From: Anaerolineae bacterium | GTDB taxonomy: Bacteria; Chloroflexota; Anaerolineae; Aggregatilineales; Aggregatilineaceae | Assembly: GCA_016930015.1 (NCBI GenBank) | Contig: JAFGHR010000124.1 | Location: forward strand, 32,411-96,410 | Length of the DNA: 64,000 nucleotides | Direction of reading: 5' to 3' | Shown here: positions 1 to 64,000 of the stretch, one piece after another | Numbering within the stretch: the stretch's first letter is position 1 | Layout of the letters: each line of letters begins with the position of its first letter | Translations under genes and position numbers: made by a program | The notes under the pieces: model-generated | Told to the model about the DNA's origin: nothing | The model's input: the letters and a program-made list of their open reading frames with translations, nothing else | Databases searched by the model: none

Positions 1-421
1 TGCTGCGTCCTTCCCACCCGACCGGGTACAACTCCAGGTCAAGCTCGCCCCATAACCGGCGGGTTTCATCTTCACTCAGCAGCACCATCCACGTTTCGCG
101 CTGTATCCAGCCCATGACCGTATACTGTGATTCACCGTTTTTGACCACGTCCATATAGGTCGTGACCAGGGCATTTTCCGGCGACCGCAGGGGGGCTGTA
201 ACCGCCAGCCCGATCACGGCATCCGACTTTTCGGGGTACAACAGCGCCGTGAGCTTGTACCATAACTGCTGCGCAGCCCGCTGCGTCATCACCTGGGTCC
301 ATTGCCGCGCGCCCTGCCCTACCCCGCCAAGCAACAGCGTCTGGTCGCCGTCTTCACGACTGACATACAAGTCGGTGGATAATCCATATTGGTTCTTGGA
401 TGAGCTAATGGATCCCATCAT
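1..421 (-). CDS. partial hypothetical protein, C-terminus beyond left edge of window
   Basis: Minus-strand frame open from ATG at 421 to position 1 (MMGSISSSKNQYGLSTDLYVSREDGDQTLLLGGVGQGARQW...); AAAGGA-type SD just upstream; missing from ORF track because edge-truncated. Confidence 0.6.
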   Translation of the reverse strand, partial: MMGSISSSKNQYGLSTDLYVSREDGDQTLLLGGVGQGARQWTQVMTQRAAQQLWYKLTALLYPEKSDAVIGLAVTAPLRSPENALVTTYMDVVKNGESQYTVMGWIQRETWMVLLSEDETRRLWGELDLELYPVGWEGRS

Positions 422-728
422 GGCCAATCCTTTCCCCGCCTGCCGATCCTGATAAACAGGATCGGACATCACACCACCGAAAACGCAGACTACTGACGCT
501 AAATGTGTGAATCAGCCTGGATAACCGGGCTTTATTGCTGCTTAATCTAAGTATAAATGGTGGGTTTTGAGCAGGCAACTGCTTGAGTACCATCCAGAGC
601 AAATGTTAACAAACCTAGACAAACCGCGTCGGCCAATCGTAGACCAATCGACCAAAGCACGTCAGTTCGACCGCGCGTGGGTATAATGAATGTGGCATCC
701 GCACGACACGCGGCGAAAGGATATAGCC

Positions 729-1787
729 ATGACCGGGTTTCGTCAACGAGTAGGGCTGCGATGGGTAATCGGTTTGTGCGCGGGACTCGTGTTCCTGACC
801 GGCGGCACGGTCCAGGCCGTACCACCAGGGCAGCAGCAAGGTTTCCCCATTCGATACGGTGACGTGGTGCAGGGCCGGCTCAACGACGCCAACGACAGTG
901 AATGGTGGACATTTGAAGGCCAGTCCGGTGACCTGGTGCTGATCAATATGCAGGCCAGCACAGCGGGTAACCTGGATACCGTGCTGACGCTGACCGATGA
1001 CCAGGATAACACGCTGGCCACCGACGACGACAGCGGCACGGGATTCAACTCGCTGTTGGGGCCGTTTGAACTGCCGGACGATGGGCGTTACGTCATAACA
1101 GCATCGCGTTATGGCGGGGATGGCGAATACCGGCTCGAACTGGTCAACCTGCTCACCTACCCGGCAGCCGCGCCCGGCAAGCCGCTGGTGGGTGTGCTGA
1201 ACAGCATGCATACCAGCGAGTATTTCCTGCTGTCGCCCGACCTGGTCGCCAACACGCCGTACCGTGTGGCGGTCAGTGACGACGACCGCTTCAGCGATCC
1301 GATCCTGTCATTGCACAGCGTAAGCGGGTGGGTAACCAGCAGCGACAACCAGGATATCAGTGTTATCGACCCGTTTGTACCTGCGCCGGGCGACAGTACC
1401 ATTGTGGCCGTCACCTGGAATCCGGCCAGCGTGGGGGGCCGTTATGAACTGGTCGTATCCGAGTCCACGATTGAACTGCTGGGCGATGGCATACCGCAAA
1501 CCGGCACGCTGGACTACGAGGTCATCCGCCGCCGTCACTATTTTCAAGCCCAGGCCGGGGACGTGATCCGCCTGGATATCACAAAAACTGGGGGGGATAT
1601 CTCACCCGTGATGGATGTGCGCACTATCGACTATGATTTTTACCTGCTGTCCACGCGCGGCGCGACCCTGTACGACGCTTCGCTGCGGGTGCGTATTCCA
1701 CGCACCACCATGTACGTGATCGAAGTCGCCGACCAATCGCAGCAAACCAATACCGGCGGTTACACACTCACGCTGACGTGGGAATAA
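729..1787 (+). CDS. secreted protein with pre-peptidase C-terminal (PPC)-like domains
   Basis: Signal peptide (MTGFRQRVGLRWVIGLCAGLVFLTGGTVQA) then PPC-like motifs (GDVVQGRLNDANDSEWWTFEGQSGDLV...DDGRYVITASRYGGDGEYRLEL); start moved to internal ATG 729. Confidence 0.75.
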   Translation: MTGFRQRVGLRWVIGLCAGLVFLTGGTVQAVPPGQQQGFPIRYGDVVQGRLNDANDSEWWTFEGQSGDLVLINMQASTAGNLDTVLTLTDDQDNTLATDDDSGTGFNSLLGPFELPDDGRYVITASRYGGDGEYRLELVNLLTYPAAAPGKPLVGVLNSMHTSEYFLLSPDLVANTPYRVAVSDDDRFSDPILSLHSVSGWVTSSDNQDISVIDPFVPAPGDSTIVAVTWNPASVGGRYELVVSESTIELLGDGIPQTGTLDYEVIRRRHYFQAQAGDVIRLDITKTGGDISPVMDVRTIDYDFYLLSTRGATLYDASLRVRIPRTTMYVIEVADQSQQTNTGGYTLTLTWE

Positions 1788-1791
1788 GCCC

Positions 1792-1833
1792 TGTCACACA
1801 ACAAGCCGGGCTCGCTGCGCCCGGCCTTGTGAC
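1792..1833. terminator. hairpin between convergent genes
   Basis: GTCACA..CAAGCCGGGC-loop-GCCCGGCCTTG..TGTGAC between stop codons at 1787 (+) and 1856 (-); no clear U-tract. Confidence 0.4.
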
Positions 1834-1855
1834 TATCGCCCTGATTTGAGGCGCT

Positions 1856-2188
1856 CTAGAACAGGCCCCAATCGCTTAACACGCCGTCTTCGGCCATTGA
1901 CGGGTCCCACATGTCCATACCCACTTCGATCGTAGTCGGCACGCCCAGCGTTTCCTGGCCCTTACGCCGGGTCGCTTCTAACAACTGTGGCGCATACGGG
2001 CAAAACGGCGTCGTGAGGATCATCACAATGTGCAGCCGGTCGTCTTGAATATCCAGTTCACGCACCAGGCCCAGTTCTTGCACGCTCAGGCCGATTTCGG
2101 GATCATACACTTCGCGCAGCGCCGCGCGGACCAGGGTTTCTTTTTCTTCGCGAGACATCGCGCTTGTGTCAGGAGTCTTGTCTGCCAT
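1856..2188 (-). CDS. DUF59/MIP18-family Fe-S assembly protein, SufT-like
   Basis: REVYDPEIGLSVQELGLVRELDIQDDRLHIVMILTTPFCPYAP is typical DUF59/PaaD-like; located beside suf genes. Confidence 0.85.
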   Translation of the reverse strand: MADKTPDTSAMSREEKETLVRAALREVYDPEIGLSVQELGLVRELDIQDDRLHIVMILTTPFCPYAPQLLEATRRKGQETLGVPTTIEVGMDMWDPSMAEDGVLSDWGLF

Positions 2189-2264
2189 GACGTACCATCC
2201 TTTGCCTGTTGGCTGTTTTTACCAGCAACTCCAGAATCGCTTGATCCAGAGTATAAGATACCGC

Positions 2265-2317
2265 GTGGCGCACCGCCACACAGTGGCGGACCGACACCGT
2301 GTGTGGCGGACTGCCAC
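2265..2317. repeat. three tandem short palindromic units GTGGCGNACNGNCAC
   Basis: GTGGCGCACCGCCAC (2265), GTGGCGGACCGACAC (2283), GTGGCGGACTGCCAC (2303). Confidence 0.7.
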
Positions 2318-2329
2318 CGGCAGATAACC

Positions 2330-2543
2330 CAGCGACTATCGCTTCAAATGGGTGATTGGGCTATTGAGCAACGCCTTCCCCCTAATCCCCCTTCCAGCCA
2401 AGCTGGACGGGGGACTTAAACACGCGTGTTCGGAGAACACGCTGCGATCAGCCGTTTTTCCCCGCCATAGCTCGGCTGGGGAGGGGAACCGGGCGTTAGC
2501 CCGGAGGGGAGGGGCGTTTTTCGATTTTGAAGCGATAGCCCTG
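2330..2543 (+). mobile_element. MITE-like element, copy 1
   Basis: TIRs CAGCGACTATCGCTTCAAA / TTTGAAGCGATAGCCCTG; flanked by exact GCAGATAACC direct repeat (2320-2329, 2544-2553); internal body shared with copies 2-4. Confidence 0.85.
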
Positions 2544-2610
2544 GCAGATAACCACCGTTGATCGTGCGCCATCCCGCGTCGCCGAATTTATTAGAAGGCC
2601 ATCTTATTTA

Positions 2611-2640
2611 TTGCCATTTGTCGCTTCCCAGTGTTATAAT
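2611..2640 (+). promoter_or_regulatory. sigma70-like promoter for sufCBD
   Basis: TTGCCA - 18 nt - TATAAT, about 170 nt upstream of the sufC ATG. Confidence 0.55.
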
Positions 2641-2809
2641 TATCACAGATTGTTGCGAAACATTCTCAATTGCGGCAGACTATTCTTTCGGGTTTTTTTG
2701 CCCGCAATTGAGGTCATGAATCAACGGCGATGCAGCCGGGCTAACTGCCCCGGTGCCGGGAAATCACCCCAGGCAGAGTCGTTATCGATCAGAGGAGGAT
2801 CACCAACCG

Positions 2810-3595
2810 ATGGGTGCTGCTTTAGAAATTCGTAACCTGCATGTCAGCGTCGAGAATCAACCAATCCTGAAGGGCGTCAACCTGATCGTCAAACAGGGCG
2901 AGATTCACGCGCTGATGGGTCCCAATGGGTCCGGAAAAAGCACGTTGGCCAATACGCTTATGGGCCACCCGGCTTATGAAATCACCGCCGGGCAGATCAT
3001 CTTTGACGGCGTGGACTTGATGGACCTCGAAACCGACGAACGCAGCCGCATGGGCTTGTTTATGGCGTTCCAGTACCCGGTCGTCATCCCCGGCGTAACC
3101 GTCGCCAATTTCCTGCGCAACGCGATCAACGCCCGCATGAAAGCCGAAAACCCGGACAGTAAGGGCATTCCGATTCCCGCATTCCGCAAGCTGATGATAG
3201 ACAAAATGAACATGCTGGAGATGGATACCAGCTTTGCTGGGCGTTATCTGAATGACGGCTTTTCCGGTGGTGAAAAGAAGCGGGCCGAAATTTTGCAAAT
3301 GGCTGTTCTAGAGCCGCGTATCGCCATTATGGATGAAACCGACTCCGGCCTGGATATCGACGCGCTGCGCATCGTGGCCGAGGGCGCCGAAAAACTGACC
3401 GATTCCCTGGATATGGGCGTGCTGATCATCACCCACTACCAGCGTATTCTCAACCATATCAAGCCCCAGTTCGTGCACATCATGCTTGACGGCCAGATTG
3501 TTGAGAGCGGCGGCCCCAATCTGGCGCTTCACCTGGAAGAACATGGTTACGACTGGCTCCGCGAAAAACAAAACGGCAACGGCAGCGTTAGCTAA
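2810..3595 (+). CDS. sufC: Fe-S cluster assembly ATPase SufC
   Basis: ABC ATPase with GPNGSGKST, FSGGEKKRAEILQMAVLEP, DETDSGLDIDAL; SD AGAGGAGG upstream of ATG 2810. Confidence 0.97.
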   Translation: MGAALEIRNLHVSVENQPILKGVNLIVKQGEIHALMGPNGSGKSTLANTLMGHPAYEITAGQIIFDGVDLMDLETDERSRMGLFMAFQYPVVIPGVTVANFLRNAINARMKAENPDSKGIPIPAFRKLMIDKMNMLEMDTSFAGRYLNDGFSGGEKKRAEILQMAVLEPRIAIMDETDSGLDIDALRIVAEGAEKLTDSLDMGVLIITHYQRILNHIKPQFVHIMLDGQIVESGGPNLALHLEEHGYDWLREKQNGNGSVS

Positions 3596-3625
3596 CATCA
3601 AGACAGCCCCGAAGGAGCAAAACCC

Positions 3626-5038
3626 ATGAGTGATGCCGAACACCTGGAGGGAATCCGGGAAACCTACGACGATGAATATGGTTTTCACGATCCTGACACC
3701 TACGTCTTTAAGGCGCGTAAAGGGCTGGATGCCGATATCGTCGGGCAGATCAGCGAGATGAAAAACGAACCGGCCTGGATGCGCGATTATCGCCTGAAAG
3801 CGCTGGAAATTTACCGGAGTAAACCCGTCCCAACGTGGGGGCCGGACCTGTCCGGCTTAAACGAGGATGACATTTACTTTTTCGTGAAGCCAGCCGACCA
3901 GGAAAGCCGCTCGTGGGACGACGTGCCGGACACGATCAAACAGACGTTTGACCGCCTGGGCATCCCCGAAGCGGAGCAAAAATTCCTGGCCGGGGCCGGT
4001 GCGCAGTACGATTCCGAGATGGTGTACCACCAGATCAAAAAGGAACTGGCCAGCCAGGGCGTGATCTTCAAGAGCATCGAAGAAGGTCTGCGCGAACACG
4101 AAGACCTGTTCAAAGAATACTTCGGAACCGTCATACCGGCCCACGATAACAAATACGCGGCGCTTAACTCGGCGGTATGGTCGGGCGGCTCGTTTATTTA
4201 CGTCCCGCCAGGCATCCAGATCGAGATGCCGCTTCAAGCCTATTTCCGCCTGAACACGGCCAGCATCGGCCAGTTTGAGCGTACGATCATCATTGTGGAC
4301 GAGGGCGCGTTTTTGCACTACGTCGAAGGCTGCACCGCTCCCACGTACACCACCGACAGCCTGCACAGCGGCGTGATCGAGATCGTCGTCAAGCGTGGCG
4401 CCCGGTCGCGTTATTCGACCATTCAAAACTGGTCGGACAACGTCTACAACCTGGTCACACAGCGGGCCATGGTCTACGGTGACGCGACTCACGAATGGGT
4501 TGACGCTAACCTGGGCAGTAAGGTCACCATGAAGTACCCGTCCCTGTACCTGATGGAACCCGGCGCGCACGGTGAAATCCTGTCGATTGCATTCGCCGGG
4601 CGCAACCAGATTCAGGACGCGGGCGGCAAGGCGGTTCACTTTGCGCCAAACACCACCAGCCAGATCATCAGCAAATCGATCTGCAAGGACGGCGGGCGCA
4701 GCAGTTATCGCGGCCTGCTGAAAGTGTACCCGGACGCAGCCAACGTCAAGAGCACGGTGGTGTGTGACGCGCTGCTGCTCGATGACATCAGCGAATCCGA
4801 CACCTACCCGTACATCGAGATCGAAAACCCATCGGTGACCGTCGGCCACGAAGCGACTGTTAGCAAAGTGGGCGATGACCAGCTCTTTTACCTGATGAGC
4901 CGCGGCCTCAACGAACACGAAGCCAACGCGATGGTCGTCAACGGCTTTTTGGAGCCGCTGACCAAAGAACTACCGATGGAATACAGCATCGAGATGAACC
5001 GTTTGATCCAGCTTCAGATGGAAGGCTCCATCGGCTAG
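3626..5038 (+). CDS. sufB: Fe-S cluster assembly protein SufB
   Basis: 470 aa SufB-like, e.g. [48 protein letters not shown]. Confidence 0.97.
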
Positions 5039-5097
5039 GCCGGTTTGTCACCGAGTCGTGTTGATACACCGTACCGTTTAAGAGAGGATAGGATCAG

Positions 5098-6441
5098 ATG
5101 GCAACTCGCCGTCGTGTTGCACGAGAATTTCAAGCGCCCCCGCTCAGCCGCGCCGACGTCGAAGCGTTGAGCGAGCGCCATCACGAGCCGGATTGGCTGC
5201 GCCAGGCGCGGCTGGCCGCCTGGGATCAGTACGAATCGATGCCCATGCCGACCACCAATGATGAACCCTGGCGGCGCACCGACTACCGTCATATCAACTG
5301 GGACAGCGCCGGGGTGCTGCTGGCCGCGAATGGCGGCACATACGAAGACATCCCCGCCGCCAACCGCCAACCGCTGTTGGGCGAAGTCCAGGGCGGTATG
5401 CTGGCCTTTGTCGATGACCGGCTGGTTCACCGCGAAGTGGACAAAAAGCTGGCGGATCGCGGCGTGATCTTTACCGATCTGCGCACCGCCGCCGCCAAGT
5501 ACCCGGAACTGGCGCAAAAACACCTGATGACACACGCCGTCACACCGGAAACCGGCAAATTTGCCGCGCTCAACGCGGCGTTGTGGACGCACGGCGTATT
5601 TTTGTACGTGCCGCGCGGCCAGTCGGTCACGCTGCCCGCCCACAGCATTTTTTACACGACCCGGCCCGGCGCCACGCTGGGACACATCCTGGTGGTGCTG
5701 GAAGACGGCGCCCAGATCGACTACCTGCACGAAAACCTGTCCCCCACCCTGGACAGCGACAGTAGTTTTGTGGGCGTGACCGAACTCATCATCGGGGATG
5801 GGGCCAACCTGCGTTTTGTTAATTTGCAGGACTGGGGCCACCACGTGTACGAGTTCAGCCACCAGCGCGCCCGCGTCGGCAGGGATGGCCAGCTCGACTG
5901 GATCACGGGCCAGATGGGCGGCAGGCTGGTCAAGGCGTTCATGGAAATCGACCTGGACGGCCAGGGAAGCTGGGGCCGCATGAGCGCCGTTTATTTCCCC
6001 GATGGCAAGCAGTTCATGGACCTGGACACGCAGCAGAATCACAACGCGCCGCACACCACGTCCGACCTGCTGTTTAAGGGCGTGCTCAAAGACCAGTCGC
6101 GCAGCGTGTGGCAGGGCATGATCAAAGCGCTGCCGGGCGCTCAAAAAACGGACGGCTTCCAGGCTAACCGCACCATGATCATGAGCAGCGAGGCCCGCGC
6201 CGACAGCATCCCCGGCCTGGAGATCAAAGCCGACGATGTACGCTGCACACATGCGTCAGCCACGGGCCAGATCGATGACGAACTGGTTTTTTACCTGATG
6301 ACGCGCGGCCTGCCGCGTGAGGAAGCCGAAAAACTGGTCGTGGATGGGTTCTTTGTGCCGGTGCTGGACCGTATCCCGTTTGAAAACGTGCGCGACCGCT
6401 TGATGGCGTATGTCGAACGTAAGCTGCTGGGCCAGGCATAG
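5098..6441 (+). CDS. sufD: Fe-S cluster assembly protein SufD
   Basis: SufD-like C-terminus (QNHNAPHTTSDLLFKGVLKDQSRSVWQGMIKALPGAQKTDGFQANRTMIMS); next to sufB. Confidence 0.95.
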   Translation: MATRRRVAREFQAPPLSRADVEALSERHHEPDWLRQARLAAWDQYESMPMPTTNDEPWRRTDYRHINWDSAGVLLAANGGTYEDIPAANRQPLLGEVQGGMLAFVDDRLVHREVDKKLADRGVIFTDLRTAAAKYPELAQKHLMTHAVTPETGKFAALNAALWTHGVFLYVPRGQSVTLPAHSIFYTTRPGATLGHILVVLEDGAQIDYLHENLSPTLDSDSSFVGVTELIIGDGANLRFVNLQDWGHHVYEFSHQRARVGRDGQLDWITGQMGGRLVKAFMEIDLDGQGSWGRMSAVYFPDGKQFMDLDTQQNHNAPHTTSDLLFKGVLKDQSRSVWQGMIKALPGAQKTDGFQANRTMIMSSEARADSIPGLEIKADDVRCTHASATGQIDDELVFYLMTRGLPREEAEKLVVDGFFVPVLDRIPFENVRDRLMAYVERKLLGQA

Positions 6442-6482
6442 GCCGCGCAGCATGAATGATCGCACTGCACTCAAATCAACTA

Positions 6483-6507
6483 ACCGGGTCTTTGTGGCCC
6501 GGTTTTT
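6483..6507 (+). terminator. intrinsic terminator after sufD
   Basis: AACCGGGtctttgtggCCCGGTTTTTG. Confidence 0.75.
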
Positions 6508-6554
6508 GCTTATTTCTATCACTATTATGTAATCTAAACCGCAATCGAAGATTA

Positions 6555-6585
6555 CTGACAGATTCGGCAGATTTGCCGTTATAAT
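6555..6585 (+). promoter_or_regulatory. promoter candidate for sufSU
   Basis: CTGACA - 19 nt - TATAAT just upstream of sufS. Confidence 0.45.
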
Positions 6586-6623
6586 CGTACTGGACCAACC
6601 AACGGGTGTGGACAAAACAACCT

Positions 6624-7907
6624 ATGGCAAAAGTTAATCAAACCACGCATGATCCGAAACCTGGCCAAACGCGATCGCCGCTAAACAGCCAGGTGATTCT
6701 GAACGATTTCCCGATCCTCAACCAGGAAGCGCACCCCGGCAAACGGCTGGTATTCCTGGATTCGGCGGCCAGCAGCCAGAAGCCCCGCCAGGTGATCGAC
6801 ACCATGACGGCGTATTACGAGCACGATCACGCCAACGTTCACCGGGGGCTGCACGCGCTCAGCGAACGCGCAACCGACGCCTACGAGGGCGCGCGCGAAA
6901 AAGTGCGGCAGTTCATCAACGCCCGGTCCTATCGTGAGATCGTGTATACACGTAACACGACCGAAAGCATGAATCTCGTGGCCGGGTCGTGGGGCCGCGC
7001 CAACCTGGCCGCCGGTGACGTGGTCGTGCTCAGCGAGATGGAGCACCACAGTAATATCGTGCCCTGGCAAATCCTGGCCGAACAGACCGGTTTTACGATC
7101 CGGTACATTCCGGTCACGGATGAGGGTGAACTGGACCTCGACGCTTACGCGGCCTTCCTGCGCGACGAGCCGGTCAAGCTGGTGAGCGTGATGCACGTCA
7201 GCAACGTGCTGGGCACGGTTAACCCGGTCGAGGACATGATCAGGCAGGCGCACGCTGTGGGCGCATTATTCATGATCGACGGCGCGCAGAGTGTCCCGCA
7301 CCTGGCGGTCGATGTGCAGGCGCTTGACGTGGACTTTTTGGCGTTCTCCGCGCACAAAATGGCCGGACCAACCGGAATCGGGATTCTGTACGGCAAACGG
7401 GCGCTGCTGGACGCCATGCCACCTTACATGGGCGGCGGCGACATGATCCGGCGCGTCACGCTGGAAGGCAGCGAGTGGAACGACCTGCCGCACAAGTTCG
7501 AAGCCGGTACGCCCGCCATCGCGGAAGCGGTCGGGTTCGGGGCGGCGGTCGATTATGTCGCCGGGCTGGGCATGGATAACATCCTGGCGCACGAGCAGCA
7601 CATCGTCGAATATGGCATGGACCGGCTGGCCGAGGTTCCCGGCCTGACGATCTACGGCCCGGAACCGTCGCGGCGCAACGGCGTGATCGCGTTTGCGCTC
7701 AAGGACATGCACGCCCACGATATCGCCCAACTGCTGGACGTGGAAGGCGTGGCCGTCCGCGCCGGGCATCACTGCGCGATGCCCCTGCACCAGCGTTTTG
7801 GCGTGGCCGCGACCGCACGCGCCAGTTTTTATGTGTACAATACAACCGCCGACGTGGACGCTTTGATCGAAGCGATCTACAATGCGCGTAATATATTCCG
7901 GCTTTAG
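6624..7907 (+). CDS. sufS: cysteine desulfurase SufS
   Basis: Class V aminotransferase: NVHRGLHALSERATDAYEGAREKVRQFI, FSAHKMAGPTGIGILYGKRALL, VRAGHHCAMPLHQRFG. Confidence 0.96.
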   Translation: MAKVNQTTHDPKPGQTRSPLNSQVILNDFPILNQEAHPGKRLVFLDSAASSQKPRQVIDTMTAYYEHDHANVHRGLHALSERATDAYEGAREKVRQFINARSYREIVYTRNTTESMNLVAGSWGRANLAAGDVVVLSEMEHHSNIVPWQILAEQTGFTIRYIPVTDEGELDLDAYAAFLRDEPVKLVSVMHVSNVLGTVNPVEDMIRQAHAVGALFMIDGAQSVPHLAVDVQALDVDFLAFSAHKMAGPTGIGILYGKRALLDAMPPYMGGGDMIRRVTLEGSEWNDLPHKFEAGTPAIAEAVGFGAAVDYVAGLGMDNILAHEQHIVEYGMDRLAEVPGLTIYGPEPSRRNGVIAFALKDMHAHDIAQLLDVEGVAVRAGHHCAMPLHQRFGVAATARASFYVYNTTADVDALIEAIYNARNIFRL

Positions 7908-7929
7908 GCTCGAATGGTGAAACAATCCC

Positions 7930-8334
7930 ATGGACCTGTATATCGACAATATCATTGATCACGGGCAAAATCCGCGTAATTTTGGCGAGCCGCTCGACCC
8001 CGCCGATATCGATTACGAAGACGACAACCCGTTTTGCGGTGATCATCTCCACCTGACCGCCCAGCTTGACGAGAACAACCGCATTACCGCCCTGAGTTGG
8101 GAAGGCGAAGGCTGCACCATCAGCCAGGCGTCCGCGTCGATTCTGGGTGAGGCTATCCTGGGCAAGACGCTGGACGACATCAAAAGCTTCGACAAACAGG
8201 AGCTTCTCGACATGCTCGGTATTCAACTGAGCCCTTCCCGCCTGAAATGTGCCCTGCTGTCGCTCAAAGTGCTGAAGGCCGGTGCATACGGCCTGACGAG
8301 CTGGACCGGCGACGAGGGTGAAGACGAAACGTAG
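7930..8334 (+). CDS. sufU: Fe-S scaffold / sulfur relay protein SufU
   Basis: DHGQNPRNFGEPL...DDNPFCGDHLHL...GEGCTISQASASI, ordered Cys residues as in the SufU/IscU family. Confidence 0.92.
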   Translation: MDLYIDNIIDHGQNPRNFGEPLDPADIDYEDDNPFCGDHLHLTAQLDENNRITALSWEGEGCTISQASASILGEAILGKTLDDIKSFDKQELLDMLGIQLSPSRLKCALLSLKVLKAGAYGLTSWTGDEGEDET

Positions 8335-8342
8335 AACTGCAT

Positions 8343-9701
8343 ATGCAAGCCACAACCCGACCGATGTCTCAAGACCTGCTGGTCGCCATCGAACACGCCC
8401 AGCGCGAAGCCGGACGCAGGCATGGTAACTATGTAGATGTAGAACACCTGCTGCTGGGACTGCTGCGGCACCGCAGCGGCGTCGCACAAGACATTTTTCG
8501 CCAGCATGATGTGAACACACAGGCCATGTACGATTCCATCGCTGACGCCGTTGGCATGGAACGCCCGGAACCGGCGCCGGTCAAAGGCTTCAGCCGGTGG
8601 GCCAAAGCCGCGTTTGATCGCGCCGCACAAGAAGCGGATACACTCAGCCAACGCACGCTGAACTCCGGGCACCTGCTGCTGGCGTTGATGGCCGAAAACG
8701 ACGGCGCTGTGCGGGACGTGATCGACAGCTCCGGCCTGACACCCGATCACGTGCGCACTTACCTGCGCGAACACGTCGATCACACGCCGGGCGTAGCCAC
8801 ATCGAATGTCATATCGATGCTGGCACAAAAACCGGCGGCGCCTCCCCAAACCCCAACCGGGCCGAAAACCAGGCCGGAAGTGGTGGTCGTGCCCTTCCGT
8901 CCCCGGCGAAAAACCCGCCGCACATCCAAACCCGGCGCACCGGCCACCGGCATCGACAACCGGCTGTGGATCGCTGCCGCGATCGGTCTGCTGATCGCGT
9001 ACATTCTGTTTGTGCTGCCGGGCGGCGCGGTGTTTACATTCGCCTTTGTGCTGATCGGGTGGGTGTTCTCGGTGACGCTGCACGAATTTTCGCACGCGCT
9101 GGTGGCCTACTGGGGCGGCGATTATACGGTCAAAGACAAAGGTTACCTGTCCTTTAACCCGCTGAAATACACACATCCCATGCTCAGCATCGGCCTGCCG
9201 CTGCTGTTCCTGGCGCTGGGCGGCATCGGCCTGCCCGGCGGCGCGGTGTACATCGAACGCCACCGCCTCAAAAACAAGTGGTGGGGCGCGGCGGTTTCGG
9301 CGGCAGGACCGGCGGCTAACCTGCTGCTGGTGCTGGTGCTGGCGGCCCCGTTTTACCTGGGCCTGGTGGACTTGCGCGAAGCCTGGGAACACCAGACGTT
9401 ATGGGGCGCGGTCGCGTTTTTGGCCATGCTCCAGGTGACGGCGGTGTTATTTAACCTGCTGCCGATCCCACCGCTGGACGGATTCGGCATTATCGAGCCG
9501 CTGCTGGACGAACGTACACGGTTTCAAGTGCGCCAGTTCGGCGCCTACGGGCTGTTGATCATTTTTATCATCCTGTGGACACCGCTGGGCAATGGCTTCT
9601 GGGATATGATCTTCGATATCTGCCGCAGCCTGGATATCCCCGGCTGGCTGATCGTGGCCGGTTGGGATAACTTTATGTTCTGGCGCGAATCACCCCAGTA
9701 A
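8343..9701 (+). CDS. ClpN double-repeat domain fused to an M50-family (site-2-type) membrane metalloprotease
   Basis: Two ClpN repeats (AIEHAQREAGRRHGNYVDVEHLLLGLL; AAQEADTLSQRTLNSGHLLLALM), then TM segments with HEFSH and NLLPIPPLDGFG. Confidence 0.85.
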   Translation: MQATTRPMSQDLLVAIEHAQREAGRRHGNYVDVEHLLLGLLRHRSGVAQDIFRQHDVNTQAMYDSIADAVGMERPEPAPVKGFSRWAKAAFDRAAQEADTLSQRTLNSGHLLLALMAENDGAVRDVIDSSGLTPDHVRTYLREHVDHTPGVATSNVISMLAQKPAAPPQTPTGPKTRPEVVVVPFRPRRKTRRTSKPGAPATGIDNRLWIAAAIGLLIAYILFVLPGGAVFTFAFVLIGWVFSVTLHEFSHALVAYWGGDYTVKDKGYLSFNPLKYTHPMLSIGLPLLFLALGGIGLPGGAVYIERHRLKNKWWGAAVSAAGPAANLLLVLVLAAPFYLGLVDLREAWEHQTLWGAVAFLAMLQVTAVLFNLLPIPPLDGFGIIEPLLDERTRFQVRQFGAYGLLIIFIILWTPLGNGFWDMIFDICRSLDIPGWLIVAGWDNFMFWRESPQ

Positions 9702-9726
9702 GGTCGTTAGATCAAAGGAAAAACAC

Positions 9727-10041
9727 ATGTCTCGATTCGTATCGATTGCCAAAACGTCCGAAATCCCGCCCGGCGAACGCGCGTTTTACGAAGTCGAGGG
9801 TATCTATATCGCCGTTTTTAACGTGGGCGGCACGTATTACGCTATCGAAGACGCATGCACACACGATGACGGCCCGCTGGCCGAAGGTGATCTGCACGGG
9901 TTCGAGCTCGAATGCCCGCGCCACGGGGCACGCTTCGATATCCGCACCGGGGACGCGCTCAGCATGCCCGCCGTGACACCTACCGGCGTTTTTCCCGTCA
10001 AGGTCGACGGTGACGATATCCTGATCGAACTGCCGGACTGA
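9727..10041 (+). CDS. Rieske [2Fe-2S] ferredoxin
   Basis: CTHDDGPL and CPRHGARFD ligands; 104 aa single domain. Confidence 0.92.
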   Translation: MSRFVSIAKTSEIPPGERAFYEVEGIYIAVFNVGGTYYAIEDACTHDDGPLAEGDLHGFELECPRHGARFDIRTGDALSMPAVTPTGVFPVKVDGDDILIELPD

Positions 10042-10053
10042 CCCTTATTATCG

Positions 10054-11718
10054 ATGTCTGCGTCCGGTCGCCGCAAGCGTTTTTGGCTGGTTCTGCTCGA
10101 ACTGAGTCTATTGATCCTGATCCTGCTGCTGGCCGCGTATGTGCGGGTGGCGAATCTGCGCAATAACCCCGGTTGGTACAGCGACGAAGGCACCCATCTC
10201 GACATCGCCCACCATATGCAGCACGGCGACACACAGTATTTCGCCATCACACAATCGATGCTGCTGTTTGGCAAACTGCCCGCGTACCCGTGGATCGTCT
10301 CGCGGCTGCTGCTGATCCTCGATCCGCATCCCGCCGACGATATCACCGTGCTCCGGCTGGTCAGCGCGGTTACCGGCGTGCTGGCGGTCGGCCTGCTGTA
10401 CGGATTCGTGCGCCGTGCCGCCCAACTTGATCCGCTGCTGGCGCTGCTGGCGGCGTTTTTCCTGGCGATCTATCCCAGCGCCGCCGCGTATAACCGCCTC
10501 GGATTCAGCTATAACATGCTGGCCCCGCTGGTGCTGATCGTGACCTGGGGCCTGTGGGAATATTTGAACGTCACACCGGGCGGCACGCCGATTACCGGCT
10601 CGATCACTGGCCCGATCACCGGGCGGTTGTGGCTGGCGCTGGTCGCGCTGGCGGCGGGCGTAGGAATGATCACCGACCTGCTGATGATCTATTGGCTGCC
10701 GCCGCTGGCCCTGGTGGTGCTGGCGCGGCGCTGGCGTGACCTGCTGTGGAGCCTGCCGCTGATCGCGGTGCCGCTGGTCCTGTACGCGGTTTGGATGTTG
10801 GGCACAGCGCCGGACGCGTTCGGCTTCGACCTGCGTTTTACGCTGGACCGGGCCGGGGTGATTTCGTTCTACACCCAGATCGCGGACCTGGTGCTGAATC
10901 CGCTGGACCTGATGCGGCTGGATTTCTGGTTCCTGGCGGCGGCGGTCGGCCTGTTTTTGCTGCGCCCGGAGCGGCTGCGCTGGCTGGTATTGGCGTGTTA
11001 CTGGCTGCCGATGTTCGCCTTGAACCGCACCGTAGACTTAAGCGCATTCGGGTTTTATTACCTGATCCCGTTTTTCCCGCTGGCGGCGCTGGGTATGGCG
11101 GCGCTGGTTTACCGGGGCACGCCTGCTGTGCTGGTAACCGTCTCCGGTGGGCTGCACGCGCTGTTTGACGGGTTCACAGCGTGGCCGCACACACCGGCCT
11201 GGGACTGGCTGCGCGACCGGCTGGTGGTGCTGGGCACGGGTGTATTTATCGTGCTGGTCATCGTCAGCCCGTTCATACATTACGTTTTCCAGGACATCCA
11301 CGACGCCCGGACCACGTTCGACACGCCGGTTGATAACGTGCTGCTCGACCCGTATGACGCCCGCCGCGCTGCCGATTTTGTGAATACCACCGCCGCGCCG
11401 GGAGACGTGATCATCGCGTCGCCGGGGCTGGGCTGGCTGCTGGATGGACAGGTCGCCGATTTTCAGATGGCGCTGGCGGCTGAAGGACGGGAAACCGAAC
11501 ACCTGCCCGCCGACCTCCCCGCCGGTCGTTTTGCTTTCGATCCACGCTACCGGGCCGCAAACCTGGCGGTGATCGATAACGTGTGGCAAAAATGGGCGGC
11601 CCGTGAAATGGACGATGTCGCGGCCATGATCGCCGACATCGAATCGAGCTGGACGCCCCTGTTCTGGGCAGGCGACATTATCGTGTATCGTAATCCCGCG
11701 CCGCTGGTGCGTGGGTAA
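10054..11718 (+). CDS. GT39-like GT-C glycosyltransferase membrane protein
   Basis: Multi-TM; N-terminal LLAAYVRVANLRNNPGWYSDEGTHLDIAHHM acidic motif typical of GT-C. Confidence 0.8.
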   Translation: MSASGRRKRFWLVLLELSLLILILLLAAYVRVANLRNNPGWYSDEGTHLDIAHHMQHGDTQYFAITQSMLLFGKLPAYPWIVSRLLLILDPHPADDITVLRLVSAVTGVLAVGLLYGFVRRAAQLDPLLALLAAFFLAIYPSAAAYNRLGFSYNMLAPLVLIVTWGLWEYLNVTPGGTPITGSITGPITGRLWLALVALAAGVGMITDLLMIYWLPPLALVVLARRWRDLLWSLPLIAVPLVLYAVWMLGTAPDAFGFDLRFTLDRAGVISFYTQIADLVLNPLDLMRLDFWFLAAAVGLFLLRPERLRWLVLACYWLPMFALNRTVDLSAFGFYYLIPFFPLAALGMAALVYRGTPAVLVTVSGGLHALFDGFTAWPHTPAWDWLRDRLVVLGTGVFIVLVIVSPFIHYVFQDIHDARTTFDTPVDNVLLDPYDARRAADFVNTTAAPGDVIIASPGLGWLLDGQVADFQMALAAEGRETEHLPADLPAGRFAFDPRYRAANLAVIDNVWQKWAAREMDDVAAMIADIESSWTPLFWAGDIIVYRNPAPLVRG

Positions 11719-11746
11719 CCGTCACTCACAGGAGGAGAGACACCCC

Positions 11747-12466
11747 ATGATCGTATTTCGTTATGACGACGCACTGATCGAAAAATACCCGGACATCATC
11801 GGGGGCGTGGCGCTGGCGCGCGGCCTGTCCAACGGCCCCACCCCGCCCGGACTCGCCGATGCTTTTCTCGCCGAACAGCAGTCCACGCTGGCCCGCATTG
11901 GGGATACGCCGCTGTCACAGCTTCCGAGTATAACCGCGTGGCGGCGGGCGTTTACGGCGTTCGGAGTCAGGCCCACGCAGTACCGCAGCGCGGTTGAAGC
12001 CCTGCTGCGCCGCCTGACGAAAAAAGGCGATATCCCCAACCTGAACACACTGGTCGATATCGGAAACCTGGTCAGCATCCGTTACGCAGTGCCGGTCGCC
12101 GTGTTTGACCTGCGCACGACAACCGGCGCGGTCACGGTCGGGCTGGCCGACGGCGGCGAACGATTCACGCCGCTGGGCGTGGACGAGGTCGAGCACCCCG
12201 AACCCGGCGAAGTGATTTTTGTGGACGAGGACCGGCTGGTCAGCGCGCGGCGGTGGTGCTGCCGTCAGAGCGCGCAAAGCGCCGCGAACGAGTCCACCAC
12301 TGACGTTTTGATCACGATTGAGGGGCTGCACGACACCGCCGCGCAAGATGTCCAGGCCGCTATGCACGATCTGCTGGACCTGCTCGCGCAGTACGGCGGC
12401 GGCACGATTCAGCAAACCGCGCTGCTATCCCGGTCGAATCCCGCGTTTGTGGTGGATGGGAGCTAA
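11747..12466 (+). CDS. B3/4 domain protein (PheRS-beta-like tRNA-binding domain)
   Basis: AWRRAFTAFGVRPTQYRSAVEALLRRLTKKGDIPNLNTLVDIGNLVSIRYAVPVAVFDL; ATG 11747 preceded by GGAGGAGAG. Confidence 0.8.
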   Translation: MIVFRYDDALIEKYPDIIGGVALARGLSNGPTPPGLADAFLAEQQSTLARIGDTPLSQLPSITAWRRAFTAFGVRPTQYRSAVEALLRRLTKKGDIPNLNTLVDIGNLVSIRYAVPVAVFDLRTTTGAVTVGLADGGERFTPLGVDEVEHPEPGEVIFVDEDRLVSARRWCCRQSAQSAANESTTDVLITIEGLHDTAAQDVQAAMHDLLDLLAQYGGGTIQQTALLSRSNPAFVVDGS

Positions 12467-12515
12467 CACGGGCGGATCACTGGATAACGCTGCTCAAGAA
12501 AGAGAGAATAGGCGC

Positions 12516-12881
12516 GTGGTCATCAACCAGGGTGACATATACTGGGTACCGCTGGAAGATGCGAGTGGGTCGGAATCCGGCATCACCCATCCTCATGTCG
12601 TCGTTCAAGATAATGTCTTCAACCACAGCCGTATCCATACGGTAGTTGTTTGTGCATTGACATCGAATATACGGCGGGCAGCCTTACCTGGGAACGTATT
12701 ACTCGACGCAGGTGAAGGTAATCTACCCAGGCAAAGTGTTGTGGAAGTGTCGAAAGTATCTACAGTCGATAAAACACAGTTAGGGGAATACATCGGGTCA
12801 CTCACCGAGCAGCGTATAAATCAGATATTGGCCGGTATGCGGTTTTTGCAGTTATCCTTTTTTGCAGACGATCAGATTTGA
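12516..12881 (+). CDS. PemK/MazF-like toxin endoribonuclease
   Basis: GTG start VVINQGDIYWVPLEDASGSESGITHPHVVVQDNVFNHSRIHTVVVCALTSNIRRAALPGNVLL...QSVVEVSKVSTVDK. Confidence 0.85.
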   Translation: MVINQGDIYWVPLEDASGSESGITHPHVVVQDNVFNHSRIHTVVVCALTSNIRRAALPGNVLLDAGEGNLPRQSVVEVSKVSTVDKTQLGEYIGSLTEQRINQILAGMRFLQLSFFADDQI

Positions 12882-12899
12882 TCTGGCATATCTCAGGTT

Positions 12900-13808
12900 T
12901 TATGTCGCCACTTCAGCGTACAGCGCGCTGAGCGCCGCTTCGTTTAGAAAACCATCGGCGGCACCGGCCACACCGATCTTGTACGAGGCAAACACGATCG
13001 CTTTTTTGATCGCCAGGTAGGGGCTGCCGGACGCGTGATATACGTGCACAAAACACGAGAACAGCGCGTCCCCGGCGCCGATGGTGTTGACGACCGGGCG
13101 CGTGTGGACCGCCGGAATCCGTTCGACAAAATGATCATCGCGCACGCCGAGCAGCGCACCATGTGCGCCCAGCCCGATCACGACGACCGGCGCGTTGTAG
13201 CGGTCCCATACGCGCCGCAGCCAGTCTTCCGGCGAACACGGCAGGTGCTCGTCACTCATGAACAGGATGTCCGCCGCCGCCAAAAAATCGCGGTCGTAGT
13301 CGGAATCCAGGTCAGCGATCGCGTGTACGTCAGTGGCGACCGGCACACCGCGCGCCCGCATCCGGTCCAGAAATGGGCGCGAGAAATTGATGTTACATAA
13401 GACAGCCAGCGAGCAGTTCTCAGCGGCACGTTCAAATACGTCAGCCGGATAGGGCGTTTCCTGGATCGCCTTCAAATCCACGTTGATCGCGCGCCGCCCA
13501 CCGGGATCATACAGGATCACCGACTGCGGCGTCTGGTCGAGTTCATGTAACACGGTGTCGCCGGGAATCCGGTCGGCGGCAAGCTGTGCGACTACGCCGT
13601 TTGCCGCCAGGTCATGGCCGATCAATGAACAGAACGCGACTTCATCGCCCAGCGTGACCAGCGCTTTCGCCACGTTGTACCCTACCCCGGATACCGTGCT
13701 GTTCACGCCAAAAAACGGGTAGCGCACCGGCTGGTAGGGGATCGGGAAGCCGTCCACTTTAACTGTCGTTTCAATGTTGATCAGGCCCGACACGACGATG
13801 TTACTCAT
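12900..13808 (-). CDS. PfkB-family carbohydrate kinase
   Basis: Ribokinase fold; C-terminal NTIGAGDALFSCFVHVY motif. Confidence 0.88.
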   Translation of the reverse strand: MSNIVVSGLINIETTVKVDGFPIPYQPVRYPFFGVNSTVSGVGYNVAKALVTLGDEVAFCSLIGHDLAANGVVAQLAADRIPGDTVLHELDQTPQSVILYDPGGRRAINVDLKAIQETPYPADVFERAAENCSLAVLCNINFSRPFLDRMRARGVPVATDVHAIADLDSDYDRDFLAAADILFMSDEHLPCSPEDWLRRVWDRYNAPVVVIGLGAHGALLGVRDDHFVERIPAVHTRPVVNTIGAGDALFSCFVHVYHASGSPYLAIKKAIVFASYKIGVAGAADGFLNEAALSALYAEVAT

Positions 13809-13915
13809 TGTTCCCTCCGACCCCGGCAGACCCCGTACAAAAAACGCCGGGCGGATTGGCCCAGCGGTCTACTATGAGATGATGCAGTTGGAAAACAAAC
13901 CGGCAGCGGCAGCGC

Positions 13916-14797
13916 TCAGATGGTCAGCAGCACCGTCCGCACGCTGAGTAAAACAATCAAACACCCAACAATGATCATTAAGGCACGTGGCGGCAGGTAT
14001 TTACACACATAAGCCGCCATCGGCGCCGCCAATACGCCGCCCAAAATCAGTCCGGTGATCACCTTGCCATAATCGAACAGGTTGAATGCCAGCACGAATG
14101 TCAGCGTTTCGGACAGCGTGACGAAGAATTCTGTGAGATTCACCGAGCCAATGGTGTAACGCGGGTGGTTACCCCTGGCGATCAGGGTGCTGGTGACGAT
14201 CGGCCCCCAGCCGCCGCCGCCGATCGCGTCGAAGAACCCGCCGATGATGCCGAGTGGGAACAGGTGAGATACGACCTGCTGCGCGGTAGGGGACTGCCGG
14301 AACGCTTTCCATAAAATGCGGATCCCCATCAGCGCCAGGTACACGGCCACCAGCGGCTTGATCTTGTCGCCTGGCAGTTGGCTGAGCACATAGGCACCCA
14401 ACACCCCGCCCAGCATACCCGGAATCAGCAGGCGCCTGAACAGGGACTTGTCCACGTTCCCCAGCCGCAGATGCGACAGGCCGGATACCAATGTCGTGAA
14501 CACTTGCGCCGTGTGAACGCTGGCGCTGGCAACGGCTGGCGATACACCGGAGCTCAGCAAGAACGTCGTCGAGCTTACGCCATAGGCCATCCCCAACGAG
14601 CCATCGATGATCTGGGCCAGGAACCCGACGATCACAAACGTGAGTACGCTGTCTTTAAACCGATCGGCTGGCAGCGCGAAACTGAGAACGACCGATACGG
14701 CTGCCGTCAGGCCGATCACGCCCACCAGCAGCCAGCGCACGTGCAGCAGACGCCACCGCCCAAGTGATGTACGCAGTCTTGCTTCCAATGTGGTCAA
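13916..14797 (-). CDS. TauE/SafE (TSUP) family permease
   Basis: Multi-TM TSUP protein (GFLAQIIDGSLGMAYGVSSTTFLLSSGVSPAVASASVHTAQVFTTLVSG); TTG start at 14797 proposed from upstream GGAGGAG; longer ATG 14914 start also open. Confidence 0.85.
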   Translation of the reverse strand: MTTLEARLRTSLGRWRLLHVRWLLVGVIGLTAAVSVVLSFALPADRFKDSVLTFVIVGFLAQIIDGSLGMAYGVSSTTFLLSSGVSPAVASASVHTAQVFTTLVSGLSHLRLGNVDKSLFRRLLIPGMLGGVLGAYVLSQLPGDKIKPLVAVYLALMGIRILWKAFRQSPTAQQVVSHLFPLGIIGGFFDAIGGGGWGPIVTSTLIARGNHPRYTIGSVNLTEFFVTLSETLTFVLAFNLFDYGKVITGLILGGVLAAPMAAYVCKYLPPRALMIIVGCLIVLLSVRTVLLTI

Positions 14798-14810
14798 ATC
14801 GGTCTCCTCC

Positions 14811-14890
14811 GAAAAAAAGGTGGCCTGGTGAAGCACACTGCAACCTGACAGATGGCGCACCTCACGCCCCGATGGTATATAGTTACTATA
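14811..14890 (-). promoter_or_regulatory. attenuator-like leader and palindromic operator upstream of the TSUP permease
   Basis: Minus strand: AGGTGcGCC...GGCCACCTTTTTTT immediately before GGAGGAG-N5-TTG; upstream perfect palindrome TATAGTAACTATA (14878-14890). Confidence 0.5.
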
Positions 14891-15130
14891 CTCCGCATTC
14901 GCGCTTACCACCATAGTCCACCCCCCTGTAAGGTGATAAAAAATAATTAAAAAGGTGTATTGTTTTGATACAACTGCCGTCGAGTCACCAGCCAGCCGTG
15001 TTTGCCGCCAAACGCTGCACCCCACGCGGCGAACTGGCAGACTCAGGTTGTGTCCCCACGAAAACGGGCCGGAGTAGATTGTCGTGCAGGAGAAACTTGT
15101 GGCAAAATAATACTTAGAATAATCATCCGA

Positions 15131-16084
15131 ATGATCCAGACTAACAAAAAAGGAAAAAATGCCGTGTTTGGACGTGATCGATTAAATCAAACCGAACAAT
15201 ACCTTGCATACCTTATTGGTTTTGGAATCGCACTGTCGATCCTGGCAGTGCTGCTGGCCAGCCTGGGCATTGTTGACAATACAGATTACACCATTAGCTT
15301 GCTGCTCGTTGGGCTGGCAATCGTCATTTTGGGGGTTGGGGCCTGGCTGATCTTACAGCGCCCGTGGGAAAAAGCCGACGATATCAGCAAACCCGCCGAT
15401 GCCGTCCCCCAACCGCCTGCCGCCGCCCCGAAAGCGGAAAAAGCCGCCGCGCCCATTGTGAAAGCCGCTGCCGAGGCTGCTCCTGTCGCTGCTGAAGTCC
15501 CCGCCGCTGCACCTGTTGTGAAAGCCGCTGTCGAAGCTGTTCCCGCCGCTGCTGAAGTCCCCGCCGCTGCACCTGTTGTGAAAGCCGCTGCCGCTCAAGA
15601 TGACCTGACGCTGATCGAAGGCATCGGGCCCAAAACCGCCGCCGCGCTGAATGCAGCGGGAATCACCTCTTATGCCCAGATCGCGGAACTGACTCCCGAA
15701 GCCCTGGTAGAAACCGCCCAGGCGCAGGGTGCACGCGTCAGCAAAGCCGATACCTGGCCGGAACAAGCCCGGCTGGCGATGGGCGGCGAAGTGTCCGCAC
15801 TGGTTGACAAAAAAGCCCGCATCAAAGGCGGCGAACAGCATGACGACTTGACTCAAATCGAAGGCATTGGGCCCAAAACACAGAGTGTGCTGCATGCAGC
15901 CGGTATCCATACGTTTCAGGCTCTGGCCGACGCCACACCGGAATCCCTGCGCGAAACATTAACTGCCGCCGGGCTCAAGTCCATGGCGCCGGATACGTGG
16001 CCGGAACAAGCCGGGTATATCGTGCGCGGTGATCTGGCCGGGCTGCAAACACTTCAAGACAGTATGAAAGGTGGGCGCCGCTAA
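15131..16084 (+). CDS. membrane-anchored protein with Ala/Pro/Lys repeat linker and two helix-hairpin-helix domains
   Basis: Two N-terminal TM segments; two copies of DDLTxIEGIGPKTxxxLxAAGIxxxxxLAxxTPExLxET...DTWPEQA. Confidence 0.75.
   Translation: MIQTNKKGKNAVFGRDRLNQTEQYLAYLIGFGIALSILAVLLASLGIVDNTDYTISLLLVGLAIVILGVGAWLILQRPWEKADDISKPADAVPQPPAAAPKAEKAAAPIVKAAAEAAPVAAEVPAAAPVVKAAVEAVPAAAEVPAAAPVVKAAAAQDDLTLIEGIGPKTAAALNAAGITSYAQIAELTPEALVETAQAQGARVSKADTWPEQARLAMGGEVSALVDKKARIKGGEQHDDLTQIEGIGPKTQSVLHAAGIHTFQALADATPESLRETLTAAGLKSMAPDTWPEQAGYIVRGDLAGLQTLQDSMKGGRR
15421..15600 (+). repeat. three 60-bp in-frame tandem repeats in linker of HhH protein
   Basis: 15481-15540 and 15541-15600 nearly identical (GCTGCTGAAGTCCCCGCCGCTGCACCTGTTGTGAAAGCCGCTG exact); 15421-15480 a degenerate unit. 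Confidence 0.85.
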
Positions 16085-16179
16085 CCCCGGCGCTTGAAGA
16101 ACCAGCGGCGCAAGAAAACAAGCGGCGCATAGGTGTGCGCCGCTTGTGCCCGTTCGGGCAGTCACAGAAAACAATCAGG

Positions 16180-17832
16180 TTAATATTCACACTCGTAGAT
16201 AACGCGGCCTTCGATTTCGTCCACGTATGTACAGTGATCGGCTACAAACTGGTACACCGGTTCCAGGTTGGCTATATCACGTCGCCCACCGGCATTCCAC
16301 CACTGCTGGCGGCGCACCGGGTCGAGCGGCGGAACACGGTTGCCGTCCACCATACCACCATCGACGATCAGCTCAGGCTGGTTCGTTTCAAGATCGTTGA
16401 CCGTTTCCCAGACATAGTCTTCAGCCGTGTAGTCCGGCACAATGAGCGGGTAGCCATAGTGATACTGGGTCGGGCTGAGGCGTTCCGACTGGAAATTAAT
16501 CGAGCTGGTTGCTCCCCAGACCAGCACCTTGTCTTCCGGGTTGGTATGGTCGGTCACATACACGGACAGGCTCTCATTACGCAGCGGGCCGCGCACATTC
16601 CAGTCTACCAACCACAGGCGCACCAGCGCACCGGCTACCGCGCCACCTGCCAGCGCGTAGATCAAGTACATGTACATCAGCCGAGTAGCGATCCGCGTTC
16701 GGAAACGCGACTGCCGCTGCACCGGAGGCACCACCGAGACCGCCAGCGATATCAACAGCACCATCGCTGGCAAGATGGTCACGTAATAATGGCCGTGACC
16801 GCGTGTGGTTGAGTTCGCCAGGATCAGGTCGGCCACAAACGTGAGCGCCGTCCAGATCATCAACGTCGCGTTGGCCGCCGCCTCGTCATCAGAATAGGGC
16901 CGGGCAGCCACACGGCGCGCGGCGATAACCGCACCGGCCATCAGGAACGGCGTAACCGGCCCGATAACAATCGGGGCCACACTGCCTGACAGCGCTTGAT
17001 AGGTTGACCAGACCGACACATTGTTCTGGACCAACCCCCGGCTCACCCACTTGTGAAACGCTACCGGCGAGATGAAGGTCGCGTTAATCGCATCCAGCAA
17101 CACGCCTTCTTTGAGCAGGTACAGCGAGACTGCACCGAGTGCCGACAAGCCGCCGCAGGCGATAATGCCCAGCCACCGCCAGCGGAGCCGTTGGTACACC
17201 ACAGAATGACGGCTAACTATTATGGCGGGGATGAACATCAGCGCCACGCCGACCGTCGTCTGTTTGATGAGAAACGCCAGCCCTACCGACAACCCCAGCA
17301 TAAACGCCCAAACGCCGCGCTGCTGGCGCAAAAACAGGTAACCGGCAAAGAAGGCCATCACTTGGGGCAGCAGTGCATACACTTCGGTGAAGTTGGTGTC
17401 GGGTACCAACGCTGGATGGCGTGTCAGAAATACGAACGAGAGCGTACCGACCCACGCGATAAACCGCCGCTTATATACCTGGCTCAGCAGCGAGAAGAGC
17501 AACAGGCCGGTCAGAAACACGGTTATGGTTTCGATAAACCATAGCGCCCAACGATTGGTCCCAAACACGGCGAAGGCAAACGCGTTGATATAGTAGACAC
17601 CCGGCGGTTTGTTATCCCAGGCATCACGGTACGGTACGCCGCCATCGCGAATGACTTGACCAACGTAGGCAAAGATTCCGCTGTCCCGGCCCTGGTCGAT
17701 CACAGACGGGGCCAGTTGCAGCGAGGTCAGCACTACAAGGATCAACAAGATCAACCCAACGTCAAGTTGCGTTAGCCAGGTTAGCGCAGTGCGAGTCTGT
17801 TTGATTCGCAGGTTATTCGCCTGGTGAATCAT
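16180..17832 (-). CDS. GT39-like GT-C membrane glycosyltransferase
   Basis: Multi-TM; DQGRDSGIFAYVGQVIRDGGVPYRDAWDNKPPGVYYINAFAFAVFG. Confidence 0.85.
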   Translation of the reverse strand: MIHQANNLRIKQTRTALTWLTQLDVGLILLILVVLTSLQLAPSVIDQGRDSGIFAYVGQVIRDGGVPYRDAWDNKPPGVYYINAFAFAVFGTNRWALWFIETITVFLTGLLLFSLLSQVYKRRFIAWVGTLSFVFLTRHPALVPDTNFTEVYALLPQVMAFFAGYLFLRQQRGVWAFMLGLSVGLAFLIKQTTVGVALMFIPAIIVSRHSVVYQRLRWRWLGIIACGGLSALGAVSLYLLKEGVLLDAINATFISPVAFHKWVSRGLVQNNVSVWSTYQALSGSVAPIVIGPVTPFLMAGAVIAARRVAARPYSDDEAAANATLMIWTALTFVADLILANSTTRGHGHYYVTILPAMVLLISLAVSVVPPVQRQSRFRTRIATRLMYMYLIYALAGGAVAGALVRLWLVDWNVRGPLRNESLSVYVTDHTNPEDKVLVWGATSSINFQSERLSPTQYHYGYPLIVPDYTAEDYVWETVNDLETNQPELIVDGGMVDGNRVPPLDPVRRQQWWNAGGRRDIANLEPVYQFVADHCTYVDEIEGRVIYECEY

Positions 17833-18005
17833 AAATTCGCATCGCTCCTTAACTTAACCCTACCGTTGTCCTCATCTTGTATTTTACACTACAAAACGGC
17901 CAAATGTGACATTACGGGAGGACTATATCCAATAGCATACAACATGCGGCGCGAGTTTGCACCCACGCCGCACGAATGAAGCCGCATTGTAACATCACTG
18001 TTCTG

Positions 18006-18995
18006 CTATTTCAAGAGTCGTTTTACCGCGTCGCGCTCGTCTTCGAGTTCCTGAGCAGACACCATCAGCTTCGCGCGGGCATAGTCGCTGACATCCAGGC
18101 CGCGCACGATCCCGTACCCGCCATTGCCATCCTGCCTCAGCGGGAACGAAAAGAGCAGCCCGCCCGGCACATCATAGGGGTTATCATCGGAGAACACCGC
18201 CCCGCTGAACCAGTCCCCGTTAGTGGGTGGAACGGTCAAACTTTGGATATGGTTCACGATGGCATTGGCCGCGCTGGCGGCGCTGCTTTTGCCCCGCGCC
18301 TGGATAACGACTTGACCGCGCTGTTGAACTGTTGTCACAAATTCATCCTCAAACCAGGCCCGGTCCTTGATCACGTCCAGCGCAGGTTGTTGGTTCACAA
18401 GGGCATGTTCAAAATCGGGAAACATCGCCGGGCTGTGGTTGCCCCATATCGCCAGGTTTGATACGGCACTGGCCGGCACACCCGCTTTGACCGCGAGCTG
18501 ACTCCTGGCGCGGTTTTCATCCAACCGGGTCATGGCTATCCAGCGGTCTTTAGGGACATCGGGCGCGCTGTGCATGGCGATGAGAGCGTTGGTGTTGCAG
18601 GGATTCGCCACCACCAACACGCGGATATCGCTGGCGGCATGATCGTTGATCGCCCGCCCCTGTTCGGCAAAGATCGGGGCATTATCTTTGATCACACCGG
18701 CGCGTTCCATGCCTTTGCCGCGCGGCTTGCCGCCCACAAGGACGGCGTAATTTGCACCACGGAACGCGACCGCCGCGTCATCCGTCGCAACAACGGAGTC
18801 CAACAGCGGAAAAGCGCAGTCTTCCAACTCCATCACCACGCCGCGCAGCGCATCGAGCGCCTGAGGGATTTCCAGCACTTGCAAAACAATGGGTTGATCC
18901 GCACCAAACGCTTCACCATTGGCCAGGCGAAACAGCAAGCTATAACCAATCTGACCGGCACCACCTGTCACGGCGACGCGAATCGGGGTTTTCAT
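18006..18995 (-). CDS. mdh: malate dehydrogenase
   Basis: [63 protein letters not shown]. Confidence 0.95.
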
Positions 18996-19306
18996 CTTCT
19001 GCTCTCCTTACATCTAATCCAAAATTTTCATGTGAGTCAGGCAAAAAATAGTTCGAACAACCACCATCTCAGGACCATCACCCGGCCAACGGGAGTAATT
19101 TACCGGGCAGCGATCAGGCACGTTACCAATCGGGTGAGAACTAAGATTTCTTCAACGTGCGGTATAAATATTATAGCGTTATCGGGTACTCACCTGGCAA
19201 CACATATTCTCATGATAACCCAAAAAGAGCCCGCTTTGTGGTATACTACGCCGTTGATTTGGCAGGTGTTTTTTCCGTTTCACACCACATAAACAGCTAG
19301 GTTTGT

Positions 19307-20296
19307 ATGCCTGATCGTTTTCTGGACTTGACAGATGGTGTCGCCGTTGTCGTTACGGATTTACACGGCGACCGTGATGCATTCGACCGCTGTCTGGCAC
19401 ATTTTGGCTCGCTCAAATGGCGTGGAAAAGCCGATCGTTTGATCGTGCTGGGTGACCTGATCCACGGCTACGGTTCTGCTCGCCAGGACGACAGCCTGGG
19501 CATGGTACTCGATCTGATCAAACTGCGCAAGGAATATGGCCCGGACAGCGTGATCATGCTGCTGGGCAACCACGAAATGCCGCATATCTACGGCATGCTG
19601 CTGGCCAAAGGTGACATCGAATTCACGCCGCGCTTTGAGCATGCCCTGGGCGAGTTTCGCCACCAGGTCATCGCGTTTTTTGAGGAACTGCCCTTCTACA
19701 TCCGGACGGCGGCGGGCGTGTTGTTGTGTCATGCCGGGCCATCCCTGGACAGTATCAAACACGCCGATGTTTTGCGGAACTTTGATCATCGCACGCTCCT
19801 GGATACAGCCGACCTGACCCTCAGTCAGACCGATGACCTGACCCCGCTGTATGCGCATTACCGCGAGCTGTACGGCGTGCCATACGATGAAATGGCGTTT
19901 CGTTACCTGGCGATACAGGGACCACACGATCCACGTTACCACCACCTGCTGCGCGCGTTTATGGTCGGGCAGCAGACTCCTGAAGTGCAAATTCTGTGGG
20001 ATGCCCTGTTCACACAAAATGAGATCGGCCTGACGAATGACACCTACAAAACAGGCTGCCAGGCGTTTCTGGCCGCATTTGCAGCAGAAGCTCCGGCCAA
20101 CCAACACGCAGTCGTGAGCGGGCATATTATCACGCCATCCGGCGGCCACCAACTGGTGAACAACTATCACCTGCGCGTATCCAGCGCCGCACACGCGCGA
20201 CCACGCAAAGCAGGATGTTACCTGTTGTTGGACTGCGCCCAACCGGTCCAGGACGCACGCGACCTGGTTCAGCACCTGCGCAACGTATTTGACTGA
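19307..20296 (+). CDS. calcineurin-like metallophosphoesterase
   Basis: VVTDLHGDRDAFDRCL, LIVLGDLIHGYG, MLLGNHEM, VLLCHAGPS. Confidence 0.88.
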   Translation: MPDRFLDLTDGVAVVVTDLHGDRDAFDRCLAHFGSLKWRGKADRLIVLGDLIHGYGSARQDDSLGMVLDLIKLRKEYGPDSVIMLLGNHEMPHIYGMLLAKGDIEFTPRFEHALGEFRHQVIAFFEELPFYIRTAAGVLLCHAGPSLDSIKHADVLRNFDHRTLLDTADLTLSQTDDLTPLYAHYRELYGVPYDEMAFRYLAIQGPHDPRYHHLLRAFMVGQQTPEVQILWDALFTQNEIGLTNDTYKTGCQAFLAAFAAEAPANQHAVVSGHIITPSGGHQLVNNYHLRVSSAAHARPRKAGCYLLLDCAQPVQDARDLVQHLRNVFD

Positions 20297-20323
20297 GACG
20301 CATCACAGGAGAACAACCGCGAT

Positions 20324-20956
20324 ATGCTCACCCGTTTGATCTATATCCGGCATGGCGAAACAGCCTGGAACTCCACCGGGCGCTGGCAAGGCCACGCACC
20401 GATCCCCCTCAACGACAGCGGCATCCACCAGGCCAACCTGCTGGCGCGGTATCTGGCCGAGAACACGATTCAGATCACCACGTTGTACAGCAGCCCGACC
20501 AAACGCGCCCTGCAAACTGCCGAAATCGTGGCCCAGGCGATAGACGTGCCTGTGCACCTGGACCCGGACCTGCGTGAAGTTGATCTCGGCGAATGGCAGG
20601 GATTAACCCGCCAGGAAGTGCTGGCCTGGGACTCGGAACGTTTTTTAGCGTTTGAAGCCGACTGGTACAACGTCCCCACGCCCAACGGTGAGAATCGTAA
20701 CCAGCTCAAAGCACGCGCGCGTAACAGCTTTGACACCATCGCGGCACGCCATCCGGGTGAATGTACCGGCGTGGTGAGTCATGGTGGCACATTGGGTATG
20801 CTGCTCGAAAGCCTGTTTGGCAACATCGAGCGTCCCACCCTCACCAACACCTCGATGACCCTGATCGAACGCGAGCATTCCGGTGCACCGTGGCGGCTGG
20901 TCAAAGTCGCCTGGGCGCCCCACCTGAACGAGTCGCCGTTGGGCGAAACGTGGTAA
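20324..20956 (+). CDS. histidine phosphatase family protein
   Basis: LIYIRHGETAWNSTGRWQGHAPIPLNDSGIHQA; GVVSHGGTLGMLL. Confidence 0.92.
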   Translation: MLTRLIYIRHGETAWNSTGRWQGHAPIPLNDSGIHQANLLARYLAENTIQITTLYSSPTKRALQTAEIVAQAIDVPVHLDPDLREVDLGEWQGLTRQEVLAWDSERFLAFEADWYNVPTPNGENRNQLKARARNSFDTIAARHPGECTGVVSHGGTLGMLLESLFGNIERPTLTNTSMTLIEREHSGAPWRLVKVAWAPHLNESPLGETW

Positions 20957-21224
20957 ACGTCCACGGAAAACGTGGTAAACGCCTGCAAAACACCGTGAAG
21001 CGCCCACGGTAAAAAGCCGTGCCAGTCCTGTATTTGCCGGCTGAGGGTTAAACAAAATTCACCTATTCTCAATCAAGATAATTCGACTTTGCCTGGGCAT
21101 TTCGGTAAACTTGCCAGCAGGTTGCTCTGTAGAATCTGTATAATCTGGTGTGTATACCTAAGGCAACCTTGAGAAATCCGCCTTTGTCTGGAGCAATTTG
21201 GCACAGTGGAAAGGTTATTCTCCT

Positions 21225-22829
21225 ATGAGCAACGATTATCGCAGCGATTATGGCCTGGAAAATCACGGGTTTTCGAACTTGGAACGTGAATACTGGAATC
21301 TGACCACTCCGGCCCTCTATGAGCAATCGATCCGGCACCGTGAAGGTGTTGTCGCGCATCTTGGCCCGCTGGTCGTGCGCACTGGCGATCACACCGGGCG
21401 CTCGCCGAATGACAAGTTTTTTGTCCGCGAGTCGTCTACTGAAGATGAAATCTGGTGGGGCGAAGTCAACCGGAGCTGCACGGAAGAAACGTTCGATAAC
21501 ATGCACCGCCGGATCATGGCTTTTTTCCAAAACCGGGGCGTGTTCGTACAGGACTGTTACGCCGGGGCCGACCCGGAATACCGGCTGCCGATCCGTATCA
21601 TCACGGAAACGGCATGGCACAGCCTGTTTGCACGTAATATGTTTGTGCGCATCACTGATCCCGATCAACTGCGCCACCACGTGCCCGAATTTGTCGTGAT
21701 CAATGCCCCCAGCCTGACCGCGATCCCGGAGCGTGACTGCACGTCAACCGGTGCGTTTATCCTGGTGAGCCTGGCGCGTAAAATGGTTTTGATCGGCGGC
21801 ACGCGTTACGCGGGTGAGATCAAAAAGTCAATTTTCACCATCATGAACTACCTGCTGCCTAAGCGCGGGGTGATGGCCATGCACTGCTCGGCCAACTACG
21901 GCCAGGATCGTGACGACGCAGCCTTATTTTTCGGCCTCAGCGGCACGGGCAAAACGACCCTGTCAAACGACTCGACGCGCACGCTGATCGGTGATGACGA
22001 ACACGGGTGGAGCGATAACGGCGTTTTTAACTTCGAAGGCGGCTGTTACGCCAAGGTTATCCGCCTGTCGCGTGAAGGCGAGCCGGAAATTTTCGAGACA
22101 ACGCGCCGCTTTGGCACCATCCTCGAAAATGTCGGGGTGGATGCGCAGCGCCGCCGGATCGATCTCGATGACGCCAGCCTGACCGAAAACACGCGCGCCG
22201 CTTACCCGATCACCCACATCCCGAACGCCGACTACGGCGGAATCGGCGGTCACCCGAAGCATATTGTGTTCCTGACCGCCGACGCGTTTGGCGTGATGCC
22301 GCCCATCGCCAAGCTGACACCCGAACAGGCCCAGTATCACTTTATGGCCGGGTACACGGCCAAAGTCGCCGGGACCGAACAGGGTGTCACCGAGCCAAAA
22401 GCCACATTTAGCACGTGCTTCGGTGCGCCGTTCATGCCGCTGCACCCGACGGTGTACGCTACGCTGCTGGCTCAAAAAGTCATCGATCACAACGTCCAGA
22501 TGTGGATGGTCAACACCGGCTGGACCGGCGGGCAGTATGGCGAAGGAAACCGCATGAAACTGTCCTACACGCGGGCGATGGTTCGCGCCGCGCTTCAGGG
22601 TGATCTTGACGACGTCGAAACGACCACCGACCCGATCTTTGGCTTTGCGATCCCAACGCATGTTCCGGATGTGCCATCCGAGGTCCTGATCCCGCGCAAT
22701 ACGTGGAAAAACCCGGACGCTTACGACGTCAAAGCGCGTGACCTCGTGGGCCGTTTCCACGACTATATGAAGCAGTTCGAAGACAAAATGAGCGCTGCAA
22801 CTAAGGCGGCGGCACCCAAAGCCCCGTAA
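21225..22829 (+). CDS. pckA: phosphoenolpyruvate carboxykinase (ATP)
   Basis: GRSPNDKFFV, FFGLSGTGKTTLSND, IGDDEHGWSDNGVFNFEGGCYAKVI, NTGWTGGQYGEGNRMKL. Confidence 0.97.
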   Translation: MSNDYRSDYGLENHGFSNLEREYWNLTTPALYEQSIRHREGVVAHLGPLVVRTGDHTGRSPNDKFFVRESSTEDEIWWGEVNRSCTEETFDNMHRRIMAFFQNRGVFVQDCYAGADPEYRLPIRIITETAWHSLFARNMFVRITDPDQLRHHVPEFVVINAPSLTAIPERDCTSTGAFILVSLARKMVLIGGTRYAGEIKKSIFTIMNYLLPKRGVMAMHCSANYGQDRDDAALFFGLSGTGKTTLSNDSTRTLIGDDEHGWSDNGVFNFEGGCYAKVIRLSREGEPEIFETTRRFGTILENVGVDAQRRRIDLDDASLTENTRAAYPITHIPNADYGGIGGHPKHIVFLTADAFGVMPPIAKLTPEQAQYHFMAGYTAKVAGTEQGVTEPKATFSTCFGAPFMPLHPTVYATLLAQKVIDHNVQMWMVNTGWTGGQYGEGNRMKLSYTRAMVRAALQGDLDDVETTTDPIFGFAIPTHVPDVPSEVLIPRNTWKNPDAYDVKARDLVGRFHDYMKQFEDKMSAATKAAAPKAP

Positions 22830-22858
22830 CACTCCGGCTGTTTTTTTAACCTGCTAAC

Positions 22859-22897
22859 ACGCCCCTGCCCGTTTTCGGGACCAGGGGCGTATTTTTT
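22859..22897 (+). terminator. intrinsic terminator after pckA
   Basis: ACGCCCCTG..CAGGGGCGTATTTTTT. Confidence 0.8.
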
Positions 22898-22937
22898 CAG
22901 GTGCCGGGAATGGGCGCAGCCCCCACCCGCGCCGAAT

Positions 22938-22970
22938 CAAAAAGGGGATGCTCCGGAATGGAGCACCCCC
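22938..22970 (-). terminator. intrinsic terminator after ppdK
   Basis: Minus strand GGGGTGCTCCATTCCGGAGCATCCCCTTTTTGA. Confidence 0.8.
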
Positions 22971-23002
22971 CAGTTTGTTAACTCGAATGGGTTTCAGACA
23001 GC

Positions 23003-25693
23003 TTAGTTCTTGGGAGCCATCGCACCCAGGTCACCCAGGCGATCCCAGCCTTGCTCACGCAGCATGGCGTGCGCGGCGGCCAGGCGCGCCACCGGGACGC
23101 GGAACGGCGAGCAGCTCACGTAATCCAGGCCGATGATGTGGCAGAAGTCGATGCTGTTCGGATCACCGCCGTGCTCACCACAGATACCCACTTCCAGGCC
23201 CGGACGGGTCGCGCGGCCATTATCGACACACATCTTCATCAGTTGGCCGACACCGTCGCGGTCGATGGTCTGGAAGGGGTTCACGGGCAGCACGCCCTGC
23301 TCGACGTATTGAAGCAGGAAGTGACGCTCGGCGTCATCACGGCTGATGCCGAAGGTCATCTGCGTCAGGTCGTTGGTGCCGAAGCTGAAGAACTCCGCCA
23401 GTTCAGCGATTTCGCCTGCCGTTAATGCGGCACGCGGAATCTCGATCATGGTACCGAACTTATAGTCCACTTCGATACCCTTTTTGGACATAACGTTCTT
23501 GGCTTCTTCCATCAGCAGGGCCTGGAGAACCTTCAGCTCGTTGATGTGCGCGGTCAGCGGGATCATGACCTCAGGATGCACGTCGATGCCATCCCTGGCA
23601 GCATCACACGCAGCCTCGAAGATGGCGCGTACCTGCATCTGGTTCACGTCGGGCATCATCACGCCCAGGCGCACGCCGCGCAGACCCAGCATGGGGTTGT
23701 ACTCGGCCAGTTCTTCGGACTTGCGCAGCAGGAACTGCTTCTCGCTCACGTCTTCGCCGCGCTCTTTACCCAGCGTCACGTCAACCAGCAGTTCGTCATG
23801 GCTCGGCAGGAACTCGTGCAGCGGCGGGTCGATCAGGCGGATGATCACGGGCAGGCCGTCCATCGCCTTAAAGATGCCGTAGAAGTCATTACGCTGTTCG
23901 GGCTCCATCTGGCCCAGAGCGGCTTTTTTGTCTTCGTCGCTTTCGGCCAGGATGTAGTTCTGGAACAACTGGGTGCGCTCACCCAGGAACATATGCTCGG
24001 TACGGCACAGGCCGATACCCTGCGCGCCATAGGCGCGGGAGCGGGTCGCCTGTTCGGGATCGTCGGCGTTGGCCCACACCATCAGGCGGCGGATGTCGTC
24101 GGCCCAACCCAGCAGCACCAGCAGTTCTTTCTGCTCTTCGATGTTGGGCACCACCACCGGCATTTCACCCAAAAAGACTTCACCGCTCGCGCCGTTGAGC
24201 GAAATCACGTCGCCTTCCTTCACGGTCACGCCGCCGCAGGTGAACAGGCGCTTGTTCACGTCGATGTTGATGTCGCCGCAGCCAGCGACACACGGCTTAC
24301 CCAACTGGCGAGCAACTACAGCCGCGTGGCTTGTCGCGCCGCCTTCTTGCGTCAGAATACCCTTGGCCGCCAGCATACCGTGCACATCGTCAGGCTCGGT
24401 CAGCGGGCGAACCAGGATCACGGATTCGCCTTCTTTGGTTTTTTCTTCGGCGATGTCGGCATCGAAGTAAGCTTTACCAACTGCCGCACCGGGTGACGCG
24501 TTCAAACCCTTGGCCAGGGCTTTTGTATTAGCCAGCACCTCGTAGTCAAAGCGCGGGTGCAGCATCTGGTTGATCATGTCGTCGTTGATGCGGGCGACAG
24601 CTTCTTCTTTGGAAATCAGACCCTCGGCCACCATGTCCACCGCGATCTGGATCGCGCTGGCAGCAGTACGCTTGCCGCTGCGGGTCTGGAGCATCCACAG
24701 TTTACCGGCTTCGATCGTGTACTCGATGTCCTGCATTTCGCGGTAATGGTGCTCAAGCTTCTCGGCCACGTCGAGCAGTTCTTTAAACGCGCCAGGAATT
24801 TCTTTTTCCAGCTCAAACACGTCGTTGGGTGTGCGCGCGCCGGATACGACGTCTTCACCCTGGGCGTTGAGCAGGTATTCGCCGTAGAATTTCTTCTCGC
24901 CGGTGGAGGGGTTACGGGTGAAGGCCACGCCGGTACCGCTCTTGCCGTCGGCGAAGTTGCCGTACACCATGGTCACGACGTTGACAGCCGTACCCCAGTC
25001 GTGCGGATAGCCGAAGTTGTTACGGTAGTCGACCGCGCGCTTGGCGTTCCAGCTCTTGAAGACCGCTTCGGTCCCCAACTGGAGTTGTTCAAGGGAGTCT
25101 TCCGGGAACGGCTGGCCGGTTTCCTTCTTAATCAATTCTTTGAACAGCTTGCTGCACTTCTGCCAGCCTTCGGCGCTCACACCGGCGTCGATGGTCACGC
25201 CTTCTTCGTTGCGAATTCCGGAAATAATTACTTCGAACAGATCGCCGGGTACGTCCATCACGACCTTACCGAACATCTGGATCAGACGGCGGTAGGAATC
25301 CCAGGCAAACCGCATATCGCCAAACTTCTTGCCCATCGTCTCGACGCCGGCAGGGGTCAGACCCAGGTTGAGGATAGTATCCATCATACCGGGCATCGAC
25401 ACGCGCGCGCCCGACCGGACCGAAACCAACAGCGGGTTGGTGTCGTCACCGAAGACCTTGCCGGTCTTTTTGTTCAGAGCGTCAATGTGCGCCAGCACTT
25501 CGTCCCACGCACCATCGGGGAACTGGCCACCGGCTTTGTAATAGGCGTTACATGTTTCGGTAGTAATGATAAAACCGGGCGGGACCGGGATGCCGATCCG
25601 GGTCATTTCAGCCAGGTTCGCACCCTTACCACCCAGCAAGTTGCGCATATCGGCGCCGCCCTCTTCAAAGTCGTATACCCACTTCGTTGCCAT
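23003..25693 (-). CDS. ppdK: pyruvate, phosphate dikinase
   Basis: GGKGANLAEMTRIGIPVPPGFIITTE, LTQEGGATSHAAVVARQLGKPCVAG, FGTNDLTQMTFGISRDD. Confidence 0.98.
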   Translation of the reverse strand: MATKWVYDFEEGGADMRNLLGGKGANLAEMTRIGIPVPPGFIITTETCNAYYKAGGQFPDGAWDEVLAHIDALNKKTGKVFGDDTNPLLVSVRSGARVSMPGMMDTILNLGLTPAGVETMGKKFGDMRFAWDSYRRLIQMFGKVVMDVPGDLFEVIISGIRNEEGVTIDAGVSAEGWQKCSKLFKELIKKETGQPFPEDSLEQLQLGTEAVFKSWNAKRAVDYRNNFGYPHDWGTAVNVVTMVYGNFADGKSGTGVAFTRNPSTGEKKFYGEYLLNAQGEDVVSGARTPNDVFELEKEIPGAFKELLDVAEKLEHHYREMQDIEYTIEAGKLWMLQTRSGKRTAASAIQIAVDMVAEGLISKEEAVARINDDMINQMLHPRFDYEVLANTKALAKGLNASPGAAVGKAYFDADIAEEKTKEGESVILVRPLTEPDDVHGMLAAKGILTQEGGATSHAAVVARQLGKPCVAGCGDINIDVNKRLFTCGGVTVKEGDVISLNGASGEVFLGEMPVVVPNIEEQKELLVLLGWADDIRRLMVWANADDPEQATRSRAYGAQGIGLCRTEHMFLGERTQLFQNYILAESDEDKKAALGQMEPEQRNDFYGIFKAMDGLPVIIRLIDPPLHEFLPSHDELLVDVTLGKERGEDVSEKQFLLRKSEELAEYNPMLGLRGVRLGVMMPDVNQMQVRAIFEAACDAARDGIDVHPEVMIPLTAHINELKVLQALLMEEAKNVMSKKGIEVDYKFGTMIEIPRAALTAGEIAELAEFFSFGTNDLTQMTFGISRDDAERHFLLQYVEQGVLPVNPFQTIDRDGVGQLMKMCVDNGRATRPGLEVGICGEHGGDPNSIDFCHIIGLDYVSCSPFRVPVARLAAAHAMLREQGWDRLGDLGAMAPKN

Positions 25694-26082
25694 TCAAATC
25701 TCTCCTAACTCATCGTAGAACAGAACTACGAATACAGATCGGGTTGTGGTTGTGTGACTACCCCGCTCTCCTGCCGCCAAACAGTGTATGGCACATTCAC
25801 TTTTTAGCTGCATACTGGTTGTAATCACAACCGGAAGCATTTTGCCGCTGATTATGGGTAGCTCACAGTGAATAAAGACACCAGACAGGGTGACGGGTAT
25901 CACGCCCGCATAACGATACCCTGTCCAAAGCCACGCGTCAACCAATTTTTGTGTGATTTTTACCACAACACAAACCGGTTCTTCCGGGTTTCATTCCCGA
26001 CTCGTAATTTGACATACGCCCGTGATCGCGCCATAACTGATTCAGGGTGATCATGCCAGCACCAACCGGCGGTTTTTGTTGC

Positions 26083-26290
26083 CAGGGTCGTCGCGTGAAC
26101 GTATAGCTAACGCCCCTCCCCTCCGGGCTTCAGCCCGGTTTCCCCTCCCCAGCCGAGCTATGGAGAGGAAAAAACAAGGTTCGCGTGTGTTCAAGGAACG
26201 CGTGTGTTTAAGTTCCCCGTCCAGCTTGGCTGGAAGGGGGATTTAGGGGGAAGGCGTCCAGTCATGACCCAGTTTGAACCAATCGCCCTG
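26083..26290 (-). mobile_element. MITE-like element, copy 2 (inverted orientation)
   Basis: Body is reverse complement of copies 1, 3 and 4; TIRs CAGGGTCGTCGCGTGAAC / TTTGAACCAATCGCCCTG; flanks TTTTTGTTGC vs ATTTCGTTGC (8/10). Confidence 0.8.
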
Positions 26291-26417
26291 ATTTCGTTGC
26301 CGAACCGTATACCGGGCCGGGCGTACCCGGTGTACAATAGGGGCGGCATCAACCGCGCTGCCCGTATCCAGGTGCGGCCTACTGTACAAAATTAGGTCTT
26401 CTTGAAGGAGCTTGATT

Positions 26418-27677
26418 ATGTCCCGAACACGATTGTTGTCTGCCCTGTCGATCCTGCTGCTGACGGCGCTGGTTGTTCCCGGCGCAGTACAGGCCCAGGA
26501 CGGTGACTTCCCTGTACCGCCCGGACGCATCCTGGTCGGTGATGAAACGGGCCTGTTCACAATTCAGGCCGACGGCTCCGAGAAAACCTACCTGGTCGAA
26601 GACAATGATGATCTTTGCTGGGTGCGTGACGGTAACTGGAGTCCGGACGGTGCCCGCCTGCTCTACACCCTGATTTGCGGCGGCGAGACGCCTACCGATT
26701 GGCACGCCGAAGGCCGCACCGCACGTGTTTTTGTGTATGACCTGTCATCCAACACCAGCACGGAAGTCGCACCCAATGAGGGCGCCTACCAGGATTACGC
26801 CGGGGCATGGCACCCGCGCCTGAACCAGATCGTGGTCTACTCCAACCGCGAGAACGACCGTTATAACCTGTACCAGATCGACCTGGACAGCGAAGGCGTC
26901 ACGCAGATCACGGATTATGACGGTGACGTAGGCCGCGCATCGTGGGACCCGACCGGGCGTTACCTGCTCTATAACCGCTACGTGGTCGATACTGACCGCA
27001 TCCGGTGGGAAATCCGCGCGCTGGACACCGATACCCAGAACGAGATCACGGTTGCGGTAGGGCTGACACCCAACTGGAGTTTTGACGGAGAATGGATCGC
27101 GTTTGTTACGGAAGGTGATACCGCCGACGTGTTTATCATGCCCACCGGCTGTATCTTCAACAACACGCCGTGCGACGCCGAAACCGACGCCGTCAACGTG
27201 ACCTATACACCTGATGTAGGTGAGCGCGAACCGATCTTCAGCCCGGACCAGACTCAGCTCGTTTACCTGCGCGATACCAACCCGGAGCCAACCGTCCAGA
27301 CCTGGGACATATACCGCCAGGAAATCCGCACCGGATTGCTGCAAAACCTGACGCTGTCGGGTGACGTGAAGGAGCGTCACAGCCGGTGGGAGCCGGTCAC
27401 GAGCGCCAGCCAGGCCGATATCAGCACCCTGCTGCCGATCGTGGTGCGGGTGGTGTCCGGCACGGCGAATTTGCGCGCCACCGACACCACAAACGGTGAT
27501 ATCGTCGGTGTGCTGAGCGGCGGCCAGATCATGTTTGTTCAGGGCGCGAACCCGACACGCAACTGGTATTACATCACCCTACCAGAAGATGGTGCCAGCG
27601 CCTGGATATTCAGCGATCTGATCACGACGGTCGCGGGCAGCTTAAACGAGGCGCCGGAGATCGCGTCTGAAGGCTGA
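26418..27677 (+). CDS. secreted TolB/WD40-like beta-propeller protein with C-terminal SH3-like domain
   Basis: Signal peptide; repeats such as DGNWSPDGARLLYTL, PTGRYLLYN, SFDGEWIAFVTEG, FSPDQTQLVYL; C-terminal SGTANLRATDTTNGDIVGVLSGGQIMFVQG. Confidence 0.78.
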   Translation: MSRTRLLSALSILLLTALVVPGAVQAQDGDFPVPPGRILVGDETGLFTIQADGSEKTYLVEDNDDLCWVRDGNWSPDGARLLYTLICGGETPTDWHAEGRTARVFVYDLSSNTSTEVAPNEGAYQDYAGAWHPRLNQIVVYSNRENDRYNLYQIDLDSEGVTQITDYDGDVGRASWDPTGRYLLYNRYVVDTDRIRWEIRALDTDTQNEITVAVGLTPNWSFDGEWIAFVTEGDTADVFIMPTGCIFNNTPCDAETDAVNVTYTPDVGEREPIFSPDQTQLVYLRDTNPEPTVQTWDIYRQEIRTGLLQNLTLSGDVKERHSRWEPVTSASQADISTLLPIVVRVVSGTANLRATDTTNGDIVGVLSGGQIMFVQGANPTRNWYYITLPEDGASAWIFSDLITTVAGSLNEAPEIASEG

Positions 27678-27798
27678 TATCCGGGCAATACGCGGGTGTT
27701 ATTTTACCTTACGGTTGGTCATTCCACGTATAAACAACAGCGCCCCGCTGCTACATCGGGGCGCTTGATCTGTTGGCGGCGTTGGTCGGCACGCCGGG

Positions 27799-28020
27799 TT
27801 AATGAAGCTGTTGGAGCGCACGCTCCATAAACACCAGGGCTTCGGCTTCCGATATTTTGCCGGTGACGATATCCGATATCCAGGCCACGGCATCGCGTTC
27901 ATCCATGCAGTAGGCGAAAATGATGGTTTCGATGCTGCGAATACGACCGTTTTGTTTTCCGGCGGCGAGCCACTGGCCGAGATTCATGTTTTGATACGCG
28001 CTCATCGTCCGGGTGTTCAT
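27799..28020 (-). CDS. small hypothetical protein (73 aa)
   Basis: ATG 28020 preceded by AAGGAGGGTGAG SD. Confidence 0.5.
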   Translation of the reverse strand: MNTRTMSAYQNMNLGQWLAAGKQNGRIRSIETIIFAYCMDERDAVAWISDIVTGKISEAEALVFMERALQQLH

Positions 28021-28370
28021 CTCACCCTCCTTGCCGCTGTCGGATGCTGGTGCGTCCTCTGACGGCGCGGCAGTATGTTTGTTATCCGGGCACTCAACAG
28101 GTAGACGCCTGCGAGCGCCAAATGGTTCCATCCCCATCAAAAAACCCCCTACGCTGATTATGTTTTTATCGTAAAGGGTTTTCGGCCCGGCAGATCCCCC
28201 AAAATTCAGGGGTCACCGGGGGGAATGTGGTTCGGGCGCGATCACGTTACCCAGGTTAACCAGGAATCCGTGCTTTACCACGGCGCCGGGCTGTGATATG
28301 CTGCGAATAATCAGGGGGATCATGCGGATTCTGCGGCCCGCATCTTTGCGCCCCGCATCGGAGGACACAC

Positions 28371-28934
28371 ATGTACAACGATCACACGCCGATCCCACTC
28401 ACACACCCTCTGCCCACCGTGCAGCCAGCAGCCGCGTCGTTCGTTACCAATCGCGGCATGCAAGCCATCATCCGCCGCGCTCGCCTGGAATACCTGGCAA
28501 CCCAACTGCTGACACTCAGCCGGGCGCTGCGCCTGCCTGTGCCCATTGAGGATATCCTGTATTCGCCGCCGCTGGACCTGTGGCACATCAACCCCGATCA
28601 GCCGCCGCCGTGTTTGATGCAAACCCATGATCCACTGATAAAACGGCTGGAAATGGCCCGCACCGTCGCCCGGCTGGTCGGTGAATCCGGCTGGGAACCC
28701 CGCCAGCGTTTATTAGGCAGCCAGTCGTTTTCGCGCAATGAATCCGACATTTTTTGCATGGCGCTGCTGATACCCACCGCCCTGTTAGCCGGGCTGAATG
28801 AGCAGCAGCGTTTGCCGGGCCGTGTATCATGCCTGTTCCAGGTGCCGGACGAACAGGCCGCGATACGCCTGGTTGAACTGGGTTACGTGGCCCGCACCCA
28901 GGTAAACACACTCACCGAGTGTTTCACCCGCTGA
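28371..28934 (+). CDS. hypothetical protein, degenerate ImmA/IrrE (DUF955)-like
   Basis: LRLPVPIEDIL and SRNESDIFCMALLIPTALL resemble ImmA/IrrE flanking motifs, but no HExxH; SD CGGAGG before ATG. Confidence 0.5.
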   Translation: MYNDHTPIPLTHPLPTVQPAAASFVTNRGMQAIIRRARLEYLATQLLTLSRALRLPVPIEDILYSPPLDLWHINPDQPPPCLMQTHDPLIKRLEMARTVARLVGESGWEPRQRLLGSQSFSRNESDIFCMALLIPTALLAGLNEQQRLPGRVSCLFQVPDEQAAIRLVELGYVARTQVNTLTECFTR

Positions 28935-29018
28935 TCACAAAAACCGCTTTCAGGTTGCAGTTATTCACGACCGCATCTACCATACAAGGGTGACATGGAG
29001 TGTGCTAAAATAACCCTC

Positions 29019-29738
29019 ATGAAACCAGAAACAACACGCACGTACCGTTATTACGATCTGGTCATGGCCCTGTTCGTGACCGTCCTGCTGATCAGCAACC
29101 TGTTGAGCAGCGCCAAGATCATCGACCTGAAAATGGCCATCGGGCCTATCGATCTCGTGTTTGACGCCGGGACGCTGGTCTTCCCGATCAGTTACATTTT
29201 TGGCGATGTGCTCACCGAGGTCTACGGGTACAGGCGCTCGCGGCGCGTCATCTGGACCGGGTTTGGCGCGAATGCCCTGCTCGGCATCTTTGTGTGGTTC
29301 GCGGGAGTGCTGCCCGGTGAGAGCGAATGGCAAACCGATGTCGGCCAAAGCGCGTATGACTCGGTGCTGGGCGGCATCAGCGGCCTGATCCTGGCCAGCC
29401 TGATCGCGTATTTCCTGGGCGAGTTCTCCAACAGTTATGTGCTGGCCAAGATGAAAATCTGGACCGAGGGGCGCTGGCTGTGGACGCGTACCATCGGCAG
29501 TACGCTGGTCGGGCAGGCCGTAGATACCACCGTGTTCATGCTCATGGCGACCGCGTTGGGCGTATTTTCGCCGTCGATTCTTGTGTCGCTGATCGTGACC
29601 AATTACATCCTCAAAGTCGGCTTCGAAGCCAGCCTGACGCCGATGACCTACCAGGTGATCAACACCCTCAAAGCTGCCGAAAACGAAGATTATTACGACC
29701 GCAACACCGACTTCAACCCGTTTAATCTGGGCGTCTAA
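29019..29738 (+). CDS. queuosine precursor transporter, YhhQ/DUF165 family
   Basis: LLISNLLSSAKIIDL...GTLVFPISYIFGDVLTEVYGYRRSRRVIWTGFGAN. Confidence 0.88.
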   Translation: MKPETTRTYRYYDLVMALFVTVLLISNLLSSAKIIDLKMAIGPIDLVFDAGTLVFPISYIFGDVLTEVYGYRRSRRVIWTGFGANALLGIFVWFAGVLPGESEWQTDVGQSAYDSVLGGISGLILASLIAYFLGEFSNSYVLAKMKIWTEGRWLWTRTIGSTLVGQAVDTTVFMLMATALGVFSPSILVSLIVTNYILKVGFEASLTPMTYQVINTLKAAENEDYYDRNTDFNPFNLGV

Positions 29739-29756
29739 CGCCCTGATGAGGACTAC

Positions 29757-30719
29757 ATGCCCGACCAAAACAATGATCTACTGGCACCAATGCCTGACGA
29801 ACAAGAACTACCCGCCGGTCACAAAAGCGGTTTTGTGGCCGTCATCGGGCGGCCCAACGTGGGCAAATCCACGATCATGAACGCCATCCTGGGCGAAAAG
29901 ATCGCGATCGTGAGCCCCAAACCGCAGACAACACGCCTGCGCCAGCTTGGGATATTAACGCGTGACGACGCCCAGGTGATTTTTGTCGATACACCCGGCA
30001 TCCACGATCCGCGCACCACGCTGGGCGAATTTATGGTCCATGTCGCGGTTGAGGCGCTGCGTGATGCCGACGTGATCCTGTTCGTGACCGACGTCAGCCA
30101 GCCGCCCACCCCCGGCGACCGGCGCATCACCGGGTTAATTCAAGAAGCCGAGGACGTGACGCCCGTGCTGCTGGCCCTGAACAAAACCGATCTGCTCAGC
30201 GATATCGAGCAGCTCGATGCGAACAGCCACGCGTACCAGGAACTCGTGCCATCGGCCACGCCGTTTCACACCATCGCCAAGACGAGCACCGGCGTCGATG
30301 CGCTTCTGAACAACCTGATCGAGCGCCTGCCCGAAGGGCCGCGCTACTACCCAAAAGACCAGCTTTCGGATACTGCCGTGCGCGATATCGTGGCCGAGAT
30401 GGTGCGCGAAAAGGTGCTGTTTAACCTGGAACAGGAAGTCCCGCACGGCGTGGCGACCGAAGTCAACGAGTTCAAAGAGCGCAATGCCAACATGACCTAC
30501 ATCAGCGCCACGATCTACGTCGAGCGTGACTCGCACAAGGGCATCATCATCGGCAAAAACGGGCGTATGCTCAAGACGATCAGCCAACAGGCACGGGAGG
30601 AAATCGAACATTTCATCGGCACCCGCGTGTACCTGGAACTGTGGGTTAAGGTGTTGAAGAACTGGCGGCATGACGAACACGCGCTGCGTCGCCTGGGCTA
30701 CCGTATCCCCCGCGAATAG
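29757..30719 (+). CDS. era: GTPase Era
   Basis: GRPNVGKSTIMNAILGEKIAIVSPKPQTTR, DTPGIHDP, NKTD; KH domain GIIIGKNGRMLKTI. Confidence 0.97.
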   Translation: MPDQNNDLLAPMPDEQELPAGHKSGFVAVIGRPNVGKSTIMNAILGEKIAIVSPKPQTTRLRQLGILTRDDAQVIFVDTPGIHDPRTTLGEFMVHVAVEALRDADVILFVTDVSQPPTPGDRRITGLIQEAEDVTPVLLALNKTDLLSDIEQLDANSHAYQELVPSATPFHTIAKTSTGVDALLNNLIERLPEGPRYYPKDQLSDTAVRDIVAEMVREKVLFNLEQEVPHGVATEVNEFKERNANMTYISATIYVERDSHKGIIIGKNGRMLKTISQQAREEIEHFIGTRVYLELWVKVLKNWRHDEHALRRLGYRIPRE

Positions 30720-30732
30720 GGCGCTGCCGATC

Positions 30733-31605
30733 ATGCATGTCGTGACGGCCCAATCCGCCGATGTAACCGGATGGCTGCGCCTGGCGGCAGAGGTTGAACC
30801 GCTGTTTGGCGCGATGGTGGACGATCCCGGCTTTTTGAACGGGCTGTCGAAACACATCGAGCGTCAAACAGCGGTTTGTGTGCGGGCGCAGGATGGGCCG
30901 CCGGGCAGCGCACTCATGGGCGGGCTGCTGCTGTCGCCCTGTTACCCTAAAGTTGAAATAAGCTGGTTGGCCGTGGCCCGCCGCTGGCGGCGTCGCGGGG
31001 TTGGGCGGGCGTTGATGGCACACATTTTAGGCATCATCCCCCCACCGGCAGAGATCGTACTGCTGACGTTTGGTGAGGGTGTGCTGCTGGGCCAGCCTGC
31101 CCGCCGGTTTTACGAAAGGCACGGCTTCACACCCGGCGAACCCGGACCGGTCAACTCCGCCGGGATACCGACGCAGGTATTCCGGCGTGTGCTGGGTGAT
31201 ACACCAACCGTACGGGCTGTGATCCAGCATGATAACCGGTATCTCGTGGTTCAGCACAATTTCAAGCTCAAGGAAAACTTCGGCAAATGGGGGATTCCCG
31301 GCGGGCGCGTTGATCCGGGCGACGACAGCCGGACGGCGACCCTGCGCCGGGAACTGTACGAGGAGTTTGGAATCGGCGTGGATATCGTGCGGTTTATCAA
31401 CATATACCCGTTCAAAACCCGGCTGCACTACGTCTACCACGTCCGGCCCCACAGTACCGACCTGCACATCGATCCCGGTGAAATCCTGGGGCACGCGTGG
31501 CTGACCCTCGATGAAGCCGCCGCATGGCACGCTGCCGGGCGATTCCACACCGGGTTTGAACTGGACGCGATTACCAGCAGCCGCCTGCTCCTGGTCCATC
31601 CATGA
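30733..31605 (+). CDS. GNAT acetyltransferase domain fused to Nudix hydrolase domain
   Basis: VARRWRRRGVGRALMAHIL (GNAT) and GKWGIPGGRVDPGDDSRTATLRRELYEEFGI (Nudix box). Confidence 0.85.
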   Translation: MHVVTAQSADVTGWLRLAAEVEPLFGAMVDDPGFLNGLSKHIERQTAVCVRAQDGPPGSALMGGLLLSPCYPKVEISWLAVARRWRRRGVGRALMAHILGIIPPPAEIVLLTFGEGVLLGQPARRFYERHGFTPGEPGPVNSAGIPTQVFRRVLGDTPTVRAVIQHDNRYLVVQHNFKLKENFGKWGIPGGRVDPGDDSRTATLRRELYEEFGIGVDIVRFINIYPFKTRLHYVYHVRPHSTDLHIDPGEILGHAWLTLDEAAAWHAAGRFHTGFELDAITSSRLLLVHP

Positions 31606-33638
31606 TCACACACCTGGGCCGTTACCACCGCACCGCCGCGCATCACCGCCAGACGATCAATCGCGCCGCCGCCGCGCTGGCGGTGGCGATGATGGTGTGT
31701 TGCGCGATCCTGTTTGCCGACTCCGACAGCAGCCGTCTGGAACTCGCGGTCGCGGCGCTGGTGGCCGGAGTCCTGCTGCAAATCACAGCCCTGTACCTGG
31801 ACCGCCGCCCGCTGCCGGGCCTGCCTATGCCGCGCGGCGGGGCGCTGCTGGCCGCTGAGCGTTCATTCGCGCGGCGGGCGCTGCTGACCGTCTCAGGAGC
31901 CGGGCTGTTATGGGTCGTGGCCGAAACTAACGGCGATTGGATCGGCCTCAAAGAGCGATTCGGTCTGACATCCGGCGCGCAGTTTGGCCTGCTGTGCGCG
32001 GGGATCACGCTGGTCGCGCTGGGACTGGGTGACGTGGGATGGCCCCGGCAGCGACTCACGTGGCCCGTCACACGGCCCGTACCCTGGCGTGGCGTGCTGA
32101 TCGTTGCCGGGATCATGGCCCTGGCGCTGCTGGTGCGCGTGTGGGCGCTGAATACGCTGGTACATGTGTTTGTAGACGAATTGAACTTCGCAACCACCTT
32201 GCAGGGCTTCTGGCGGCAGGATGATGTCGGGCTGCTGGTGCCCATGACGGGCGTCGTCGCCTTCCCCAAGCTGTTCGTTTACTGGCAGGCGCAAACCGTC
32301 GCGCTGATGGGGCGTAACCTGGCCGGGCTGCGGCTGGCAAGCGCCATATTGGGCACGCTGACGATCCCGGCGCTGTACCTGCTGGCGCGCACCCTGTATG
32401 ACCGCCCCACCGCCCTGATCGCGGCGGCGCTGCTGGCCGTGTTTCCCCCGCATATCCACTTCAGCCGCCTGGGGCTGAACAACATCGCCGATCCCCTGTT
32501 CGGCACGCTGGCATTGGCCTTTGCCGCGCGGGGATTACGTTCTAACCGGCGGTTGGACTTTGCGCTGGCGGGTGTCTTTTTGGGCCTGACGCAGTATTTT
32601 TACGAGGGCGGGCGCATCATTTACCCGCTGTTGATGCTGGCGTGGCTGGCTGCCGGGCGGCTGACCTGGCGGCAGCGTCCCCCGTGGCGTGGGCTGGTGA
32701 TCCTGCTGCTGGCGGCAGTGCTGGTATGCATGCCGGTGTATTACACGCTGCTGGCCATCGACGCCCCGCTGACCGCACGCTCCGAGTCGATGAGCCTGCC
32801 GCGCGCGTATTGGAGCGCCCTGCTGCGGTCGTCACCGGGCGACGAGCAGTTCAACGACTACGCCGGGCGCGTGCGGGACACGTTTTTGATCACCGTCCAC
32901 CAGCCCGAACTAAGCAGTTTTTACGGCGGGCAAACGCCGCTGCTGCTGGTGTACATGGTGCCCGCGCTGCTGTTGGGAATCGGGGTTATGCTGGCGCGGC
33001 TGCGCACGCCGGGAGCGCTGCTGCTGGTGGGCTGGATTCTGGCCGTTTCCCTGGGTAACAGCACCCTCGTCGCCAACCTGGACGCGGCGCGTTACGTCGT
33101 GGTGTTCCCGGCGCTGATCCTGGTGTGCGCGCTTGGTATCCGCTGGCTGCTGCACGTGATCGAACCGGCGCGGCTCCACACGGCGGGAATTGTCCTGCTC
33201 GTGATCGGACTCGCTGCCGGGCAGATCGTGTATTATTTCGGGCCGCACATCGACCGTTACAACACCGTGATCCGCGCGGGCAAACATTACCCAGACGGTG
33301 AAGACGCGATCTTCCGGTCGGTGAACTTCCCACCGGGCACGCAGATTCACCTGATCAGCACTACCGTATTTCCGCAGTCTTATGCGTCAGACGCGATCCA
33401 TTTCCTGGCCGATGACCTGGAAGTTGAAACACTCAGCCCGGATGAAATCACGATGGCGTATGTGTGGAATTTGCGGCGGGATGTCGATCACGCGTTTTTT
33501 ATCGAGGCAGGGCTGACCGGGCCCCTTGAACTCTTAGAGGATAGTTTTCAGCTTCAGCCGCCCGTGTACAGCCCGCATGATATCCCACCGGGCGAGGAAT
33601 ACGTGTTGTACTACGCGCCGAGCCTGCTCCGCGACTAG
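31602..33638 (+). CDS. GT39-like GT-C membrane glycosyltransferase
   Basis: Multi-TM; HVFVDELNFATTLQGFWRQDDVG, FPPHIHFSRLGLNNIADPLFGTLALAFAARGLRSNRRLDF; overlaps preceding stop by 4 nt. Confidence 0.83.
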   Translation: MITHLGRYHRTAAHHRQTINRAAAALAVAMMVCCAILFADSDSSRLELAVAALVAGVLLQITALYLDRRPLPGLPMPRGGALLAAERSFARRALLTVSGAGLLWVVAETNGDWIGLKERFGLTSGAQFGLLCAGITLVALGLGDVGWPRQRLTWPVTRPVPWRGVLIVAGIMALALLVRVWALNTLVHVFVDELNFATTLQGFWRQDDVGLLVPMTGVVAFPKLFVYWQAQTVALMGRNLAGLRLASAILGTLTIPALYLLARTLYDRPTALIAAALLAVFPPHIHFSRLGLNNIADPLFGTLALAFAARGLRSNRRLDFALAGVFLGLTQYFYEGGRIIYPLLMLAWLAAGRLTWRQRPPWRGLVILLLAAVLVCMPVYYTLLAIDAPLTARSESMSLPRAYWSALLRSSPGDEQFNDYAGRVRDTFLITVHQPELSSFYGGQTPLLLVYMVPALLLGIGVMLARLRTPGALLLVGWILAVSLGNSTLVANLDAARYVVVFPALILVCALGIRWLLHVIEPARLHTAGIVLLVIGLAAGQIVYYFGPHIDRYNTVIRAGKHYPDGEDAIFRSVNFPPGTQIHLISTTVFPQSYASDAIHFLADDLEVETLSPDEITMAYVWNLRRDVDHAFFIEAGLTGPLELLEDSFQLQPPVYSPHDIPPGEEYVLYYAPSLLRD

Positions 33639-34036
33639 GGCGCGTGGCGCCGGATCGAATCACACAGGAGATCAAACGCCAGCGGCTTGGATAAAAAACC
33701 GCAAGCACCGGCCTGCGCCATCCGCCGCAGTTCGGCGGGCTGCTGCTCAACCGACATACAGAGCACGCACGTGCGGGGCGACGTTTTCAGCAACGCCTTG
33801 GCGGCCTCACAGCCATCAAGGTCCGGCAGGTGAAGGTCCAGCAGCGCAACATCCGGCTTGAGTGTACCGGCGAGCAAAACCGCGTCGCGCGCGGTCCCCG
33901 CCCGGCCAACCACCACAATATCATCTTCTAACGACAACATCATGCTGATGTTGTCACAAATCTCCGGATTATCGTCAACCACGAGCACACGAATCGCGTC
34001 CGGGGCACCGCCTCGCGGCATGGTTCGATCATCCAT
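33635..34036 (-). CDS. stand-alone response regulator receiver domain
   Basis: VLVVDDNPEICDNISMML...DVALLDLHLPDLDG...AGACGFLSKPL. Confidence 0.9.
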   Translation of the reverse strand: MDDRTMPRGGAPDAIRVLVVDDNPEICDNISMMLSLEDDIVVVGRAGTARDAVLLAGTLKPDVALLDLHLPDLDGCEAAKALLKTSPRTCVLCMSVEQQPAELRRMAQAGACGFLSKPLAFDLLCDSIRRHAP

Positions 34037-34110
34037 TTACGTCTCCCTTGTGAGGCTGTAACCGTATCTATAATTATACCTGTGTTCGACCGGTTTTGTC
34101 CGTGCCCAAA

Positions 34111-34135
34111 CAAAAACCCCGGAACACATCCGGGG
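34111..34135 (-). terminator. intrinsic terminator after ribF
   Basis: Minus strand CCCCGGatgtgttCCGGGGTTTTTG. Confidence 0.75.
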
Positions 34136-34165
34136 AGTCACTCATCAATCGGAACAGGCACACGC

Positions 34166-35122
34166 CTACTTCCCCCGGTAGCCGGGTGGTTTGGTCAGGC
34201 GGGATAACCGCTTGCGGCCCTCTACAATATCGCGGTTGACCTGTGCAACCAGCGCATCCACACTAGCGAATCGCTGTTCCGCACGCAGGCGCGTGACCAC
34301 GTCAAACGCCAGCGTCCAGCCGTAGATATCGCGGTCGAAGTCCAGCAAATGCACTTCCAGCCGGACAATACCCCCGTCAAAGGTAGGCCGCCGTCCAACG
34401 TTGGCAACTGCCATATAGGACTCACCGTTGAGGTGCGCCCACCCGGCATACACGCCGTTCATGGGCAGCACCTGTTCCTCCCACATATCCATATTCGCCG
34501 TGGGAAAACCAAGCTGGCGCCCGCGCCCGTCGCCCGGCACAACCTCGGCTTCAACCCGGTAGGGGCGGCCCAACCACTGCGCCGCCTGTTCTACATCACC
34601 CCCGGCCAGCGCGTCACGAATACCCCTGCTGCTGACCGTTTTTCCGGTGCCATCATTCGTCACCAGTCCTATGACCTCCAGTCCAAAGTCTTTTTGCTCG
34701 CCCTGCTCGCGCAAAAAATCAACCGTCCCCTCACGCTTGTAACCCAGCGCAAAGTCCGGGCCAACCCACAGCTCACATAGATTCAGGCGCGTGAGCAGTT
34801 GATCAACAAAGTCTGCGGCGCGAATCCGGCGAACGGTAATATCAAACGGGTGCGTGACCACCAGTTCAACACCCAGATCGCCCAACAGCCGCGCGCGCTG
34901 TTCCGTCGTCACCAGGTAATACCGGCCCGACGCCCGGCCCAACACAACATCCGGATGCGGAAAAAACGTCAGGACTGTGGGCACACAGCCGCGCTGCTGT
35001 GCCGTTTGAACCAGGCGCTTTAACAAGTGCTGGTGACCGCGATGGACGCCGTCAAACACACCAATCGCAACGATCGCCGGGCCGGGCGGCTGCGCATCTT
35101 CTAGCCGGTATACGTGCTGCAT
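34166..35122 (-). CDS. ribF: bifunctional riboflavin kinase/FAD synthetase
   Basis: AIGVFDGVHRGHQHLL, VSSRGIRDAL, GRGRQLGFPTANM. Confidence 0.95.
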   Translation of the reverse strand: MQHVYRLEDAQPPGPAIVAIGVFDGVHRGHQHLLKRLVQTAQQRGCVPTVLTFFPHPDVVLGRASGRYYLVTTEQRARLLGDLGVELVVTHPFDITVRRIRAADFVDQLLTRLNLCELWVGPDFALGYKREGTVDFLREQGEQKDFGLEVIGLVTNDGTGKTVSSRGIRDALAGGDVEQAAQWLGRPYRVEAEVVPGDGRGRQLGFPTANMDMWEEQVLPMNGVYAGWAHLNGESYMAVANVGRRPTFDGGIVRLEVHLLDFDRDIYGWTLAFDVVTRLRAEQRFASVDALVAQVNRDIVEGRKRLSRLTKPPGYRGK

Positions 35123-35253
35123 CGGTTCCCCGTTCTCTCGTGTTCGTCGTGCATGCTGTTTCCCCTTCAAACATAACAAAAACCGGCCATCTGTCCCAAC
35201 GTTTTAGTTTACACAAAAAATCACATGATTTGCAGCCACCTCACCCGAACACC

Positions 35254-35465
35254 CAGGGTTATCGCATCAAATTGAGCGTAGGTTTGTAATCGACGCCTTC
35301 CCCCTAAATCCCCCGTCCAGCCAGGCTGGGCGGGGGACTTTCCAGACACGAGTGACCCCCTGTTTTCCCCTCCATAGCTCGGCTGGGGAGGGGATACCGG
35401 GCGCAGCCTGCGGGCTGAAGCCCGGAGGGGAGGGGCATTGGTTGGGTTTTGATGCAAATACCCTC
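35254..35465 (+). mobile_element. MITE-like element, copy 3, at truB stop codon
   Basis: TIRs CAGGGTTATCGCATCAAA / TTTTGATGCAAATACCCTC; flanks ACCCGAACACC (35243-35253) vs AGCCAAACACC (35466-35476), 9/11. Confidence 0.85.
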
Positions 35466-36360
35466 AGCCAAACACCTTATGGGGTTTCCAGCGCTCATCA
35501 CGCCGTTCCAGCACAGCAAAAAACCGCCCGCCAGGATCATACGCACGCGCCAGATCATGCACCGGCTCGAACGAGTCGCCCAGCCGGACAGACCGCCCAT
35601 GGCGCACATCCTCGGTTTGGTCCGGGTTGAGATGGACGGCGGGCAGATCGGCCAGCGCCAAATCCGGCGGCAGCAGCAGATCGCGCCATGTCCCGGCCTC
35701 GACCGCCGCTTCAAAATCCGGCCACTGAACCGCCTCATCGACCGTAAACGCGCCGCTGGCCGTGCGTTGGAGCGCCGCCAGGTGCGCGCCCACACCGGCC
35801 ACCTGCCCCAGATCACGCGCCAGGCTGCGAATATAGGTCCCCGGTGAGCAGGTCACGTCCAGCGTCACATAAGGAAAATCCCACGCGACCAGGTCCAGCG
35901 CAAAAATCGTGATCGGGCGTGATTCCAGTTCGATGTGCTGCCCGGCGCGCGCCAGATCGTACAAGCGCCGCCCGTCGCGCTTTAACGCGCTGTATATGGG
36001 CGGCACCTGCTCGATATCCCCCCGGAAGCCGTCTAGCGCCTGTTCGACCGCCTCCCGGCTGACGGGATAGAAGTTTTCGGCTATCACATTTCCGCTCGCG
36101 TCGAGCGTGTCGGTTTCGACGCCAAAATGCGCCCGCGCCCGGTACGTCTTGCGCGATCCCATCGCGTACTCGCTGAGGCGGGTGGCCTGTCCCAGGCACA
36201 GCACCAGCACGCCCGTCGCCAGGGGATCGAGCGTCCCGGCGTGGCCGACTTTTTTGACCCGCGTCAAACGCCGCACCCAGGCCACGATATCATGGCTGGT
36301 GGGGCCTTCGGGTTTATCGATGTTGAGCAACCCAAACACGGGTGTCGGTAACGTCGTCAT
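35464..36360 (-). CDS. truB: tRNA pseudouridine(55) synthase TruB
   Basis: LNIDKPEGPTSHDIVAWVRRLTRVKKVGHAGTLDPLATGVLVLCLGQATRL. Confidence 0.96.
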   Translation of the reverse strand: MTTLPTPVFGLLNIDKPEGPTSHDIVAWVRRLTRVKKVGHAGTLDPLATGVLVLCLGQATRLSEYAMGSRKTYRARAHFGVETDTLDASGNVIAENFYPVSREAVEQALDGFRGDIEQVPPIYSALKRDGRRLYDLARAGQHIELESRPITIFALDLVAWDFPYVTLDVTCSPGTYIRSLARDLGQVAGVGAHLAALQRTASGAFTVDEAVQWPDFEAAVEAGTWRDLLLPPDLALADLPAVHLNPDQTEDVRHGRSVRLGDSFEPVHDLARAYDPGGRFFAVLERRDERWKPHKVFG

Positions 36361-36362
36361 CG

Positions 36363-37358
36363 TTATGGCACCAGGGGCGATCCTCTGCGCACTTCGGCTT
36401 TTAACAGGTCAACCACGCGCGGCACGAGTGTCTCTAACGCTTCGTGTATGGTCGCGCCGGACGCCAGCGGATGCCCGCCCCCGCCCAACGATACTGCGAT
36501 GTCCGACGTATCAAAACCCGGCACCGCGCGTATCCCGATCTCGACCGCGTCGCCCTGCTGCTGTTTGAACACCACCGCAATATAGGCATCATCGACCTTA
36601 ACCAGCGTGCTGACCAACCCGGCATCGTCGTAACCGTTATAGTCGGCCTGATCGTACAGGTCGTGAGTGATCACAGCCCAGATCACGTGATCTTCAAGCT
36701 CGACGGTGGGCATCACCGCCCGCCACAGCCGGAATCCTGCCGACCGTATGCGGCTGACCGTGCGCTGGACGATCTCGCCCAGCGAAGCCCCCAGGTCCAT
36801 CAAGCGCTGCACCTTGCCGAATGTGGCCGCCGTAACGTTATCGGTGCGGAAACACAACGTATCGGTGACCATGCCGGTCAGCAGGCAAAACGCCGTTTGG
36901 GTATCAATGGGCGCGTTGAGGCGTTCCAGCCAGTCGAGCACACCTTCGGCAGCGGCGACCGTGTTCAGGTCAACCAGATTCGCCTGGCCGAACAGGGTAT
37001 TGGTGCGGTGATGATCCAGGTTGATCAAGGGTACGCCCGTTTTCAGCGCGACCTGCCCCACCTTGCCCATACGGCTCTCGTCGCCGCAGTCCACGGCGAT
37101 CACCAGGTCAGGCGCCATCGTGTCACGGATGCCGTTTAGCGCGGCGTGCACCTCGTCCGAGCCGGGGATAAACGTCAGGCTGCCGGGCACCCCGCCATCC
37201 ACCGCCGTATACACGGTCTTGCCCATACCGCTCAGCGCATGCGCCAAGCCCAACATCGACCCGATCGCGTCACCGTCCGGGCTGACGTGTGCCACGATCA
37301 AGATACGGGTGGCTTTACCGACCAGTTCATTCGATCTATTCCAGTCCAGAGTCGTCAC
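36363..37358 (-). CDS. nrnA: DHH/DHHA1 phosphoesterase, NrnA-like
   Basis: VAHVSPDGDAIGSMLGLAHAL, INLDHHRTN, GGGGHPLASGATI; GTG start 37358 overlapping rbfA end proposed. Confidence 0.9.
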   Translation of the reverse strand: MTTLDWNRSNELVGKATRILIVAHVSPDGDAIGSMLGLAHALSGMGKTVYTAVDGGVPGSLTFIPGSDEVHAALNGIRDTMAPDLVIAVDCGDESRMGKVGQVALKTGVPLINLDHHRTNTLFGQANLVDLNTVAAAEGVLDWLERLNAPIDTQTAFCLLTGMVTDTLCFRTDNVTAATFGKVQRLMDLGASLGEIVQRTVSRIRSAGFRLWRAVMPTVELEDHVIWAVITHDLYDQADYNGYDDAGLVSTLVKVDDAYIAVVFKQQQGDAVEIGIRAVPGFDTSDIAVSLGGGGHPLASGATIHEALETLVPRVVDLLKAEVRRGSPLVP

Positions 37359-37719
37359 GCTCAGGCTCCTCGTGTGTACCGGATTCGTCCTCATCGTGCA
37401 GCGAGTTGAGCAGTTCATCGATCCGCTCGCCGTGTTCGATCGCCACATCCCAGTGAAAGTGCAGCATGGGCGTTTTACGGAACCGGGTACGTGCGGCTAA
37501 CTCATGGCGCAAAAACCCGCTCGCGCGATCCAACCCGCCCATGACCTCGTCACGGTCATCAAAAGAATGTATGTAAATATCCGCATATTCGATCTCACGG
37601 TCAACCTTGACTTCAGTTACCGTAACCCCTTGCAGCGCCGGATCGGTCACTTCCACCATCAACAACGTACTGATGATGTTATGGATCAACTGCGCAGCGC
37701 GCTCTTGTTTTATCGTCAT
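37336..37719 (-). CDS. rbfA: 30S ribosome-binding factor RbfA
   Basis: IISTLLMVEVTDPALQGVTVTEVKVDREIEYADIYIHSFDD; position between infB and nrnA/truB. Confidence 0.9.
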   Translation of the reverse strand: MTIKQERAAQLIHNIISTLLMVEVTDPALQGVTVTEVKVDREIEYADIYIHSFDDRDEVMGGLDRASGFLRHELAARTRFRKTPMLHFHWDVAIEHGERIDELLNSLHDEDESGTHEEPERDDSGLE

Positions 37720-37778
37720 CACAAACTCCTTATACCACCACATACCATGCGCCACGAATACAAACCGGTGTATGCCGG

Positions 37779-38687
37779 TCAGACGGTGGGCCGGACCATT
37801 GCCAGCCCTTCGGCCAATACCTGGCGCGTGGAATAGGCCGGGCGCCAGCCCGCCGCGCGGAGCCGGGCCGTGTCCAGGTGTCCACTACAATATAAGGCCC
37901 GCACCCACCCGGACGAGCGCCGAAAACCGCGCAAACGCAGCCAGCCGCGCAGCGCCAGCCACGGCAGCGGCACGCATACACGCGAACACCCAACCAGCGC
38001 CGCCACATCACGCACCGGGCAGCCGTCATCCGCTGCAACATTATACACGCCCGGCAGATCATGCCTGATCGCCAGCCAAAACGCCGCCACCAGGTCGTCT
38101 TCGTGCACCGCCTGAATCCGGTGTTCTGTATGCCCGCAAGCCAGCACCGGGCGGCTGGCCAGGTAGCGCATCGGTGTTGATTCGTGCGGGCCGCACACCC
38201 ACGCCGACCGCAGCCGCGTGATCGTGGTGCCCGGCTGCGCCAGGGTATCCACGTAATCCGACAGCAGCGCCAGCGACCGCGCATAGGGGCTGGCCTGGTG
38301 CCCGCGCACCGGCAGCGTCTCCGTGATCGGAACACGCGGCTGCGGCCCATAAACAACCATGCTGCTGCCGGTGATTATTTTCGGCACACCAGCGGTGATC
38401 ATCGCCCGTAGAATATATTTTCCATCTTCGACCAAACGCATCGTGGCACTACGCCCGGACAACCAGCCCTGCACACCACCCAGGACCACAGCAGCATCAA
38501 CGCCGTCTAAAACCGAGGTCCACTCCGGGCGGCGCAAGTTAGCCCGCACAAACCGTATACCCGGCACCAGCGGGCGGCAGGCCCGATCATCCAGGCCAAT
38601 CACTGTCTCAACCGCCGGTTCGGCCAGCAGCCGTTCTGCGACCAGACGGCCCAAACTGCTTGCCACACCGGTTACCAACACGCGCAT
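37779..38687 (-). CDS. NAD-dependent epimerase/dehydratase (SDR)
   Basis: MRVLVTGVASSLGRLVAERLL...; epimerase-like layout. Confidence 0.82.
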   Translation of the reverse strand: MRVLVTGVASSLGRLVAERLLAEPAVETVIGLDDRACRPLVPGIRFVRANLRRPEWTSVLDGVDAAVVLGGVQGWLSGRSATMRLVEDGKYILRAMITAGVPKIITGSSMVVYGPQPRVPITETLPVRGHQASPYARSLALLSDYVDTLAQPGTTITRLRSAWVCGPHESTPMRYLASRPVLACGHTEHRIQAVHEDDLVAAFWLAIRHDLPGVYNVAADDGCPVRDVAALVGCSRVCVPLPWLALRGWLRLRGFRRSSGWVRALYCSGHLDTARLRAAGWRPAYSTRQVLAEGLAMVRPTV

Positions 38688-38707
38688 GATCATCCCCCAC
38701 AATAACA

Positions 38708-38745
38708 GGCGGGCCAGGAGATGGCTTTCTTGCTCCTGGCCCGCC
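38708..38745 (-). terminator. long perfect hairpin between infB and the epimerase gene
   Basis: GGCGGGCCAGGAG-loop-CTCCTGGCCCGCC, 13-bp stem, weak U-tract. Confidence 0.5.
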
Positions 38746-38792
38746 AATGGTACTGCATCTATGGGCGCATTTCAAAACAACTCACGTCAGGG

Positions 38793-40574
38793 TTAGTTTA
38801 CCCGTTCGCGCACGTAGAATTCAATCCGGTCACCCGGTTGGAAGTTGTGGAACCCATCCAACCCAATCCCACACTCAAAGTCGGTACGCACTTCGCGTAC
38901 ATCCTCCTCAAAACGCTTCAGGCTGCTCACGCTGACGTTTTCCGTCAACACCTCGCCCTTGCGCCGGACACGTGCCCTGGCATTACGGCGGGCTACACCT
39001 TCCAGCACGTATGATCCGGCGATATTACCGATGCGCGGCACACGGATGACGCGGCGCACCTCGGCTACGCCAACCACTTTATCGGCGTATTCCGGCTCAA
39101 GCAAGCCGCTTAGCGCGAGTTCCACGCTCTCGATCAACTTGTAGATGATGTTGTAAGTGTGGATATCCACGCCCATCGATTCGGCCTGCCGTCCAGCCAC
39201 CGGGTCAGGATAGGAGTTAAACCCGATGATGATCGCGTTTGACGCCGCTGCAAGGTTCACATCGTTTTCGGTAATACCGCCCACGTCGGCGTGCAGCACG
39301 CGCACTTTCAGGTCGCCCACTTCGACGTTCTCAACCGAATTAACTACCGGTTCAAGTGAGCCATCCACGTCCACTTTGATGATCAGCAGCAGTTCTTTAG
39401 CTTCACCTGCCAGGAACCGGCTGAAAATGTCTTCCAGGGCCACCCTTGGCGGCGCTTCTATCGCCCGGCGGACATCCGCGCGGTGCATCTCTGCCGTGGC
39501 GCGTGCGTCCTTGATATCGCTGACCACTTCAAACATGTCGCCAGCGTGGGGCGGCTGGCTAAGCCCCATGACCGATACCGGCGTCGATGGCCCGGCCTGT
39601 TCAATCTGATTCCACGACTGGTCGAACATCGCTTTGATACGGCCATACGTTTCGCCCGCGATCACCACGTCACCGCGCTTGAGGGTACCGTTTTGGACCA
39701 ACAGAGTCGCCACCGGACCGCGCCCGCTCTCGGTACGCCCTTCCAGCACCGTGCCCGCTGCCGTATGGTTGGGGTTCGCCCGAATATCGGTTTCGTCCGC
39801 TACCAGCAGAATCGCTTCCAACAGGTCATCAATGCCGATCTCGGTCTTGGCGCTGACGGGTACAACCAGCGTATCACCGCCCCATTCATCGGGCTTAAGC
39901 CCCAGTTCGTCAAGCTGCTGTTTGACGAACTCCGGGTTGGCGTTGGGCCGGTCAACTTTATTCAGCGCCACCACAACCGGCACCCGTGCAGCCATCACAT
40001 GTGCCAGCGCTTCACGCGTGGTCGGCATCACGCCATCGTCCGCGGCCACGACCAGCACGGCGATGTCGGCTCCCTGAGCGCCACGCGACCGCATTGCGGT
40101 GAATGCCTCGTGGCCGGGTGTATCCAAAAAGGTAATGAGCCGGTCGTCGCACAACACCTGATACGCGCCGATATGTTGTGTTATGCCACCGACTTCGCCT
40201 TCCTGCACTTTGGTGCGCCGGATCACGTCGAGCAGCGAGGTTTTGCCGTGATCAACATGACCCAGCACGGCCACGACCGGCGGGCGAACGACCAGCGATG
40301 CCTCGTCATCTTCGGCATACAACTGGCGCCACTGAGGGAGCTTAGCGGCTTCTTCGTCTTTATCGAGTTCGGGCGGCTGTTCGGGGTGAGCATCGTAGCC
40401 CATCCCATCGAGCACAATCGCCGCCGTGTCAAAATCGATTTGCTGGTTGATCGAGGCCATGATCCCGTTGCTGATGAGTTCTTTCATCACGTCAATCGGG
40501 CTGGCCTGCATCAGGTCCGCCAGTTCGCGCACCGTGATAAAATCGGGAATTTCGATTATTTGTTTGTCTTTAGG
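38793..40574 (-). CDS. infB: translation initiation factor IF-2 (short form)
   Basis: GHVDHGKTSLLDVIRR, VGGITQHIGAY, DTPGHEAFTAMRSRGAQGADIAVLVVAADDGVMPTT. Confidence 0.97.
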   Translation of the reverse strand, partial: PKDKQIIEIPDFITVRELADLMQASPIDVMKELISNGIMASINQQIDFDTAAIVLDGMGYDAHPEQPPELDKDEEAAKLPQWRQLYAEDDEASLVVRPPVVAVLGHVDHGKTSLLDVIRRTKVQEGEVGGITQHIGAYQVLCDDRLITFLDTPGHEAFTAMRSRGAQGADIAVLVVAADDGVMPTTREALAHVMAARVPVVVALNKVDRPNANPEFVKQQLDELGLKPDEWGGDTLVVPVSAKTEIGIDDLLEAILLVADETDIRANPNHTAAGTVLEGRTESGRGPVATLLVQNGTLKRGDVVIAGETYGRIKAMFDQSWNQIEQAGPSTPVSVMGLSQPPHAGDMFEVVSDIKDARATAEMHRADVRRAIEAPPRVALEDIFSRFLAGEAKELLLIIKVDVDGSLEPVVNSVENVEVGDLKVRVLHADVGGITENDVNLAAASNAIIIGFNSYPDPVAGRQAESMGVDIHTYNIIYKLIESVELALSGLLEPEYADKVVGVAEVRRVIRVPRIGNIAGSYVLEGVARRNARARVRRKGEVLTENVSVSSLKRFEEDVREVRTDFECGIGLDGFHNFQPGDRIEFYVRERVN

Positions 40575-40733
40575 CATGGAATTCGCGGCCACATTGCCAT
40601 CTCTCGGCAATCAGCGCCGCTCAGCCTCCTTTCGTTTTCTGGCAAAGAACGAGTTCAAGTGCCGCCCGCCGCCTTACCAGAACGATTGTAAACTACACTG
40701 AGGGAAGATTCCAGACCAAGTGACCGTTTTTTC

Positions 40734-41024
40734 TCAGTCGTTCGGTCCAGGCTGTGCCACCCGTATCCGTTTGCGATCGGCTTCGGTAAGCGTCGTGCGT
40801 AGCGCTTTTTCAAGTACGTCGGTTTCCAATGCACGGTCCCAGCACTCACGCTGGCTGCACAAATATGCCCCTCGCCCGTTGCGCTTGCCGGAAGGGTCGA
40901 CGTGTACGCCATCGTCTGGCGTACGGACAAGGCGCGTAAGTGTTCGTTTATCCGTTGTTGCACGGCAGACCACACAGGTTCGCTGTGGGACACGCCGCCG
41001 TTTAGACGACTGTTTTGTCTTACT
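40734..41024 (-). CDS. ylxR: YlxR-family (DUF448) RNA-binding protein
   Basis: RTCVVCRATTDKRTLTRLVRTPDDGVHVDPSGKRNGRGAYLC. Confidence 0.92.
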   Translation of the reverse strand, partial: SKTKQSSKRRRVPQRTCVVCRATTDKRTLTRLVRTPDDGVHVDPSGKRNGRGAYLCSQRECWDRALETDVLEKALRTTLTEADRKRIRVAQPGPND

Positions 41025-41038
41025 CATCGACCACCAAC

Positions 41039-43027
41039 TCAGTCGAGGAATTCTTCCCACTCGTCACGCTTACGGCTGCCTTTGCGGCGGCGCTTGACTA
41101 CGACTTCGCCACGTTCCTCATCAAAGACCAACTGCTGCCGCTTTTGCTTGGATTTCTGCTTTTTGCGTTCCTCGTCGTCGCCGTCCTCGTACAAGTCCGT
41201 ATCCCAATCATCCGGCCTAAAAGACCTTACAACCGGTTTGACTTCGTCCGGAACGGCAGCGGGCATCGGTTTTAACGAAGTCAGGGGTTCGGGTTCAATT
41301 TCTGCTCCAAGCTCAATCTCTGCTTCGGGCTCAATAAACGCGGGCAGCACGGCTTCGGCCTCAATGTCAGCCGGTTCCGGTTCAAGACCAACGGCCTCAG
41401 CTTCTTCCGCCTCGGCTGCTTCCATCTCTGGCGCGATCTCGTCAACGGCTTCTAGAGCCGCCACTTCATCACGCGTCACAGCCTCACCATCAACCGCAGG
41501 TTCTTCAACTTCGGCTTCTTTTTCTGCCTGGCCCAAGATCACCAGATCATCCAGCGCGTACCGGATCGCGTCCATCGCGTCATCACCGGCCCCGCCCTGC
41601 TTCAGCCTCTGCACCAGCGCATCTTCATCGGCGAGCATACGTATCATCAACTCGCCCACGTCATCAACCCGCGACAGCGCCCGGTTGATATCGTCGTCAA
41701 GCTCCAACTCGCGAATGTTCATCTCAAAAGCACGTGCTGGGACCAATGCCCGGATCGCGTTCATCGCAGAGCGCCGTTCTTCACGCGCGGCTTCACGCGT
41801 GTCGAGTAGCATCCGTTCACCCATTTTAACGAAGTCAGTCAGGGTGCGGTATTCTTCAGGTTGAATAGGCCGGTTTGCCGCCTTTTTGCTCATAATGCGC
41901 TCGATCTCGTCAACCAGATCGGGCTGTTCCTGCTTCAATGTCAGCAGCGGCGGCTCATCCAGCAGCCTGAACGCCTCGCTGGCAGCCTCGGACACACTCT
42001 TGATGTCAATTCGCCAGCCAGTCAGCTTAGCCGCCAGACGTGCATTCTGTCCTTCGCGGCCAATCGCCAATGACAACTGGTCATCGGGCACGACTACGGT
42101 CGCGGTACGCCCGGTATCCAGGTCTTCTTCAAGCAGCATATCGCTGACGCGCGCCGGGCTGAGCGCTTTACTGATAAACTGGGCGGGCTCGGCATTCCAT
42201 TCAATTACGTCGATCTTCTCATCGCTGAGTTCTTTGACGATATTTTGAATGCGGATACCCCGCATGCCCACGCATGCCCCAACCGGGTCTACACCTTCTT
42301 GCAGCGCGGCAACCGCCACCTTAGAACGGTGCCCGGCTTCACGTGCGATGTTTTTGATCTCGACCTGGCCGTTATAGATTTCGGGCACTTCGTATTCGAG
42401 CAACCGCCGCAGCATGTTTTTGTGGGCACGGCTGACAATGATCTGCGGGCCGCGGCTGTTCTTTTTAACCTCAACCACATACGCCCGCACCTTGTCATGG
42501 TGGCGGTAACGTTCGCCCGGAATCTGGTGAGCACGCGGCATAATGGCTTCGGCTCGCCCCAGGGAAATCGTAATCGCGCCGCTGGTGACACTTTGCACCG
42601 TGCCGGTTACAAGATCACCTTCACGTTCGACAAATTCATCGTACAGCGACTCGCGTTCAGCCTCGCGGATGCGCTGCAAGATAACCTGTTTGGCGGTCTG
42701 TGCGGCGATACGCCCAAAGTTATTTGTTGTCTCAACCGGCATCATCACGGTATCACCGATCTCGGCCTCAGGGTAGCGCAGACGCGCATCTTCGAGCGCG
42801 ACCTCGGTCTGTTCGTTTTCGACCGATTCGGTCACTTCTTTTTCAAGCAAGATTTCCGATGCGCCGGTGGGGTCAATACTCGCCTCTACGCGCTGATTGG
42901 ATGAGATGTTTGAGTCGCGGCGGTACGCCGATACCAGGGCTTGCTCCAACGCCTCCAACACCACTTCGCGCGATAGAGCTCGCATTTCGACAATTTCATT
43001 AAAAGCCAGGGTGAAATCACTCTTCAT
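41039..43027 (-). CDS. nusA: transcription termination/antitermination factor NusA with long acidic C-terminal extension
   Basis: NusA N-terminal/S1/KH motifs ([49 protein letters not shown]), then Glu/Ala-rich tail. Confidence 0.96.
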
Positions 43028-43101
43028 GGTCGTTCTGTTCTATTCCCATCGGGTCTCTTTGGATTCGTCCGTTTGCCTGCGGAGCTGGGCATATACAACG
43101 A

Positions 43102-43122
43102 AAAGTGGGGGGAGCCCACTTT
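43102..43122 (-). promoter_or_regulatory. hairpin in nusA leader
   Basis: Minus strand AAAGTGGG-ctccc-CCCACTTTTCGTT in the 5' leader. Confidence 0.5.
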
Positions 43123-43148
43123 CCTCTTCGGAGATATCAACTAAGTAA

Positions 43149-43177
43149 AGTATATCATGCCCGATCTGCTTTAGCAA
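43149..43177 (-). promoter_or_regulatory. sigma70-like promoter for nusA operon
   Basis: Minus strand TTGCTA - 17 nt - TATACT. Confidence 0.55.
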
Positions 43178-43229
43178 GAGCGGCATTTGCCTAAAGTTAC
43201 TTTTCTTTGGGCAACAGGCCGTATCACTG

Positions 43230-45014
43230 TCAGATTACACGGTCTGCTTCCACGTGTGATGTTACCCAGGCCAGCACATCATCCAGCGGCACGATCGTGC
43301 GATCTTTTTCAGCGCGGAGTTTGGCTTCGACGCCGCCGTTCGCCAGCGATTTTTTGCTGACAGCCAACCGCAGCGGCACCCCGATCAGGTCGGCATCGGT
43401 GAATTTTACGCCCGGCGACTCCTGGCGGTCGTCCAGCAGCACGTCAAACCCGGCAGCCCGCAGATCGTCGTACAGCCGGGCCGCCGTCTCGGCGAAAACC
43501 GGATCACCGCCAATGGTAAGCAGGTGTACATCGAACGGTGCGACACTCGCGGGCCACATGATCCCCCAGTCGTCGTGGTGCGCCTCAATGATGGCGCCCA
43601 TCAGCCGCTCCAGGCCGATCCCGTAGCTGCCCATCACGGCCAGGTGCTCGACGCCGTGTTCATCCTGGTAAGTCACGCCGAGCGCTTCGCTGTAACGCGT
43701 GCCCAGCCGGAACAGGTGTCCCAGTTCGATCGCCTGGGTGACGCGCAGCGTCCCATTTTTGCAGCGGGCGCAGGTCGCGCCGGTGTACGCCGCCGCGATA
43801 TCGGCGACAAAGGCCGGGTCGAAGTCACGCGGGACGTTCACGCCGGTCATGTGATACCCTTCGTCATTGGCACCGGCCACGAAATTCGCCCCGACCGTCA
43901 CCGAACGGTCAGCCAGCACCGTGATATCGGCGGTCAGGCCCAGCGGGCTGGCGTAACCCGGCACGGCTCCCGTCGCCAGGATTTCGTCATCCGTGGCCGG
44001 GCGCAGCGTACCGCCGCCTAATGCATTCGTTACCTTAATTTCGTTCACTTCCAGGTCACCGCGAATCACGACAAACACAAACGTATCCGGCTGGCCGTGT
44101 CGCTCATTCTGACCGTGTCGCTCATTCTGACCGTGCCGCTCATTGACAAAAAACACGGCCTTGAGCGTCTGCGCAGTCGGCACACCGATAAAATCGGCTA
44201 CCTCCTGGATCGTTTTACAGTCCGGCGTCGCGACTTTTTCCACAGGTTGCAGCGCGACCGGGGCCGGATCGTCCAGCACAAACTGCGCGACCTCGACATT
44301 GGCCGCATACCCGCAGTGATCACACACGACAAACTGGTCTTCGCCCTGGTCGTGAGCCATCATCATTTCGTGACTCGCGCTGCCACCCATCGCGCCGGTA
44401 TCGGCCTCAACCGTGACCACATCCAGCCCGACCCGCGCAAATATACGCTGGTAGGCGTCATACAGGCGGCTGTACGCGCGTTCGCTCGCGGCCTCGTCCA
44501 CATCGAACGTGTACGAGTCTTTCATGGTGAACTCGCGCAGCCGGATCAGGCCGCCGCGGGCGCGCGGCTCGTTGCGGTACTTGGTCTGTATCTGGTAGAC
44601 GTGCTGCGGAAGCTGTTTGTAACTGTCAATCTCGCGGGCAGCGATCATGGACACGATTTCTTCGTGCGTGGGACCTAACACAAACTCGCGTCCTAACGCG
44701 GAGTCACCCCCGCTGACTCCCCTGGTGAACGTTTGCAGCACCGGTCCGAACGTGTTCCAACGCCCGGACGCCTGCCAGATGTCGGCGGGCTGGACCACCG
44801 GCAGCCGCACTTCCTGGCCACCGGCAGCGTCGAGTTCCTCGCGCAAAACAGCTTCGATCTTGCGGATCACACGCCAGCCCAACGGCATCAGCGCATAGAT
44901 TCCCGCCGCCACCGGGCGCACCAGTCCAGCCCGTACCGCGAGCCGGTGATTAACCATTTCCGCATCTGCCGGAGCATCCCGCAGCGTGCGCGTAAATAAA
45001 TCGGTGAGTCGCAT
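43230..45014 (-). CDS. proS: prolyl-tRNA synthetase
   Basis: Class II aaRS: LAVRAGLVRPVAAGIYALMPLGWRVIRKIEAVLREELDAAGGQEV, REFTMKDSYTFD, MGSYGIGLERLM. Confidence 0.97.
   Translation of the reverse strand: MRLTDLFTRTLRDAPADAEMVNHRLAVRAGLVRPVAAGIYALMPLGWRVIRKIEAVLREELDAAGGQEVRLPVVQPADIWQASGRWNTFGPVLQTFTRGVSGGDSALGREFVLGPTHEEIVSMIAAREIDSYKQLPQHVYQIQTKYRNEPRARGGLIRLREFTMKDSYTFDVDEAASERAYSRLYDAYQRIFARVGLDVVTVEADTGAMGGSASHEMMMAHDQGEDQFVVCDHCGYAANVEVAQFVLDDPAPVALQPVEKVATPDCKTIQEVADFIGVPTAQTLKAVFFVNERHGQNERHGQNERHGQPDTFVFVVIRGDLEVNEIKVTNALGGGTLRPATDDEILATGAVPGYASPLGLTADITVLADRSVTVGANFVAGANDEGYHMTGVNVPRDFDPAFVADIAAAYTGATCARCKNGTLRVTQAIELGHLFRLGTRYSEALGVTYQDEHGVEHLAVMGSYGIGLERLMGAIIEAHHDDWGIMWPASVAPFDVHLLTIGGDPVFAETAARLYDDLRAAGFDVLLDDRQESPGVKFTDADLIGVPLRLAVSKKSLANGGVEAKLRAEKDRTIVPLDDVLAWVTSHVEADRVI
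44091..44144 (-). repeat. 3 x 18-bp in-frame tandem repeat within proS
   Basis: CTGGCCGTGTCGCTCATT / CTGACCGTGTCGCTCATT / CTGACCGTGCCGCTCATT encoding (NERHGQ)x3. Confidence 0.9.
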
Positions 45015-45046
45015 TTTCTCCTCCTGTACACGTATCGCAGACACAT

Positions 45047-45078
45047 AAAAAACCGGCGCCGGGAATGTCCGGCGCCGG
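45047..45078 (-). terminator. intrinsic terminator upstream of proS
   Basis: Minus strand CCGGCGCCGGacattcCCGGCGCCGGTTTTTT. Confidence 0.8.
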
Positions 45079-45133
45079 TGTATGCGCGTTATGTTGTTTT
45101 AGCCCTGGCTTTCAGGCTGTATTCACGCAGGCA

Positions 45134-45217
45134 TCACCCAGCCGACCACTCGCGACGGTTGATTTCGCTATGGGGGCTGCTAGGGGCCGGGATGCCAAAA
45201 CGTGTTTGTGTGTTCAT
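45134..45217 (-). CDS. candidate 27-aa leader peptide of proS (MNTQTRFGIPAPSSPHSEINRREWSAG)
   Basis: ATG about 8 nt downstream of -10 TAGTAT (leaderless geometry); three Pro codons; terminator about 55 nt downstream of its stop. Confidence 0.3.
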   Translation of the reverse strand: MNTQTRFGIPAPSSPHSEINRREWSAG

Positions 45218-45224
45218 GTGTTTC

Positions 45225-45253
45225 ATACTACGCGACTTTCTGCGGCCTGTCAA
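45225..45253 (-). promoter_or_regulatory. sigma70-like promoter upstream of proS leader
   Basis: Minus strand TTGACA - 17 nt - TAGTAT. Confidence 0.6.
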
Positions 45254-45310
45254 CGATTCGGCGGAGCGATCACGTGCTAAACAAGCGCCTGCTGACGGAG
45301 CAAACATGGT

Positions 45311-47434
45311 TCAGGATGTTTTGTCATTATCGGGATCAAGTGACAAGTTCTGTTTACACACCGTCTGCGCCTGGGTTGCAAAGTATTCCATAAGTGTACG
45401 GTGACGGAAGATAAAACCACCACCAACCTGTCGCATTAAATGGCGTTCACAAACATATTTCAAGAACTTGGCGTAGTTACGAGGTGCGACCTCAAAATGC
45501 CAAAGGAATATACGAAGAGAAAAATGTTGAATAACAACTAATCCACCATAGTACAACGCCAAGATAAGCCCAACAAATGCTCCAATAGCCAATCCTGCCC
45601 CTACCCCAACAGTCATACCGAACAACACTCCACCGATCAATCCGCCACCCAATACCCCACCAAGCCCACCTAAGATCAACGCAATAGAAAAAACAGAAAT
45701 CACCATAGATGTCAGCATAACCAACCGAGCGCTACGTAATGAACTCCAGATACCTTGATTTGGTACAGTTCGTTGCTCAATCATTTCGTGTGTGATTCCA
45801 TTGTCAAGTACAACAAATAGTCCATAGACCAACAAAAACACGGGACCAACACCTAGCCCAACCAACATTCCCCCATCTTTCGCAATGTACAACACACTAA
45901 TCAGTCCGATAACAAATACACCACCCAACCCGATCACCAAGCGAGAGACTGAAACTGAACGCACATTCGCCCAAGACCATTTGAGTCGCTCAGTCAATGC
46001 AATTTGATTCACTTTCCAAGCAACAGAAAGTCCTCCGAAAACCGAAAAAAGTGAACCCAGGATCAACGCACCAATTATCCCGGCGATTAGTCCGCCGAGC
46101 ACTGCAAAACCTAACCCGAAAACAAGCCCGATTATGAATAGGACAAAAAATTTATATCGTTTACACCATATAGGTGTGCCAAGCCAATCAGGTTGCAATT
46201 CCTCGATGTAGAATACTGGCAAATTGCGAGCCATCATTTTGTACGCTAGCCAAGCAAGATAACAACGGGTCTGCTGATGGGTATACTCTAGCTGATGATT
46301 CCCTGAACGAAGACAACGCACAATATAGCGGCAAAACAGATGATCATGTTGTGCTTTTTCGGTGGGAAAGCTAGCGATTTGCTCTAAGGATACTCCAGCA
46401 TAGGCAATAGCCATGATATTCAGCAACAACGGAGATGTACTGAACTCGCGTAGGGTTTTATTTTGTGTCACAGCACGTGAAAGAGCTTTCCACTCTTCCC
46501 CTAACTGTCCGAGGTATTCTCTGGTCTGCACGAGTGTCAGCGGCTTCAAACAGATAGCGCTTTGCAAGTGAAGTTTCTCGGCAAGCTCCGTATATTCCTG
46601 CCTGCGACTGCACACGACAATACCATTATCAGCCCAATCATGACCAGGCTGCCAAAAGTCACTGATCGCCTTAACACAAGCATCCCTACAATGTAGTGGC
46701 ACTTCGTCCAAACCGTCGAGTAAAAAGAACAAATCGCCGTTGGCGATGCAACGTTTACCAAACCCACGGGACACACGATAGTCGATAAGCAGACGTTCAA
46801 CCAGCCAGTCTTCGAGTTTTTTCGGGCATTTTTTCGCCCAAGACGCGAGATTGAATACTACGGGAACCGGTAACGAATGATCCGCTTCAGCACGGTCGAG
46901 TAGGTCTTTGGCTAATTCGAGCAATGTCATTGTTTTACCAGAACCGGGTTCGCCTAGTATTAGCAAAGCTCGTCCTTTACGCCTGAACAATTCTGTAATT
47001 TTCGTGCCCGAATCCAGCAAGATCGTTTCGCTTCCCTTGCGATGAAATTCTCGTTCGATTTGAGTTTCAACAACTTCTGGAACATGCATTCCTTCAAGGT
47101 CTAACCACACGTCACCAATGCGAGAACGTTCAAACACTCCTTCGATCCAATGCTCACGCACTTTAGCCGACAAATGGCCTAATTCATCCGAACAATTCGG
47201 TTTTCCTTGAAGCAAAACATCATCCTGTTTGACTTGTTTCTGGTAATTTTTTAGCCAAGTCACAAGAGACGACAAACCTGCTATCGCTAATTTCAGTACC
47301 TCGACGATATCCCAGGTCAAGCCATTGATCAAACACAGCAGGACAGCCGGAATCATCGCTATGATAAAAATAACTATCAAAACATTGAGAAAGGCTATAC
47401 CCACTTTTCGCGGAGAAAGCATACTACTCTCCAT
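45311..47434 (-). CDS. NACHT-domain STAND NTPase with N-terminal TM and C-terminal multi-TM region
   Basis: Walker A LLILGEPGSGKTMTLLELA, Walker B LFFLLDGLDEVP, C-terminal FIFRHRTLMEYFA; several Gly-rich TM segments. Confidence 0.85.
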   Translation of the reverse strand: MESSMLSPRKVGIAFLNVLIVIFIIAMIPAVLLCLINGLTWDIVEVLKLAIAGLSSLVTWLKNYQKQVKQDDVLLQGKPNCSDELGHLSAKVREHWIEGVFERSRIGDVWLDLEGMHVPEVVETQIEREFHRKGSETILLDSGTKITELFRRKGRALLILGEPGSGKTMTLLELAKDLLDRAEADHSLPVPVVFNLASWAKKCPKKLEDWLVERLLIDYRVSRGFGKRCIANGDLFFLLDGLDEVPLHCRDACVKAISDFWQPGHDWADNGIVVCSRRQEYTELAEKLHLQSAICLKPLTLVQTREYLGQLGEEWKALSRAVTQNKTLREFSTSPLLLNIMAIAYAGVSLEQIASFPTEKAQHDHLFCRYIVRCLRSGNHQLEYTHQQTRCYLAWLAYKMMARNLPVFYIEELQPDWLGTPIWCKRYKFFVLFIIGLVFGLGFAVLGGLIAGIIGALILGSLFSVFGGLSVAWKVNQIALTERLKWSWANVRSVSVSRLVIGLGGVFVIGLISVLYIAKDGGMLVGLGVGPVFLLVYGLFVVLDNGITHEMIEQRTVPNQGIWSSLRSARLVMLTSMVISVFSIALILGGLGGVLGGGLIGGVLFGMTVGVGAGLAIGAFVGLILALYYGGLVVIQHFSLRIFLWHFEVAPRNYAKFLKYVCERHLMRQVGGGFIFRHRTLMEYFATQAQTVCKQNLSLDPDNDKTS

Positions 47435-47528
47435 GTTTTACACGGGGACACAAAATCATTATACAACAACGTAATTCAGAGGAAATATGCGCGTGAGTGG
47501 GAAGGGAACACGATAAAAATCGATATCA

Positions 47529-47570
47529 AAACCGCCGGATCAGACAAACGCATCCCCTAATCCGGCGGTT
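47529..47570 (-). terminator. intrinsic terminator after the Agl23/NHL gene
   Basis: Minus strand AACCGCCGGAT...ATCCGGCGGTTTTGAT. Confidence 0.55.
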
Positions 47571-47599
47571 ATTATCTCGTTTGAGGCCCCACAGATCAA

Positions 47600-50500
47600 C
47601 TATCCGACGGCGTCTTCGGTCGCTTCCTCGGTCATCTCGCTGGTTTCGTCCGGCGAGAGTTCGTCAGCCGCGCCTGCATCGTCGTCGACAGTTTCTCCCG
47701 CTGAGTCCGATGAAGTGTCGGGCGCCTGTCCGGCATCCGCCGGGCCGGCATCCGCTGGCTCGACGTCGTCGCCTGACAGCCCGTCAAGAACCGGCTGCGG
47801 GTTGATACTGCCGGTAACGGCGGGCGCCGGGAAGACAAAGATTCGCGCCAGTTCGGAATCCACCACGTATACCCGGCCATCCGGCCCAATCGCCACACCG
47901 GCAGGTGATCGCAGCCCTAACACGTCTTCTTCCAGGTTATCCGGCTGGTTAAACGCGAACACCGGCTGCCCGGCGAGATCATAAACAACGATGCGGTGCC
48001 GCTCGTCCATATCCGTCACGTAGACCAGCGACCCATCAGGACTCACGGTGATAAAGGGCCGGTTGTAGGACTGGCGATTCTGGAACCACATATTTACATC
48101 CCAAACGCGCAGCGGCGACCCGTCGGCGGCGAACGTCTGTATACGCTTGTTCCAGGCTTCGGCCACGTACAGATCACCCGAAACCGGGTTGAGCGCCAGC
48201 CCGGACGGTTCATCCACCTGGCCTAACTCGGCACCCGCCCGGCCAATATCGCGGATAAATTCACCTTCGGACGTGTACACGCGCACGCGCTTGTTGCCGG
48301 TATCCGACACGTACACCGTGCCGTCAGCGGATACCACCACGTCACGCGGCCCCCAGAACGCATCCGTTGACGCGTCCTGTGACGGGATACCCTCGTGGCC
48401 CCACAGCCGCAGCAGGTCGCCATCCGGCGAAAAAACCTGCACGCGGTGATTCCACGTATCGGCCACGTAAACATTACCATCCGGCCCGACAGCCACGCCC
48501 CACGGTTGGAGCAGCGAACCCGGCTCGTTATCCCCGCCGGGGATGTTGCCGATCACGCCCATGTGTTCGCCGTCCTGGTTGAGCACCAAAACGCGGTTAC
48601 GATCCGTATCGGCGATGTACAACAAGCCCTCATCGCTGATCGCGATCCCGCGTGGGCGCACCATACCGGCTTCTTCGCCCAAAACGGCTTCGGCATACAG
48701 GTCGGTGAACACCTGATCTTCCGGATATTCCGGCTCGCGGATATCAACCGTGCTGCTGCCCACACCGGTATCCCAGACTTCGGCGGCAACACGTTTTTCG
48801 ACAAAGAAATACATCTTGTCGGATACCGGCCAGTTATTGGCGGCAAACCGTTTATCGTCCTGGCACTCGACCTTCACGGCGCTCTCACAGACGCGGCGGT
48901 TGCGCTCCCGGTCTTCTGGCGTTTCGCCCTGAGCGGCCTCAGCATCACACCGCGTTTGATTATTGTCAATACACATTGCCTGGCCGTAAACGGTATAGTC
49001 GCGGTTCAGCCAGATATCAAACAGGCCCTGGCGGAAATACGGCGCGGCGATGTTCGTATCCTCCGTGCTGAACACGTTCGCCACGCGGTCATAGTTCAGG
49101 TGGAAATATTCCTGCATCGGCCACCACAGCCGGATGTATTCGAACTCATAATAACGGTCGCCCAAAATACGGCGCACGTCGGGCGCCTTTTTGCTGCCAA
49201 CCACAACCACTTTTGCGCCATCCAATGATGACGGATCGACGCTGCCCGCTTCACCGCGCATAAACCCGTAGTTGGGATAATTGCGAAAATACCAGGTATA
49301 GGGCCACGAGGACTCGTCATCGTACACAATGCGCATATCCGCGCCCTCGTTCGTAATCTCCGCGATGCGGTCGATCTCGTTCAGCACCGTTTTGATCGCC
49401 GGTCCCGCATGCGCATACACCAGGTATTCGGTCGCGTAATCGTAGTTGATGAAGCTCGCCATGATCGCGGCCCGCAGCGTGAGCACGCCCAGCAGCACCG
49501 CACCAGCGACAATCGCGGTGCGGCCCAACTGGTTCAGTCCCATCCGGCGGCCAAAGCGCCCGGTCAGATACAGGGCACCGGCCAGGACCAGCAGCGCGGC
49601 CAGCCAGTTTCCGCTGGCGGCCAGTTCTACCGGTGTGCGCCCCGTGAACGGCGGTTCCTGGCCCCACAACTGGGTCGTGATCTGCGCGAGCGCCACAAAC
49701 ACCAGCGGCATCGCCACCAGCAGTACCAACCAGCCACCCTGGCGCAGCGTATCACGGTTCAAACCGTTCACCACGCGGCCCAACCACCACCCGGAAAGCA
49801 GGATCAGCGGCACGGTGAGATGGGTTGTCAGCCACGGCATTTTTTCGCCAGCCACCGTCAGCCCGAACAGGATCATGATCGCCCAGTAGCCGATCAACCC
49901 GATAAACGGCAGCGAGCCGATCCATTCGGGATTGTCGTTCATGCGTTCGCGGTCTTCGTCCACGCTGAAGGGGCGGAACAACCAGCCCGGCGCGTCCGCA
50001 TAATGTACCAAACTAACCGCGCCCGTCATTGCGTCTGCGTCCGTGTCAGCTTCGCCAGGATCAGCCGCCGCGCGTACATCGGTGCGCGCCCGCACTGACG
50101 TGCGGTTCAACGCCGCGACCTGTGTTTGTGCGGCAGTGTCACCGACCGGCGCGTCATCTGCGAGCCTGCCGTAAGGCGCGAGGGCTTCCGGCTGTGGTTC
50201 AGCAGCAGCGCGATCCCGCCGCCAACGCCACAACCCGCACATGCCCGTTATCCCGGCGCACATCGCGCCGATCATGGGCAAAAACTCGTATACCGAAAGC
50301 TGCGTGAAGAGATAATAATACTGCGGCTGGCTGCCGCGCCGAACCCCTTGTTGGGCCAGCCAATAACCCAGCGACCCGACCATACCCGTTGCCAGCCCGT
50401 ACTGGTTGCTGAACACCGTCGTGAAGAAAAACGCGAACAGGCCGATAAATATCGCGCCCGCCGGAAGCCAGCGCTTCCAGTTCCACGACAGGCCAACCGT

Positions 50501-52195
50501 GATCGCGACCAGCGCAAACGGGACAAAGCCCGCCACCGCCGCCCGCAGGGTGTCTTCACCTGCCGGGTTGGACGGGCTGTATTCTTCCAGGTCGTAACCC
50601 GCCCAATACAGCGGGAACGCCGCCAGCCAGGGCAAGATCAACGTCCCGACGACGATCAGAACGTCAAACACCGGCTGCCGGTCGAAAAAGTCCCACCACG
50701 AGGTCAGGAAACGTGTCGCCAGCACACTGATCACAATCCCGGCGCACATGATCCACGCGATCCAGATCGGCGTATTGTTGTAATCGTCTTCGATACCGTT
50801 GCTGGCCTCATCCGGATCGGCGGCAAACGGCTGGTCGCCGGTATCCTCAACAAAACTGCGCCGCTCGAACGCAACCAGCACACTCATCACCAGCAGCGCC
50901 AACAGCAGCACGATCAACAGTTCGCGCCGGGGCAGCGGAATCCGGCCCGGATAAATAAATACGGCGCTCATGAACAGCAGGAACAACACGGCCAGCACCG
51001 GCGCCATCACCCACGTGAGCAGCCGCACAAACATCGCGTCATCCAGAGTGGTCGCGACAGCGTATTCTTTGGTGACGTTGGCGCCATAGTTCCGGTCATT
51101 TTCACTCATGACCGTTTGCGCTTCCCAGACGGTATCCGGCTTGATCACGTCCATCACGATCACAATCAGCAGCGCCAGGATTCCGCCAATGATCGCCGCC
51201 GCCAGGATCACGTAGAACGCCGAACGGCCATGCGCCAATCCGCGCATGATCGCCCCGGCTAACCCGTCGCGGCGTTTTCCCGACGACAACATGTTCCGCA
51301 AAAAACCCGAACCGGCCAGGGGGAGATACAGCAGCACAAACAGCGGCACCTGGAACCACAACGCGGACGGTATCCAGAAGGTGGCCGCCAGCAAAAAGCG
51401 CAGCAGTGCCCCCAGCGACCACGCCGCGACCGCGACCAGCCCCAACAGGATCACGTGACCGGCAAGCGTTTGCAGCGGGGGGGCACGCCAATCGATCTGG
51501 CCCGCATCGGGACGGCTGACACCCACGTCCTGAAGCATACGCAGCAGCCAGAACAGCGTCAGAAAACTGCCAAAGATCGCGATGTAGATAAACGCCACTT
51601 CTTTTGACGCCAGCATCGCCACCAGCGCTCCCGCCAGCACCCATAACCAGATCGACTGGCGCGGGCGCTTGCCGTCGATATATTGCAGCAGCGCGTATAA
51701 CAGCAGGATCGAGAAAAAGATCAACGGGATATCGTGGCGGATATACCGGCTGTAGTACAACAACTGCGGCGATATCAACAGCAGCGCCGCCGTGATCACC
51801 GCGCCGGTTTTGCCCAGCCAACGCCGGAACACGAGCGGCGACATCACGATCAGCACGCCTAACAGCGTGGGATAAATACGTGATGTAAAGTCGGTATCGC
51901 CAAACAGGAAGTACGACAGCGCCGTCATGTGAAACAGCAGCGGACCATGCATCAACGGCGTGTGGCTGAACTCGCCAAACTCGTACAGCCGCCACGAATA
52001 ATAGGTGTGCAGGCTCTCATCATGACTCATGACACGCGTGCCCAAGTCGGCGAAGCGGGTTACCAGCGCCACAACCAGGATCACCGCATAAGCGACGATC
52101 TCCCAGTTGAGCAGGTAACTGCGCGTCAGGATCGCGTTTAACGCGTGTTCCCGCGAGTCGTCGGGGGCCGGGTAGGTCTGTTCGACTGTTGCCAT
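47600..52195 (-). CDS. Agl23-like (TIGR03663-type) multi-TM protein with C-terminal NHL-repeat beta-propeller
   Basis: RFADLGTRVMSHDESLHTYYSWRLYEFGEFSHTPLMHGPLLFHMTALSYFLFGDTDFTSRIYP; C-terminal NHL repeats (GVAVGPDGNVYVADTWNHRVQVFSPDGDLL x5-6). Confidence 0.85.
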   Translation of the reverse strand: MATVEQTYPAPDDSREHALNAILTRSYLLNWEIVAYAVILVVALVTRFADLGTRVMSHDESLHTYYSWRLYEFGEFSHTPLMHGPLLFHMTALSYFLFGDTDFTSRIYPTLLGVLIVMSPLVFRRWLGKTGAVITAALLLISPQLLYYSRYIRHDIPLIFFSILLLYALLQYIDGKRPRQSIWLWVLAGALVAMLASKEVAFIYIAIFGSFLTLFWLLRMLQDVGVSRPDAGQIDWRAPPLQTLAGHVILLGLVAVAAWSLGALLRFLLAATFWIPSALWFQVPLFVLLYLPLAGSGFLRNMLSSGKRRDGLAGAIMRGLAHGRSAFYVILAAAIIGGILALLIVIVMDVIKPDTVWEAQTVMSENDRNYGANVTKEYAVATTLDDAMFVRLLTWVMAPVLAVLFLLFMSAVFIYPGRIPLPRRELLIVLLLALLVMSVLVAFERRSFVEDTGDQPFAADPDEASNGIEDDYNNTPIWIAWIMCAGIVISVLATRFLTSWWDFFDRQPVFDVLIVVGTLILPWLAAFPLYWAGYDLEEYSPSNPAGEDTLRAAVAGFVPFALVAITVGLSWNWKRWLPAGAIFIGLFAFFFTTVFSNQYGLATGMVGSLGYWLAQQGVRRGSQPQYYYLFTQLSVYEFLPMIGAMCAGITGMCGLWRWRRDRAAAEPQPEALAPYGRLADDAPVGDTAAQTQVAALNRTSVRARTDVRAAADPGEADTDADAMTGAVSLVHYADAPGWLFRPFSVDEDRERMNDNPEWIGSLPFIGLIGYWAIMILFGLTVAGEKMPWLTTHLTVPLILLSGWWLGRVVNGLNRDTLRQGGWLVLLVAMPLVFVALAQITTQLWGQEPPFTGRTPVELAASGNWLAALLVLAGALYLTGRFGRRMGLNQLGRTAIVAGAVLLGVLTLRAAIMASFINYDYATEYLVYAHAGPAIKTVLNEIDRIAEITNEGADMRIVYDDESSWPYTWYFRNYPNYGFMRGEAGSVDPSSLDGAKVVVVGSKKAPDVRRILGDRYYEFEYIRLWWPMQEYFHLNYDRVANVFSTEDTNIAAPYFRQGLFDIWLNRDYTVYGQAMCIDNNQTRCDAEAAQGETPEDRERNRRVCESAVKVECQDDKRFAANNWPVSDKMYFFVEKRVAAEVWDTGVGSSTVDIREPEYPEDQVFTDLYAEAVLGEEAGMVRPRGIAISDEGLLYIADTDRNRVLVLNQDGEHMGVIGNIPGGDNEPGSLLQPWGVAVGPDGNVYVADTWNHRVQVFSPDGDLLRLWGHEGIPSQDASTDAFWGPRDVVVSADGTVYVSDTGNKRVRVYTSEGEFIRDIGRAGAELGQVDEPSGLALNPVSGDLYVAEAWNKRIQTFAADGSPLRVWDVNMWFQNRQSYNRPFITVSPDGSLVYVTDMDERHRIVVYDLAGQPVFAFNQPDNLEEDVLGLRSPAGVAIGPDGRVYVVDSELARIFVFPAPAVTGSINPQPVLDGLSGDDVEPADAGPADAGQAPDTSSDSAGETVDDDAGAADELSPDETSEMTEEATEDAVG

Positions 52196-52255
52196 ACGCT
52201 CTATATCTCGCTTAAACACACAACCGGGGCGGGGAATCTGCCGCTTCCGGCCCTG

Positions 52256-52696
52256 TTAAAATAGCTTCACAAAACGATAGCCGGTCTTGTCATAACCGAG
52301 CCGTTCATAAAACAAGTGCGCTTCGTCTTTGCGCCCGAAACCACTGACTAAAAACACGCCAACACAGCCCGCGTCACGCGCCGCCTGTTCGGCAAAATCC
52401 ATCAGGGCACGGCCTACACCGTTCCGGCGCACGCTGGCATCGGTGACAAGGACCGACACTTCCATATAACGGCTGGCGTGCACGATTCGCTCACGCAGAC
52501 GCAGGCACAAAAAACCAACGACCTGACCATCCAGTTCAGCCACGTAAAACCAGTCGATAGGACTGCCCGCCACAAACTCAAAACGATTCTGCATGTCCCC
52601 GGCGCTGAACGGCTTCCCGGTAAGCTGGCTGATCAAACCGCGCACCGGTTCATTATCCGCTACAGTCATGTCACGAATCAACACGGCCACAACCAA
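52256..52696 (-). CDS. GNAT family N-acetyltransferase
   Basis: LVTDASVRRNGVGRALMDFAEQAARDAGCVGVFLVSGFGRKDEAHLFYERLGY. Confidence 0.9.
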   Translation of the reverse strand: MVVAVLIRDMTVADNEPVRGLISQLTGKPFSAGDMQNRFEFVAGSPIDWFYVAELDGQVVGFLCLRLRERIVHASRYMEVSVLVTDASVRRNGVGRALMDFAEQAARDAGCVGVFLVSGFGRKDEAHLFYERLGYDKTGYRFVKLF

Positions 52697-52720
52697 TTTC
52701 CTCCCGCGCGCCCAAAACCG

Positions 52721-53308
52721 CTACGGCTGAGCGCCCAGCGGCGCATCCGGTGATACCGTCGCCTGGGGCATCGGGGCCGGGCTGGCGCCCACATTAAACA
52801 CATAGGCGACGGTGGCCTGCGGTACGGAATCATCCACGCTGGCCGCGTTATTGGCTTGCTCTGACGCCACTTCGCGCGCCTCATCCGTCACGCCGGGCGT
52901 GGGTGACGCGGTTGCCGCGAACACATTCGGGCGCGGCTGTTGGGGTGCCGCCTCCACGCGCGAATCGTTGTTTGTCAGCAGTGGGAGCGCAACGGCCACC
53001 AGCAGGATCATGGCCAGCACCATGCTGATCCCTGGCAGCCACGACGACCGGTCAATAGTTGAGCGGCGCGGCGGCTCGCTCACCTGCTGCCAGACACCGG
53101 CCCATACGTGCGCCAACTGGCCGGGGCGCGGCTGCCCGAAAAGGGGCATTTCGCGGCGCAGGTCGGCGGCCATCCGTTCTTCACGCACGAGCGCCGCCCG
53201 GCAGCGGGAACACATCCGGACATGGTTGACCACGCGGGCACGCTGTGCCGGTCGCAGTTGGCCATGAACATAACGAGTCAGAAGATGGGTAACGTGACGG
53301 CTTTGCAT
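52721..53308 (-). CDS. anti-sigma factor with zinc-finger (zf-HC2-like) N-terminus and one TM
   Basis: HVTHLLTRYVHGQLRPAQRARVVNHVRMCSRCRAAL; TM WLPGISMVLAMILLVAVALPLL; immediately downstream of sigma gene. Confidence 0.82.
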   Translation of the reverse strand: MQSRHVTHLLTRYVHGQLRPAQRARVVNHVRMCSRCRAALVREERMAADLRREMPLFGQPRPGQLAHVWAGVWQQVSEPPRRSTIDRSSWLPGISMVLAMILLVAVALPLLTNNDSRVEAAPQQPRPNVFAATASPTPGVTDEAREVASEQANNAASVDDSVPQATVAYVFNVGASPAPMPQATVSPDAPLGAQP

Positions 53309-53318
53309 GGTATCTGTT

Positions 53319-53954
53319 CTAAATGCTCCACAATTCTTCTAACGCGGCGCGGTCGGCAGTGCTCATCGCGTTGCGCAGTTGTTCGTGCGCCAGCCGAATC
53401 CGGCTCTCAGCGGTTTTTTGCGGGCAGCCGATGACCTCGGCCATCTCGCGGTACGTCAACCCCTGGCCGTAGCGCAGCGCGACGGCTTCGCGCAGCCGGG
53501 GTGACAGCGTGTGCAGCGCACATCCCAGCGCCTCACGCACATCTTGCCATGCCGCCTGTGTTTCCGGCGACTCGTCCGCGGGGGTCGCCGGTTCGATGCC
53601 CACGTTGAACAGCGTGGTCAGCGCCACGGTAGGCAGCCACTTACGGCGGCGGGCGTTCCGGCAGCGGCTGATCGTGATCATCGACAGCCAGGTGCGAAAC
53701 GCGGCCCGGTCCGGATCATAACGGTCCAGGTTGCGAAAGGCGTACACCATCGATTCCTGTAGCACGTCTTCGGCATCCTGCGCGACCAGCAGCACACTAT
53801 ACGCCAGCCGGTACATGCCGGGCGCGTACCGGTCGTATAACGCCGCATACGCCACCTGGTCGCCGTTGAGACACCGGGCGATCAGGTCCGGCAGGTCAGG
53901 ACCATTCGCCGACCGGCTTTTTGTGTCTGGTTGGGCGTGTTGTGGTTGTGTCAT
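53319..53954 (-). CDS. ECF-subfamily RNA polymerase sigma factor
   Basis: YDRYAPGMYRLAYSVLLVAQDAEDVLQESMVYAFRNLDRYDPDRAAFRTWLSMITISRCRNARRR; LSPRLREAVALRYGQGLTYREMAEVIGCPQKTAESRI. Confidence 0.93.
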   Translation of the reverse strand: MTQPQHAQPDTKSRSANGPDLPDLIARCLNGDQVAYAALYDRYAPGMYRLAYSVLLVAQDAEDVLQESMVYAFRNLDRYDPDRAAFRTWLSMITISRCRNARRRKWLPTVALTTLFNVGIEPATPADESPETQAAWQDVREALGCALHTLSPRLREAVALRYGQGLTYREMAEVIGCPQKTAESRIRLAHEQLRNAMSTADRAALEELWSI

Positions 53955-53980
53955 ATCAAGTAGTACACCCCTGCCCCCCG

Positions 53981-55966
53981 TTATTCCTCAGTCAAGCGTT
54001 CGACGCCGTAAATATCAAGCTGAACCCATAATACGAGATGTCCGATCACGTCGGGCTTTCGCAGTGAATCGCTGCGGTAATACCACATCAGCGCATCGCG
54101 CCACGAGAGTTCGTCCAGGTCCCAGGTGCGGCGCGTGATCAGGTCCTTGCCAATATATGACGCGCCCATGACCGGTTCCGGTTCCACAAACGGCGCCAGC
54201 ACCGCCGACGTGTTAACCTCCGGGCCGAGCGCGTCCACAAACACCGCGTTCGGATAGTCGCGCAGCACCCACGCCAGCGCACCATCGGAAGGCACCAGGG
54301 CCGTGACCGGCATCAGGTTCGGTTCGCCGGTATCACGCAGGCTCATTTCGCGCAGCGAATCACGCAGTTCGTGCACGTCACCCGTCACCGGACGTATATA
54401 CCACAACTCGCGCGGATCGTCCCAGTTATCATATGCCGCCCGCCAGCCTTCGCCCGCGCCCAACAGCATCAGGAATACCAGCGTACCCAGCGCCAGCCCG
54501 TACCACGAGGTCCGCGCACCCCACAGACTGCCGACCAGGAAGTACAACACGCCGACCAGCATCAGCACCAGCGACGTGATCAGCAAACGGAGCTGAATAT
54601 TGCCGAGCACATACGAAAAAACCGGGATATCCTGAATGATGGTCGCGTCGGGATCGGTTGTGCTGCGGCTGTAGATGTCTTCGAGCAGTTTACGCGCCAC
54701 CTTGTTCGCGTCGTCGATGCCCACCGGCAGATCGGTCAGCAGCAGTTTGCCCAGCATGAGCAGGCTCATGCCAACCGCCAGCCATAACAAAAGCGTGATC
54801 AGCGCGTGCGCCAATACGCCCCACTCCGGCACATCCCACAACATATCGGGGCGCTCGGTGATCCAGCGCGTGATCATCAGCCCGACCAGCATCGTCAGCG
54901 GCATCACGATCCACAGCGCGTGAGCCGCCGCTGCCCCGCCGTAGGCCAGCGCCCACACCAATCCAGCCAAAAACCAGCCGACCAGCACCCGCTCGAAGAA
55001 ACTGCCAAAACGCACCGCGCGGTAACACGCGACCAGGCCGAACAACACGATCCCGATCTCGTAACGCAGCGCAACCAGCAGCGGGTACGCGACCGGCGCG
55101 CCGTCCAGCAGATCAACAAAGCCCCTGATCCCGGTCCAGAGCGCCTGTCCGACCGAGGTCAAACCGGACGGCAGCCAGAACATACCCGTACCGACCAGGA
55201 CCACCGCCAGCCCGGCAGCAAAAACGCCCATCGACCAGGGCCACGTCGCCCACAGATCACGGATCGCGCGGATCACGTGCGCGTCCGGATCATCTTCCGT
55301 CAGCCACGCGAACAACACGCCAAACACCAGCGCGAGCAGCGTCAACAATCCCGCCGGTTCGGCCAAAAAGATCAGCGCGCCAAAACCAGCCGTGGCCGCG
55401 ATACCATACGCCTGTTGGCGTGTTTCGTAAAAACGCAGCACCAGCCACGGCCCGATCACGGCCAGCAGCATACTCCAGATCACCGGGCTGAGCGTGCGCG
55501 AGGCCAGCACACCCACCGGCGACAGCGTCAGCAGCAGCGACATGATCAGCGGCGGCAGCGGCTTGAGATAACGCCGCCACAAGACCGGCGACAGGGCCAG
55601 CAGCACCCCGCCAAGCGCCACCGGCAGCCGCGCCGCGGCGGCTCCCACCGGCATGAGCGTGAACCCGATCACGTTGAGCAAAAACGTCAGCGGGCTGTGC
55701 GGAACAAGCGCCTCGCCCGGCGCCTGTGTATCCACCACGCGCACAGCGGCCAGCGCCTCACGCGCTTCGGCGTCATTGAGCGGCGCAGCGCCTAACTGCG
55801 CAAATCGCAGCGCCAGCGCCAGCAGCGCCAGCACCACGTACAGCACAATTTCTAACGTGATGCGCACGTTCAGCACAGGTTCAGCGCGTGCCGGAGTATT
55901 TTCGGCGGCCCCCGCCGGGGTGTTTCCGGTGGACAGAGACGCCGCATTATTCGCTGTCAGTGCCAT
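53981..55966 (-). CDS. multi-TM GT-C/Agl23-like membrane protein
   Basis: LRFAQLGAAPLNDAEAREALAAVRVVDTQAPGEALVPHSPLTFLLNVIGFTLMPVGAAAARLPVALGGVLLALSPVLWRRYL. Confidence 0.7.
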   Translation of the reverse strand: MALTANNAASLSTGNTPAGAAENTPARAEPVLNVRITLEIVLYVVLALLALALRFAQLGAAPLNDAEAREALAAVRVVDTQAPGEALVPHSPLTFLLNVIGFTLMPVGAAAARLPVALGGVLLALSPVLWRRYLKPLPPLIMSLLLTLSPVGVLASRTLSPVIWSMLLAVIGPWLVLRFYETRQQAYGIAATAGFGALIFLAEPAGLLTLLALVFGVLFAWLTEDDPDAHVIRAIRDLWATWPWSMGVFAAGLAVVLVGTGMFWLPSGLTSVGQALWTGIRGFVDLLDGAPVAYPLLVALRYEIGIVLFGLVACYRAVRFGSFFERVLVGWFLAGLVWALAYGGAAAAHALWIVMPLTMLVGLMITRWITERPDMLWDVPEWGVLAHALITLLLWLAVGMSLLMLGKLLLTDLPVGIDDANKVARKLLEDIYSRSTTDPDATIIQDIPVFSYVLGNIQLRLLITSLVLMLVGVLYFLVGSLWGARTSWYGLALGTLVFLMLLGAGEGWRAAYDNWDDPRELWYIRPVTGDVHELRDSLREMSLRDTGEPNLMPVTALVPSDGALAWVLRDYPNAVFVDALGPEVNTSAVLAPFVEPEPVMGASYIGKDLITRRTWDLDELSWRDALMWYYRSDSLRKPDVIGHLVLWVQLDIYGVERLTEE

Positions 55967-55981
55967 GACTCGTTCCTACCC

Positions 55982-58810
55982 TCAATTCGGCGCCACACGG
56001 AAAACGGCCACCTCGCCGCTTTCACAGACCGGCGTGAGCACCTGCGCGAATTTACCTAATCCCTGGTCAAAATCACGCTGGCGCACCGAGTCATCCCCGG
56101 CCAGTTCACGCATCCACTGCCGTTCGGCAAAACCGATCACAATATAATCGATATCGTAGCGGTCGATAATGGCCCACGCGCGGTCCCAGTCCAGTGTCGT
56201 GTAGAGCTCCTGCACGTCCATCACACGGTCGCGATACTGTCCGTCTTCAAAACGCACGTCGGTCACATCCGCGTATGTTTTACCGCGCCACTGCCGTTCG
56301 TGGTTCTGCCAGCCGATCAACGTCGGGATGCCCGTTAATCCGCTGAACCGGCTGTAATCCGGCGCATAGGCCCCGCCCGGCGCTTCGACCAATGTCAGGC
56401 CATCGCTGCTTTGTTCCAGCCCGGCCAGGCATTGGATCGCCGCGTATTCCTCCTCGCGCACCATGTTAGGCGTACCGTCCAGCGTCAGCGGGGCCATTTC
56501 CGGGCATGACTGGCCTAACTGCGGAGGCCGCGACTCACACTCGGCGACCTGGTCTTTGAGCGTCAGCCGCCCGGTTTCGACCAGCGCCCGCGTGCGCATC
56601 GCCAGCACCGGGTAAGCCATCCCGGCGGCGAACAGGGCCAGCAGCACCACGCCAAACGCCCACCGCCCGGCGGAAACCAGCCCCAACGAGGAGCGAATCT
56701 GACTATCCGGTTCCGCGCCGGATGATTTGTCATCCGGTAATGTGCCCGCCAGCACCGACCAGGCCCCAAACGCCGCCGCCAGGCCAAACATGATCCAGCC
56801 CTGATAATACAGCTTAAACACGGTGTTGATCCGCACGCTGAAATTATCCTGCAAATACACAAAATCCGGGGCGAAAGTCAGCACCGCCCCCGCGCCGATC
56901 AACAGCAGGGCAAACCCGGTCGCCGGGCTGTACGTGATCGCGTCCGGCACCGGATTCAGGCCCAGCGTATGCCCGCGTTTTGATTTGCCATCCGCGCCGG
57001 GTCCCAGCCGGTACAGCGGGCGTGCGAACAAGCGCCCGACCACGACCAACACCATCGCCAGCAGCAGCAGTTCGCTGGGCAGCGCTGGCAGCCGTTTATT
57101 GAGCACGTCCGGCACAATGTCCCGAAGCTCGGTATTCGGCGGCAGAATCTCGTATACGGCGTTACGCACGTCGCCGCGTTCCCACGCCGACGCGCCCAGA
57201 ATCGCGACCGATACGACCGCGGCGCTCGCGGCTACCGTCAGCGCCAATACCCCGGCCTGCCAGTGGAAACGCCGCCCGGCGCGTTTAACCTCGACCAACA
57301 AAAATACGACCAGGATCACCAGGAATATGCCAAACTGGAGCACATACTGCTGCCAGGAGGTCGGGTAGATCACGTTGGGCAAAATGCCGCTGGCCTGTGA
57401 CGTAAAACTGAGCAGCCACGGCAGCAGCAGCACGACCGTCAGCCCGCCGATGACCAGCGCAAACCGTGCCGTTTTGAGCAAATCCGGCCAACTGAGCGCC
57501 CCGGTACCGCTGCGCAACATACGCCGCAGCGCTTCCGCACCGAATAACAGCACCAGGTAAGCCGCGTCCCACGAATTCATGAAGATCATGCCGCCGACCC
57601 AGATCGCGTACAGCGGGTACTCAAACGCGGCCAGGTCGCGGCCACCCAATACCAACCCCAGCGCCAGCCCGATCGCCAGCAGCGCAAACGGGAGCGCCAA
57701 TACGTGCGGGTGAATGTCGGCCAGCACAAAACTAAACTGCGGGAATTCGGTGATCGGCTGCACGTCGATCGCGTCACCGTCCAGATCACGGTCGTTGACG
57801 ACCCGGCTGTAACGGAACCACCACCAGTAGCCCCACTGATCGACCGGTTCGGCTTCGTCGTCCCAATTGGGGATCGTGTCGCCGTCCGAATCAATTGGCA
57901 GATCAAGCTGGCCGCCGTCCGCCTGGGTTACCGTTTGGGTACCACTGCGCTCGCTGACGTCCAAAAAATCAAAGTAACGCTCGTCCACCACGCCCGGCAC
58001 ATACCCGTGATACGGTATCTCGACCAGCGTCGTGCCCAGGTTGCCGATCAGGATCACAAAACACATGCCCAACAGGCCCACAAAAATACCCGCGCCCTGA
58101 CTCCCTGGGCGGTAGCGCCAGTCGGCCTTCTGCCGCCCGGCAAAGGACCGCGCGCGTACCATGTTATACGTAACGCCCAGCGCCCCGATCCCGGCCAGCG
58201 CAAACAACAGCGCGATCGTGGTGTTAAACGCGACTCCGCTTGCCACGCCGCTGAGTTCGGCCAGCATGGCCATGATCAGGTAGCCGAAATAGTAATAACT
58301 GATGGCGTAGCCGCTCATCCAGGGATCGTTAGGCGGCAGCGTATCGCTGGCCCGAATGCCGTTCATGAACATGATTTCCATCGGCTTTTCGGTGCTGCGC
58401 ATTTCAGGGTTATGCGCGCGGAAGATCGCCCAACCGAACAGCAGCGCCAGGAATAACACCTCGGTGAGCAGAATCAGCCAGCAGTTGTCGCGGAACCAGT
58501 CACGCAGCGGCGGGCGCTCGTCCCAGCGGAAAAAAGCGGCCAGCCCCAGCACCAGCACGATCACCCACGCGAACACCATACCGCCGGGTGTATTACGCAG
58601 CAGGCCCAGGCTGCCCAGGAACCAGAAAATGAAGCCGGTCAGCATCACGCCCGCCGTCCGCGCCAGGGTATAACCCCGGTCCGGCAAGCCGCCCATCACG
58701 CGGAACAGCAGCGGCCACGCGGCCATCCCGGCCAGCGTCACCAGCAGCCACCAGACGAATACATCACCGCCTTCGCGGCCCAACCAATCCGAAATCAGCG
58801 AATAATCCAT
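55982..58810 (-). CDS. DUF2298 / YYY-domain giant membrane protein
   Basis: SDTLPPNDPWMSGYAISYYYFGYLIMAMLAELSGV; FSFVLADIHPHVLALPFALLAIGLALGL; IGWQNHERQWRG; NTVFKLYYQGW. Confidence 0.85.
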   Translation of the reverse strand: MDYSLISDWLGREGGDVFVWWLLVTLAGMAAWPLLFRVMGGLPDRGYTLARTAGVMLTGFIFWFLGSLGLLRNTPGGMVFAWVIVLVLGLAAFFRWDERPPLRDWFRDNCWLILLTEVLFLALLFGWAIFRAHNPEMRSTEKPMEIMFMNGIRASDTLPPNDPWMSGYAISYYYFGYLIMAMLAELSGVASGVAFNTTIALLFALAGIGALGVTYNMVRARSFAGRQKADWRYRPGSQGAGIFVGLLGMCFVILIGNLGTTLVEIPYHGYVPGVVDERYFDFLDVSERSGTQTVTQADGGQLDLPIDSDGDTIPNWDDEAEPVDQWGYWWWFRYSRVVNDRDLDGDAIDVQPITEFPQFSFVLADIHPHVLALPFALLAIGLALGLVLGGRDLAAFEYPLYAIWVGGMIFMNSWDAAYLVLLFGAEALRRMLRSGTGALSWPDLLKTARFALVIGGLTVVLLLPWLLSFTSQASGILPNVIYPTSWQQYVLQFGIFLVILVVFLLVEVKRAGRRFHWQAGVLALTVAASAAVVSVAILGASAWERGDVRNAVYEILPPNTELRDIVPDVLNKRLPALPSELLLLAMVLVVVGRLFARPLYRLGPGADGKSKRGHTLGLNPVPDAITYSPATGFALLLIGAGAVLTFAPDFVYLQDNFSVRINTVFKLYYQGWIMFGLAAAFGAWSVLAGTLPDDKSSGAEPDSQIRSSLGLVSAGRWAFGVVLLALFAAGMAYPVLAMRTRALVETGRLTLKDQVAECESRPPQLGQSCPEMAPLTLDGTPNMVREEEYAAIQCLAGLEQSSDGLTLVEAPGGAYAPDYSRFSGLTGIPTLIGWQNHERQWRGKTYADVTDVRFEDGQYRDRVMDVQELYTTLDWDRAWAIIDRYDIDYIVIGFAERQWMRELAGDDSVRQRDFDQGLGKFAQVLTPVCESGEVAVFRVAPN

Positions 58811-58834
58811 GTGATCTCACATAACCAACATCAC

Positions 58835-59065
58835 CGGGGCGATTGCATCAAATGGGCAGTTAACTTTTTTGTGCAACGCCTTCCCCCTATTCCCCCTTCC
58901 AGCCAAGCTGGACGGTGCCCCGTCCAAACAGACTGACGGGGGACTCAAACACGCTCGAAGCCTGTGTTTTCCCCTCCATCGCTCGGCGGGGGAGGGGAAC
59001 CGGCGCAGCCTGTGGGCTGCGTCCGGAGGGGAGGGGCGTTTTTGGCGTTTGATATGATTACCCTG
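58835..59065 (+). mobile_element. MITE-like element, copy 4
   Basis: Same body as copies 1 and 3 with a short internal insertion; TIRs (C)CGGGGCGATTGCATCAAA / TTTGATATGATTACCCTG; no clear TSD. Confidence 0.75.
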
Positions 59066-59079
59066 CCATCACAGCCAAG

Positions 59080-62000
59080 TTATTGCGCCGCGATAGTATC
59101 GCGCGCGATACTATCGCTCACGATCTCGTCGCTCAGCGTCACCCCTGGCACAACCCGGTAAACCATATCCATATACACGCTTTCAGTTGGGCATTCCTCA
59201 ATTTCGGTGATATCCGTTAACAAACAACCGGGCGCGCTGTAGGCTACATCCAGCAGGCCGAGATCAACCATGCGGTCAAACTTCGCCAGCCCGTCCGAAT
59301 GGCCCGCCGTGATCGTACTCGTTTCCAGGTCGGTGATCACGTCGCTGTAAAATGCCCGTTCCAGGATGCCCACCACAATATATTCTATCTCGTATTCATC
59401 GATCAACCGCAGCGCCGCCTGGATTCCCGCCTCACCCGGCAGTTCGTAAAACGCCGCGATGTTGTTGGCCCGCGCCTGGATCATCATATCCATCGGCGGC
59501 AGGGTGCGCTGCTGGCGCTGGTGCCAGTTCCAGCCCAGCACCGTCGGTAGTCCGGTATAAATGCTGATGCGCCCGCCCCAATGATACTCGGATGGGTACA
59601 GGTGCGCTTCCATTACCACCGGCGAGCCTTCGACGTTGTCCTGCATCCAGCGGATCATGTTGTAATCACCCTCAAGCCGGAACCAGACACCAAACTCGCC
59701 GTGAATCGCGTGCCGCATGTACTCCATGCCGTCGAGTGTGAGCGGCGTTTCGTCGGCATTGAAGCGGTCCAAAAACCGCGCCTGTGTCGCCAGCACCGGG
59801 TACATGAACGCGACCGCAAACAGGATCGCCAGCGCAGTTTGCCACGCGCTGCGCAGCGCCAGGTTCCAGCGCACCGCGCTGCGCAGCATCCACGCCAGCC
59901 CGACCCCGCCTACGATGCTGAGCATCAGCCATTCCTGGATATAGAACTTAAACACGGTGTTCTGGCGACCAATGTCACCGTCGAGCACGATCACTTCCAC
60001 GCCGATCGTGATCGCCAGCGCCAGCACGATCAACGCGTACATGGCCCGCAGCAGCGCACTTTGATCCGGCAGCAGGAACAGCACCACCGCCCACGCGATC
60101 AGCGGGACGGCGACCTGCACCGCCGGGATATCGCGCACACCCACGATCAACGCGCCCGCCAGCACCAGCGCCAGGATCACGCCGCCGCCGATCACGGGCA
60201 CGGCCAACCCTTCGAGCTGCCCGACGCGCACCCGGCGCAGCCAGCGCGCGGTTTGCCAGATCAACAATGACACCACGATGAACAAAAACAGCCCGTGAAC
60301 GTACAGGTAAGCCCACAGCGGCGTGGTTTCATATTCCCACGGCTTGACGGACATATACGCCGTCGCAAAATAGGACGTGAACGGCAGCCCGGCGATCACC
60401 GTCACCAGCACGAACAACCCGACACGCCCGATCCAGGCGAGCATGACGCGTTTGTCCACATACGCGCGCAAAACGATCAGCAGCGCCACGTACAGCACGA
60501 TCACCAGCGCCAGCGCCGCCACCATCCACACGACCGCGCTGGAAAATGTCAGCGTGGGGTTGATCAGAGTTTCGCCGGGACGCAGCAGCCGCCCGGCCTG
60601 TTCGTCAGCCCGCGATTCCTGGTAGAAGTAATAGACCACGCGCGCGATCAGCGCCAGCGGCACGACGATCACCACCGGCCATGCCTGGGCGACTTTGTGC
60701 GGCCTGATCCACGACCACAGCCACGCCGCCGCCCGTGACGGGGGTTTGTCACGACTGGCGCGCACGGCATCCAGCCACGCTGCATACGTCAGCGCGGCCC
60801 CGCCCAGCAGCAGGTACGTGATCCAGTCCCACGAATTGGTGGGACGCAGCGCACCTACCGCCGTCCCGCCGATCACGAGCGCCAGCAGCGCCTGCCACCA
60901 CGTCCGCAAGCCGTGCCCCGCCCCGATGATCTCCGACAGCAGCCATAACATCACCAGCAGCGTAACCGGCATGGCGATCATGTGCGCGTGAAGATCGCCG
61001 TACAGGAACGTAAAATAGGGCATCTCGGCGATCGCGTTGTGCCCGGCGCCGTTGGGCAGTTCGGCAATGATGCGCGTCGGCGCCCAATACCAGCGGTGGG
61101 TGTGCATCGCCAGCGGCTCCCCGCTTGACACACGCTCCAGGCCGTCAAAGAATGCGCTGACCTTTTCGCGCAGGTTCTCTAAGCCATATTCCCAGGTGCG
61201 CACCAGCGGCGGGTGCTCCGACCGGTCGGTGATATAGTCCTCGGTGTTGACCTGGGCTGCCTGCGTCAGGTCGAGACTCTCGGAATCGGTCGGATCGCGC
61301 CCGTACTTGTCACGGAAATCGTTCAGTTCGTCGTCGTAAAAGTCCTGGTAGATGTCCAGCCGCTGGCTTTCGAGTTCCTGGCGCCGGACCTGGCTCAGCA
61401 GCGGTTTATCTTCCCAGCCGCCGAGCTTGGCGACCTCGGTGATCACGACGTGCATGGTCGCCAGGTTGCCCAAAACGATCGCCATCAGCAGCGCCAGCAG
61501 GCCCGCCAGCCACGCATTACCGCGCGGCGCACGCGGGACATGTTCCGCGCGTGGCCGGGACGGCGGAGCGGCGGAGGAAACCGGTTCGGCGAAATCTGCG
61601 CCAGATTCGGCGAGCACCGAACGCACGACCACGTCGCCGGGTTTGGCGCGGCGTGCGGTCGCGTCCAGCGCGCCCGGCGTGACCTGACGCGAGCGCACCC
61701 AGTTATAGGCAATGCTGAACACGCCGATCCCGGTCATGGCGTACAGCGTCGGCAGGATCAGGTTATAGGCGATCGTGGGCCGCAGCCCGATCAGCTTGAC
61801 CGGCGCGCCGACGATCACATACCCGAAATAGTAATAATTGATGTAACCGCCGGAATACCAGGGATCAAGCGGCGGGAACACCGTACTGCGCAGCACGCCG
61901 TTAAAGTACGCCATATCCATCGGTTTTTCGCCGCCAAAACTGCCGTGCCACAGGTCCGGGTTACCCAGCCGCACGCCGACCAGCACCAAAAACAGCGCCA

Positions 62001-64000
62001 GCGTGAGCAGTTCCATCAGCAGCAGGTGCCGCCAGTTGAGCCGGATATAGCGCCGGAACGCGGCGCGGCGCGGCCAGATCAGGATCACACCCAGCGCGGC
62101 CAGCGCCAGCAGGATGATCAACAGCCCGGCCCGCGTCCAGGTCAGCAGGTTGAGCGTACCCCCCGCCCACGCGATCCACGCCACCAGCAGCCAGCCCGTG
62201 ATCTTGGCCGCCGGAAAACCACGATCCGGCAGAGCAGGCAGACTCACGTACAGCAGCGGCCAGAACAACCAGCCCACGATCACCATCAGCGCCCACCAGA
62301 TGATCACGGCGGCAACCTGATTCGTGTTGACCAGCCAGTCTGAATCAAACAGGTCGGACCACGTCCCGCCCTCAGTCTGGATATCCCGTTTTTCGTCGGA
62401 CAGTTGCAGCAGCGTCGGGCTTTCGGAGGCTTGCTTGGCGCCCCACACCACCACGCCGACCGGTTCGGGATCGGCCACGTAACCGGGAATTACGGTGTTG
62501 GCCTGTCGCAGCGAGACGCTGGTCAGCACGGCGCGTGTATTCGCGGCGGTGTACACGTCCGTTTTGCGGAAGACCATCACCACCGGGTGATCGTACACGC
62601 TGAACGCCTCTTCGGACTCCCACCAGTCGTTGAGCCAGCCGGGCAGGTCGTCGGTGGGCAGGACCTCGTCACGAATTTTGAACGGGCCAAGCTCCGGGAC
62701 CGACTCGAATGTTTTGACCAGTTCGAAGCCCAGCCGCCCGTCGAACAGCGCATCGTAATACTCAGCCGTCATCGGCCAGCGCATGGGGATACGCGACAGC
62801 GAGTCGTAAAACCGGTTGCTGGTGATCACGAGATAATCGGTCTGGTCGAGCGCGTTGGTCATGGCCTGGAGTTTTTGCTCGTTGTCCTCGGCCATCATCC
62901 ACAACTTGATGCCCTGGTAATGTGTGCCGTACATGTTCATCGATATACAGCGATAATGTGACAGGCCGGACGGCAGATCGTTGCGGTAGACCATGTCATC
63001 GGGGATCGGGCAGACCGGCCAGGGGATCGGGTCGTCCCAATCGCCTTCCCACGCGACCACCGGCCCGGACGTATAGACCGGGTCCTGCGCTTCCACGACC
63101 AGCGTCACCAACTGGCGCGCGCCGAGATCGTCGGTCCGGCGCACGGTCAGCGGGGGATCAAAGATCACGGTTTGCGGTTGTCCGAGCGGGTCTGCCCCGG
63201 CGTTAAAATCGGCTGTCACCGTGGCCGAGGTGCGCGACCCATCCGGCCCGACCAGCGTCAGGCGGATCGTTTCCTCGTCGGCGTCACGCAGCACGTCGCC
63301 CAGGTGCGGGATGTCGATCTGGCGGATCACGCCGTCGATGGGCACCTGGAACTGGATCGGGTCACTGCCGCCGGGGGTCCAATGCGTCGGCGCGCCGGGG
63401 ATATCATCGCCGTGACCGGTCAGCAAGGGCTGTTCGGTGAAATTCAGATCAGCGGCGGTCAGCGTCTGGTCGGCCTGCATCTGCAAGCCCACCGATACAT
63501 CACTCATGACCTGGGTCATGGCTTCGCTGACATTGTGCGCAAACATCACCGGGCCGCCGTCGATCACGGTGATTTCGAGCACGTAACTGTTAAGCTCCCC
63601 GGTCGCCGTTTGCAGCGGCAGCAGCACATCATCGTCAGGGATCACAACATACTTGCCGCCGTAGATCGAGGCGCTCTGCGAAAAGTCGGCTTGCAGTTCG
63701 TCCTCATACACCAACACGCGCCCCACCCCGGTATCATCGCGGTAGATGCGCAGCCGCAGCCGTTCTTCGTCCGCGTCCCGGCCCGGATCGCTCACGCGGT
63801 GCAGCGTGATCCCGGTCAGGGTCGCGTCACCCGGCACGGAAAACGGCAGTTCGTGGACTTCGTCTTCCTGGATGAGCGCCACCGACGGCGCCGTCGCCAC
63901 CCAGCCCAGGCCGAGATTGACCATTTTACGGGTGCCGTCGTCGCCTTCGACCCACACGCCAAAATCGCCGGGCACGGTTTCCTGGAACCAGCGCGAGGCC
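59080..64000 (-). CDS. DUF2298 / YYY-domain giant membrane protein with extra N-terminal extracellular modules (probably continues beyond right edge)
   Basis: FPPLDPWYSGGYINYYYFGYVIVGAPVKLIGLRPTIAYN; YFTFLYGDLHAHMIAMPVTLLVML; LGWNWHQRQQR; frame open to window edge. Confidence 0.85.
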   Translation of the reverse strand, partial: ASRWFQETVPGDFGVWVEGDDGTRKMVNLGLGWVATAPSVALIQEDEVHELPFSVPGDATLTGITLHRVSDPGRDADEERLRLRIYRDDTGVGRVLVYEDELQADFSQSASIYGGKYVVIPDDDVLLPLQTATGELNSYVLEITVIDGGPVMFAHNVSEAMTQVMSDVSVGLQMQADQTLTAADLNFTEQPLLTGHGDDIPGAPTHWTPGGSDPIQFQVPIDGVIRQIDIPHLGDVLRDADEETIRLTLVGPDGSRTSATVTADFNAGADPLGQPQTVIFDPPLTVRRTDDLGARQLVTLVVEAQDPVYTSGPVVAWEGDWDDPIPWPVCPIPDDMVYRNDLPSGLSHYRCISMNMYGTHYQGIKLWMMAEDNEQKLQAMTNALDQTDYLVITSNRFYDSLSRIPMRWPMTAEYYDALFDGRLGFELVKTFESVPELGPFKIRDEVLPTDDLPGWLNDWWESEEAFSVYDHPVVMVFRKTDVYTAANTRAVLTSVSLRQANTVIPGYVADPEPVGVVVWGAKQASESPTLLQLSDEKRDIQTEGGTWSDLFDSDWLVNTNQVAAVIIWWALMVIVGWLFWPLLYVSLPALPDRGFPAAKITGWLLVAWIAWAGGTLNLLTWTRAGLLIILLALAALGVILIWPRRAAFRRYIRLNWRHLLLMELLTLALFLVLVGVRLGNPDLWHGSFGGEKPMDMAYFNGVLRSTVFPPLDPWYSGGYINYYYFGYVIVGAPVKLIGLRPTIAYNLILPTLYAMTGIGVFSIAYNWVRSRQVTPGALDATARRAKPGDVVVRSVLAESGADFAEPVSSAAPPSRPRAEHVPRAPRGNAWLAGLLALLMAIVLGNLATMHVVITEVAKLGGWEDKPLLSQVRRQELESQRLDIYQDFYDDELNDFRDKYGRDPTDSESLDLTQAAQVNTEDYITDRSEHPPLVRTWEYGLENLREKVSAFFDGLERVSSGEPLAMHTHRWYWAPTRIIAELPNGAGHNAIAEMPYFTFLYGDLHAHMIAMPVTLLVMLWLLSEIIGAGHGLRTWWQALLALVIGGTAVGALRPTNSWDWITYLLLGGAALTYAAWLDAVRASRDKPPSRAAAWLWSWIRPHKVAQAWPVVIVVPLALIARVVYYFYQESRADEQAGRLLRPGETLINPTLTFSSAVVWMVAALALVIVLYVALLIVLRAYVDKRVMLAWIGRVGLFVLVTVIAGLPFTSYFATAYMSVKPWEYETTPLWAYLYVHGLFLFIVVSLLIWQTARWLRRVRVGQLEGLAVPVIGGGVILALVLAGALIVGVRDIPAVQVAVPLIAWAVVLFLLPDQSALLRAMYALIVLALAITIGVEVIVLDGDIGRQNTVFKFYIQEWLMLSIVGGVGLAWMLRSAVRWNLALRSAWQTALAILFAVAFMYPVLATQARFLDRFNADETPLTLDGMEYMRHAIHGEFGVWFRLEGDYNMIRWMQDNVEGSPVVMEAHLYPSEYHWGGRISIYTGLPTVLGWNWHQRQQRTLPPMDMMIQARANNIAAFYELPGEAGIQAALRLIDEYEIEYIVVGILERAFYSDVITDLETSTITAGHSDGLAKFDRMVDLGLLDVAYSAPGCLLTDITEIEECPTESVYMDMVYRVVPGVTLSDEIVSDSIARDTIAAQ

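Follow-up and report, generated by a model that had tools for sequence, protein, structure and literature searches.

A non-coding block lying between divergent sufT- and sufC-like genes in a 64,000-nt stretch of Anaerolineae DNA (the window) belongs, we conclude with high confidence, to a high-copy family of non-autonomous type II MITEs moved in trans by an ISAs1-family transposase. The evidence comprises its ends, a 10-bp target duplication, its copy number, an intergenic bias, two orthologous gaps in relatives that are free of the element, and ISAs1-family insertion sequences (ISs) in relatives that carry the same ends and 9-10-bp duplications. We infer that an ISAs1-type transposase moved the family, acted in trans and has since been lost from the genome or left unassembled.

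Four copies of one element in the window

The first-pass annotation had described a TIR-bounded block flanked by a direct repeat of 10 or 11 bp, and both features are present: because GCAGATAACC directly abuts both element ends, the duplication is 10 bp long, and 11 bp is reached only by including the terminal G of the element (Table 1). Copy 1 has an inverted core, CTATCGCTTCAAA (2336-2348) and TTTGAAGCGATAG (2526-2538); its outermost bases on the left read CAGCGA, altered from CAGGG, and those on the right CCCTG. The same body had been reported at three further places, and all three copies were found, diverged, with body matches between window copies down to E 3e-43. The claim that every copy is intergenic stands except for copy 3, whose last two bases are part of the truB stop codon. 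This stop, a TGA on the minus strand (35464-35466), is formed at the copy 3 junction, and the last base of copy 3 deviates from the TIR consensus. The window had been said to lack a transposase, and for the ISAs1 family this is so, the genome's one ISAs1 gene sitting outside it.

Table 1 Features of the window: the MITE copies, the termini of copy 1 and its neighbouring genes.
Feature	Position	Strand	Details
MITE copy 1	2330..2543	+	214 bp; TIRs, perfect 10-bp TSD, 70-copy family
Left TIR, copy 1	2330..2348	+	CAGCGACTATCGCTTCAAA; end altered from CAGGG
Right TIR, copy 1	2526..2543	-	reads inwards CAGGGCTATCGCTTCAAA; 0 mismatches to family pattern (C40:34936-34953)
Left target-site duplication (TSD), copy 1	2320..2329	.	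GCAGATAACC
Right target-site duplication (TSD), copy 1	2544..2553	.	GCAGATAACC
MITE copy 2	26083..26290	-	208 bp; left TIR degraded; TSD TTTTTGTTGC/ATTTCGTTGC, 8/10
MITE copy 3	35254..35465	+	212 bp; ribF-truB gap, touches truB stop codon; TSD 9/11
MITE copy 4	58835..59065	+	231 bp; flanked by two DUF2298 genes; TSD 6/10, unconvincing
sufT-like gene (PF01883)	1856..2188	-	left neighbour of copy 1
sufC-like gene (ABC ATPase)	2753..3595	+	right neighbour of copy 1; SufBD-core gene next

The distance from copy 1 is 141 bp to the sufT start and 209 bp to the start of the sufC open reading frame, and its description as lying beside the suf promoter refers to position only. Immediately to its left (2260-2319) is a short stretch of repeats, both inverted and direct, of the GTGGCGGAC/CCGCCAC type.

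A high-copy family in the draft genome

The source genome is a draft of 4.04 Mb in 132 contigs, 87.6% complete. A DNA search of it with copy 1 gave at least 46 matches, with 40 of 158 first-look candidates scored. The end pattern CAGGGYNATYGCNTCAAA, allowing up to two mismatches, occurs 195 times in the draft, against 4 occurrences of a reversed control pattern, which indicates about 100 elements. We extracted from this genome a catalogue of 70 distinct two-ended copies with a median length of 212 bp (range 116-260 bp) and a mean pairwise identity of 77%, every one of them with a copy-1-like body; their mean GC content of 58.9% (59.4% for the window) shows a body that is not AT-rich. Prokaryotic MITEs are multicopy elements shorter than 500 bp with TIRs of about 4-30 bp, and the family agrees on each point, its TIR being 18 bp long with a consensus of about CAGGG[C/T][T/A]ATCGCTTCAAA.

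Single-ended TIR matches (L035, L039, L043, L046, L051, L057, L059, L040 and L025) were rejected as IS ends, nearly all of them being MITEs whose second end has decayed or is missing. Locus L047 has the TIR, and the family body is absent from the stretch inspected there. Plasmid and phage collections held no match to the element, and viral contigs none to the exact core pattern.

Target duplications and insertion sites

For each of the 70 copies the left flank was compared with the right at every length from 6 to 13, with shuffled flank pairs as the null. At length 10, 36 copies match at 8 or more of the 10 positions, 14 of them perfectly, against 0.49 expected and at most 4 in any of 1000 shuffles; a further 4 and 5 copies are added at lengths 9 and 11, and 0-1 at the other lengths. 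Another 25 of the 70 have no recognisable duplication, which counts against the MITE reading. The 36 duplications share no strong consensus. When insertion sites were rejoined, 26 of 60 fell within an open stretch 450 nt or more in length, as do 92% of random window positions, and targets are therefore mostly intergenic. The element at L011 is inserted within another TIR-like end and flanked by a 9-bp repeat, a nested insertion.

Copy 1 had been proposed as the youngest copy. Among the four in the window this agrees with its divergence from the consensus (10.9%, against 20-23% for copies 2-4, which rank 62, 64 and 67 of 70), but genome-wide it is only the 14th least diverged of the 70. Divergence and TSD decay showed no significant correlation (rho -0.16, p 0.18).

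Orthologous gaps in relatives

The sufT-sufC gap, the site of copy 1, contains no TIR in 15 relatives that share the divergent arrangement. At the site of copy 3, truB and ribF are 284 bp apart here because the element sits between them, whereas in most relatives the gap is about 0-160 bp and the element is absent. The joined flanks of copy 1 align to relatives on the sufC side only; because these relatives belong to other genera and their intergenic DNA cannot be aligned across the insertion point, the absence holds at the level of orthologous gaps rather than of a base-exact empty site. The 70 copies, the 10-bp statistic, the nested insertion and the element-free gaps together bear out the first-pass description of the block as a TIR-bounded MITE flanked by a target duplication. 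Two observations had been named that could overturn it, namely occupied orthologous sites and copies without TIRs or TSDs; the corresponding searches, run as far as possible, did not refute the MITE reading.

ISAs1 insertion sequences as candidate mobilisers

Five full-length ISAs1 ISs (1210-1232 bp) in relatives share the MITE's 18-bp TIR (L084, L085, L086, L088 and L107), and their transposases match NF033564 (transpos_ISAs1). L084 (1214 bp) is flanked by a TSD, GAGACCAGCC, that matches at 10/10 positions; L086 (1211 bp) and L107 (1210 bp) have exact TSDs of 9 bp, not 10; and L088 (1212 bp) and L085 (1232 bp) have none. One end of L085, CAGGGTAATCGCTTCAAA, agrees at 18/18 positions with the left end of the majority-rule MITE sequence; this locus and L251 (DYGW01000144.1, labelled Thermoflexus sp.) are apparently a single record. 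L084 and L085 may be dead, because each contains an in-frame TAG. When the 70 copies were compared with the ISs by BLAST, the matches listed were terminal alignments of about 16-33 bp and one of 42 bp; because MITE and IS share terminal sequence only, the MITE is classed as type II.

The end type extends beyond these relatives. A GTDB genome scan with a four-transposase alignment found ISAs1 relatives in Chloroflexota, cyanobacteria, Proteobacteria and other groups. Where ends were located, ISAs1 loci elsewhere mostly have a CAGGGCAATCGC-type start or one near it, exact 10-bp duplications occur at 17 of the 48 loci examined from other genomes, and elements of other phyla combine CAGGG..ATCGC ends with exact 10-bp duplications.

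Searching the source genome with the NF033564 model returned one gene only (L031). It belongs to a complete-looking 1231-bp ISAs1 IS (L031 positions 135-1365, on contig C45) with a 381-codon open frame, the TIR CAGGGTTTTCCTATTCTC and a 9-bp duplication, GTATCCACT; its ends differ from those of the MITE, and it was rejected as the autonomous partner for its other TIRs. No helper with MITE-type ends was found in this draft genome, and since its only detected ISAs1 gene has different ends, the helper must be absent, have been lost or lie outside the assembly. A cognate transposase in the same genome is the usual evidence for ISAs1 dependence and no requirement, as a helper can be lost. The full-length IS with the same TIR that had been suggested as a search target was found in relatives and not in this draft genome.

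The missing cognate gene would also suit mobilisation by another DDE transposase family of similar duplication length (IS4 or an unlisted one), with the likeness to ISAs1 ends a coincidence, and IS4-family elements can likewise give duplications of about 10 bp. We give this explanation a slim chance, given the 18/18 TIR identity to an ISAs1 IS in relatives and the recurrence of the CAGGG..ATCGC start with a 10-bp TSD at ISAs1 loci elsewhere. Between the ISAs1- and IS4-type mobilisers originally put forward, ISAs1 is favoured, as the same-TIR full-length ISs carry NF033564 transposases, and a transposase of this family very probably spread the element. Acting in trans, it would recognise and cleave the 18-bp TIRs and insert the element at a target site opened by staggered cuts 10 bp apart, and repair would then generate the 10-bp duplication; the body, non-coding and predicted to form several hairpins, is unrelated to the IS.

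Folding and covariation

Copy 1 has a much more stable predicted fold than its own shuffles (DNA z -7.25), and one hairpin of the consensus fold carries 46 double-sided changes, against a maximum of 25 in 100 shuffles, by a covariation statistic that ignores kinship among copies. The consensus fold served as the basis for counting pairs because RNAalifold on the gapped alignment yielded no usable structure. The remaining helices are mostly invariant or show no covariation excess over shuffles, and Rfam gave nothing above threshold, its single sub-threshold match lying outside the element. The strong folding, the one covarying hairpin and the intergenic bias would fit a conserved intergenic RNA or DNA structure (a REP/ERIC-like hairpin, terminator or small RNA) repeated for host function rather than mobility, which we consider the least probable explanation, and a very improbable one, because the 10-bp statistic and the element-free gaps speak against it, the duplications contradict it as the sole explanation, and neither Rfam nor the other helices lend it support. 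A MITE can gain a host role later.

Relation to known elements

ISAs1-family ISs (NF033564) have the same 18-bp TIR, CAGGGYNATYGCNTCAAA, and the same 9-10-bp target duplications as the MITE, but they are about 1.2 kb long and encode a transposase, whereas the MITE is about 212 bp and non-coding, with the ends alone in common. Type II MITEs are those whose similarity to an IS is confined to the TIR, examples being Chunjie of Geobacter and the QMITEs of Coxiella (PMC10969869). Like type II prokaryotic MITEs (PMC10969869; Anabaena sp. 90 MITEs, PMC3542288), the family is shorter than 500 bp, has TIRs and duplications that decay with age, is mostly intergenic, forms stable hairpins and resembles an IS only in its TIR. 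It departs from them in its GC content of 59%, AT-richness being typical rather than required, and from the MITEs covered in PMC10969869 in having ISAs1 as its partner family; this 2024 review of prokaryotic MITEs mentions neither ISAs1 nor Chloroflexi. We found no paper on an ISAs1-linked MITE or non-autonomous family in the open-access literature, which is weak evidence of novelty. The elements form a new family of an ordinary, known kind. ERIC and Correia-type repeats are likewise dispersed, intergenic and hairpin-forming, with tens to hundreds of copies, and probably differ from the MITE in their ends and target duplications. The analysis documents an abundant MITE family, probably dependent on ISAs1, in an uncultured lineage that has been little studied, and ties it to concrete partner ISs; it can serve annotation, the finding of empty sites and the dating of insertions, and leaves the general understanding of MITEs unchanged.

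The end signature across the order

Counts of the end pattern in other genomes reached 349 (G104), 243 (G083), 138 (G060) and 124 ends (G013), with controls near 0. Because G013 is rich in ends and has no match to the MITE body, other bodies must use the same ends; two loci of G041 (L066 and L073) share the TIR and have different bodies. Among 30 element candidates in other genomes, 12 have a duplication of length 10 and hardly any have one of another length. Such MITEs look widespread in the order, with the end signature recurring in many genomes and on other bodies too; one 18-bp signature marks MITE-like elements order-wide. It is conceivable, though we think it unlikely, that unrelated hairpin-rich bodies repeatedly captured ISAs1-type ends, so that MITEs dependent on ISAs1 radiated across the order (to as many as about 350 ends per genome), outlived their helper ISs and may now supply intergenic terminators or mRNA structures.

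Several arrangements of the ends were observed in single genomes. At two places in G016 (C156:3172-3527 and C205:4831-5234), direct-orientation repeats of TIR ends, spaced 169 bp, and of body-like hairpins, spaced about 180-190 bp, suggest tandem MITE arrays. Two contigs of G038 (C90:32078-35105 and C198:38027-41048) each carry outward-facing TIR ends at an equal 3.0-kb spacing, possibly a duplicated segment or a composite element. In G001, many of thirteen CAGGGCAAACGCATCAAA ends lie about 120 bp from contig starts (for example, C3:122-139), as expected of a multi-copy IS that breaks assembly.
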